This document shows, piece after piece, positions 1 to 40,568 of a stretch of 40,568 bases of DNA; position 1 is the stretch's first letter; the number at the start of each line of letters is the position of its first letter. Position numbers and translations under genes: made by a program. The stretch covers positions 1 through 40,568 of the IMG/VR virus record IMGVR_UViG_3300035670_000524, one strand, 5' to 3'. Source of the DNA: a virus. The notes below the pieces were generated by a model. That model saw only the letters and a program-made list of their open reading frames with translations. It did not search any database and was not told the DNA's origin.

Positions 1-981
1 GGAATAATCGAGACCTTTTCCGCGTGAAGTATCTACAACTATGGCATAATTGCGCCCTTGTACTGGTTGCTGATAGACTTTGATGCCATTTTCTGACAAA
101 TGCATCGGCTTCACGAACGCAAGAGACTTGAGAGCAGCCGCTGAAAGCAAAGTTCCAGCTGATCCCATGAATTCGCATTCCATTTCTTGAAGGAATTTCT
201 CCTCACCGAGCACTCTGCGTTGTTCATCAGCCCATTTTTGATCTCGACCAGGCACCTGACGCCAGTTTGCTTCAATATGTTTAAATCCATTCTGACCTTC
301 AACAGCTTCTGTCCACATTCTATAATAGTGATTCATACCATTCGGTGTTGATGAGATCAAAATCTTAGAAGTTGTACCAGAAGAAATGGTTGGATAAACA
401 GAAGTGAAGAATTCATCAGCAATATTACTTGGGACGAAGGCAAACTCGTCGAGATACAGTAACGAGATAGAATAACCACGAATCGCGCTTGATGCTGTTG
501 AAGTTGCCATCACGCGACAGTTATTTTCAAGTTCAATATCACCTTTATTCCATGTGCGCACGCCTTGTTGTAGCCACAATGGTAGTGACTCATATGCAAT
601 TTTAATTCGATTTAAAATTTCGCGTGCGGTTGGTGCCTTATTAGCAAGAATGGCTACAAATTTATCTTCGTTGAATAGTATGTACCAAAGAATATAGCCG
701 ACAACCATCGTGGTCTTACCGACCTGACGACCAGCCTTTACAATTACGCGACGATTATCATTAATGTCTGTAACTGCTTGACGTTGAAATGGATACAAAC
801 TAATTTGAACGAAACCTTTGTCGAGAGTAATAATCTTAACATAGTTTTCGATAAAATAAATTGGATCTTGCGAGCATTTATAATACTCTCGCACTTGTTC
901 TTCAGTCAACTGAAGAACCATATTAACTCGTTTTAAATTTGGATTGCCGAGATAATGTTTAAGTTTAGTTGGCAGATTCAT
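1..981 (-). CDS. gp17: Large terminase subunit gp17 (partial, C-terminus outside the window)
   Basis: The packaging motor ATPase/nuclease, which docks at the portal, pumps DNA into the prohead and cuts the concatemer. I translated 327 residues from the ATG at 979-981 down to base 1; the reading frame continues past the window edge. The ATPase motifs are present in order: Walker A AGRQVGKTT (residues 83-91), Walker B LLYLDE (174-179) and the coupling motif SSTPNG (210-215). The nuclease domain begins near residue 311, where IVVDTSRG carries D317, the likely first metal-binding aspartate of the RNase H-like fold; the rest is missing. The start overlaps the gp16 stop by 17 bases, the usual T4 16/17 coupling. 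No intron or homing-endonuclease insertion is seen in this part. Identity is certain. Confidence 0.97.
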   Translation of the reverse strand, partial: MNLPTKLKHYLGNPNLKRVNMVLQLTEEQVREYYKCSQDPIYFIENYVKIITLDKGFVQISLYPFQRQAVTDINDNRRVIVKAGRQVGKTTMVVGYILWYILFNEDKFVAILANKAPTAREILNRIKIAYESLPLWLQQGVRTWNKGDIELENNCRVMATSTASSAIRGYSISLLYLDEFAFVPSNIADEFFTSVYPTISSGTTSKILISSTPNGMNHYYRMWTEAVEGQNGFKHIEANWRQVPGRDQKWADEQRRVLGEEKFLQEMECEFMGSAGTLLSAAALKSLAFVKPMHLSENGIKVYQQPVQGRNYAIVVDTSRGKGLDYS

Positions 982-1378
982 TCTTTAATTGTTTCAATAA
1001 TTCAGCAGTAGAACCAACAAATACAGCCTTATCTACTGTAATATTTTGTTGCGTTGGTTGCTCAGGACCATTTAATTCTTTTTGTTGCCGTTGTAAAATC
1101 ATTAATTTCTCTGTAACATCAGAGAGATTCTTGATCATATTGGCTGCTACTTCGTATGCTCTTGGGTGCTGACTTTCTTTAGCCACTTCCAAAATGCCTT
1201 CAAGAGCTTCGTTGCCTTTCTCGATAAGATTGTAATAATTAGAACGAGAATAGTCAGCGTCAGGATTAACAGCTGAGTCGTTTGATCCATGAATAGTAAC
1301 ACTTCTATTTTCCTCTTTTATCGCAGGAACATAATCAGTGTTTAGTATTTCGGCGAGATTTTTGTCTACGTCGCTCAT
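965..1378 (-). CDS. gp16: Small terminase subunit gp16
   Basis: Small DNA-recognition/regulatory subunit of the packaging motor, expected to form a ring and stimulate gp17. It has 137 residues, somewhat shorter than T4 gp16 (164). The central part (about residues 50-103) reads as two long helices rich in E, K, L and Q, fitting the oligomerising coiled-coil core of the family, flanked by polar, probably disordered ends. Assignment rests mainly on position: it lies directly upstream of gp17 and downstream of gp15, and overlaps both (17 bases with gp17; ATGA overlap with the gp15 stop). I did not see a diagnostic sequence motif. Confidence 0.85.
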   Translation of the reverse strand: MSDVDKNLAEILNTDYVPAIKEENRSVTIHGSNDSAVNPDADYSRSNYYNLIEKGNEALEGILEVAKESQHPRAYEVAANMIKNLSDVTEKLMILQRQQKELNGPEQPTQQNITVDKAVFVGSTAELLKQLKNESAN

Positions 1379-2391
1379 GTTATATTAGGAAATTCCTCAA
1401 TTTCAGTATCAAATCCAAATGCCGTTTGAACATTAGCAGTATTTGGTAATGGTGTAACTGTTATATGAGATAATTGTGTAGCAGAGTTTGGTGTAATAGA
1501 TGCAACGTTATACGATGCATTTGTAACTGCGCCAGTAATATACTTGCCAACTTGAATTGTTCCCGTCTTATCAGTTACAATTAATACGTTCGCATTACTG
1601 TCCCATGATTGTACGAAGGCAGAAGCATTTGTATCGATTGGATTTCTTCCTTGAAACACAAGTTCACCAAGTTTATATTCTCCGCTACCTGCGCCGAGTG
1701 TTATGTCATATTCGTTAGCAGTAGAAACTTGATCGTTGAATACGTTAGCAGTTGACGTTGTAATAATCTTAGCATCAGTATTCACACGACCATAGAGATA
1801 TCCCTTCATCGTGAATGTTAATGTCCAATTTAATGTGCGAAGAGTCATTCCCGTTCCTGTTTCTTCTGACGGATCAAAATTAACAGTGTTTAATACAATA
1901 GGAACGTCGACAGGAAGATTTGTATTTTCGCCAAGAAGATCTACCGTTACAGTATAATCTGGTGTAAAATATGGAAGAATTTGCTCGATAATTTGTGTGC
2001 CGTCTTCAGTATTACGCACAAAAATGTTTAAAGTAAAATCGAAATTATATGGAGCATATGTAACTGCTCGAATATCTTGACCAGCAGCATTCGGTTTAGC
2101 GAATAATGTATTGAATGAACTCATCTTACGAACAGGATCGTAAGAAATAGCAGTCATCTCAAACGTCATTCTTGGTAATGTAATCTGAACTTCTTTATCA
2201 AGACCTGGATCTTGTACAAGACGTTGATAGAATTTTTCCTTAGACATATAAGACAAAGGAACAGTAATTCTTTCAATTTCTGTTGTAGAATTTTTAGCGT
2301 AACGAACAAGTCTTAAATTGTTGAATAGAGAACCGAATCCAACAACCATCTTGCGTGTAATGCGATGATAAAAATGTGTGCCTGATAGCAT
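1375..2391 (-). CDS. gp15: Tail terminator / sheath stabiliser gp15
   Basis: Hexameric cap that ends the tail tube and sheath and joins the tail to the neck. It has 338 residues against 272 in T4. The N-terminus (HFYHRITRK, then FGSLFNNLRLVRY) and the later segment ITLPRMTFEMTAI are typical of gp15 of cyanophage-like myoviruses. The extra length is at the C-terminus: from about residue 235 there is a module with GELVFQG followed by a beta-rich stretch, resembling modules in gp14, gp8, gp7 and the 1072-residue protein (see findings). The stop overlaps the gp16 start (ATGA). It shares the gp13-gp17 transcription unit. Confidence is high from sequence and gene order. Confidence 0.93.
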   Translation of the reverse strand: MLSGTHFYHRITRKMVVGFGSLFNNLRLVRYAKNSTTEIERITVPLSYMSKEKFYQRLVQDPGLDKEVQITLPRMTFEMTAISYDPVRKMSSFNTLFAKPNAAGQDIRAVTYAPYNFDFTLNIFVRNTEDGTQIIEQILPYFTPDYTVTVDLLGENTNLPVDVPIVLNTVNFDPSEETGTGMTLRTLNWTLTFTMKGYLYGRVNTDAKIITTSTANVFNDQVSTANEYDITLGAGSGEYKLGELVFQGRNPIDTNASAFVQSWDSNANVLIVTDKTGTIQVGKYITGAVTNASYNVASITPNSATQLSHITVTPLPNTANVQTAFGFDTEIEEFPNIT

Positions 2392-2393
2392 GA

Positions 2394-3269
2394 TTAGGTC
2401 TCGTTAGCGCTGCCGAATGGATTTGTTTCTGACCAATCGAGAATATTATCAGCCTCTGTTTCAATTCTTACGTTGTCATCAAACTCATCATTTGCATCTT
2501 CCATAGTATCGCCAGATGTTACAGTCCACTGTGCGTTACTTGATACGCCTTTAACAACTGAGTTTGCGCCAAATATTCCTTTGATGTTTCTCAATGTAAG
2601 TTGTCGAGTTGGTTTATCCCAATCAGAAACGTATGCTTTTGCTGTTGCTGTTGCGAGTGTTGTTCCAACATAAACAATTTCTTGATCATGAAACGTTCCA
2701 GTTCCACCAGCATTCATTGTATACTTGACGCCAAATGCACGACGATCATTAATATTATCAATATCAGTGACTCCTGTACGAATTAATTCGCCATTGTATC
2801 TGAAGTTTTCAACATACAATCCGTACATATATGGAGCAACTTTACCTGCCTGGAAAAAGTTTTTTTCTTCTTCAACTCTTTTAATTTCAAATATTTTCTT
2901 TTGAACAGGCATATAGATAAGATCGCCTTCCTTCGGCGTGTTTCTTATCGCGTTAGGAATGTATCGCTCAAATGTTCGACGAGCAACCGCGACTCTTGCT
3001 TCTTTTTGAATCTCAAGACCAAACTTACTGAAGAACTCTTGATTGCCTTCGTAATCGCTGAATGTCTCGAGATACATATCAATCTTATATGCTTTTGTAA
3101 ATGACTTCACAGGATCATCACCAAACAACTCATCAATAGTTGATTGCGATTCGCGAGGAAGATAGTAAATGTCAATTCCGTGATTTTGGATTGATTCAAT
3201 AATCATATCCTCGATGAGGAACTGCTCGCGCGTTGCGCCTTGATTATTAAAATATACTGAAGTTCCCAT
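2394..3269 (-). CDS. gp14: Neck protein gp14
   Basis: Neck component that with gp13 closes the packaged head and receives the tail. It has 291 residues (T4: 256). The N-terminal half (MGTSVYFNN, EQFLIEDMIIESI, GIDIYYLPRE, then the ELFGDDP motif) is the characteristic gp14 opening. At about residues 190-250 an insertion with EIVYVGTTLATATAKAYV matches a module in gp15 and several wedge proteins. The C-terminus is acidic and ends with a W-S-E-T-N-P-F-G segment typical of the family. It is 2 bases from gp15 and 3 from gp13, so translation is probably coupled; only a weak GGATAA lies upstream of its ATG. Confidence 0.93.
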   Translation of the reverse strand: MGTSVYFNNQGATREQFLIEDMIIESIQNHGIDIYYLPRESQSTIDELFGDDPVKSFTKAYKIDMYLETFSDYEGNQEFFSKFGLEIQKEARVAVARRTFERYIPNAIRNTPKEGDLIYMPVQKKIFEIKRVEEEKNFFQAGKVAPYMYGLYVENFRYNGELIRTGVTDIDNINDRRAFGVKYTMNAGGTGTFHDQEIVYVGTTLATATAKAYVSDWDKPTRQLTLRNIKGIFGANSVVKGVSSNAQWTVTSGDTMEDANDEFDDNVRIETEADNILDWSETNPFGSANET

Positions 3270-3272
3270 TTA

Positions 3273-4034
3273 TTATCCAACTTGCATTGATGGTGGTAAC
3301 TCATACACATCACGCAAATCTGCACTTAATTTTTCAATCTCAAGAACAGCATCGTTATAGATTTTTTCTCCATTTACAACAAGACCACCTGGCAAAGTAT
3401 AATTTGAATACTTCGTTATATTACTGCCCCATTGCAATTTAATAAGTGCAGTTGCGTATGCTTTTAACCAAGAATCGTTCCATATTTTTGTGTATTCTAC
3501 CACGGAATCAATTTTTCGTGCTTGGAATACAATATAGTCGCCAGGATTTAAACGACCATTCCAATCCATTTGAAGATAAACTCTGTTAGTTTTTTTATTG
3601 TAAGTAAATGGTATTTCGCCAGTTACGATTAGATCAAGCATGGCAAGATGCTCTCTTGCAATTACATAATAAGTGTATGAAGAAGATAATAGGTTATAGA
3701 AATCGTTTAAACGAATTTGATAGTTAATGTCAAAAATGTTAAATCCGTTTGTTCCCTGCGAACTGATGCTGCTTCCTGTGATTGGTAAAACGCGATCAAT
3801 ACCAACAATTGAGTTTGCAACGGTTACATAACCATTTGCTTGATCGCCAGCAGTCACCTGAGTCGCGAGATAAATCTCCTCGGTGCCATCATAGTGATAA
3901 TCTCTAAATTTAATGAGTGCATCGTCAATGCGATCTTCTATTTGATCCTCGTCGACGTTGATATCAATGACTGGAAAACCGAGTTTGCGAAGGCAATAAT
4001 CTTTAAATTCTTCGCGAGTTTGTGGAACTGCCAT
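3273..4034 (-). CDS. gp13: Neck protein gp13
   Basis: Head-closure neck protein, partner of gp14. It has 253 residues (T4: 309). The N-terminal block (EEFKDYCLRKLGFPVIDINV followed by an acidic D-E-D-Q-I-E-D-R-I-D-D-A helix and KFRDYHYDG) is the family signature. Later segments KIWNDSWLKAYATALIKLQW and the helical C-terminus ending DLRDVYELPPSMQ also fit. It is the first gene of the neck/packaging operon: a perfect late-promoter box lies 24 bases upstream of the ATG and an AGAGG ribosome site sits 6-7 bases before it. Confidence is high. Confidence 0.94.
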   Translation of the reverse strand: MAVPQTREEFKDYCLRKLGFPVIDINVDEDQIEDRIDDALIKFRDYHYDGTEEIYLATQVTAGDQANGYVTVANSIVGIDRVLPITGSSISSQGTNGFNIFDINYQIRLNDFYNLLSSSYTYYVIAREHLAMLDLIVTGEIPFTYNKKTNRVYLQMDWNGRLNPGDYIVFQARKIDSVVEYTKIWNDSWLKAYATALIKLQWGSNITKYSNYTLPGGLVVNGEKIYNDAVLEIEKLSADLRDVYELPPSMQVG

Positions 4035-4057
4035 TTAGAACCTCTCAATTTATATCA

Positions 4058-4065
4058 TATTTATA
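4058..4065 (-). promoter_or_regulatory. T4-type late promoter for gp13-gp17
   Basis: The plus strand reads TATTTATA, so the minus strand carries TATAAATA, the exact T4 late-promoter -10 element recognised by gp55-bound RNA polymerase. It lies in the 45-base gap between the oxygenase gene and gp13, with the expected start point some 15-20 bases before the gp13 ATG. No -35 box is needed for this promoter class. Confidence 0.8.
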
Positions 4066-4079
4066 TAATTGCAAAGGTC

Positions 4080-4679
4080 TTATCTAAATTTAGGACCTGC
4101 AATCCAAACAACAAGACTTCTGCGTGTGCCTCGTGTCACTGGCGTAACTCTGTGAATAATGTATCCTGGAAAAGTTACAATAAGCCCTTTTCGTTTTTCC
4201 ATTTTTATTGGTTCTGCACCAGTAAATATTTCTAAATCACCGCCATCATAATCAGAAGGATCTGACAACTGTAAAACTAACGAAAGTTTTCTTGGTGCTC
4301 CATTGTTTGGACCTTTATCCATATGCCATGTATAATGGTCTCCTTCTGGTCGATATACTGTATATTGGAAATCTTCTACAAATCCATACAAATTATAATC
4401 GAAAAATTGACCATTTAATTGTCTGGCAATATACGCAAGTTTGTCATAAAGCCAGTTAGTCTCATTGTTTAAATTAATCCAGGACACTTCTGATTTTCGA
4501 ATTTTAGAAATATCTTGCCCATCTTGTTGCCCACCAACTTTAGCCTCTGTTTTACAATATTTTTCTCCAATATCAATAATTGATTTAATATCTTGATCGG
4601 TAAATCCATTTTCCCAAGTTGCGAATATTTCTTCACGAGTTGACAAATCTGGACATGGCGCAAATTGATATGCTGACAT
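4080..4679 (-). CDS. 2-oxoglutarate/Fe(II)-dependent oxygenase (prolyl-hydroxylase-like, PKHD type)
   Basis: Predicted non-haem iron dioxygenase that hydroxylates a substrate while decarboxylating 2-oxoglutarate. With the ATG at 4677-4679 it has 199 residues. The iron triad is visible: H119 and D121 in TWHMDKG, then H176 in PGYIIHRVTPV, followed by the 2OG-binding Arg in TRRSLVVW (186-187). The N-terminal half holds a substrate-fold helix and the LYGFVEDFQYTVY strand. I prefer this ATG over an upstream TTG because GGGAGAGA lies just before it and TGATG overlaps the stop of the preceding gene, implying coupling. Such enzymes are frequent in T4-like cyanophages but their substrates are mostly unknown. 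The collagen-like gene two positions upstream is an attractive substrate (inference only). Confidence 0.92.
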   Translation of the reverse strand: MSAYQFAPCPDLSTREEIFATWENGFTDQDIKSIIDIGEKYCKTEAKVGGQQDGQDISKIRKSEVSWINLNNETNWLYDKLAYIARQLNGQFFDYNLYGFVEDFQYTVYRPEGDHYTWHMDKGPNNGAPRKLSLVLQLSDPSDYDGGDLEIFTGAEPIKMEKRKGLIVTFPGYIIHRVTPVTRGTRRSLVVWIAGPKFR

Positions 4680-5407
4680 CACTTTCTCTCCCAAATGTAA
4701 TCACGATATATGCTCTCATGTGCTGCTCTTCTATTTCGTGTTAGTCGAAGTTTTTCTTTATAATCATCATCAAATTTATTTACAATACCATCTTTAATAA
4801 TGGCGTCTCTTCGAATAGGAATAGCCTGAACAAGCGGTGTTCCCGCCTCAATTATACCTACAAAATTTGGTATATTAAATTGAAATGGGAAATTAATAAA
4901 CTCATTATAACCATCACAATCAACAAGACCAGAAAACACTGTAAATCTATGTTCTGGTCTGTTCAATGGTGGCACAAACAAAACAGAATATCCTTTTGGA
5001 ACTCGAATACCCCACCAATTTAAAAATTTTAATGGTGGCAATTTTTCTCTTGGATTTGGCACTTCTTTTGTTGTAATTTGATTTTTGTTGTGATTTTCGA
5101 CTATGGATTTATAAAACATAGAGCGATACTCTACGCCGCTCGCATCATGATTAGTTTTAAATTGAACATCAGCAGCAAGAGGAATGATCCATCCAACACA
5201 CATAGCATCAAGAAATGGTGGGCAACGCTTGAGCGTACCATTCTCGATGGTGTTTTGTTTTTCCATTTTTTGAGGAAGAGCCTTATACCAATCTGGCATA
5301 AGTTTTCTGGCAGGATATGGTTTTGGAATTGCGCCAAAATCTTCTTCTTCGCAGAGAAATTCAATCTCAGGCGTCTTAATCGCCGATTTTAATCTATCAA
5401 AAAACAT
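4679..5407 (-). CDS. Conserved phage protein of unknown function, DUF6065-like
   Basis: 242 residues, cytoplasmic in appearance, with no signal peptide or membrane segment. I do not know its function. From memory the pattern resembles DUF6065: an aromatic N-terminal motif (KLMPDWYKALP), a C-P-P-F-L-D-A-M segment followed by GWIIPLAADV, a central WWGIRVPKGYSVLFVPPLNRP, and late FNIPN...AGTPLVQAIPIRRDA; this needs a profile search. The basic C-terminus (RLTRNRRAAHESIYRDYIWERK-type) is helical. It is the first gene of a two-gene unit with the oxygenase: a late-promoter box lies 23 bases upstream, GGAG is placed 6-9 bases before the ATG, and its TGA overlaps the oxygenase ATG. That tight coupling suggests the two act together, perhaps as substrate-handling partner and enzyme (inference). 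Confidence 0.75.
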   Translation of the reverse strand: MFFDRLKSAIKTPEIEFLCEEEDFGAIPKPYPARKLMPDWYKALPQKMEKQNTIENGTLKRCPPFLDAMCVGWIIPLAADVQFKTNHDASGVEYRSMFYKSIVENHNKNQITTKEVPNPREKLPPLKFLNWWGIRVPKGYSVLFVPPLNRPEHRFTVFSGLVDCDGYNEFINFPFQFNIPNFVGIIEAGTPLVQAIPIRRDAIIKDGIVNKFDDDYKEKLRLTRNRRAAHESIYRDYIWERK

Positions 5408-5429
5408 AATAACTCCAAAACGTATAATA

Positions 5430-5437
5430 TATTTATC
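5430..5437 (-). promoter_or_regulatory. Late promoter for the DUF6065-like/oxygenase pair
   Basis: Minus strand GATAAATA, one base from the T4 late consensus, in the 30-base gap directly after the stop codon of the collagen-like gene and 23 bases upstream of the 5407 start codon. Its placement would let the oxygenase pair be made late, together with virion proteins. Confidence 0.6.
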
Positions 5438-8401
5438 TTACTGATTTGGCCAAGATATTGTGATAGATCCTGTTGCTGATCCTGTTCCTACAGTAACATT
5501 TGTTGACGCTCCAACTGAAACGGTTTTTTGCATGTTAAATGTTGATTGCGTTTGAACTGCGGCAGAACCTGGTTGACCAGCACCACCAGGAGTTGCGCCT
5601 GTTCCAGCAGCACCATTAGCACCTGTATTTCCTTTTGCTCCTGCTGCACCTGTGCCACCAGCATTTCCTGGTTGTCCTGCTTGACCTGGATTTCCTGCTG
5701 TAGCACCTGTACCTGCTGCACCTGTATTTCCAGCAGCACCTTTTGCGCCTGCAGTTCCAGCATTTCCTGGTTGTCCTGATGTTGCACCAGTTCCTGCTGC
5801 TCCTGCTGTTCCAGCAGCGCCATTAGCACCTGCTGTTCCTGGTTGACCTGCTTGACCTGATGTTGCGCCTGTACCAGCAGCACCATTGGCGCCTGTATTT
5901 CCTTTTGCTCCAGCAGCACCAGCAGTTCCAGCATTTCCTGGCTGTCCTGCTGATCCAGAAGTTGCTCCAGTTCCTGCAGCACCATTTGCGCCTGTGTTGC
6001 CATTAGCACCTTTTGCTCCAGCATTTCCTGGTTGACCACCAGCACCTGGTTGCCCTCCAGTAGCGCCAGTTCCTGCTGTACCTGCAGAACCTGCAGTTCC
6101 TGATACACCAGCAGTTCCTGGATTTCCAGGTTGACCTGAAGGTTGAGTAGCGGATACTGGATAAGTTCCTTGTCCAGCATAACCGAAACCACCAGCCTTA
6201 CCACCTGGAAATCCATCTGGCGCTCCACCAGCATTACCTCCAGGTCCGCCAGGATATCCATTATATGCTGCAACTCCACGAAATCTTTGACCATAATATG
6301 GATCAGTAAAAAGATAAGCCTGAGCACCCGCTCCTCCACCGCCACCGCCGCCGCCACCGCCAGCGCCACCTCGCGTTCCTGCAGTGCCTGCATTTCCTGG
6401 ATTTCCTGCTTTTCCGCCCGCGCCACCAGCACCACCAGCACCACCTGTGCCATTTGTTCCTGGTTGACCGCTATTTCCTATGGATCCTGGTTGACCAGCG
6501 TTTCCTGCTGCACCACCTGGACCGCCAGCACCACCTGTGCCTCCAACACCATTAGTTCCAGGTTGTCCAGTGTTTCCTATTGATCCTGGTTGACCTGAGT
6601 TACCAGCAGCACCTCCTGGACCACCAGCACCACCAGCACCATTGGTTCCAGGTTGACCAGCGTTTCCTGGTTGACCTGAATTTCCAGCAAGTCCACCAGC
6701 ACCACCTGTACCTGCAGCACCATTCGTTCCTGGTTGTCCAGTGTTTCCTATTGCGCCTGGATTTCCTGCTGATCCGCCAGTTCCACCTGGTCCACCTGCA
6801 CCACCTGTACCTGCTGCGCCATTGGTTCCTGGTTGACCGCTATTACCTTGTGCTCCTGGTTGACCAGCGTTTCCTGCTGCACCTGCTGCACCACCCGCAC
6901 CAGCAGCGCCTCCTGGAGCAGTTACTGTACTGAATGCGACTGATGCACCTGCGACAAATGTTGTGGCAGTTCCTGATGCGCCATCAGCACCTTTATTTCC
7001 TGCAGCACCAGCAGTTCCTGGATTTCCTGGTTGACCAGTTCCACCAGCCGTTGCTCCTGTTCCAGCAGCACCATCGGCACCTTTATTACCTGCAGCACCA
7101 GCAGTTCCTGCTGCTCCAGCAGTTCCAGGTTGACCTGCTCCACCAGTTCCAGCACCAGTTCCTGCTGCTCCTGCTGTTCCAGCAGCACCATTTGCTCCTG
7201 TGCCACCAGTTCCTCCTGGTTGACCTGCCGTAGCACCTGTTCCCGCTGCACCTGTATTTCCTTTTGCTCCAGCAGCACCAGCAGTTCCAGCATTTCCTGG
7301 TTGTCCTGTTTGACCTGATGTTGCGCCTGTTCCTGCGGCGCCATTCGCACCTGTATTTCCTTTTGCTCCTGCTGCACCTGTGCCACCAGCATTTCCTGGC
7401 TGACCTGCGCCACCTGTGCCTGCTCCTGATCCAGCAGCACCTGTGTTTCCTGCAGCACCTGGATTACCATTTGCTCCTGCGTTTCCTGTTCCACCTGCTA
7501 ATCCGTAAGTCCAATGACCACCAACACCACCTTGTCCACCCTGTCCTCCAGCAGCATTTGATCCTGGAGAAGCGCCCAATCCCCTCCCTCCAGGTCCACC
7601 ACGTTGAGCTGGGCTGTTTGGTCCTACAGTACCATTTCCTTTAGTTCCTTCATTTCCATTCCCGCCTGTAGTTCCTGCAGGACCTGGCCATTTGCCACCA
7701 TTGCCACCAAGACCTGCATTTCCACCACCACCGCCAGCAGCACCTTGACCTGCAGTTCCACCTGTGCCATTTGTGCCTGAATTTCCTGGTTGACCAGTGT
7801 TTCCTATTGCTCCAGAATTGCCAGCATTTCCTCCAGCACCACCAGCACCACCAGTTCCGCCAGCACCATTGGTTCCTGGTTGTCCAGTGTTACCTATGGA
7901 TCCTGGCTGACCCGAGTTACCAGCAGCACCACCTGGACCACCAGCGCCACCTGTGCCTCCAGCACCATTGGTTCCTGGCTGCCCAGTGTTTCCTATTGCA
8001 CCTGGATTTCCTGCTGATCCACCAGCACCTGCAGTACCAGCTGCACCGTTAGTTCCTGGTTGACCAGCATTGCCTGGCTGACCGCTGTTACCAGCATTTC
8101 CTCCAGCACCACCAGCACCACCAGCACCATTGGTACCTGAGTTTCCTGGTTGCCCTGTATTACCTTGTGCTCCAGGTTGTCCTGCGTTTCCTGCAACACC
8201 AGCAGTACCGCCAGCACCACCTGTGCCAGCAGCACCGTTTGTGCCTGCGTTTCCTGGTTGACCTGAATTGCCACTACCACCAGTTGCTGTGATTGTAACT
8301 TTACGCACGCCAAATGGAATGACCCATGTCGTGTTTGAGCTGAACGTAACGCTTCCCGCCTTTACGCGAGTCTTACGAAGTGTGGTAGCCGCTAATGGCA
8401 T
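5438..8401 (-). CDS. Collagen-like Gly-X-Y repeat protein (putative fibre/adhesin)
   Basis: 987 residues, most of them Gly-X-Y triplets. Layout: residues 1-41, a small beta domain (SVTFSSNTTWVIPFGVRKVTI) like the one opening the glycine-rich protein at 16266-17147; 43-222, collagen block A1; 223-305, Gly-rich non-triplet insert with aromatic residues; 306-478, block B1; 479-497, a linker; 498-678, block A2; 679-755, second insert with a polyglycine run and YYGQRFRG; 756-946, block B2; 947-987, a beta-rich C-terminal cap. A1-insert-B1 and A2-insert-B2 are clearly duplicated. Pro occurs mostly just before Gly, in about 30 GQPG motifs. Blocks A and B could form collagen triple helices or polyglycine-II bundles. 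Likely an extended virion fibre or decoration; attachment site unknown. No clear ribosome site precedes the ATG, so it may be coupled to the gene ending at 8415. Confidence 0.88.
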   Translation of the reverse strand: MPLAATTLRKTRVKAGSVTFSSNTTWVIPFGVRKVTITATGGSGNSGQPGNAGTNGAAGTGGAGGTAGVAGNAGQPGAQGNTGQPGNSGTNGAGGAGGAGGNAGNSGQPGNAGQPGTNGAAGTAGAGGSAGNPGAIGNTGQPGTNGAGGTGGAGGPGGAAGNSGQPGSIGNTGQPGTNGAGGTGGAGGAGGNAGNSGAIGNTGQPGNSGTNGTGGTAGQGAAGGGGGNAGLGGNGGKWPGPAGTTGGNGNEGTKGNGTVGPNSPAQRGGPGGRGLGASPGSNAAGGQGGQGGVGGHWTYGLAGGTGNAGANGNPGAAGNTGAAGSGAGTGGAGQPGNAGGTGAAGAKGNTGANGAAGTGATSGQTGQPGNAGTAGAAGAKGNTGAAGTGATAGQPGGTGGTGANGAAGTAGAAGTGAGTGGAGQPGTAGAAGTAGAAGNKGADGAAGTGATAGGTGQPGNPGTAGAAGNKGADGASGTATTFVAGASVAFSTVTAPGGAAGAGGAAGAAGNAGQPGAQGNSGQPGTNGAAGTGGAGGPGGTGGSAGNPGAIGNTGQPGTNGAAGTGGAGGLAGNSGQPGNAGQPGTNGAGGAGGPGGAAGNSGQPGSIGNTGQPGTNGVGGTGGAGGPGGAAGNAGQPGSIGNSGQPGTNGTGGAGGAGGAGGKAGNPGNAGTAGTRGGAGGGGGGGGGGAGAQAYLFTDPYYGQRFRGVAAYNGYPGGPGGNAGGAPDGFPGGKAGGFGYAGQGTYPVSATQPSGQPGNPGTAGVSGTAGSAGTAGTGATGGQPGAGGQPGNAGAKGANGNTGANGAAGTGATSGSAGQPGNAGTAGAAGAKGNTGANGAAGTGATSGQAGQPGTAGANGAAGTAGAAGTGATSGQPGNAGTAGAKGAAGNTGAAGTGATAGNPGQAGQPGNAGGTGAAGAKGNTGANGAAGTGATPGGAGQPGSAAVQTQSTFNMQKTVSVGASTNVTVGTGSATGSITISWPNQ
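5564..6910 (-). repeat. Collagen super-repeat unit 2 (A2-insert-B2)
   Basis: Codes for residues 498-946 and repeats unit 1. Shared phrases include NAGQPGAQGN, AGNPGAIGNTGQPG and NSGQPGSIGNTGQPG in the A blocks and GAAGAKGNTGANGAAGTGAT in the B blocks. The glycine-rich inserts (7487-7735 and 6137-6367) are equal in position but differ in sequence. Confidence 0.8.
6968..8275 (-). repeat. Collagen super-repeat unit 1 (A1-insert-B1)
   Basis: Codes for residues 43-478 of the collagen-like protein: a GQPG/GTNG-rich block, an interrupted glycine-rich insert, then a block dominated by GAAG, AKGNTG and GTGATSG phrases. The same order recurs at 5564-6910. Confidence 0.8.
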
Positions 8402-8414
8402 TCAATAACACCGA

Positions 8415-8765
8415 TTACGATGGACGGACGACTTTGTCAAGATTAGCAATTAATTGCGAATTTTGAAGTTCTTCTAAACCAACTGCAACGTTGATTCCAT
8501 TTGTGTCGTCATCCATAACAATTTTCCAGTGAACGATTGGAAAACGTGTGATTTCTCTTGTTGAGAAATCAGCACCATTTGCAGTAAAATTCCATGTGCT
8601 CAATGGAGCAAATGTATTTGCAGCATCATCTTCGTTATTCCAATTTAAATGATTAATTGGAACATTATTGTCTTTTAATAGTTTTACAGCTTCGTAACAT
8701 TCTGCAGCATTTACGCCAAGAGCAGTATACACAGTAACATCACGAATTCGTATTAGATTAGCCAT
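8415..8765 (-). CDS. Hypothetical protein, fibre region
   Basis: 116 residues of unknown function. It opens with a strand (IRIRDVTVYTALG) followed by a helix (NAAECYEAVKLLKDNNVP) and N-H-L-N-W-N-N-E-D-D; the middle has FPIVHWKIVMDDD and it closes with a helix (GLEELQNSQLIANLD). The beta-alpha start recalls thioredoxin-like folds, but there is no CxxC, so I do not assign one. A strong GGAGGAT ribosome site lies about 9 bases before the ATG. It sits between the fibre-tip gene and the collagen-like gene, 13 bases upstream of the latter, with which it is probably co-transcribed. A fibre-assembly helper or capsid-external protein are both possible. Confidence 0.6.
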   Translation of the reverse strand: MANLIRIRDVTVYTALGVNAAECYEAVKLLKDNNVPINHLNWNNEDDAANTFAPLSTWNFTANGADFSTREITRFPIVHWKIVMDDDTNGINVAVGLEELQNSQLIANLDKVVRPS

Positions 8766-8781
8766 TATGAGTTATCCTCCG

Positions 8782-9195
8782 TTATTTTCCTAAATTGGCC
8801 AATGCGTGGGAAGCAAAAAATGTTTCACCACCATCAAACGTCATCAACGTGATCACATCTGCATGATTAGGTTTTGTTGCGAGAACAGCCACTTCACCAT
8901 AAGACCAAAGCACATTCTCAGGAAATACTACCTTTCGAGCACCAAGTGTATCTTGCTTAAGAATAAGAGTGCAAGAATATGATTTATCGGCTTCGGGTAG
9001 ATTATCAAACGCAATATTTATAATATTTTTTCTGAGAGTAATGTGGAAAATATTTGACTTTTTAAGGTCAATAATTTGAAGGTTATCTACAGCATTGATC
9101 TTTGTGATCTCTTCACGGTATGCTTTCAAAATACCTTCAAAAGAATCTCGCTGATTCTTTTTAATTGATACTACATTAGTTTTATCCATACTCAT
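8782..9195 (-). CDS. Free-standing fibre-tip domain protein (paralogue of the C-terminus of the 1292-residue fibre)
   Basis: 137 residues. After about 20 polar N-terminal residues the whole protein aligns with the last ~125 residues of the fibre encoded immediately upstream. Matches include LKAYREEI against LRSYREGI, NIFHITL against NIFDFTL, CTLILKQ against VTLILRQ, VLWSYGEVAVL against VYWSSGEAAVL, and FDGGETFFASHALAN against VDGGSTFFAAHSMAN. This C-terminal domain type (the W-x-x-G-x-A-P/V-x-L and DGG-x-T motifs) is common at the ends of fibres in T4-like aquatic phages. The gene has its own AGAGG site 9 bases before the first of two close ATGs, so it looks like a functional gene, not a fibre fragment. 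It could be an alternative tip, a fibre cap or an assembly factor. Confidence 0.8.
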   Translation of the reverse strand: MSMDKTNVVSIKKNQRDSFEGILKAYREEITKINAVDNLQIIDLKKSNIFHITLRKNIINIAFDNLPEADKSYSCTLILKQDTLGARKVVFPENVLWSYGEVAVLATKPNHADVITLMTFDGGETFFASHALANLGK

Positions 9196-9208
9196 TTATA
9201 TATTCCTC

Positions 9209-12200
9209 TTAACTGTAAGATACATTTGCCATTGAGTGTGCGGCGAAGAATGTCGAACCACCATCAACAGTAATCAAAGAAATAATATCTAATTTATTTG
9301 CAATACCAGACGAAAGAACTGCTGCTTCGCCGCTTGACCAGTAAACTGTATTTGGATAGTTTACCACATTTGCAGCAGTTCCAGGTTGACGAAGAATCAA
9401 TGTTACAGGGAATGCATTACCAGAAGCAGGTGCATTATTGAATGTAATCGCAGCATTGCTATTAGATAATGTAAAGTCAAAGATATTATTTCCTGACAAA
9501 TCTGCAATCACATTCGCTGTTACTGTTCTTGTATTAATTCCTTCACGATAAGATCTGAGTGTGAGCGTTGTTGCCGTACCGCCAGAAGCAACGACAGCAT
9601 TGTTTGCTGTATTGTATGCATTGTTAGCAGTTGTACGAGCAGTATTCGCCTGATCACGTGCAGTGTTTGCTTGACCGTAAGCAGTATTTGCTTGGTCGCG
9701 TGCTGTATTTGCTTGTCCGTATGCGTTTAGTGCATTTGTTGCTGCTGTATTAGCCTGACCATAAGCAGCATTAGCAGTGTCACGAGCAGTATTCGCTTGA
9801 GTGCGAGCAGTGTTTGCCTGGTCTCGAGCAGTATTTGCTTGACCATATGCATTCAACGCAATTGTTTCAGCAGTATTGGCTTCACCATAAGCATCATTAG
9901 CAGTATTGCGGGCTGTATTTGCTTGAGCATATGCGTTTAATGCGTTTGTATTTGCTGTATTTGCTTGAGCATAAGCATTTAATGCATTCGTATTTGCTGT
10001 GTTAGCACCAGCATATGCATCGTTCGCTGTGTTTCTTGCAGTATTTGCTTGATCACGTGCGGTATTTGCTTGATCTCTTGCTGTGTTCGCTTGAGCATAT
10101 ACGATATTAGCGTGAGCATATGCGCCGTTAGCCTGAGCATACGCACCATTCGCAGTATCACGTGCAGTATTGGCTTGATCGCGAGCATTATTTGCCTGAT
10201 CGTACGATGTATTTGCTTGTGTTCGAGCAGTGTTAGCCTGATCACGAGCGGCATTCGCCTGACCATATGAATTTATGGCAATAGTTTCTGCGCTATTTGC
10301 TTCAGCGTATGCATCGTTCGCCGTGTTTCTTGCAGTATTTGCTTGATCTCTGGCACTGTTTGCTTGATTGTATGCGAGTGTAAGATTGGCTTGAGTCGCA
10401 ACTGTATTACCAACAAGCAACAAACTATTTGCATTAATATTTGCTTTGAGTGTTGCGAGTTTTACGTTCGCAAGATCAAGAACATTATTGGCATAAAGGA
10501 TATGATCGTCATAATTTTCAAAGAGATACCAAACTTCATCTTGATTTGCGCGAATCAATCCAGCATGTTGTTGAGTTGGACCATAATGACCCACAAAACC
10601 AATACCAACTGCATTTGTTGTGTTGTTATTTGCAAGAAGAATAATTGGATCATTAACTGTCAAACTTGACGTATTGACTATGGTCTCAGTTCCGTTTACA
10701 AATAGATTACCAGTGATTGTTAAATCGCCAGTAATAGATCCGCCAGTCAAATTAAGTTTTAAATTGGCTTCAGCGTAAGCATTGTTTGCTTGTGTACGTG
10801 CAGTATTTGCCTGATCACGAGCAGAGTTTGCTTGACCATATGCATTGAGTGCATTTGTGTTAGCAGTATTCGCGCCAGCATATGCATCATTGGCGGTTGT
10901 ACGAGCGGTGTTTGCCTGGTCTCGAGCAGTATTTGCCTGATCATAAGCATTTAGTGCATTTGTTTGGGCAGTATTAGCTGCACCATATGCGTCATTAGCA
11001 GTATTTCGAGCAGTATTAGCCTGAGCGTATGCGTCGTTTGCAGTTCCACGTGCAGTATTTGCCTGATCATAAGCAGTATTTGCTTGCGCGTAAACAATAT
11101 TTGCGTGGGCATATGCGCCGTTAGCCTGAGCATATGCTCCGTTGGCTTGGCTGTATGCACCATTCGCAGTATCGCGAGCAGTATTCGCTTGCGCATAAGA
11201 ATCATTCGCAGTTGTTCTGGCTGTATTCGCTTGATCGCGCGCACTATTTGCTTGATCATATGCGCTATTCGCTTGAGCATAAACTATGTTCGCATGAGCG
11301 TAAGCGCCATTGGCTTGTGCATATGCACCATTTGCGGTGTCATAAGCAGAGTTCGCTTGACCATATGCATTGAGTGCATTTGTGTTTGCTGTATTGGCTT
11401 CCGCATAAGCATTTAGAGCGTTGGTGTTAGCAGTATTAGCACCAGCGTAAGCATCATTAGCAGTATCACGTGCAGTGTTGGCTTGAGAATATGCATTGAT
11501 GGCATTAGTATTAGCGGTGTTTGCTTCAGCATATGCGTTTAATGCATTTGTGTTTGCGGTATTGGCTGCGCCATAGGCATCATTAGCAGTTCCACGAGCA
11601 GTGTTTGCTTGATCATAAGCAGCATTGGCTTGATTGTATGCTTCACCGCCGCCAGTTGCAGTTGATGTAAATTCAATATTCGCGTTACCATTTTCATTTG
11701 TAACGCTTACTAAGACAGTTGCTGTGTTAACAAAATTAATCTTTTGAGTTGTAACTGCTGATGCGTTGTTTGCATATACTGTTACTTGTGCATTATTTGC
11801 TGCATTATATGCTGAATTAGCCTGACCATAAGCATCATTTGCAGTTCCACGTGCAGTATTTGCTTGACTATATGCGTCATTAGCCTGTGCATATGCTGTA
11901 TTTGCTTGCCCATAGGCGTCATTGGCTTGATTGTATGCAGTATTCGCTTGAGCATAAGCATTTAATGCATTCGTATTTGCTGTGTTAGCCGCTGAATAAG
12001 AATCGTTAGCAGTATCACGTGCAGTATTTGCTTGAGCATATGCGTTAAGAGCATTTGTATTTGCTGTATTTGCAGCACCATAAGCATCATTGGCTACACC
12101 ATACGCTGAGTTTGCCTGACCATAAGCAGTATTTGCCTGATCCCGAGCACCATTTGCTTGACCATATGCGCTGTTGGCTTGGAAGTATGCTGCGTTGGCT

Positions 12201-13087
12201 TGATTGTATGCAGTGTTCGCCTCAGTATAAGCATTTGTTGCTGTTGTATATGCAGTATTTGCTTCACCATAAGCAGCATTTGCTTGGTCTCTTGCGTTAT
12301 TCGCCTGAGCATATGCGTCTAATGCTGAATCGAATGCATAAAATATATCATCAGCGTCGTTCCATTTCCATTGTTCTGATGTTTCATCCCATTTGAGCGA
12401 TGCATTAGTATTTGCACCACGATTAATAGTAATAAATGCATCAGTGGAAGGTTCGCCAGTTACATTTGAATTAAGAACAATTTCATTATCTTCAACGAAT
12501 AATGTTTCGACGTTTAGAATAGTAGAATTGCCGAGAACTTGAAGATTACCAGTGACAGAGAGATCGCCAGTAATGCTGCCACCTGAAATATTAAGTTTTA
12601 AATTGGCTTCAGCATATGCGTTATTGGCTTGCCCATATGCTGCATTAGCCTGATCATAAGAAGTATTAGCCTGAGCATATACTATATTGGCGTGAAAGTA
12701 GGCTCCATTAGCCTGAGCGTATGCACTGTTCGCTTGAGAATATGCGCCATTGGCTTGAGTATATGCCGCATTAGCCTCGCCATATGCGTTATTTGCTGTA
12801 TCTCTTGCAGTATTGGCTTGGTCATATGCAGCAGAACCAGAAGAAGACGCTGTATTTGCAGTATTATATGCACTATTCGCAGTGTCTCGAGCAGTATTGG
12901 CTTGGTCATATGCTGCGGATCCAGACGATGATGCTGTATTTGCAGCGCCATAAGCGTCATTAGCAGTGTCTCTTGCAGTATTGGCTTGAGCGTATGCTGC
13001 CACATTCGCAGCACCCAGATTAGAAAGAGCGTCAACTGCGTTATTTGCACCAGTGCCGCCTAAAAATATTGATACTATTCTTGTCAT
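9209..13087 (-). CDS. Long tail-fibre protein with Ala/Asn heptad shafts (1292 residues)
   Basis: Predicted elongated, probably trimeric, tail fibre. N-terminal 30 residues (MTRIVSIFLGGTGANNAVDALSNLG split by a GG turn) may be the attachment segment. Shaft blocks of heptads of the form A-Y-x-Q-A-N-x or A-R-D-Q-A-N-T occupy about 31-163, 256-437, 481-776 and 896-1164. They are interrupted by knobs: 164-255 (GGSITGDLSVTGNL then a WDETSEQWKWND segment), a beta module at 435-480, and 777-895 (GGSITGDLTITGNLFVNG, VGIGFVGHYG, EVWYLFEN). Residues 1168-1292 are the tip domain, duplicated as the next gene. The 800-residue fibre has the same knob type at 264-395. A late-promoter box lies about 24 bases upstream of the ATG. 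Host receptor binding is likely but inferred. Confidence 0.85.
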   Translation of the reverse strand: MTRIVSIFLGGTGANNAVDALSNLGAANVAAYAQANTARDTANDAYGAANTASSSGSAAYDQANTARDTANSAYNTANTASSSGSAAYDQANTARDTANNAYGEANAAYTQANGAYSQANSAYAQANGAYFHANIVYAQANTSYDQANAAYGQANNAYAEANLKLNISGGSITGDLSVTGNLQVLGNSTILNVETLFVEDNEIVLNSNVTGEPSTDAFITINRGANTNASLKWDETSEQWKWNDADDIFYAFDSALDAYAQANNARDQANAAYGEANTAYTTATNAYTEANTAYNQANAAYFQANSAYGQANGARDQANTAYGQANSAYGVANDAYGAANTANTNALNAYAQANTARDTANDSYSAANTANTNALNAYAQANTAYNQANDAYGQANTAYAQANDAYSQANTARGTANDAYGQANSAYNAANNAQVTVYANNASAVTTQKINFVNTATVLVSVTNENGNANIEFTSTATGGGEAYNQANAAYDQANTARGTANDAYGAANTANTNALNAYAEANTANTNAINAYSQANTARDTANDAYAGANTANTNALNAYAEANTANTNALNAYGQANSAYDTANGAYAQANGAYAHANIVYAQANSAYDQANSARDQANTARTTANDSYAQANTARDTANGAYSQANGAYAQANGAYAHANIVYAQANTAYDQANTARGTANDAYAQANTARNTANDAYGAANTAQTNALNAYDQANTARDQANTARTTANDAYAGANTANTNALNAYGQANSARDQANTARTQANNAYAEANLKLNLTGGSITGDLTITGNLFVNGTETIVNTSSLTVNDPIILLANNNTTNAVGIGFVGHYGPTQQHAGLIRANQDEVWYLFENYDDHILYANNVLDLANVKLATLKANINANSLLLVGNTVATQANLTLAYNQANSARDQANTARNTANDAYAEANSAETIAINSYGQANAARDQANTARTQANTSYDQANNARDQANTARDTANGAYAQANGAYAHANIVYAQANTARDQANTARDQANTARNTANDAYAGANTANTNALNAYAQANTANTNALNAYAQANTARNTANDAYGEANTAETIALNAYGQANTARDQANTARTQANTARDTANAAYGQANTAATNALNAYGQANTARDQANTAYGQANTARDQANTARTTANNAYNTANNAVVASGGTATTLTLRSYREGINTRTVTANVIADLSGNNIFDFTLSNSNAAITFNNAPASGNAFPVTLILRQPGTAANVVNYPNTVYWSSGEAAVLSSGIANKLDIISLITVDGGSTFFAAHSMANVSYS
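9596..12997 (-). repeat. Heptad-coding imperfect 21-base repeats in the 1292-residue fibre
   Basis: Four arrays of imperfect 21-base units, each coding one heptad with Ala at positions 1 and 5 (e.g. AYGQANT, ARDTAND, ANTNALN). The Ala/Ala 4-3 spacing fits a tightly packed small-residue coiled coil. The phrase HANIVYAQAN recurs at residues 133-142, 598-607, 661-670 and 992-1001. Confidence 0.8.
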
Positions 13088-13110
13088 GGTTTGCTCTTAA
13101 AATTCTTAGA

Positions 13111-13118
13111 TATTTATT
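13111..13118 (-). promoter_or_regulatory. Late promoter for the 1292-residue fibre and downstream genes
   Basis: Minus strand AATAAATA, one base from the T4 late consensus, overlapping the stop codon of the 800-residue fibre gene and 23 bases before the next start codon. It would transcribe the 1292-residue fibre, tip paralogue, 116-residue protein and collagen-like gene. Confidence 0.6.
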
Positions 13119-15519
13119 AACGCAAGGATCTCGCTTCTACTGTAATCCCTGATGGCGGCATAAATGTCAATGTTACATTGCTTCCTGAGCAAGTATAATC
13201 AGTGGTAGGAATCATCGTTATTCCATCTAATGATACCAATAAATTATTATTATTGGATACATTAAACCCAAGAGCGTATGTATTTACATTACCATCAGTT
13301 GTATATACAACGCTTATATTATTCCCGTTTGCGCTTAGAGCTTCTCCAATTGTGTAAACTTCAATTGGTTGATTATTTGGTGGTGGAACGGTAAACTCTA
13401 CATTTCCACCAGCAATATTATAATCTAAATCACCTTGTAAAATACCACCAACAAAAACGATAGTATAATTTTCATTTGTAGGAATTACTGAAAGTGTAAA
13501 TACATTCGCAACGCCATTGCCTGTAAAACTGTCTCTTGTTGAACCTGGTCCAGATCCACCACCACCGCCAGAAGAAATAAATGAGATATTTGCATTACTT
13601 CCACTCTGCTCAACTACAACTGACACTGTAGAAGTGTTGTTAAACACAAATGTGTTAGTGGATAATGGAATTCCAGAATTAGCCGAAACTTTTACCGCAG
13701 CATTATTCGCCGCATCATAAGCATTATTTGCCTGATTATACGCTGAGTTTGCCTGACCATAACCAGTGTTAGCCTGATTTCGAGCAGTATTGGCTTGATC
13801 ATAGGCATTCGCAGCCTGAGCAGTTACATTAATACCACCAGTTGTCGAGAACGTGTTAGCATAAATTGTATTCGCGCCAGTAATATCACCGCCACTACCT
13901 GATGTTGAAATAGAAGTTCCAACATTCAATGTGCCAGAAATATTTGCGTTTCCAGTTACAAGCAAGCCACCTGAACTGATGTTCAACTGACCTGTCATTG
14001 TATCGCCAGACTTTAATACTCTGTTATTCGCATCATTATAAGCATTGTTTGCTGTATTATAAGCGTTATTAGCAGTTGTGCGCGCAGTATTAGCCTGATC
14101 TCTCGCATTATTTGCTTGCGTATATGATGTGTTTGCTTGATCTCTGGCAGAATTTGCTTGGGCATATGCTGCATACGCATACCCTAATGCGTTTTGACCA
14201 ATACCAATTGCTGTGTTTGCTTGGCTGTAAGCATCATTCGCAGTGTTTCGAGCTGTATTTGCTTGATCATATGAGGCATTTGCCTGAGCATATGAATCAT
14301 TCGCAGTATTTCTGGCAGTATTAGCCTGGTCGTGAGCAAGTGTTAAATTAGCCTGTGTTGCTACTGTGTTACCAACAAGTGTAATGCTGTTTGCTGCGAT
14401 ATTTGCGCGGAGTAATGCAAGTGTCGTGTTAGCAAAATCAACAACGTTGTTAACATGACCTTCGTCGAGAAGATTATCAAACAAATACCAGGTGCCATCG
14501 CCAGCATCTCTCGCAAGACCTGTGTGACTGTATTGACCTGCAGTATTTTTGCCGCCCATAAATCCAATGTCAACAAGATCACTTGTGTCATTGTTCGCAG
14601 CAAGATAAATTAATGGATCATCAACGATGTACGTTGTTACATTATAATATGTCGTATTACCAGTAACAGAAAGATTACCAGATACATTGAGTGAACCATT
14701 AATGGTTCCGCCAGTTAAATTTAATTTTAAATTTGCTTCAGCATAAGCAGCATTTGCTTGATTATATGCAGCATTGGCTTGCCCATAAGCATTAATAGCA
14801 ATAGATCCCGCATTATTCGCAGCATCATATGCAGAATTGGCTTGATTTAAAACATTTAATCCACCACTGACAAAGGATACAGTCGCATTAAATGTATTGG
14901 TTCGAACTTCTGTTCCTTCAGCAGATAAAACAGCATCGCCGATGTATACGGTGTTTCCACCAACATACAAATCTTTGAATTTAAATTCTGGACTACCAAG
15001 ATTAAATGTATTGTTTACAGCAGGAACAATATTTTGTGTAATTAACCATGCCGCAACATTTAAGTTGCCAGTCATGGTGTCGCCTGCTCTTAGAACACGT
15101 GTATTGGCTTCGTCGTAAGCAGCGTTGGCTTGAGCGTAAGAAAGATTAGCCTGAGCATACGCGCCATTCGCTTGTGCATATGCTCCATTTGCTTGTTCGT
15201 ATGCGCCATTCGCCTGTTGATAGGCTCCGTTAGCCTGTTCGTAAGCACCATTTGCTTGCGCATACGCTCCGTTGGCTTGACCGTAAGCACCATTCGCCTG
15301 ATTATATGCTCCGTTGGCTTGAGCATAGGCTGTATTTGCTGTATTAAGTGCAAGATTGGCTTGGTCGTATGCCAGAGGACTGCCGCCACCGCCACCACCA
15401 GAAGATATTGTAATTTGTGCTGCTGGACTGCGATCGGTCGCAGGAGCAAATGCTACATTTGCTCCAGTGTTAACAGTAACTTTTGTAACATTACTTCCCG
15501 ATCCAATCGATATCTTCAT
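13117..15519 (-). CDS. Tail-fibre protein with Ala/Asn heptad shafts and two C-terminal beta repeats (800 residues)
   Basis: Predicted tail fibre. N-terminus (1-46) is a short beta segment ending in a glycine run. Heptad shafts occupy about 50-141, 224-263, 395-500 and 570-608. The first shaft has ten near-identical QANGAY units. Knobs: 141-222 (RVLRAGDTMTGNLNV, FNLGSPEFKFKDLYVGG, VYIGDAVLSA), closely matching the 851-residue fibre; 264-395 (GGTINGSLNVSGNL, DIGFMGG, TWYLFDNL), matching the 1292-residue fibre; and 500-568, another TMTGQLN block. The C-terminus holds two copies of a ~60-residue domain (661-724, F-T-G-N-G-V-A-N-V-F-T-L-S; 737-799, Y-A-L-G-F-N-V and LLVSLDG), a repeat common in aquatic phage fibres. 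It overlaps the next gene by 4 bases. Confidence 0.85.
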   Translation of the reverse strand: MKISIGSGSNVTKVTVNTGANVAFAPATDRSPAAQITISSGGGGGGSPLAYDQANLALNTANTAYAQANGAYNQANGAYGQANGAYAQANGAYEQANGAYQQANGAYEQANGAYAQANGAYAQANLSYAQANAAYDEANTRVLRAGDTMTGNLNVAAWLITQNIVPAVNNTFNLGSPEFKFKDLYVGGNTVYIGDAVLSAEGTEVRTNTFNATVSFVSGGLNVLNQANSAYDAANNAGSIAINAYGQANAAYNQANAAYAEANLKLNLTGGTINGSLNVSGNLSVTGNTTYYNVTTYIVDDPLIYLAANNDTSDLVDIGFMGGKNTAGQYSHTGLARDAGDGTWYLFDNLLDEGHVNNVVDFANTTLALLRANIAANSITLVGNTVATQANLTLAHDQANTARNTANDSYAQANASYDQANTARNTANDAYSQANTAIGIGQNALGYAYAAYAQANSARDQANTSYTQANNARDQANTARTTANNAYNTANNAYNDANNRVLKSGDTMTGQLNISSGGLLVTGNANISGTLNVGTSISTSGSGGDITGANTIYANTFSTTGGINVTAQAANAYDQANTARNQANTGYGQANSAYNQANNAYDAANNAAVKVSANSGIPLSTNTFVFNNTSTVSVVVEQSGSNANISFISSGGGGGSGPGSTRDSFTGNGVANVFTLSVIPTNENYTIVFVGGILQGDLDYNIAGGNVEFTVPPPNNQPIEVYTIGEALSANGNNISVVYTTDGNVNTYALGFNVSNNNNLLVSLDGITMIPTTDYTCSGSNVTLTFMPPSGITVEARSLR
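13696..15372 (-). repeat. Heptad-coding imperfect repeats in the 800-residue fibre
   Basis: Imperfect 21-base units coding A-Y-x-Q-A-N-G/T heptads, densest at 15130-15340, where consecutive units differ mainly in the third residue (Q, G, A, E). These arrays are the same type as in the 1292- and 851-residue fibres. Confidence 0.75.
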
Positions 15520-15851
15520 TGCGTAATCTGCGGATAAACTGTTATGATACCTTCAATAACACGCGAAACAACACTCGAAGTATCCTGCATTTTAACGTCA
15601 TAAAGATATCTACCAGCCTTAATATTACTGGTAGTCGCAGAATTCATAGATAATCTAATGTTTCCGTTCGCGGCATCGGTAATCGATACAGTTAAATTTG
15701 CAGTTACATTTGCGGAATAATATGATTTTCGGATTGAAGATGTGAGTGAATAGCCAGCAACATTAATCGCTGTGCCATCGTCGTTACTGAGATCAAGTGT
15801 AATTGAAAAATCAGTTCCTTGATCACAAAATAATTCTACTTGACTTGCCAT
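15516..15851 (-). CDS. Small beta-sandwich-like fibre-region protein
   Basis: 111 residues, nearly all predicted strand. The start (VELFCDQGTDFSITLDLSND) with G-T-A-I-N-V-A-G-Y-S-L-T-S-S-I-R, a late G-R-Y-L-Y-D-V-K and a final I-E-G-I-I-T-V-Y-P matches, as far as I recall, small immunoglobulin-like phage structural proteins related to the N-terminal domain of BppU-type baseplate proteins. Function is not established. It overlaps the 800-residue fibre gene by 4 bases (ATGA), so the two are probably made in proportion and the protein may bind or cap that fibre (inference). Confidence 0.65.
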   Translation of the reverse strand: MASQVELFCDQGTDFSITLDLSNDDGTAINVAGYSLTSSIRKSYYSANVTANLTVSITDAANGNIRLSMNSATTSNIKAGRYLYDVKMQDTSSVVSRVIEGIITVYPQITQ

Positions 15852-15852
15852 G

Positions 15853-16266
15853 TTAGAGGCTCAAAAGTTTGTCTGCTGCTTCTCTTGATAGTATATTTTT
15901 ATTCACAAGAAAATTAATAGAATCTTTTACTTTTTGTTCATTTAAATTAAATGTATCAGTCATTCTAAATTTTTCAAGCCAAACTTCAACAGCAGCATCA
16001 GTCTTAGATGCAGCAACAACTTCAACATAATCATCACCAAGTTGATTCATTAATTCTGCGCGAGTTAAAATTGTATCAGATTTAATTAAATCAAATGTTT
16101 TAGTTTGAATATTATATTTGTATCCAGAAGAAACATATGGTGTATCGGTAATTTCTACCCAATCGCTTTTGTCTTCTTCAACAAAAACTGTTGGTTTGGT
16201 TTCTTGTTCTACTGTAGTTCGAACTTCGCCTACATTTGCCAAATTAATTAGTGCCCATCTTTTCAT
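15853..16266 (-). CDS. Hypothetical protein, possible fibre accessory or chaperone
   Basis: 137 residues that I do not recognise. N-terminus (MKRWALINLANVGEVRTTVEQ) and W-V-E-I-T-D-T-P-Y followed by SSGYKYN look like a small beta domain. From about residue 65 it turns helical and charged (TRAELMNQLGDDYVEVV, AVEVWLEKFRM, then VKDSINFLVNKNIL and EAADKLL). The beta-then-helix plan with a charged tail is seen in some phage fibre-assembly chaperones, but this is weak. Its ATG overlaps the stop of the glycine-rich gene (TAATG), and it ends one base from the 111-residue gene, so it belongs to the same fibre operon. Confidence 0.55.
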   Translation of the reverse strand: MKRWALINLANVGEVRTTVEQETKPTVFVEEDKSDWVEITDTPYVSSGYKYNIQTKTFDLIKSDTILTRAELMNQLGDDYVEVVAASKTDAAVEVWLEKFRMTDTFNLNEQKVKDSINFLVNKNILSREAADKLLSL

Positions 16267-17147
16267 TAGTAAACAAACTCCTCAATAATAATAATTCCTG
16301 AGTTACCACTACCACCGCCGCCATAAACACCAACTGAAGGTCCTGGGAATTCTGGATCTGGTGAAGGCGCAAATCCATCATCACTTACAGCACCACCACC
16401 GCCACCAGCACCCCAAGCAGGACCAGCTGCACCAGTGTAAACACTTACTGTATGTGGAGATTGAGCAGATCCTCCTGCTCCACCGATTCCATAGATAGAA
16501 GCACCACCACCGCCACCACCAGCACGAAATGGATAAGACGGTGCACTCGTTGTTGCAGTGCCACCATTCGATGGCGAAGTTAATCGGTTTATTGAAGATC
16601 CTGGCGCTGGCACTGAATATGGAGAATCAGTTTCGTGACCTGATAAACCATTAACAGCTGTTCCAGGAGGACCAGCTGGATTATAATTACCAGTACCCCC
16701 ATTTCCGCCTTTATAAAATTGTAAGGCTGATGGGTGACGATTGATGTTTAAATTGCCACCACCACCAGTGCCTGATGTTCCGGAACCACCACCACCAGCC
16801 TCAAACGATCCAAAAATAGAATTTGATCCATTTGCGCCAGTTGTTCCTGGTGTTGACGAACTCGTTGCGGTGTTTGCGCCAGTACCACCAGCACCAACAG
16901 TATAACTATAAGATGGCGCAGCAACTTTAAACATCACTTGAACTGTTGATCCTCCTGCGCCACCACCACCGCCAGGAGAAATAGGAGAACCAGCACCACG
17001 ACCGCCACCACCACCGCCGCCAGTTATCGTCACGCGAAGAAAACTATTTGATGTACTTAATGGTGTAAATGATCCTGAGCCAGAAGTATAAACTGTGACT
17101 CTATTAGGTTTTCCGCCACCACCAAGTAATCCTGTAAGTGTACTCAT
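16266..17147 (-). CDS. Glycine-rich adhesin-like protein (polyglycine fold)
   Basis: 293 residues, very glycine-rich but without collagen triplets. Residues 19-42 (VTVYTSGSGSFTPLSTSNSF then LRVTITGG) form a small beta domain shared in type with the collagen-like protein. The rest alternates runs of 4-7 glycines with short variable segments (SPISPG, YSYTVGAGGTG, IFGSFEAGGGG, FRAGGGGGG, WGAGGGGG) and ends in a beta strand GIIIIEEFVY. Glycine-run architecture with variable loops recalls the gp38-type adhesins of some T-even phages, whose runs pack as polyglycine-II helices; equivalence is an inference from composition. GAGGAT lies 8-9 bases before the ATG. It sits between the 851-residue fibre and small fibre accessory genes. 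Confidence 0.75.
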   Translation of the reverse strand: MSTLTGLLGGGGKPNRVTVYTSGSGSFTPLSTSNSFLRVTITGGGGGGGRGAGSPISPGGGGGAGGSTVQVMFKVAAPSYSYTVGAGGTGANTATSSSTPGTTGANGSNSIFGSFEAGGGGSGTSGTGGGGNLNINRHPSALQFYKGGNGGTGNYNPAGPPGTAVNGLSGHETDSPYSVPAPGSSINRLTSPSNGGTATTSAPSYPFRAGGGGGGASIYGIGGAGGSAQSPHTVSVYTGAAGPAWGAGGGGGAVSDDGFAPSPDPEFPGPSVGVYGGGGSGNSGIIIIEEFVY

Positions 17148-17158
17148 CTATACAATCC

Positions 17159-19714
17159 TCAAGTAAATGTCCAGCCAACAGTAGAATCAACGTATCTCAA
17201 TTGAACCATTGTGTTGGCAATATCAAGTGTTAAATCTTCTGAAAGGCTCTTAATCTTATTTCCGTTTCTTGCCACAATATTATTTGCAAGTCCATTTTCT
17301 GTAGAAATCCAAACAACATCACCAGCAGCTGGTGATGCAGGTAGCGTAACAGTAGAAGCCGCAGCGTTCTTCAACACATAATGTTGATTTTTAATTGCTG
17401 TAACAGTAGTGCTACTGATAATATTTAGGGATGGCAATGCATTGTTAGCCTGAGCATAAGCATTATTGGCTTGAGCGTAGGCATTACCAGCATTTGTAGT
17501 TGCTGTATTTGCCTGACCGTAGGCAGTATTTGCTTGAGTACGAGCAGTGTTTGCCTGGTCTCGAGCATTGTTTGCTTGCCCATACGCATTCAACGCATTC
17601 GTTTGAGCAGTATTCGCGGCATTGTAAGCATTACCAGCATTCGTAGTTGCCGTATTTGCTTGATTATAAGCAGTGTTGGCTTGAGTTCTTGCTGTGTTTG
17701 CTTGATCTCTGGCGTTATTCGCCTGACCGTATGCATTTAATGCGTTTGTTTGAGCAGTATTTGCAGCGTTATATGCATTACCTGCGTTTGTTGTGGCAGT
17801 GTTTGCTTGACCATAAGCATTTTTAGCAATAGTATCTGCTGCAGATGCATTCGTAGTTGCTGTATTTGCTTGTCCATATGCACTATTGGCAACATTGCGT
17901 GCAGTGTTTGCTTGATCACGTGCGTTATTGGCTTGACCATATGCATTCAATGCGTTTGTCTGAGCAGTGTTCGCTGCTCCGTAAGAATCATTAGCAGTTG
18001 TTCTGGCAGTATTCGCCTGATCACGTGCCGAGTTAGCCTGACCATATGCTGTATTAGCCTGTCCGTATGCAATATTTGCTTGACCATAAGCACTATTGGC
18101 TTGAGCATATGCTCCGTTCGCAGTGTCGCGAGCGGTGTTTGCTTGAGTTCGGGCAGTGTTAGCCTGATCACGTGCTGTAGTTGCTTGATCATATGAAGTT
18201 TTAACTGAGTTTGGAGCAGCAGCACCTGTTGTGCTTGTTGAGGTTACAGAGTCAACAACATTTTGAGTTGTTAACAATGTATAATATGTTCCTTCAGTAC
18301 TATTAGCAGTTACACGCCAAACATTTCCAGCAGCAGTGTCAAAATTAATCCAGGCATTACCATTCGCCGCTGAACCAAGTCTTACACCAAAGGCACCATC
18401 ACCACGCGATGTTGCGTTTACTCTTAATCTATAAGAAGATTCATTAGTTTCTGCTGGGGCGGAAATAGGATCTGTAACAAGTAATGTTGTGGCAGTGATT
18501 GTTCCTGCTACAATGCTTGTTGAGTTTACAGTTCCAATATTAGCAACTGTAATCGCAGCATTCGTTGCGACATTAAGTGCTTGAACATTAACACGAACAT
18601 CATCAGCACTAATTGTTGCATCGCCGAGATAGATGGTACTGTTTGAAAGATAAACGTCTTTGAATCTCTTTGTTGCTTCACCGAGATTATATGTTACGTT
18701 TAGATTTGGTACAACATTTTGTGTGATAATTGACGCAGCAACATTTAAATTGCCTGTCATTGTATCGCCAGCCTTTAATACGCGAGTATTTGCTGCATCA
18801 TAGGCAGCATTGGCTTGTCCGTATGCTGTATTCGCTTGAGTTCTGGCTGTATTTGCTTGGTCGCGTGCCGTGTTTGCTTGATCACGCGCTGTGTTGGCTT
18901 GGTTTCTTGCGTTATTCGCTTGGTCTGTTACATTTAATCCAGCGACAGTAATAAACGTGGTGCCATTTACAGTGCCAACATTAGCAGTTGTTGCAGTAAG
19001 TTCAGTGACAACTGTATTTACAACAGCAGCATTTGCGATATTAGCAAGAAGAATATTTGCTGTTGCACCAGCAGCCTCTACATTTAATGTAGCGATATTT
19101 GCTGTTACGATATTGCCTGTTGTAATATTTGCCAACGTTGAAACAACAATGTTACCAGTTGTTGTATTTTGCGTAACAGATAAATTACCAGCAGCAACAT
19201 TTTGTGTAACTGAAAGATTACCTGTTGTTGTGTTCATTGTCACATCAACGTTTCTCGATACAGTCACATTGCTGAGGAAATTAGTATTTGGACGAATCGT
19301 GACCAAACCAGTTGCGCTGGAATTTGAGAAAAACACATTTCCGTTTGTGAATTCTACATTCGCACCACGGAATACAACGTTAATATTTGCTTGAAATCTT
19401 GCTGTAGCAGCAGTTAGATTATTAAATTGAATATCGCCGCCATTTAGATAAACGTATCCAGCAGCGTCTTGTTCAATGTTTCTGAGAGATAACGTTCCGT
19501 CAATGCGAGCATCGTCTTTGACGTCGAGAAGCACACCACCTGATGAATTGGCAAGAGTCAATGTACCTTGATTGACTGTAATGCTGCCTCGTTCCTTGAT
19601 GAAATTCTCACGAGCAATTTCTTCCACATCATCGATCAGGAGATTAGTTTGAATTCTCCAGTGATCGAACGTATTCGCTGTGGTAACTAATGTGATATTT
19701 GCTGTATTTGCCAT
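17159..19714 (-). CDS. Tail-fibre protein, probably baseplate-proximal (851 residues)
   Basis: Fibre with an N-terminus (NTFDHWRIQTNLLIDDVEEI) typical of the fibre-attachment segment in cyanophage-like myoviruses, which suggests it is the proximal one. Residues 45-255 are beta-rich with repeated T-G-N-L-S-V-T-Q-N phrases. Heptads occupy about 264-310. The 311-375 knob (RVLKAGDTMTGNLNV, YNLGEATKRFKDVYL, IYLGDATIS) is paralogous to residues 142-205 of the 800-residue fibre. Residues 430-480 are a beta knob (INFDTAAGNVWRV). A long heptad shaft runs 505-760, including near-exact repeats of GNAYNAANTAQTNALNAYGQ. The last 85 residues (HYVLKNAAASTVTLPASPAAGD to G-W-T-F-T) are a known fibre C-terminal domain type. 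It lies directly after the 73-residue gene. Confidence 0.87.
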   Translation of the reverse strand: MANTANITLVTTANTFDHWRIQTNLLIDDVEEIARENFIKERGSITVNQGTLTLANSSGGVLLDVKDDARIDGTLSLRNIEQDAAGYVYLNGGDIQFNNLTAATARFQANINVVFRGANVEFTNGNVFFSNSSATGLVTIRPNTNFLSNVTVSRNVDVTMNTTTGNLSVTQNVAAGNLSVTQNTTTGNIVVSTLANITTGNIVTANIATLNVEAAGATANILLANIANAAVVNTVVTELTATTANVGTVNGTTFITVAGLNVTDQANNARNQANTARDQANTARDQANTARTQANTAYGQANAAYDAANTRVLKAGDTMTGNLNVAASIITQNVVPNLNVTYNLGEATKRFKDVYLSNSTIYLGDATISADDVRVNVQALNVATNAAITVANIGTVNSTSIVAGTITATTLLVTDPISAPAETNESSYRLRVNATSRGDGAFGVRLGSAANGNAWINFDTAAGNVWRVTANSTEGTYYTLLTTQNVVDSVTSTSTTGAAAPNSVKTSYDQATTARDQANTARTQANTARDTANGAYAQANSAYGQANIAYGQANTAYGQANSARDQANTARTTANDSYGAANTAQTNALNAYGQANNARDQANTARNVANSAYGQANTATTNASAADTIAKNAYGQANTATTNAGNAYNAANTAQTNALNAYGQANNARDQANTARTQANTAYNQANTATTNAGNAYNAANTAQTNALNAYGQANNARDQANTARTQANTAYGQANTATTNAGNAYAQANNAYAQANNALPSLNIISSTTVTAIKNQHYVLKNAAASTVTLPASPAAGDVVWISTENGLANNIVARNGNKIKSLSEDLTLDIANTMVQLRYVDSTVGWTFT
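17435..18925 (-). repeat. Heptad-coding imperfect repeats in the 851-residue fibre
   Basis: Imperfect 21-base units for heptads such as ARDQANT, AYGQANN and AQTNALN. Within 17480-17830 a unit of about five to ten heptads is itself repeated nearly exactly, indicating recent duplication. Confidence 0.75.
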
Positions 19715-19717
19715 TTA

Positions 19718-19939
19718 TTATTTCTCGTTGCTCACTGCTTTTAAAATCTCGCTGAGCATATTTTTAATGTCAGAAACTTCTGATTTAAGGTTATTTATTT
19801 CCTCTTCAACTGCCTTTGCCCTTTTCAACTCAGCCATTTTCTTTTCATGTTTAGCAACAACAGCCTTGTTTGTATTCAGCACAGCAAAGTTATTCATGTC
19901 TTTGACATAATCAAGATTATCCTTTACTCTGGATCGCAT
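19718..19939 (-). CDS. Small coiled-coil protein, fibre/baseplate region
   Basis: 73 residues from the ATG at 19937-19939. An upstream in-frame ATG at 19960 lies inside the preceding gene; the downstream one is preferred because GAGGG sits 5-9 bases before it and it starts directly after the preceding TGA. The protein is highly charged. After RSRVKDNLDYVKDMNN, residues about 32-70 form a continuous amphipathic helix (KKMAELKRAK, then EEEINNLKSEVSDIKNMLSEILKAV) with leucine/isoleucine heptads, a likely trimeric or dimeric coiled coil. It has no recognised function. Its place between the 1072-residue attachment protein and the proximal fibre suggests a connector or assembly factor. Confidence 0.7.
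   Translation of the reverse strand: MRSRVKDNLDYVKDMNNFAVLNTNKAVVAKHEKKMAELKRAKAVEEEINNLKSEVSDIKNMLSEILKAVSNEK
19792..19799 (-). promoter_or_regulatory. Possible late promoter before the 851-residue fibre
   Basis: Minus strand AATAAATA inside the 73-residue gene, about 78 bases upstream of the fibre start codon. One base from the late consensus; in AT-rich coding sequence this can arise by chance. Confidence 0.35.
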
Positions 19940-19940
19940 A

Positions 19941-22900
19941 TCAACCCTCTGGGATAGCAATAATTCTGAGGTTGTCTAACTTTGGAACCAATGCAGGATC
20001 TGGAGTCAAGAGGCAAACCTTAATTGCGAAGTTTTTATATCTTCCACCGATAGGATATGTTCTGCCATTTTCGGTGTAGGATATTCTATTTTCTTCCAAC
20101 GAAGGTCTAAACTCAAGCATTACAGTTGATGCTGCTGTTCTTGAGTAGATATCCTTATATTTTTCCATACGACGCCAGCTCTTATCTGAGAGTTTTTCTG
20201 GATCATCTGGTGATAGGACTTTATAATAAACCTGAATATCTGTTGGGCTTGGACGAATAGCATCCATAAACACTCTCAAATCGCCAGCCTCAAATCCATC
20301 CTCGAGAATAATTTCACGAGAAATGTACTTGGAGTAGATATTACCACCAGATTTATCAGTTTCACCAGATACCAATGCAGTTGCTGTTATATTGGTTGTT
20401 GCGTTACCATTAGCAATTGTAATTGCTGGAGTTTCGATATATCCGCTGCCAGAGGTTGTAATTACGATGTGGTTTACTGTATTTGATCCGTCAGTGTTAG
20501 CCACTGCGAATCCAGTAACTCCAGATCCACCGCCACCAGATACAGAAATATTATAGAATCCAATATTATAACTGTTGGCATAATATGTTTCACGATAAAG
20601 TTGAGCGAAGTTATTGATTGAGTTATTTGATCCACCAATAATTACGTTACCGCTTGTTGAGTGCGCATTATATCCGACACCCTTATTCGTAATTGAAATT
20701 ACTGTATTTGAAACACCGCCATTGTTAATCTTATATGTCACAGCAGACAAGCCAAGACGCTCAAGATTAATAATTGGCGAAATATCAGTGTCAGTAGAGG
20801 TCATTGTAACAGTCAATTGTACGCTGTTAGCATTACCACCATGAATACGACGACGATTCAAGAACGATGCTGATGCAGTATTCGCTGATCTGTCAAGAAC
20901 AGAACCATATTCGAGAACTGAGTTTGGTTCAACTGTAATTCCTGTGTCTTGATTTGAATTGTACGCATACATTCCCTTAACAGAATACTGTACAGCACCT
21001 TTAGGGAATCTCAAGTCAGTTGACAACAATGTCACGCGATCAATATCAAGATTTGCGATTGGTGTATCTGCAAGATTAAACACTGCAGAACCAGAAGAAT
21101 TAAACACAGCCTTGTTAATCACAAACATCAAGTCGATGTTATTATATGGCGCCCATGTTGAAGAATTTTGAGCACGGAAGAATGCACCAGCGTATGGCTG
21201 ATCAGAAATACGACGTGGCTGTGCTGCACCAAGAACGAGGCTACCCATTTCGGCAACATACACTTCATAATCTGGCGAATCAGAATTTACGATGAGCGCA
21301 TACTCACGATTTGGTTGTAGATAAACTGGATCAGTAAAATTAAATTTCGTTACAGTGCTTGTGTTAGATGAACTTGGATTCGTTGACACTTTAACTTTAT
21401 CAAATTGTACAGTCGAACTTCCAAGATAAGTCTGAGTTGGGAATCCGTTGACAACTTCTGCAATCTTTACAGTAACTGGCAACAACATACCGCCATTTGC
21501 ATATGATGGTTTTGTCTTGAAGAATAGATCAACTGACGAAACGAACATGCCATAATCTGGTTTGTTGCTTGATGGTTTTGGTGTGAAGAATGTTTGAGCC
21601 AATGAGTCACCGATTGGCAATCTTGGAACACTTCCACCTGCTCTATCAGTCAATGGCGATTTAGTTGCGTCGTTATTAAATGTTCTTTCTGATGGGCTTA
21701 CTGGTTTTACAGGAGCATCAGAATTTACTTCAGGCAATAATGTTAGGATAGGTGTGGTTTGTGTATCATTTCCTGTTCTAAATCTGCCAACTGCAGAATA
21801 AGTTGCTGCAGCACGCATTCCATAATCAGGATTATCAAATGTATTTGTGTCAGTTACAGACAATACACGATTACCTGTCTTGAATTTCAAGTTTGGATAT
21901 TCAGGAATATGGAAAATACCAGCCTGTCCACCATAAGAGTCAACATACATGTTCTCGACGCTGAAATAGGTGTTTCCAGTCATCGTGAAACTTGGTGCGC
22001 TGTTCAATACAATAATTTCTGGATTTGCTGATACGAAACCAGTGCAGCGACGGACTTCACCAACGCCAGTACCAGATACGAAATAGACGAGATTACCAAC
22101 AACTGCACGACCAATAGTTGAACTGACGTGCATATTAATACATTGATTATTTGGACCAGCGTCTGTATTAGCGATAATAGATGATCTTGGGAAATATGAA
22201 TTTACAAGAACATTCGCTGATGCATTTGCGATACTTTGAATCGTTCTGCCACCAGTTGATCCAAATGTGTCTTTATTATAATCTGAAGCAAATAATGGTT
22301 TTGCTGATGTATTTGAATTATTCCAAATATATGAGCGAGTGTTTGTTGCTGCGTTATTAGCATAATCAGCACCAACTGAGTTTGCTACGAGGCGACCTGA
22401 AACATGCTTAATAGCAATTACACCGTGAGTTGTGCCACCACCTTCTGTGTTATAATAAACAACTTCGCCAACGAATACTGCTTTATCATAACGCTTTGAT
22501 CCGTCAGATGTTTGATAAACAATTTCACCAACTTTAAAATCATTTGTCATTGCGGAAATAGCATTACCAAGACCGCCAACGTTTAGATTAATATAGTTTT
22601 GATTTACATAGATAATATTATCGCCAGAGGTCGAGATAATAGTTGCAAAGTGATTACCTGCTTGACGGCACAATACACCTTCGCCAGGATAAAATGCATC
22701 AGCAGTATTTTGACTGACAACAGTTACAACATTTGCACTTGTATATGTTAATCCGCTTGTAACATTCTCAATATAAAGTTGAAGAGTATCGTCAAAGTTA
22801 CCTGTTAATCCATTACCGCCAATTGATTTATCTTGACGTGAAGATCTGCGAATAATAAGTGTGTTGCCACTCCGAGAATCCACGATACCATTAAATGTAT

Positions 22901-23159
22901 TATCGGTATTTGAACTGCCTTGATATACGATATCGTTGGCATAGATAGTTTGACTATTATTGCTGATTGTTACAACAAGTTTTGAGTCGATGATGATTCT
23001 ATTTGCTGCCTGTACATATGAGTTGACAGCAATGTCATCAAAGAATATTCTCGCAAGCGCAAAAGGCTTTAAGTTTCTCGTAGCAAACTCAACTTGTCTG
23101 TTGCGAATGTACGGAACTAAACTTGCGTCAACTGTCGTTGTATTATCTGTAATAGCCAT
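19941..23159 (-). CDS. Large baseplate/tail-fibre attachment protein (1072 residues)
   Basis: Structural protein of the type found after gp8 and the DUF4815 protein in cyanophage-like myoviruses. N-terminus has SLVPYIRNRQVEFATRNLKPFALARIFFDD, the conserved opening of that family. Residues 70-115 carry a VYQGSS module and 205-255 related units (KVGEIVYQ, VGEVVYYN). Residues 515-640 (DSLAQTFFTPKP, VSSVDLFFKTK, PVYLQPNREYALIV, DSPDYEVYV) form a conserved beta-sandwich also seen in relatives. Residues 805-935 contain two GxGY repeats. The C-terminus (LEDGFEAGDLRVFMDAIRP, IQVYYK, RRMEKY) is conserved too. It occupies the gp9-gp12 region of T4 but I cannot equate it with one of them. Likely fibre-to-baseplate adaptor. 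Confidence 0.8.
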   Translation of the reverse strand: MAITDNTTTVDASLVPYIRNRQVEFATRNLKPFALARIFFDDIAVNSYVQAANRIIIDSKLVVTISNNSQTIYANDIVYQGSSNTDNTFNGIVDSRSGNTLIIRRSSRQDKSIGGNGLTGNFDDTLQLYIENVTSGLTYTSANVVTVVSQNTADAFYPGEGVLCRQAGNHFATIISTSGDNIIYVNQNYINLNVGGLGNAISAMTNDFKVGEIVYQTSDGSKRYDKAVFVGEVVYYNTEGGGTTHGVIAIKHVSGRLVANSVGADYANNAATNTRSYIWNNSNTSAKPLFASDYNKDTFGSTGGRTIQSIANASANVLVNSYFPRSSIIANTDAGPNNQCINMHVSSTIGRAVVGNLVYFVSGTGVGEVRRCTGFVSANPEIIVLNSAPSFTMTGNTYFSVENMYVDSYGGQAGIFHIPEYPNLKFKTGNRVLSVTDTNTFDNPDYGMRAAATYSAVGRFRTGNDTQTTPILTLLPEVNSDAPVKPVSPSERTFNNDATKSPLTDRAGGSVPRLPIGDSLAQTFFTPKPSSNKPDYGMFVSSVDLFFKTKPSYANGGMLLPVTVKIAEVVNGFPTQTYLGSSTVQFDKVKVSTNPSSSNTSTVTKFNFTDPVYLQPNREYALIVNSDSPDYEVYVAEMGSLVLGAAQPRRISDQPYAGAFFRAQNSSTWAPYNNIDLMFVINKAVFNSSGSAVFNLADTPIANLDIDRVTLLSTDLRFPKGAVQYSVKGMYAYNSNQDTGITVEPNSVLEYGSVLDRSANTASASFLNRRRIHGGNANSVQLTVTMTSTDTDISPIINLERLGLSAVTYKINNGGVSNTVISITNKGVGYNAHSTSGNVIIGGSNNSINNFAQLYRETYYANSYNIGFYNISVSGGGGSGVTGFAVANTDGSNTVNHIVITTSGSGYIETPAITIANGNATTNITATALVSGETDKSGGNIYSKYISREIILEDGFEAGDLRVFMDAIRPSPTDIQVYYKVLSPDDPEKLSDKSWRRMEKYKDIYSRTAASTVMLEFRPSLEENRISYTENGRTYPIGGRYKNFAIKVCLLTPDPALVPKLDNLRIIAIPEG

Positions 23160-23174
23160 GTTGTCTTTTACCTA

Positions 23175-26100
23175 TTAATTTCTATCATATCTAAAGTTGA
23201 GTGGATCTTTATTGATTGATCTTCCGCCGCCACCTGTTGGTGCTTTCACTGGTTCGCTTGAAGAAGGAATTGATGAATCGAGAGGACCTTGAACTGCAAC
23301 AGTTGGCTCTTGGAAGTTAATATTAACTGCTGCGAATAAGTCTAATCCACCACCACTGAATATTGATGCTGCTGCTGGCAACACTGTAGGTTCAATTACA
23401 GGTTGAGGATATGCGATCGCAGGAGCAACTTCAATCCATGCACTTGGAACGTCTGGTGAAACAGGTGGAAGAGCAGGCAATTCAATTGGCACTGGATCAG
23501 AAGGCAACACTGGTGGTGGTTCTTCTGCTGGCGCAACAACGACAGTTGCGTTTGCATTCGTAGAAGGATCTGTATTTGGTGTCTCAATAATTAATGTAGA
23601 TGCGTCATTCGTCACAAATGGAATTGTGGAAATATCAAGATCTTCAAATACAAGTTCACGAATGCGTCTTGGTTGCTCAACGATTTGAGAAGGCTCAGCA
23701 ATCACCTCTGGCTTCAATCTATCTGAACACCAGAAATCAGTTTCAGGTGTTAGATCAATAATACCATTGAAGCGACCAAACAAGAATGGCGAAATCTTAA
23801 CAGCATTCGAAGCAACGTTTTGTGTGATTGCTGGAGTTTCTGTAAAGTTCAATGATAGTGTACGCAAATTCTTTTTGGTATTTGTGCGAACAATATTCTT
23901 AAACGATAGTGGTTTGTTTTCCATTTGAGGAACTAAGAATCCACCATCTACTGCAACAGTAAAGTCTGGGTTGCGGAAATCAGCAATATTAAAGTTGCTG
24001 AAGTTTTCACCCAAAATACCAAACTTCTCTTTTTCAGTTCCATCTTCATATTGAGTTGGATCTGATAGAGCAAGATTTTCAACGTTATTCAAAGAAGTAT
24101 ATTGTTCGAGACGCTCAACTCTCTTATTCAAAGAGGCAAGTTCCTTCATTGTTAATCGACGATTATCGATGTATCGTAATCCAACTTGACGAATATCACC
24201 AACGTAAGCAGGAAGATTAATGACAAACAATGTCATTGCATCATCGAGATCTTCTGGTGGATAAGGAACTGAAGCCGAACGACCCTGAATAATTCTAAAT
24301 TCTTTATCTTTACTCAATACGAGTTTATCGATACGAGGTAGATAATGATTAAATGATAGTTCAGTGGTTGAATCTGGAGAAGTTAAATTTGGAACAACGT
24401 ATGCATCATCTACTGCGCCAACTGGTAGTGTTGGGCGGAAATCGAGACAGTCACGAAGTTCATACGATGTGCCATCAGCAGCAGTATATACTGGAATTGA
24501 TCCATTATTATATTGCGCTTCAGGATATGATGCTGGTGAGAAGAATGATACATTTGCTCCAGCAGCATAGATGTGATGGTAATAATCAACATGAACGAGT
24601 AACATTCCTGTTGGAGAATCAGCACCTGGTTTTAATATTAATCTGGCGTGATCATAACGATCATCTTTCTGACCATAATCAATAAAGAATCTTGATGTAA
24701 TATCTGATGTATTTGCGTCGCCGACTGGAACAGAAGTATTGTTTCCTTGTAAAACGCGACGAACCTTAACAACGTCTGGAATAAACAACGAGACGCTGTC
24801 ACCAGGACGAATATTATTATATGTTGGATTTGTCAACCAAACCAATCCATTTGCCATATCAATCTTCGCAACTTCACCGAGATTGGTTAATGTTACTGTT
24901 GTATTTGATGTAGCATTTGAAACAGGATAAGTGAATGGTGTATATGTGTATGTTGTATTTGAATAGTAAACTTTATTTCTAATCAAATCTTCAGAATCAT
25001 TTACTTTAACATTCACGAAAATATCAACAGCAAGAATATCAGGAACTGCAGTGTTTACAGTAAATGTAGTTGCTGGTGAACCAATTGTTACGTTGGCTGA
25101 GGTGAGTTGTAAAATCGTTCCGTTTGGATAACTTGTATTGCCGTTATTATTTCTTACAACGAAGATTAAGTTATCTTGAATTGCTGATGTTGAATCTGCC
25201 CAAGGAACAGTCTCAAAACTATCAAGACCCGAACCTTGCGATAACGTAAACTCACCAGCAGTTCCGTTGTTAGCGCGATTTGGCACAAACTTATTGTAGA
25301 AATAATCTACGTTGTTTAATGACGTGCGGCTGACGTATGTTCCTGGTAACTTAAAGATTAATGTTCCACGTTGTGGATCTTCAACATAAGTATCGCCATT
25401 CGTTAGTGTTCCGAATGATGAGACGTTTATTGCTGTATTTTGTAGTGTTGTGCAATTTAATGTATTTGCAACAGCTGGTCCAGCAACGAATGACTTGGCA
25501 TCATCGATACCAAAGTTTAGTTGGAATACAGTGTTTACATCTGCAATGCCACCGTTATCAAAAGGAGTATCAAAGAACGCAGTTCTTCCTGCACCATTGT
25601 AGCGAATAATGTTTCTTGTTTGACCACCGACGTTTTGCGAGTAAGACTGTTGAACATAAACTTCAACAGGATTTGTTGCAGAGTTGGCTACAGTATAAGC
25701 AAACGCAGAGTTGACTGTTAGATTGCCAGTTGCAACTGCAGTGACTTCTCTTACAAACTCACCAACACGAATAGTATCACCGACATTTACTTTACCAGCG
25801 AATGTGCCACTGTTATTTGCATTTACAGTAAACTTGTTTGCTTCAACTGTTGCATAAACATCAGCAACAGCATCGAGTCGAACAGGTAGAATTGTAACGC
25901 TGACATTTAGATATGCATTATCTGATGGGCTAAATTTATCAGTGAGTCTGATAGTATTAGCATTTGAAGATGCAGCAGTTACTTTCGCAACAACTGGATT
26001 AATATCGATATCTGACAAATAAAGTTTGTATACACCGTTTGAATCTGTGACTGAGTCGAATCCGTCAGCCGAATAACGAACAAAATTCTTTAGACGAGCA

Positions 26101-27326
26101 GTACCAATTTTTGTATTGCCATAATAGAAAGTATTCGCAGTTGTTTGCAATCCAATGTTTGCGTTAACATTTCCTGTTCCTACGCAGTGAATATCAAACT
26201 TCTCAAGAGCAGCAATATTAACAAAGCCACCGTTACTTCCGCGGAATGATGTTGCGTATACAAATGCACCATAAGAAGTATCAACGTCAATATCGACGTA
26301 TGACTTTACGTCACCTGCACCACGTGGCTTTGGAACATCAATCTTAACTGTTCCGATTGTTTCAAATTCGAAGCCTTTGACGTATGCTTTTCCTGGCTCA
26401 ACTGCAATGGTGTAGTTGTTAGCATTGGCACCATCGAGAATCGTTGCGCGGAATGGGCGAACAATATAGTCACCAGACTCATCAAATGTGCGGCGAGCAA
26501 GTGTTTTCTCGAGTTCAGAGTAAATTGGATATTTTACTTGTTTTGTAATTGCGCCATTTTCAACACGCATTAATTCAAAGAACTGTGATTCGTCAACAAC
26601 AGAATCAAGTGGGCGTGTTGTAAGTCTTAAACTAAACTGATAACGATCAGCGCCAGGAGCCTGATAGTTAAATGATCCTTGTGCTGGATCGAGTAGAGTT
26701 GTGTCAACATCGCTGTCAACAAATTGGTCATCAATTTCGAGACCAATCTTTACATTAGCAGATACACCATATGGATTTACTGGTGTAGATTGATCAAGAA
26801 CTTTAACGAAGAAACCATCAACATAAAACACGCCTTCATTAATCGAACAAACAAGAGCAGATCCATTTGAATTTGTTGTGAGAGCCTGCGCTTGAGTTGT
26901 TGTTCCTGCAATTTTAATTACTGCGCCTTCAGCAAATTCATTAGATGTGATGTATTTTAAGAGAAGTGTTGGTGTTCCATCAGTAGGATAATACGTTGTT
27001 ACGACTTTTGCTTGTACGAGACCATCTGCGCTTCGAACAACTTTACCATCAAAGGTTTCAATTTCAACGTCTTCATTATTATATGTTTCTTGTAGTTTTA
27101 AAAATTTGGTTTTATTATCGAGAGTTAGGTTGCCGCCGATAACTGGAGATCCGTCCTGAAAAATATGATCACCAAATAGTTTAATTTGATTTTGCAGGAT
27201 TGACTGAATTTGAGTGAGTTCGCGAGCCTGAACAGCATAACCAGGCTTGAACATAACGCGGACATAGTTATTATTAGCCGCATTTTGCTCAAAATCGTCA
27301 TAGTACGGATTTACATTAAATTCCAT
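23175..27326 (-). CDS. DUF4815-family baseplate/tail structural protein (1383 residues)
   Basis: Largest gene of the window. The N-terminal ~65 residues (NPYYDDFEQ, VRVMFKPGYAVQARELTQIQ, IFQDGSPVIGG) are the hallmark of DUF4815 proteins, which in aquatic T4-like phages follow gp8. The same N-terminal region includes EGVFYVDGFFVKV and GKAYVKGFEFET. The middle is a chain of beta modules, one with VGDTIRVGEFVREV...LTVNSAFAYT shared with gp7 and gp8. A later region (LSKDKEFRIIQG, YIDNRRLTMKELASLNKRVERLEQYTSL) holds a short coiled coil. The C-terminus has a proline-rich linker (EEPPPVLP, PVPIELPALPPVSP) and a basic tail. It is probably an outer baseplate or fibre-docking subunit, perhaps functionally like T4 gp10; this is inference. 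Confidence 0.85.
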   Translation of the reverse strand: MEFNVNPYYDDFEQNAANNNYVRVMFKPGYAVQARELTQIQSILQNQIKLFGDHIFQDGSPVIGGNLTLDNKTKFLKLQETYNNEDVEIETFDGKVVRSADGLVQAKVVTTYYPTDGTPTLLLKYITSNEFAEGAVIKIAGTTTQAQALTTNSNGSALVCSINEGVFYVDGFFVKVLDQSTPVNPYGVSANVKIGLEIDDQFVDSDVDTTLLDPAQGSFNYQAPGADRYQFSLRLTTRPLDSVVDESQFFELMRVENGAITKQVKYPIYSELEKTLARRTFDESGDYIVRPFRATILDGANANNYTIAVEPGKAYVKGFEFETIGTVKIDVPKPRGAGDVKSYVDIDVDTSYGAFVYATSFRGSNGGFVNIAALEKFDIHCVGTGNVNANIGLQTTANTFYYGNTKIGTARLKNFVRYSADGFDSVTDSNGVYKLYLSDIDINPVVAKVTAASSNANTIRLTDKFSPSDNAYLNVSVTILPVRLDAVADVYATVEANKFTVNANNSGTFAGKVNVGDTIRVGEFVREVTAVATGNLTVNSAFAYTVANSATNPVEVYVQQSYSQNVGGQTRNIIRYNGAGRTAFFDTPFDNGGIADVNTVFQLNFGIDDAKSFVAGPAVANTLNCTTLQNTAINVSSFGTLTNGDTYVEDPQRGTLIFKLPGTYVSRTSLNNVDYFYNKFVPNRANNGTAGEFTLSQGSGLDSFETVPWADSTSAIQDNLIFVVRNNNGNTSYPNGTILQLTSANVTIGSPATTFTVNTAVPDILAVDIFVNVKVNDSEDLIRNKVYYSNTTYTYTPFTYPVSNATSNTTVTLTNLGEVAKIDMANGLVWLTNPTYNNIRPGDSVSLFIPDVVKVRRVLQGNNTSVPVGDANTSDITSRFFIDYGQKDDRYDHARLILKPGADSPTGMLLVHVDYYHHIYAAGANVSFFSPASYPEAQYNNGSIPVYTAADGTSYELRDCLDFRPTLPVGAVDDAYVVPNLTSPDSTTELSFNHYLPRIDKLVLSKDKEFRIIQGRSASVPYPPEDLDDAMTLFVINLPAYVGDIRQVGLRYIDNRRLTMKELASLNKRVERLEQYTSLNNVENLALSDPTQYEDGTEKEKFGILGENFSNFNIADFRNPDFTVAVDGGFLVPQMENKPLSFKNIVRTNTKKNLRTLSLNFTETPAITQNVASNAVKISPFLFGRFNGIIDLTPETDFWCSDRLKPEVIAEPSQIVEQPRRIRELVFEDLDISTIPFVTNDASTLIIETPNTDPSTNANATVVVAPAEEPPPVLPSDPVPIELPALPPVSPDVPSAWIEVAPAIAYPQPVIEPTVLPAAASIFSGGGLDLFAAVNINFQEPTVAVQGPLDSSIPSSSEPVKAPTGGGGRSINKDPLNFRYDRN

Positions 27327-27336
27327 GTTTTCTTAC

Positions 27337-29343
27337 CTAAAATGTTAGAACAACTTTAACCTGTTCGATTTGATTAACTGAGCGAGTCACATTTTTTCTA
27401 TTATCAACGTACAACATATCGCCAGTGTAAAGTTTAATTTCAGAATTAGCGACCGCCAAAATAGTAGTAGTTGTTCCTGATGTATCGCCTTTAATAATTT
27501 GTTCAGATGCAGGAGTTCCTGTAATATTATTTATATACAGATAATTAGACCCAGCGTCCCAGTGAGCGACGTTTGCAATCATTGTGGCTGCAGCCAAAGA
27601 TGATCCAATATAAACTGTTTCGTCATCGATAAAGTTCGAACTTCCTGGGTCGCTCACAAATAATCTTGTTGAAACTCTGTAGTTTACAAGATTTGCAACA
27701 TATGCATTATTCGCGATTCTTGGGTTTTGAATGATTGAGATTTGATTAAAGTCAAACGTATTAATCGCATCACTGACTGGAATGGTGTCGCTCTCGTCGC
27801 CATTCAATTCCACCGAAACCATCAAACTACGAGCACCGATTTCTTCAGCTGGGAAGTGACCATGCCCACCATATGGAGAGAATTCAATGTCAAATACAGC
27901 ATCAGATCTCTGTACAGTCATAACCTGAGTATTCGCCATATATGTAAAGGCAGAATTTAGCGTAATTTGAGTTGCGCTATCCACAGTTACAACGTTTCTT
28001 GATTCATTATTTACAGTAACAATGTCGTTGACGAATACGTTGCCGAGGAAATTCTGGTTTGCGGTATTTGCAAGATTAGCCGAAATGGTTAATCCTGAAA
28101 CGTTTACAGTGCCGCCGATTGTTGTATTACCGAGTTTATCAGGATCAGTTACTGTAACAGTTCCGCGTGTATAGTTATTACCACCATTTAATATGGTAAC
28201 TGCTGTGATAACACCGTTTGAGACTCTTGCAACAAGATTAGCATTTGCGCCATCTGTTTTAGTGACAGAAAGAATCGTTGATGTGTTACTGTTTCCACCA
28301 CTTAAATGTCCAGAACCACCCCAAAGAACATTGATAATATCAATACGACCTTCAACAGCCGTTGAAGTTACAGCAGCATCGTTGGCTACTGGCATCCAGC
28401 GATCTGTAAAGAACTTTTGTTTTAGACCAGGAGCAATTGTATACAAATATTTCCATTTATACCCATCACCTGTGAGAATAAATGGATTTTCAGGCAACTG
28501 ACCGTCAATGTCAATAGTTGGTTCGATTGTTGAGTTTGCTCTGCTATTATTAAACAAACACTTGAACACTTGATCACGAGTATTTCTTACATAGAAATTA
28601 TTTGCAATTAATGGGAACGTATTATCTTTTTGAAAGATTGTTACATTTGAATTTGAGTATGTTAATGCAGTATTTAATGATATGACTTTATTACTTCTAA
28701 CACCAACAACTTCGCGTGTATCTTCGCCGATAGTAATAGTATTTCCTGTTACGAGTGTGCTAAATGCGGCTGAGTTGCCGATTACTGTTTTATCATTGGC
28801 TACAAGAACAATAGATCCACCTGTATTTGTATTTGCGAATGCACTGTTAACAACCAAGTGAATATTATTCGTAACAGAAACAACAGTCTTTGTTGCTAAA
28901 TTAACTGCAATTTGATCGCCAGGGAAAATGTAAGTTAAGAAAGAAGTACCATTACCAACGACGACATTCGAGGCAGCGATATTGACTGTGCCTGTTAAAG
29001 TTGTATTTGCATTAGCGTTGGCAGTTCCAAGATTAATTGTATCTTCGTAACTAAAAATTTCTTGATCGTCGCGATAAGCATCATAAACAACACCAGTTAT
29101 CCAGTCGCGGCGAGGCGCAACAACCTGCATATCAGCAGCGGCGATTTTCTTTAACGCAACAAGATTACGGTAAATGTCATTAATCTTATTTGTTGTAAAT
29201 AATACATTTTCAATGTTTGACGATGAACTACCAAAATCAATAGATCTACCGATACCTATGTAAACATTTGCGTCAGAAGAAAAGTGATCTTTCACGTCGT
29301 CCGCGACAAACTTAGAAAACAGTGGAGTTGTTTTTGATTTCAT
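27337..29343 (-). CDS. gp8: Baseplate wedge protein gp8
   Basis: Wedge subunit that with gp6, gp7, gp10 and gp53 builds the baseplate arms. It has 668 residues, twice T4 gp8 (334). The N-terminus (FSSDANVYIGIGRSIDF, INDIYRNLVALKKI, RRDWITGVVYDAYRDD) and the segment FYVRNTRDQVFKCLFNN...GDGYKWKYLYTIAPG...FFTDRWMPV are the typical gp8 signature in marine T4-like phages. The extra length consists of beta modules: two copies inserted near residues 90-225 and one near 400-460 with LNSAFTY-type endings, a G-N-N-Y repeat, and a C-terminal ETVYIGSSLAAATMIANV module. It abuts gp7, whose stop overlaps the region before its ATG. Confidence 0.88.
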   Translation of the reverse strand: MKSKTTPLFSKFVADDVKDHFSSDANVYIGIGRSIDFGSSSSNIENVLFTTNKINDIYRNLVALKKIAAADMQVVAPRRDWITGVVYDAYRDDQEIFSYEDTINLGTANANANTTLTGTVNIAASNVVVGNGTSFLTYIFPGDQIAVNLATKTVVSVTNNIHLVVNSAFANTNTGGSIVLVANDKTVIGNSAAFSTLVTGNTITIGEDTREVVGVRSNKVISLNTALTYSNSNVTIFQKDNTFPLIANNFYVRNTRDQVFKCLFNNSRANSTIEPTIDIDGQLPENPFILTGDGYKWKYLYTIAPGLKQKFFTDRWMPVANDAAVTSTAVEGRIDIINVLWGGSGHLSGGNSNTSTILSVTKTDGANANLVARVSNGVITAVTILNGGNNYTRGTVTVTDPDKLGNTTIGGTVNVSGLTISANLANTANQNFLGNVFVNDIVTVNNESRNVVTVDSATQITLNSAFTYMANTQVMTVQRSDAVFDIEFSPYGGHGHFPAEEIGARSLMVSVELNGDESDTIPVSDAINTFDFNQISIIQNPRIANNAYVANLVNYRVSTRLFVSDPGSSNFIDDETVYIGSSLAAATMIANVAHWDAGSNYLYINNITGTPASEQIIKGDTSGTTTTILAVANSEIKLYTGDMLYVDNRKNVTRSVNQIEQVKVVLTF
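27528..27535 (-). promoter_or_regulatory. Candidate late promoter inside gp8 for the DUF4815 gene
   Basis: Minus strand reads exactly TATAAATA, within the 3' part of gp8 and about 200 bases upstream of the DUF4815 start codon. A perfect late box, though located within coding sequence. Confidence 0.5.
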
Positions 29344-32300
29344 TTATTCGTCCGTCAATGTAACGATCTTATAACTATATCCTGCTGAAGAATAATCTGG
29401 TACAACAAGATAAACGAGGTTTGTAATATTTGCGTGCACTGCTGTGTTTACAGTTAAATTATTGCCGCTGATCGAAGAAATAGTTTTAACCAATACACTG
29501 TTAGCATTGATATATTTATTCGTTGCAACATAAGTAAAGGCTGAGTTCACTGTTAGACTCTGGTTATTTGTAACGGCTGTGACAAGTCTAACTTCGTTAT
29601 TTACCAAAATCTCGCTTCCGATTACAACATTGCCAACAAAGTATGTTGTATTTGCACCAGTTGTATTACCAGTAACCGCTGTTCCGTTTACATTTACTGT
29701 TCCGTCCAATCTTAGGTTTCTGACGTTCATTGTAATAGAATCGCCAGCCTGTAAGAAGTCAGAAACAGCATTCGTGTTACCAGAAACCTGGATCACAACG
29801 TTACCATTATTGGTCTTGAGTTTACCTTGACCAGCGTAGATAAAGTCACCAGCAACGTTCAACGATGTGTTACTGTCTACAGCAGCAACAACTCTCGAGA
29901 TTCCACGCAACGCATTTCCACTGTCAACAATAATAAACAAGTCACCAACATTTACCTTATAATCTGGATGCAAGAACTCAGTATTAGCACCAGTCACAAC
30001 GCTGTTGTATGAGTTGGATACTGTAATTGTTGATGATGTATTAATTGGAAGAATTAGGTCAACATTGGATGAAGGAACAGCATCATCGAGATATTCTGAT
30101 CTCAATACTGTCTTTGATACGACTGCAAGACCAGCTGGGTGTGCGATATTCTTCAATGGAGTTTCGAATTCAACAAGACTCTTTTCTGATTGTACAATGT
30201 ATGAGAAGTTGTGATATAGTTTATCGTCTTGTAGAACTTTATCAGAACTTGGGAATCCGTCTGTGTTTAAAAAGAATCCGTTAAATTCGATAAGACCATT
30301 GGCAAACTGAGCATTGGCTTTAGCGCGACCATTACCATAATACATTGGATTTGGTAATCCAGTTGCGATGATCGATGGATCATATTGCGCAGGAGCAGGA
30401 ACATTCGCAGATGTATTCACATTACAGTATACACCATTTGCCGTGATAATATCCAACGCTGGATTAATGGTTCCAGAATAGTTATAAAGTCTAAGAACAT
30501 TTGTTGTTCTTGATAGAGACTTCACATTAGCGCGGAATGTTGACGTTGCCAATGAAGAGCCTTGATAAACATACTCTTGTTCGTAGATTACATTTGCTTC
30601 TGGGATAGGATTAATAACTGTATCGACAACCTTCAACGATACAACTGGTGTTCCGATATAATCATAACCGCGATACAACAAACGGAGATCGCGGATTCTA
30701 CCGATAGCACTTGTTGAAACTGTTTCATCAAATCCATCACCAAACAAATATGCTGTAAACGCAGCACCAGTACCACCTGACGTGCTGATTGAGACAGCTG
30801 GTCGCATCTTATATCCTTCGCCGCGATCTGTAAGTGTGACTGATACAATATTTCCTGATGAGTCTACATTTACATATCCATTACCACCATATCCGCGACC
30901 ACTAAACGAAATAGTATCGCCGTTGGCATATCCAGTTCCTGGCGCATCAATATAAACGTGCGCAACTTGACCAAGATCTTTAAACGTTTGAACTGTATTC
31001 GCATAATCTCCAGTGCCAAAGGTATAATTCTCAGATAACTGCGTGTTATATCTCGAGTTTACGTCAATTGGTGGCGCGGAGCGGAAGCCAAACCCACCAT
31101 TAATCACAGAGACAAGAGCAACGCCACCAGTGTTCACAGTCTCAAAATCAAGACACTGTACAATCTTAGAGTTCGCATTTGCTGGAACAAGATAAGTTGT
31201 GATTGAATTGAATACAAATGATTTTGCTGTATTCTTTGTGTTTATTTGTGCGCCAGTAAGAACAGTTGAAAGTGCTCCAGTATTCGCAATATCATAAAGC
31301 AATAATCCACCAGTTGCGTTTGCTACACCTGCGCCGAAAGGACCACCTGATCCACCATTGGCTGTTGCGATTTTTGCTGTAAACAATGCATCAAAGAAAT
31401 TAGTTCCATTCGCCCAAATTTGCTCAAAATTATCGAAATCGTCATTAAAATCGTTTTCAGTTACGTCTAAAAGAACATTACGATTGTTTGTTGTAAAGAA
31501 TACTAAATTTGCATTCCCAATTACTTCATCTTTAGAATAGTCAATGACTGATTTATCATAAGTAATTGCTTCAATGAAGTTTTGCTGACTATTAGTTGTG
31601 TTAGATGTCAGATTAAGTGCGATAAGACGAAGATCTGTACTTAAATTTGCATTCGGATCGTCGCCGACTGATCTGAAAACCAATACTTCAGAATCAGTGT
31701 ACACTCGATATCCGTATCCTGGGAACACTGTTGTTACAGATTCAATAGAACCTTGAGAAACATTACTGACGATACCAATACCATCTTGCGCTTCTGCTGT
31801 TGCCGCAAGACCACCAGTAATTACAACTGGATCACCTACGTTATAGAGCAAACCACGACGTCTTTGAGATGGATCTGTTTGAACATTCGAATCAATTCTA
31901 AGATTCGAGATTGTACCAATAATTTTTTCAGAGAATACGCGATCAACTCCATTAGCATCAACGTATTCAATACGAATATATTCGCCGTTCTCAAATAATC
32001 TTTTAATGTTCGAGATATAAATCTCAATAATCTCGATACCATTTGTTGGATCGATGGTTCTATTGGCTGATTCGACAACGCATGTGGCGCCAGAGTTAGT
32101 GCCAGTCACGAGTCGTTTTTCGAGAAGATTTACATCAACATTTTTATTTGTTTCAGATGAGGTAATTCTAAATGCGCGTGGTTTAATCCATTTACCATCA
32201 GATGCAATAAGGATTTGCTCTTTAGGATAGTTTAATTCAATATCTTCGTTGAAGAGTACCTTAAACAACCAACGGATTGATTCGTCGCTACCTTTCTTGC

Positions 32301-32613
32301 TATAAAATTCTCTTGCGCTTTTAATAATCTTGCGCGTGTCGAGAGCAGAATTCTCAGCAAAATATGGCGCAAGTTCATCTTTAAAGTATTTGATAAACTC
32401 TGGTGGCGTTTCGTCAATATCTCGATAATCGCCAATTTGCATGGCGTGATATAATGTATTTCCAGCAGTGTTGGAGATACCATCGACATTATTGTTCTCG
32501 AGCCACTCATAATAGTATTCGAGAAACTTTTTAAATTTAGGGTGATCGGCGTTTATGAAGTCGGGTAATTGCGACTCAATAAACGCAGATATTGTCTTTT
32601 CTGTTGCAGCCAT
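29344..32613 (-). CDS. gp7: Baseplate wedge initiator gp7
   Basis: Large wedge protein, the platform on which wedge assembly begins. It has 1089 residues (T4 gp7: 1032). The N-terminal domain (KTISAFIESQLPDFINADHPKFKKFLEYYYEWLE, then DYRDIDETPPEFIKYFKDELAPYF and EFYSKKGSDESIRWLFKVLFNEDIEL) is characteristic of gp7 in cyanophage-like phages. The remainder is mostly beta: a G-Y-G-Y-R turn near residue 300, GTGY and GEGY repeats around 570-630, a VYQGSSLATSTFRANV module near 680, and two IxVxxxxR-type modules near 870-930 and 967-1032, the latter ending LTVNSAFTYV. It sits in the conserved gp6-gp7-gp8 order, with one base between it and gp6. Confidence 0.88.
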   Translation of the reverse strand: MAATEKTISAFIESQLPDFINADHPKFKKFLEYYYEWLENNNVDGISNTAGNTLYHAMQIGDYRDIDETPPEFIKYFKDELAPYFAENSALDTRKIIKSAREFYSKKGSDESIRWLFKVLFNEDIELNYPKEQILIASDGKWIKPRAFRITSSETNKNVDVNLLEKRLVTGTNSGATCVVESANRTIDPTNGIEIIEIYISNIKRLFENGEYIRIEYVDANGVDRVFSEKIIGTISNLRIDSNVQTDPSQRRRGLLYNVGDPVVITGGLAATAEAQDGIGIVSNVSQGSIESVTTVFPGYGYRVYTDSEVLVFRSVGDDPNANLSTDLRLIALNLTSNTTNSQQNFIEAITYDKSVIDYSKDEVIGNANLVFFTTNNRNVLLDVTENDFNDDFDNFEQIWANGTNFFDALFTAKIATANGGSGGPFGAGVANATGGLLLYDIANTGALSTVLTGAQINTKNTAKSFVFNSITTYLVPANANSKIVQCLDFETVNTGGVALVSVINGGFGFRSAPPIDVNSRYNTQLSENYTFGTGDYANTVQTFKDLGQVAHVYIDAPGTGYANGDTISFSGRGYGGNGYVNVDSSGNIVSVTLTDRGEGYKMRPAVSISTSGGTGAAFTAYLFGDGFDETVSTSAIGRIRDLRLLYRGYDYIGTPVVSLKVVDTVINPIPEANVIYEQEYVYQGSSLATSTFRANVKSLSRTTNVLRLYNYSGTINPALDIITANGVYCNVNTSANVPAPAQYDPSIIATGLPNPMYYGNGRAKANAQFANGLIEFNGFFLNTDGFPSSDKVLQDDKLYHNFSYIVQSEKSLVEFETPLKNIAHPAGLAVVSKTVLRSEYLDDAVPSSNVDLILPINTSSTITVSNSYNSVVTGANTEFLHPDYKVNVGDLFIIVDSGNALRGISRVVAAVDSNTSLNVAGDFIYAGQGKLKTNNGNVVIQVSGNTNAVSDFLQAGDSITMNVRNLRLDGTVNVNGTAVTGNTTGANTTYFVGNVVIGSEILVNNEVRLVTAVTNNQSLTVNSAFTYVATNKYINANSVLVKTISSISGNNLTVNTAVHANITNLVYLVVPDYSSAGYSYKIVTLTDE
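29513..29520 (-). promoter_or_regulatory. Possible late promoter inside gp7 for gp8
   Basis: Minus strand AATAAATA about 170 bases upstream of the gp8 start codon, within gp7 coding sequence. One mismatch to the late consensus; may be chance. Confidence 0.3.
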
Positions 32614-32614
32614 A

Positions 32615-34681
32615 TTATGACTCGACTACAGCATTGATAATAGTTCTAATTGAACCTGGATCAGTTATATCAAGTGTTACAATTCTATTTCTAACTGAAG
32701 TAAATATTTTATTTAATGGCGATGCAGTAAACACTAATGTTCCGAATGGATCATCGATTTCTGTTGGAGCAAAATTATCCAATGTAAGCACACCATTTTG
32801 ATAATCAATAGTTCCAATCTCAGAGATTGTTCTCTTAATTTGATTTTCATCAAAGTAAACAATTCTTAATCTGCCTTGACGACCCTGTAGATTTGCTCTC
32901 GCTGTAGCACCAGCACCACCGCCACCAGAAATAGTTACTGTGGCTGAGGTATATCCGCTACCAGAGTTTACAATTTCGACTCTCTTCAATGTTCCATTTA
33001 CGATCAATGCTCTTGCCGATGCACCAGTGCCATCACCTTCGATAGTAACTGTTGGTGTTGTTGTGTATCCGCTGCCTGGAGTTGTAACATCGATACTATC
33101 AATACCTGTAAATGATTGTAGCACTTCTTCAATAGTACAACTTCTCGACACTCCAGCTGAATCTAAGTATGTGAAGTTTGGTTTAGAAATCAATCTTCTC
33201 GATGTTGTTCCTTGTTGAAGTTCAGTGCCGAAATCGATTGTATATGATGATGCTCTTGTTGTGTCAACTGTGATTCTTTTCTCGAGAATAATTTCAACAT
33301 CATTGCCAACGATTGAGAAGTCAGCATCGTCGATTGCGCGAGAGAGTTGAGAGACGCGGAATGTTGAATTAAACGAATCAAGATTATCATTCGCAAACTG
33401 GCGAATCGCAGCGATTACTGCTGTATCGATTTCGCTTGCCGTTTTATTTGTTTTGGTTGGATCGAAGTAAACATTCGCCACAACGTTTACATAATTATAA
33501 TCAGCCGCAACATATTCTGGTTGAACAGTCAACACGCTAAATGGTTTTAGCACATTGTTTTTGATATCTTCAACTTCTGTTGCCGTAATCTCATATCCAG
33601 CAATCGGTTTTGCAGTAAAGAAAACTTTTCCATAAACAGGTGGCATATTTTCTTCGCCACCCCAAACATTTACTGCCTCGAAGAATGGATAATCGCGATT
33701 AATTAATGCGATATAATCGTTCTTTGTTACTGCTCTATTTTGAGCAATAAATGCCTTTGGCGCAGTAAATTTAATTTGATCAATTGTTTCAGCACCAATA
33801 CCAGAAGTTGCTGCTGATGCTGTCGCAACATTTACAGTGGCTCCGCTCAATAGATTATCAAGCAATTTAAATACGCGGACACCATTTGCTGAAGCACCAG
33901 ATGACGTAATATAAGTTGCGATTACGATATTTCCATTCGTGAGTTTTTTACCGATAACGCCATCGCCGAAGTAAATTTGATACTTGCCGTTTTTATTTTC
34001 TTCGAGATAATACACTGCTGCGTTGGCATCAACATCAGTTGCGTCTTGAGCAAGAATGTATGTTTCCTGATTGGCGTTTTGTCCAGACTTTTGAACAATA
34101 ACTTGAAGAGTCAATGTATCAATATTCGAATCTGGTAATTCAAAGATTTGTTTTGGATTTGTTTGTTCGTCATAGGTAAACGTGATGCCGTTTGGTAATC
34201 CTTCTTTAATCTCAAGATTCGTTACATTGAACAACCCAGTGATGTTATTCTTAGATACGACTTGACTTGATGGATTCACAAAGACATAGTTTACGCCATC
34301 CTTTGCTTCTGAAGAAAAGCGTGTAAATCTTGGAATCGTGATGGCGCTGTTAGAGTCATTTGCTACTGGTGTGATGGTCAAATCAACTGTGGCTCTGGCG
34401 CCATTTACAGAACGTGGCGTATATCCAAGTAGTTTAGCATGGGAAACAACAGACTGGCGAGTAATCGCAGTATCAATAAACATCTCATTGGCTACCATGT
34501 TAAGATAGTAACCCATGTAATGTGTATTATATGCAAGAAGATCCAGCAATACAGACATGCCAGAACCTTCGAAGTTATAATCACTGAACTCCGATTGAGA
34601 CTTTAGAAAGCCTTTTAAATTAGTTTTAATTGCATCAAAGTCAAGTTCAGCAACTTTGAGTTTTGCGTCTGTATCTGCCAT
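32615..34681 (-). CDS. gp6: Baseplate wedge protein gp6
   Basis: Gp6/J-type wedge subunit; dimers of gp6 make the inner ring of the baseplate. It has 688 residues (T4: 660). The N-terminus (FDAIKTNLKGFLKSQSEFSDYNFEGSGMSVLLDLLAYNTHYMGYYLNMVANEMFIDTA, recognised by its order of motifs) is a textbook gp6 start, and VTKNDYIALINRDYPFFEAVNVWGGEE is the other conserved block. Residues 525-597 hold two GSGY repeat units (GSGYTTTPTVTI and GSGYTSATVTI) absent from T4 gp6. The C-terminus returns to the family plan (GVLTLDNFAP). Neighbour gp25 lies one base upstream. Identity is firm. Confidence 0.93.
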   Translation of the reverse strand: MADTDAKLKVAELDFDAIKTNLKGFLKSQSEFSDYNFEGSGMSVLLDLLAYNTHYMGYYLNMVANEMFIDTAITRQSVVSHAKLLGYTPRSVNGARATVDLTITPVANDSNSAITIPRFTRFSSEAKDGVNYVFVNPSSQVVSKNNITGLFNVTNLEIKEGLPNGITFTYDEQTNPKQIFELPDSNIDTLTLQVIVQKSGQNANQETYILAQDATDVDANAAVYYLEENKNGKYQIYFGDGVIGKKLTNGNIVIATYITSSGASANGVRVFKLLDNLLSGATVNVATASAATSGIGAETIDQIKFTAPKAFIAQNRAVTKNDYIALINRDYPFFEAVNVWGGEENMPPVYGKVFFTAKPIAGYEITATEVEDIKNNVLKPFSVLTVQPEYVAADYNYVNVVANVYFDPTKTNKTASEIDTAVIAAIRQFANDNLDSFNSTFRVSQLSRAIDDADFSIVGNDVEIILEKRITVDTTRASSYTIDFGTELQQGTTSRRLISKPNFTYLDSAGVSRSCTIEEVLQSFTGIDSIDVTTPGSGYTTTPTVTIEGDGTGASARALIVNGTLKRVEIVNSGSGYTSATVTISGGGGAGATARANLQGRQGRLRIVYFDENQIKRTISEIGTIDYQNGVLTLDNFAPTEIDDPFGTLVFTASPLNKIFTSVRNRIVTLDITDPGSIRTIINAVVES

Positions 34682-34682
34682 G

Positions 34683-35075
34683 TTATCTTACTCTTTCTAA
34701 GAAGAATGTAATTGTAAGTGGTTCGAACGTATTCTTAACATAAAACGAAACAGTTACATCATATCGATCAAGATCAAAGTTGGGAACAGCAACAACCTCT
34801 TCAACGGTAATTCTTGGTTCAAAATTCGATAAGGTTTGGAATATTGAGTCCTGAATTAGCGAAGTTGTAACATTGTCCACTGGTTCGAATAAAAATCGTT
34901 TTAGATCTGAACCGAGATCTGGGTTAAATGGGCGCTCATAGTTAGAGGTCAACAACAAATTACGAATCGACTGAGCGATTGAATTTTCGTTGGTTTTTTT
35001 AAGGATATCTTTCGTGACTGGATGTGCATCGAAATCCAGATCAAAATCAGAATATCTTCTGGCTATAAGACTCAT
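34683..35075 (-). CDS. gp25: Baseplate wedge/sheath-initiator protein gp25
   Basis: Member of the GPW/gp25 family; in contractile tails it forms the sheath-like start of the sheath and contacts gp6 at the baseplate centre. 130 residues, as T4 gp25 (132). Recognisable segments are SIAQSIRNLLLTSNYERPFNPDLGSDL, the R-P-F-N-P-x-x-G-S core of the family, then FEPRITVEEVVAVPNFD and a terminal beta hairpin. It is first in a transcription unit after a 36-base gap that contains an AATAAATA late box and an AAGAGG about 16 bases before the ATG. Identity is secure. Confidence 0.96.
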   Translation of the reverse strand: MSLIARRYSDFDLDFDAHPVTKDILKKTNENSIAQSIRNLLLTSNYERPFNPDLGSDLKRFLFEPVDNVTTSLIQDSIFQTLSNFEPRITVEEVVAVPNFDLDRYDVTVSFYVKNTFEPLTITFFLERVR

Positions 35076-35102
35076 TTAGTTATTCGCGCCTCTTATTTCT
35101 TT

Positions 35103-35110
35103 TATTTATT
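35103..35110 (-). promoter_or_regulatory. Late promoter for the gp25-gp6-gp7-gp8 unit
   Basis: Minus strand AATAAATA in the 36-base gap between gp5 and gp25, 28 bases before the gp25 start codon. One mismatch to the T4 late consensus, and correctly placed in one of the few non-coding gaps. Confidence 0.6.
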
Positions 35111-35111
35111 T

Positions 35112-36800
35112 CTATCCAAGAATATTATTTGCTGTTAACGTCTCAGTTAACGGATATAATCGTTTGCCGATTACAGTTCTCACTTCTTCGGTCAATTGTT
35201 GAGGAAGCAGTGCTGGATCAACATTAAAGTCTATATTGCGTAAGGCAGAAAGTTCCTTAATATCGCCAATTTTATTAATAAGTGTGCCCTTCAGATCGTC
35301 TCTGAGCGATAGAATCGTACCTTTAGCGAGATTGGTTGCATTTTCATATACTTGAACTTTTTGAGTCAGTTCGCCTATCGGCAATCTACTTGTTAAATCA
35401 GATATGAGTGAATCTGCATTGACATTTAGGCTGTTAAATACGCCGCTGATTGTTTCGGTGACGCCAGAAATATTCTTACCAATCGTATCAACAACATTTA
35501 TCATTTCCTGAGCTGCAGTTGTAATCGACGATACAGCTGCTGCAGCCGATTCAGCCACATTTGCTGCTGCCGACACAGCAGATTCAATCGTTTTATTCGC
35601 AGCAGTGGCGGCTGCAGCATCAGTTGCGTCTGGAGTCGATCCACCGCCAGTTATTCCAGCACCAGAAGCTGATGATGCACTTGATGCACCAGAACCAGCG
35701 ACAGGTTGTTTGATAATTGTGTGTCTATGTGGACCAGAACCAGAGGCAAGTTCAGTGCTGCCGCTGACAGTTAGATTGGTTTCTCCAGAAACGTTTAGTG
35801 GAGAAGTGATCTCAACACTTGATCCACCGATAGCAACGGCACTTCCACCCTTAATGTTAACAGCACCAGCGCCAGTCGCATTAAGCGCAGCACCAGACTT
35901 TAAGTTCATATCTGATGCTGATTCTGCAAATACAGACTTGCCTTTAATTCGAACATCGCCACCAGCAGACATATTAATTCCGCCATTAGCCTCAACATTT
36001 AAGTTACCACCGACCTTTAAGTTGCAGTCTCCAGCGACTGTGATTGAACATTTACCGCCGACGAAAACATAATCTGATCCCATAATAACTTCATAATTAT
36101 CTTTTACAACTTTATGGACTTCGTTGCCGTCTTTGTCGATTTCTATAAAAGAACCTTTACGATGAGCAAGATGAACGCGCTCTTGACCTGGTGTGTCATC
36201 AAACTCCAGAGCATGTCCAGATTCAGTCTCAAGAGCATTGTTGTATGGATATTTTGGTGCAAATGCTGGTGGCGGTTCGCTCCAAGAAACACCACCAGCA
36301 GAGGTTATGCCGCTCTTTAAGTTTTTCTTTCTTGTAGCAATAACTGTAGAATCAGCCTTGCCTCTCGATAATCTATTAGTGGATGCTTCTTTAAGATACG
36401 TTGACTTTGGGTATGCTTCTGCAGAATCATCAGGTTTTTTTGGAACAGAGGCGAAATCTTTTCTTGGATCACTAAAACCCTTTTCATAATTTGGTTTTGC
36501 TTCTGGTTTGCCAGGAAGAACACCAACGATAACAGGAGTTTGACCTTGATCGCCATCCATAAAGAAACCGAATACATGATCGCCTTCTTTTGGTGTATAT
36601 GCTGCAGGATTGTTTACTGGAATAACAGGATGTGCCCATGGCAATGCATCTGTTGGAATTTGATCTTTTTCATTTGTATGCCAACCAAAACAACGAACAC
36701 GAACGCGACCGAGTTGTTCTGGGTCTTGGCGATCTTCAACAACACCAATCCACCAAACAAACCCCTCAAGTCCAATAAAATTTTTCTTTGCTCCTGGCAT
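35112..36800 (-). CDS. gp5: Central spike / baseplate hub protein gp5 (no lysozyme domain visible)
   Basis: Trimeric cell-puncturing spike below the hub. 562 residues. Residues 1-97 form the OB-fold (GFVWWIGVVEDRQDPEQLGRVRVRCFGW, ALPWAHPVIP, EGDHVFGFFMDGD, VIVGVLPG). A charged linker (98-180) follows directly, where T4 gp5 has its lysozyme domain; no E-D-T catalytic pattern is visible. Residues 185-350 are the beta-helix (ESGHALEFDDTPGQERVHLAHRKGSFIEIDKDG then VxVxGxxxLxV repeats). GPHRHTI (356-362) could bind a metal at the tip. Residues 395-562 are an unusual Ala-rich helical extension (SAAANVAESAAAAVSS) absent from T4 gp5. AAGAGAT precedes the ATG; it follows the gp27-like gene by one base. 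Confidence 0.9.
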   Translation of the reverse strand: MPGAKKNFIGLEGFVWWIGVVEDRQDPEQLGRVRVRCFGWHTNEKDQIPTDALPWAHPVIPVNNPAAYTPKEGDHVFGFFMDGDQGQTPVIVGVLPGKPEAKPNYEKGFSDPRKDFASVPKKPDDSAEAYPKSTYLKEASTNRLSRGKADSTVIATRKKNLKSGITSAGGVSWSEPPPAFAPKYPYNNALETESGHALEFDDTPGQERVHLAHRKGSFIEIDKDGNEVHKVVKDNYEVIMGSDYVFVGGKCSITVAGDCNLKVGGNLNVEANGGINMSAGGDVRIKGKSVFAESASDMNLKSGAALNATGAGAVNIKGGSAVAIGGSSVEITSPLNVSGETNLTVSGSTELASGSGPHRHTIIKQPVAGSGASSASSASGAGITGGGSTPDATDAAAATAANKTIESAVSAAANVAESAAAAVSSITTAAQEMINVVDTIGKNISGVTETISGVFNSLNVNADSLISDLTSRLPIGELTQKVQVYENATNLAKGTILSLRDDLKGTLINKIGDIKELSALRNIDFNVDPALLPQQLTEEVRTVIGKRLYPLTETLTANNILG

Positions 36801-36801
36801 A

Positions 36802-38103
36802 CTATCTCTTCTTTGTTGTTTGCGTCAATTTATTCAATCCATCTTTCGCAGCAGGTAATGCTTCAGCGAATGAGTCTGAAGCCAACTCTACTACACATTC
36901 AAAGTTGTTATCCTCACGAATAAACTTATGATTGATAGAAGTCACAAGATATTTACCTGTACGTTTTTTATCCATTTCGCGACCAGAAGAATCTGATCCC
37001 TGGAATGTTGGCATTTCATATTCTACAACATCACCAGCCTTCATTTCGATGTCGCCAGGAACAACAATTTGAATTTTAAAGTGATTCAACATAGTCATGT
37101 GTAATGCTCTTGGCATCATCCAAAATTTAATGTCGTTACTCTTCTCAGATGCTGTGTCATTAATTGCAACATAAGTACGGAAAAACGAATTATATGCATT
37201 AAACAATGATTCGTTCTTAGCATTCTTAAAGGAATTGACTGGTTTATAATCGTTAAGAAGATTACCCTGAGACTCTGCTGTATTTAAATTATAATCCAAT
37301 AATGTATGAGACTGGTTAAAAATATCAACAGCCAATAGTCTCGAAGCAAATGCACCATTGCCAATAGAAGTGAGCATATCGAAATCGTTTAAGATTGTAA
37401 AATCATCAACTGAGTCTTTGTTAACAGAAGGATCAGGATCAACATTTTTAATCTCATACTTCATTTTCTTATATGGTGTTTGTTTAAACAAACTTTGTAA
37501 TGAGATAAAATTAAATCCGTCTTTGTTTTCAAAAAAGAAATAACAAAACTTACCAACATCATATGCTCTGCTTGCTACCCATTGAATTGCTTCAAATGGT
37601 CTGTAAGCAGGAACAATCAAATCATGGACGCCAGAAGTTACTTCAATGCTGTTGATTCTCGAGGGATTAATCTTTAATTCATTTGATAGAATATCAGCGA
37701 CAATGTTGTTTATTTTTTGTGCCTTATATGCTTTACTTACGCTGATCATCTCAGAAGAGATCATTTCATCTGAGCAAAAATGCAATGTATACGCTTGTCC
37801 TGAGTTTGAAACTGGCTTACGATCAGTTGTTTTATAAACTCGGAATATCTTTTCGAATGGTCGATTTAATCCTGGCTTATCAACAATCACATGAAGATAT
37901 TCATTTCCGCAAAGATAAAAATTGCTGAATATTTCTTTTGAATCGCTGACAAGAATATTTCCACTCATAACACTTGAGTAGATATCCTGATAAATTTGCA
38001 TCTGAATAAAAACGTATCGGAGGTCAACTGTTTGACCTCCTGAGTTTATCAATTCAAGTTTTTTTATCTCAAAATCTTTTGAGCCTAATGTGCCTTCAGC
38101 CAT
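36802..38103 (-). CDS. gp27: Baseplate hub protein, gp27-like
   Basis: 433 residues. It belongs, by order and sequence style, to the hub proteins of T4-like aquatic phages: FEIKKLELINSGGQTVDLRYVF, QDIYSSVMSGNILVSDS, CGNEYLHVIVDKPG, FRVYKTTDRKP, LHFCSDEMISSEMI, and the central PAYRPFEAIQWVASRAY followed by CYFFFENKDGFNF. The last segment (GDVVEYEMPTFQ, GKYLVTSINHKF) is the D4-like barrel close of phage hub proteins. T4 gp27 has 391 residues and poor similarity, so I base the gp27 label on gene order next to gp5 and on domain pattern. It overlaps gp53 by 8 bases. Confidence 0.8.
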   Translation of the reverse strand: MAEGTLGSKDFEIKKLELINSGGQTVDLRYVFIQMQIYQDIYSSVMSGNILVSDSKEIFSNFYLCGNEYLHVIVDKPGLNRPFEKIFRVYKTTDRKPVSNSGQAYTLHFCSDEMISSEMISVSKAYKAQKINNIVADILSNELKINPSRINSIEVTSGVHDLIVPAYRPFEAIQWVASRAYDVGKFCYFFFENKDGFNFISLQSLFKQTPYKKMKYEIKNVDPDPSVNKDSVDDFTILNDFDMLTSIGNGAFASRLLAVDIFNQSHTLLDYNLNTAESQGNLLNDYKPVNSFKNAKNESLFNAYNSFFRTYVAINDTASEKSNDIKFWMMPRALHMTMLNHFKIQIVVPGDIEMKAGDVVEYEMPTFQGSDSSGREMDKKRTGKYLVTSINHKFIREDNNFECVVELASDSFAEALPAAKDGLNKLTQTTKKR

Positions 38104-38770
38104 TTACCATTAACTCTTTAAATTCATCTTCAACACGTTGCACATATGCTGGTTCGAGCAATTTGATTGTTCGTTTCTTTTCGTTTTCTTCGAATTCATA
38201 TGTATAGTTTGATACAGCCTTATATGATGTGACAATTGTCAATATGTAAGTTGTGTAATTTAATGTTTCAGTGCTTACTATAACTGCTGTATCTGCTACA
38301 GTAGGAACAGGCGCAGGTGTAATAACTCCAGTGGTGAAGTTTACATCATATTCACCTATTTCTGATGTTTCAATTGTATCACTCAGAGTCACACCTTCAT
38401 AACTTGATGTTTTGACAACTCTTTTTTCGTAGTGATGAATGGTTGCGCGAGCCTGATCAACAGTTTGACCATATTTCTTTGCGATATATGCATCAAGGAC
38501 TTCATTTTTAAGTGGCCAATCATAATAAGGATTGATAATTTGATTAAAAAGCAAAATAATCCAACTTCTATAGGCATCACCATAAATTTTATGAGCAATT
38601 ACCTCTGGTGAATCCTCATCAGTGACCTGATATTCATATGCAATGGTAGAATTATTCGCAATTTCTCGCAAAAAGGTTGATCGAGCGAAAATATTCGTTA
38701 CGAGTTGCTGATTTTCGACATTTTTGTCGAATGTATAGATAAGTTTTGAGAAATTTTCGAAATAATTCAT
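38096..38770 (-). CDS. gp53: Baseplate wedge protein gp53
   Basis: Wedge subunit that links wedges to the hub. 224 residues (T4: 196). After an N-terminal helix pair (YFENFSKLIYTF, NIFARSTFLREI) comes the family core: a beta strand (YEYQVTDEDSPEVIAHKIYGD), then RSWIILLFNQIINPYYDWPL and the helix VLDAYIAKKYG, closely paralleling T4 gp53 (A-N-A-I-Y-G, N-P-Y-Y-G-W). The family is described as containing a LysM-like fold, consistent with this strand-helix-helix. The C-terminus ends in a helix (IKLLEPAYVQRVEDEFKELM). It overlaps gp48 by one base (TGATG). Confidence 0.93.
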   Translation of the reverse strand: MNYFENFSKLIYTFDKNVENQQLVTNIFARSTFLREIANNSTIAYEYQVTDEDSPEVIAHKIYGDAYRSWIILLFNQIINPYYDWPLKNEVLDAYIAKKYGQTVDQARATIHHYEKRVVKTSSYEGVTLSDTIETSEIGEYDVNFTTGVITPAPVPTVADTAVIVSTETLNYTTYILTIVTSYKAVSNYTYEFEENEKKRTIKLLEPAYVQRVEDEFKELMVNG

Positions 38771-40008
38771 CAGTAACCGTCCGCAACAAGTGCCTTGTGT
38801 ATGATTTCGACTTCTTTAAATCGTAATTGCATTGAAATTTCAACTGGCATGCCGTCTTTAAACGTTGTCCATTGACCTGCGCTCGCATAATTAACATCGA
38901 TGCCTTGTAAAACGCAGGTTGAGAGTTGTGGGAGATTAGGATTTCTCTTGTCGCCATACATAAACACAATATCAAACTCATCTGGCGGCACAAAGTATCT
39001 GCCATTACCAGTATCTGGGATTTCAGGAGCAGCGTGAAATTTAAATGCTTTGATAATGTTGATAATTGTTTGCGCTTCTTCTTGTGTTCTTGGTGTAAAC
39101 TTAAAATCAAACAAGAACTCGCGATTCTGTACTGACTTAAAGAGCAATTCTACTTGAGGATTCTGCGCATAACCAGCCGAAAAAAGTAGAACGTCTGTAA
39201 TTCCTGCGCCGAAATTGCCTGTTTGTTCAGCCAGTGCACCTGCTACTTCTCTGCCGCCTGGACCAACAGCACCACCAATTGATTGTAAATCTCCAGCGAC
39301 AATTTCACCACCAGCTTGAGCAGCCAATCCTGCTTTTCCGAGCGCCTGAGTTAAACTAACTTGATCATAATCGTTGACGATTGTTTGAGTCACCGTATCT
39401 GGCATGTATAAAGAAATAAATGCTGCGGCTCTTCTTGTTTTACGAGTTACATTAATTCCAGATACAACACCAGCAGTTAATGCGCCTGAAGCGACAGCAC
39501 CAACACCAGCGCCGAGAGCTCTACCAGCAGCTGCTTTATCTCCCGCAAGCCCTTTAAGAGCATCGCTCAACACGTCTGGCACTTCACCAGCAACTGCAGT
39601 TTCAGCAGTTTTCAATAAACCAAGAGCAGCAACTGCGCCAGCACCATTTAATGGATCAGCATTCGATCCTACTTGACCGCCGAATCCAAAAGAAGAACTT
39701 CTGTTTGTATCCGCACGACTTAACTGATTTGTTGTTTCGACTTGATACTTACCAGCCTTCTGTATCGTTGGAATAAATTTAATCCAGTGAGATCTGGCTC
39801 TGTCTTGTCCAATGTTTGGAGGAAAGCGAAGATCCTCAGCCTTATATGGATTGGTAGCAAGTTTTCTTTGTGGACCCTGCGGTGGGCGACTATTAGGCGT
39901 CGAAGACTTTTTAATTACGCCTTCGCCCTGTCGCGCAGATTTGTTTCCTGTATCTCCACCACCGAAGACATTTCGAATTCCTGTCTTTAAAGATTCAAAA
40001 AGAGGCAT
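38770..40008 (-). CDS. gp48: Baseplate tail-tube initiator/cap gp48
   Basis: Tail-tube initiator on top of the hub. 412 residues (T4: 364). The N-terminal segment is disordered (G/S/P/K-rich, about 1-60), then LRFPPNIG and HWIKFIPTIQKA. A low-complexity Ala/Gly stretch (110-175 and 205-260) separates two tube-fold halves. The second has AAAFISLYMPDTVTQTIVNDYDQVSLTQALG, a conserved feature in T4-like phages, and later NREFLFDFKFTPRTQEEAQTIINIIKAFKFHAAPE, GRYFVPPDEFDIVFMYG and the final QLRFKEVEIIHKALV. AGGAAG sits 7-9 bases before the ATG. It is the first minus-strand gene, divergent from gp4 across a 23-base gap. Confidence 0.88.
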   Translation of the reverse strand: MPLFESLKTGIRNVFGGGDTGNKSARQGEGVIKKSSTPNSRPPQGPQRKLATNPYKAEDLRFPPNIGQDRARSHWIKFIPTIQKAGKYQVETTNQLSRADTNRSSSFGFGGQVGSNADPLNGAGAVAALGLLKTAETAVAGEVPDVLSDALKGLAGDKAAAGRALGAGVGAVASGALTAGVVSGINVTRKTRRAAAFISLYMPDTVTQTIVNDYDQVSLTQALGKAGLAAQAGGEIVAGDLQSIGGAVGPGGREVAGALAEQTGNFGAGITDVLLFSAGYAQNPQVELLFKSVQNREFLFDFKFTPRTQEEAQTIINIIKAFKFHAAPEIPDTGNGRYFVPPDEFDIVFMYGDKRNPNLPQLSTCVLQGIDVNYASAGQWTTFKDGMPVEISMQLRFKEVEIIHKALVADGY

Positions 40009-40031
40009 TAATTCTTCCTAATAAATAGACT

Positions 40032-40466
40032 ATGGCTTACAGTGGCAAGTTTAGTCCGAAAAATACTAATAAATATTTAGGTGATCCAACAAACATCTGG
40101 TACAGATCGTTATGGGAACGCCGAGTTATGGTGCACCTGGACGATAATCCGAATGTGATAGAATGGTCAAATGAGGAAATTATTATACCATATTTATCCC
40201 CAGTAGATAATCGTTGGCATCGCTACTTTCCTGATTTCTATGTTAAATCAAGAAACAAGGAAGGTAAGTTAGAATCTGTAATCATAGAAGTAAAACCATC
40301 AAAACAAACCCAAGCACCACAAAAACGAAGTCGCGTGACTCAACAATACATTCGCGAAGTTGTTACTTGGGGCGTCAACGAAGCCAAATGGCAAGCAGCA
40401 ATGGAATATTGTAAAGATCGAAATTGGAAATTTGTTGTTCTTACCGAAAAGGAACTTGGCATCTAA
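40032..40466 (+). CDS. gp4: Head-completion nuclease-fold protein gp4
   Basis: Completes packaged heads before tail joining; in T4 the gp4 (gp50/gp65) product is 150 residues and this one is 144. It has a PD-(D/E)XK/TnsA-like nuclease fold: WYRSLWERRVM supplies E29, YFPDFYV supplies D68 and IIEVKPS supplies E86-x-K88, followed by a helical C-terminus (EAKWQAAMEYCKDRNWKFVVLTE). It is the only complete plus-strand gene and is divergent from gp48. No good ribosome site is seen before the ATG; an AATAAATA at 40020-40027 lies too close to be its promoter, so upstream transcription is not explained by this window. Confidence 0.94.
   Translation: MAYSGKFSPKNTNKYLGDPTNIWYRSLWERRVMVHLDDNPNVIEWSNEEIIIPYLSPVDNRWHRYFPDFYVKSRNKEGKLESVIIEVKPSKQTQAPQKRSRVTQQYIREVVTWGVNEAKWQAAMEYCKDRNWKFVVLTEKELGI
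40074..40080 (-). promoter_or_regulatory. Possible late promoter for gp48 inside gp4
   Basis: Minus strand CTAAATA, a late-promoter variant reported for some T4-like phages, 66 bases upstream of the gp48 start codon. Lies inside the gp4 coding sequence on the opposite strand. It is the nearest candidate to start the baseplate operon. Confidence 0.35.
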
Positions 40467-40568
40467 TGGCTTCATTACTCGACAAAGTTAACAAAGACCT
40501 CCTTGCTGCGGGCATAACTCCAAGAACATCCACTGCAAGAAACTGGTTGATCGATCGCATACGTCGTC
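40466..40568 (+). CDS. Partial gene of unknown function after gp4
   Basis: The first 34 codons of a plus-strand gene cut by the window edge; its ATG overlaps the gp4 stop (TAATG), so it is translationally coupled to gp4. The visible sequence begins MASLLDKVNKDLLAAG and continues with ITPRTSTARNWLIDRIRR, an amphipathic basic N-terminal helix. I do not recognise it. Coupling to gp4 suggests a further head or tail-assembly protein. Confidence 0.7.
   Translation, partial: MASLLDKVNKDLLAAGITPRTSTARNWLIDRIRR

Follow-up and report, generated by a model that had tools for sequence, protein, structure and literature searches.

Few unexplained genes of marine phages are as common as those for 2OG-Fe(II) oxygenases, which are usually labelled as auxiliary metabolism or DNA repair. 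For the cyanophage 2OG oxygenases of phrog_61 (EGLN3-like; PMC12774648), a role in DNA repair was proposed earlier (PMC2984593), and a role in host recognition was proposed from their location (PMC3909814); a pairing with a substrate is not reported in the literature that we covered on these enzymes. Among other viruses, Mimivirus encodes a Gly-X-Y protein together with 2OG prolyl and lysyl hydroxylases (L230 and others; PMC9546862). The prolyl hydroxylase (P4H) of Bacillus anthracis (3itq), a prokaryotic 2OG enzyme, favours Y-position Pro on PPG peptides (PMC8968730).

Gene cassette and oxygenase of the window

We analyzed a viral sequence of 40,568 nucleotides (IMG/VR record IMGVR_UViG_3300035670_000524), the whole of which is hereafter called the window. 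The genes of the cassette are named COL (Gly-X-Y protein), DUF (DUF6065-like protein) and OXY (2OG-Fe(II) oxygenase), and the features are as follows:

1..4034, minus strand: T4-like neck, tail-completion and packaging genes gp17, gp16, gp15, gp14 and gp13, downstream of OXY (PHROGs and Pfam)
4080..4679, minus strand: OXY, 2OG-Fe(II) oxygenase of predicted PHD/P4H fold, 199 aa, ATG at 4679 (PF13640, HDHR residues, Foldseek)
4679..5407, minus strand: DUF, DUF6065-like protein, 242 aa, with its stop overlapping the OXY start (phrog_7084, 1.2e-59)
5438..8401, minus strand: COL, candidate substrate, 987-aa Gly-X-Y protein with 40 GXPG sites
8415..8765, minus strand: 116-aa hypothetical protein, conserved cassette neighbour (homologues in most cassette loci)
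8782..9195, minus strand: tail-fibre C-terminal-domain protein, conserved cassette neighbour (phrog_9017 tail fiber, 2.5e-16)

The three cassette genes thus lie where the earlier note had placed them, with the OXY-DUF pair just 3΄ of COL, and the translational coupling that it described fits the TGATG shared by the DUF stop and the OXY start. The TTG at 4694, previously given as the OXY start, is unlikely; the invariance of M6-S7 among relatives, a GGGAG Shine-Dalgarno-like sequence 5΄ of ATG 4679 and the TGATG overlap indicate that translation very probably begins at this ATG. A late promoter after COL had also been invoked to place the genes in the same phase. No exact TATAAATA was found between COL and DUF, where the closest sequence is GATAAATA (one mismatch), and the window as a whole has three exact copies, a number expected by chance; this argument therefore has no force. 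In other cassette loci, the tail-fibre C-terminal-domain gene is retained, and homologues of the 116-aa gene are located 5΄ of the collagen-like gene or, in some loci, just 3΄ of it.

OXY matched PF13640 above the Pfam cut-off (2.1e-15), and the residues of the H-x-D...H...R active site (H119, D121, H176 and R186, ATG numbering) were invariant in an alignment of 47 relatives, so that both the iron triad and the basic 2OG-binding residue of a 2OG-Fe(II) oxygenase are present. The AF2 model (pLDDT 90.9) adopts the double-stranded beta-helix fold of prolyl hydroxylases, and its top Foldseek matches were PHD2 with HIF peptide and the P. putida P4H (4iw3), at E values of about 1e-10 and TM scores of 0.71-0.76. 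By sequence, the nearest solved structures are PKHD-type PiuC-like proteins and not collagen P4Hs, which counts against reading OXY as a PHD/P4H-type hydroxylase of the fibre. In collagen P4Hs the 2OG-binding residue is Lys, whereas PHD2-type enzymes and lysyl hydroxylases use Arg; OXY carries the invariant Arg186 and lacks the collagen-type Lys at H+10.

The oxygenases of the cassettes form one clade (support 98/91) with identities of 45-78%, and relatives in INPHARED are <60% identical, with the best among the matches listed at 32-40%. Because cassette borders differ between phages and two loci (L009 and L032) carry duplicated modules, OXY and DUF could have no effect on the fibre and simply be left over from, or carried along neutrally in, a mobile fibre cassette. 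This is very improbable, given the catalytic residues invariant over 47 sequences and the identity maintained across the clade; moreover, frameshifted copies were not noticed.

Recurrence of the pairing across phages

The survey of related phages that the earlier note had called for yielded about 30 distinct IMG/VR loci in which the collagen-like gene, DUF and OXY are kept together, and in which the COL-DUF-OXY order is constant while the inserted surrounding genes differ. We also scanned for the motif GNPGxxGNPG, blind to the enzyme, and counted proteins with adequate flanks. A 2OG gene was found within 3.5 kb of 15 of the 17 small-residue proteins, compared with 3 of the 21 GPQ collagens (Fisher test, P = 8.6e-6), although the chance of such a neighbour may reach about 0.4 in marine T4-like phages, in which 2OG genes are common (S-RIM4 has 7 PF13640 matches in 175 kb). 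On unrelated podovirus-like contigs, two to four 2OG genes are located directly 5΄ of the same kind of protein, with no DUF. The conserved order, this second arrangement and the enzyme-blind scan strongly support, at the level of sequence, a functional link between OXY and the Gly-X-Y protein.

An alternative is that OXY targets a host protein or small molecule, in an auxiliary metabolic or host-takeover role, and only shares a hypervariable host-interaction island with the tail gene. In keeping with this, phrog_61 is classed as moron/auxiliary metabolic, members of the OXY family also occur among uvsY/uvsW genes, the P. putida P4H acts on EF-Tu, and metaviromic islands often carry oxygenases (PMC3909814). 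However, adjacency and order are closely kept over wide divergence, the pairing recurs in unrelated phages with a different gene order, and ordinary collagens of similar islands mostly lack a 2OG gene; such a target is quite unlikely.

Within the cassette clade, we found no case of an OXY-DUF pair in this place without an X-Pro-Gly protein, the observation that the earlier note had named as its refutation. Three loci count against the pairing with Pro-rich repeats: L001 and L092 retain the cassette with few XPG sites (5 and 3, respectively), and L006 has an OXY of 56% identity with neither DUF nor an XPG-rich protein in its 53-kb record. INPHARED searches with DUF and COL, and two with COL N-termini, returned no cultured phage with the cassette; COL N-termini as a mixed set were too little conserved for a profile search, and a subset was usable. 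DLP_6 and S-PRM1 were considered as cultured examples and rejected, as their OXY genes adjoin large fibres that are mostly of the Pro-at-X type.

Taken by itself, the window protein is only weakly assigned to DUF6065 (PF19541 at E = 0.015 and 15.2 bits, below the gathering cut-off of 26.6 bits), but a paralogue (L009:12115-12861) passes the cut-off with 30.4 bits. The AF2 model of DUF (pLDDT 92.6) weakly resembles a dUTPase-like beta-clip. DUF had been suggested to present the substrate; since it is missing from several modules, including L081 and L091, where COL adjoins OXY directly, it is not an obligate presenter. Bacterial homologues (Rhizobiales and others) stand alone in contexts that gave no function, and the haloarchaeal viruses HRTV-2 and HF2 have DUF with no PF13640 gene. 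The protein is a dispensable accessory.

Repeat pattern of COL and the candidate target residue

Besides its repeats, COL has two Gly-rich inserts, a head of about 45 aa at the N-terminus and a C-terminal part, both of beta type, and it matches PF01391 with 86 bits. Its 18 Gly-X-Y runs are separated by breaks. Pro occurs almost only at Y, as had been noticed earlier (37 at Y vs 5 at X in the 254 triplets of strict Gly-X-Y runs), and 31 of the 40 GXPG sites are GQPG, close to the 30 first estimated. These GQPG repeats arose partly from duplication; relatives with other repeats (GNPG, GSPG) share the preference for Y, which is thus more than mere repeat copying. Overall, the Y-Pro class has 1389 Pro at Y and 205 at X, whereas other Gly-X-Y proteins, largely from the same contigs, have 44 at Y and 633 at X. 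The residue preceding Pro in the Y-Pro class is N in 70%, S in 15%, Q in 6% and Ala in only 2%.

The assignment of COL to collagen is probably wrong with respect to structure. Its X and Y residues are 78% small and 3% charged, and those of the class are 75-91% G/A/S/T/N and almost uncharged, which suggests a Gly-rich polyproline-II (PPII) bundle of the sfAFP/gp38 kind over a collagen triple helix. A PDB sequence search with COL returned collagens only and no PPII-bundle protein, a result that such a composition makes uninformative. The Y-Pro bias could itself reflect how PPII bundles are built and not be the signature of an enzyme.

Diverged OXY2-DUF2 pairs come after Pro-rich fibres that lack Gly-X-Y repeats and have the same head (L032, L130 and L009). 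In L009 and L032, these pairs adjoin a gene for a PF11397 GlcNAc-transferase; the enzyme that adds GlcNAc to the hydroxyproline of Skp1 is a member of this family. The window itself has no PF11397 gene. Pro is common to the Gly-X-Y and non-Gly-X-Y candidate substrates. We consider it probable that OXY, as a protein hydroxylase of the PHD/P4H type, specifically serves the Gly-X-Y tail protein encoded next to it and acts on Pro in [N/S/Q]-Pro-Gly. The earlier proposal that OXY hydroxylates the fibre accordingly keeps its gene linkage, and its prolyl part is supported by the fold, the Y-Pro bias and the PF11397-family gene of the sister modules, although its collagen class is probably wrong.

The Pro bias might instead reflect only PPII-bundle structure, with OXY acting on the same protein at Asn (X) or another residue. 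In the Y-Pro proteins, Asn occurs at X just as universally as Pro does at Y: it accounts for 5% or more of the X residues in 67 of the 70 proteins and for most of the residues before Y-Pro. The fibres linked to OXY2 are rich in Asn as well (NFNAPTNGPQ, TNPPSGGN). However, the fold nearest to prolyl hydroxylases, the PF11397 gene indicating hydroxyproline and the Pro shared by both substrate kinds make such a target rather unlikely. Lys as a general target was rejected, since 45 of the 70 proteins lack Lys in their Gly-X-Y runs and do not show the Lys at Y expected for a Mimivirus-type lysyl hydroxylase.

On the prolyl reading, OXY would work during late infection, and its targets would be exposed [N/S/Q]-Pro-Gly prolines of a chain that is not yet folded or is just folding. 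Their hydroxylation would alter either the stability of the fibre or adhesin, a Gly-rich polyproline-II structure, or the surface with which it contacts the receptor; some sister modules would probably go on to glycosylate the hydroxyl. The pairing of an oxygenase with a Gly/Pro-patterned tail protein in many uncultured aquatic phages suggests, from gene content, that these phages modify their own tail proteins. To our knowledge, such chemical modification has to date been demonstrated for no phage. More tentatively, prolyl hydroxylases, with hydroxyproline GlcNAc-transferases in some modules, may constitute a widespread undescribed virion-modification system that decorates the Pro repeats of these fibres to give variable host-contact surfaces. 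If so, this would be the first case of a hydroxylated protein in a phage virion, phage Gly-X-Y proteins would be of two kinds (Pro at X and unmodified vs Pro at Y and modified), and tail structure would depend on oxygen and 2-oxoglutarate. As an oxygenase subfamily is tied to one physical substrate class, the question is directly testable.

Comparison with known systems

The COL class reverses the pattern of typical bacterial and phage collagens, in which Pro takes the X position and Y is Thr or Gln. The small-residue Gly-X-X repeats of this class resemble those of collembolan antifreeze proteins, PPII bundles in which Pro of X-P-G is partly hydroxylated (PMC10235112), a precedent for the prolyl reading, and those of S16 gp38, whose Gly-rich tip domain forms a PPII bundle at the end of a phage fibre (PMC8409303). 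COL-class proteins are far longer than either. We know of no description of a co-encoded hydroxylase for the antifreeze proteins or gp38.

In the Skp1 pathway of protists, the prolyl hydroxylase PhyA is followed by the GlcNAc-transferase Gnt1 (PMC11570480), and the sister modules likewise combine a PHD-type enzyme with PF11397; however, a single Pro of Skp1 is modified there, whereas the phage fibres are Pro-rich and repeated. OXY shares its fold family with the B. anthracis P4H, which is a cellular enzyme, and both Pfam family and fold with the phrog_61 oxygenases. Mimivirus differs from the phage module in being a eukaryotic virus with a true collagen and a lysyl hydroxylase fused to a glycosyltransferase, whereas the phage proteins often lack Lys and are encoded in a tail cassette with DUF6065.

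Linkage of small-residue Gly-X-Y fibres to 2OG oxygenases

The window is the late structural region of a T4-like phage on the minus strand of a 40.6-kb IMG/VR virus record, in which baseplate and fibre genes are followed by a tail-fibre C-terminal-domain gene (w8782), a gene for a 116-aa protein (w8415), the Gly-X-Y protein gene (COL), the DUF6065-like gene (DUF), the 2OG-Fe(II) oxygenase gene (OXY) and the neck/packaging genes gp13 to gp17. For its first 12 kb, a search of 50,697 annotated phage records found no near DNA relative. A late promoter after COL, suggested in the earlier note, was not borne out. Positions 9209-13087 encode a 1292-aa fibre with (A/N)TAYDQAN-type repeats, whose C-terminal domain is common to w8782.

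We fetched DUF and OXY relatives from IMG/VR, collapsed near-identical contigs before counting, and found about 30 loci in which DUF and OXY come after a Gly-X-Y gene, either immediately or with one to a few genes in between. Gene content between OXY and gp13 varies freely among these loci; in L081 and L091, COL directly adjoins OXY without DUF, and in L117 the Gly-X-Y gene is inverted and on the other side. The cassette OXYs form one clade (support 98/91), separate from the enzymes of cyanophage isolates. Nested inside this clade is the OXY of L006, a 53-kb fragment without COL and DUF, which looks like a loss or relocation. The cassette in a Dehalococcoidia MAG chromosome (L148:9232-11312) adjoins runs of N and is probably a mis-scaffolded phage fragment. 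The exact cassette was found in no cultured phage of the annotated collection.

Loci were also pulled by the fibre alone, without reference to the enzyme, using a DNA pattern for GNPGxxGNPG, and a scan of matching design was made for GPQGPQGPQG collagens. Counting proteins flanked on both sides by 2.5 kb or more, a 2OG oxygenase lay within 3.5 kb of 15/17 small-residue Gly-X-Y proteins and 3/21 GPQGPQGPQG collagens among the matches listed (Fisher P = 8.6e-6), the phage make-up differing between the two sets; slightly different deduplication gave 17/19 small-residue proteins among the matches listed. Some marine phages are rich in 2OG enzymes (S-RIM4, 7 matches), and we estimate the chance expectation at that density to be roughly 0.4, well below the 15/17 among the matches listed. 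The linkage between enzyme and fibre is strong.

OXY and the DUF6065-like protein

OXY matched PF13640 (2.1e-15, above the Pfam cut-off). Its start is very probably the ATG at 4679, because the initial M-S is invariant across relatives and this ATG and the DUF stop share bases in TGATG, with GGGAG upstream, an arrangement that also fits the translational coupling proposed earlier. The best matches to its AF2 model (pLDDT 90.9) were the PHD2-HIF peptide and P. putida P4H-EF-Tu complexes, and profile ranking placed PiuC-type PKHD enzymes first, followed by PBCV-1 and Bacillus P4H and PHD2. The 2OG-binding residue of OXY is Arg, as in PHD2, whereas collagen P4Hs have Lys.

DUF matched phrog_7084 strongly, whereas its match to DUF6065 reached E = 0.015 only; its confident model (92.6) showed weak dUTPase-like beta-clip similarity. 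DUF is not a mere OXY subunit, since its homologues stand alone in Rhizobiales and other bacteria, and lone DUF6065-like genes (39-48% identical) lie near tail genes in two haloarchaeal tailed viruses (L012 and L013) from which a PF13640 gene is absent.

Among cultured cyanophages, S-SCSM1 (L562:5962-8379) encodes a protein O-fucosyltransferase (PF10250) and a further 2OG oxygenase after its OXY relative. A poly-Gly-rich adhesin-like protein lies about 1.6 kb from the OXY relative in S-SSM5 (L551:3199-4365), which has an additional gene annotated as leprecan-like, and in S-CAM8 (L559:3175-4377). S-SSM5 and S-CAM8 are possible experimental systems.

Sister modules and the putative target residue

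Searching with the COL head domain revealed podovirus-like contigs with 2-4 2OG genes in tandem (PF13640, PF13759 and PF13532), and no DUF, ahead of a protein of the same kind ('MPAGTPKV...TFNSPGTFTVPVGV...GNPGN'). Diverged pairs (OXY2-DUF2) come after fibres with the same head and Pro-rich, non-Gly-X-Y repeats (NAPTNGPQNF, TNPPSGGN). In two loci, they run on through a further gene (DUF3) into a PF11397 GlcNAc-transferase:

L009:10633-14593, plus strand, five-gene module: Pro-rich fibre, OXY2, DUF2, DUF3, PF11397 GlcNAc-transferase
L032:15640-20433, minus strand, five-gene module: Pro-rich fibre, OXY2, DUF2, DUF3, PF11397 GlcNAc-transferase

These modules look like a fibre decoration pathway. 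A PF00685 sulfotransferase lies near that of L032. PF11397 is the family of the enzyme adding GlcNAc to Skp1 hydroxyproline. Its presence in the sister modules is the best independent hint that proline is the hydroxylated residue (for the Skp1 hydroxyproline-GlcNAc pathway, see PMC11570480), and proline is the likely target of OXY. No PF11397 gene was seen in the window itself. In L504:2336-6094 (minus strand), DUF6065-like, OXY-like and PF11397-like genes are interleaved, with no XPG-rich protein in reach.

Composition of the fibres

COL has 254 strict triplets, with Pro at Y in 37 and at X in 5, and 40 GXPG sites, 31 of them GQPG. When 70 small-residue proteins of the fetched loci were counted together, Pro occurred 1389 times at Y and 205 at X, against 44 and 633 in 23 other Gly-X-Y proteins, mostly from the same contigs. 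The residue preceding Pro was restricted (N 70%, S 15%, Q 6% and A 2%, with A at 23% elsewhere). Gly, Ala, Ser, Thr and Asn make up 75-91% of X and Y in cassette proteins, which have almost no charge. Triple-helix stabilisation, the purpose envisaged in the earlier note, is unlikely as stated, because the fibre, judging by its sequence, may not be a triple helix. In X/Y composition the cassette proteins differ from usual bacterial collagens, which have Pro at X and Thr at Y (PMC8968730), and are closer to the Gly-rich polyproline-II bundles found in collembolan antifreeze proteins (PMC10235112) and at T-even fibre tips (PMC8409303); in the collembolan proteins, the Pro of X-P-G is partly hydroxylated (PMC10235112).
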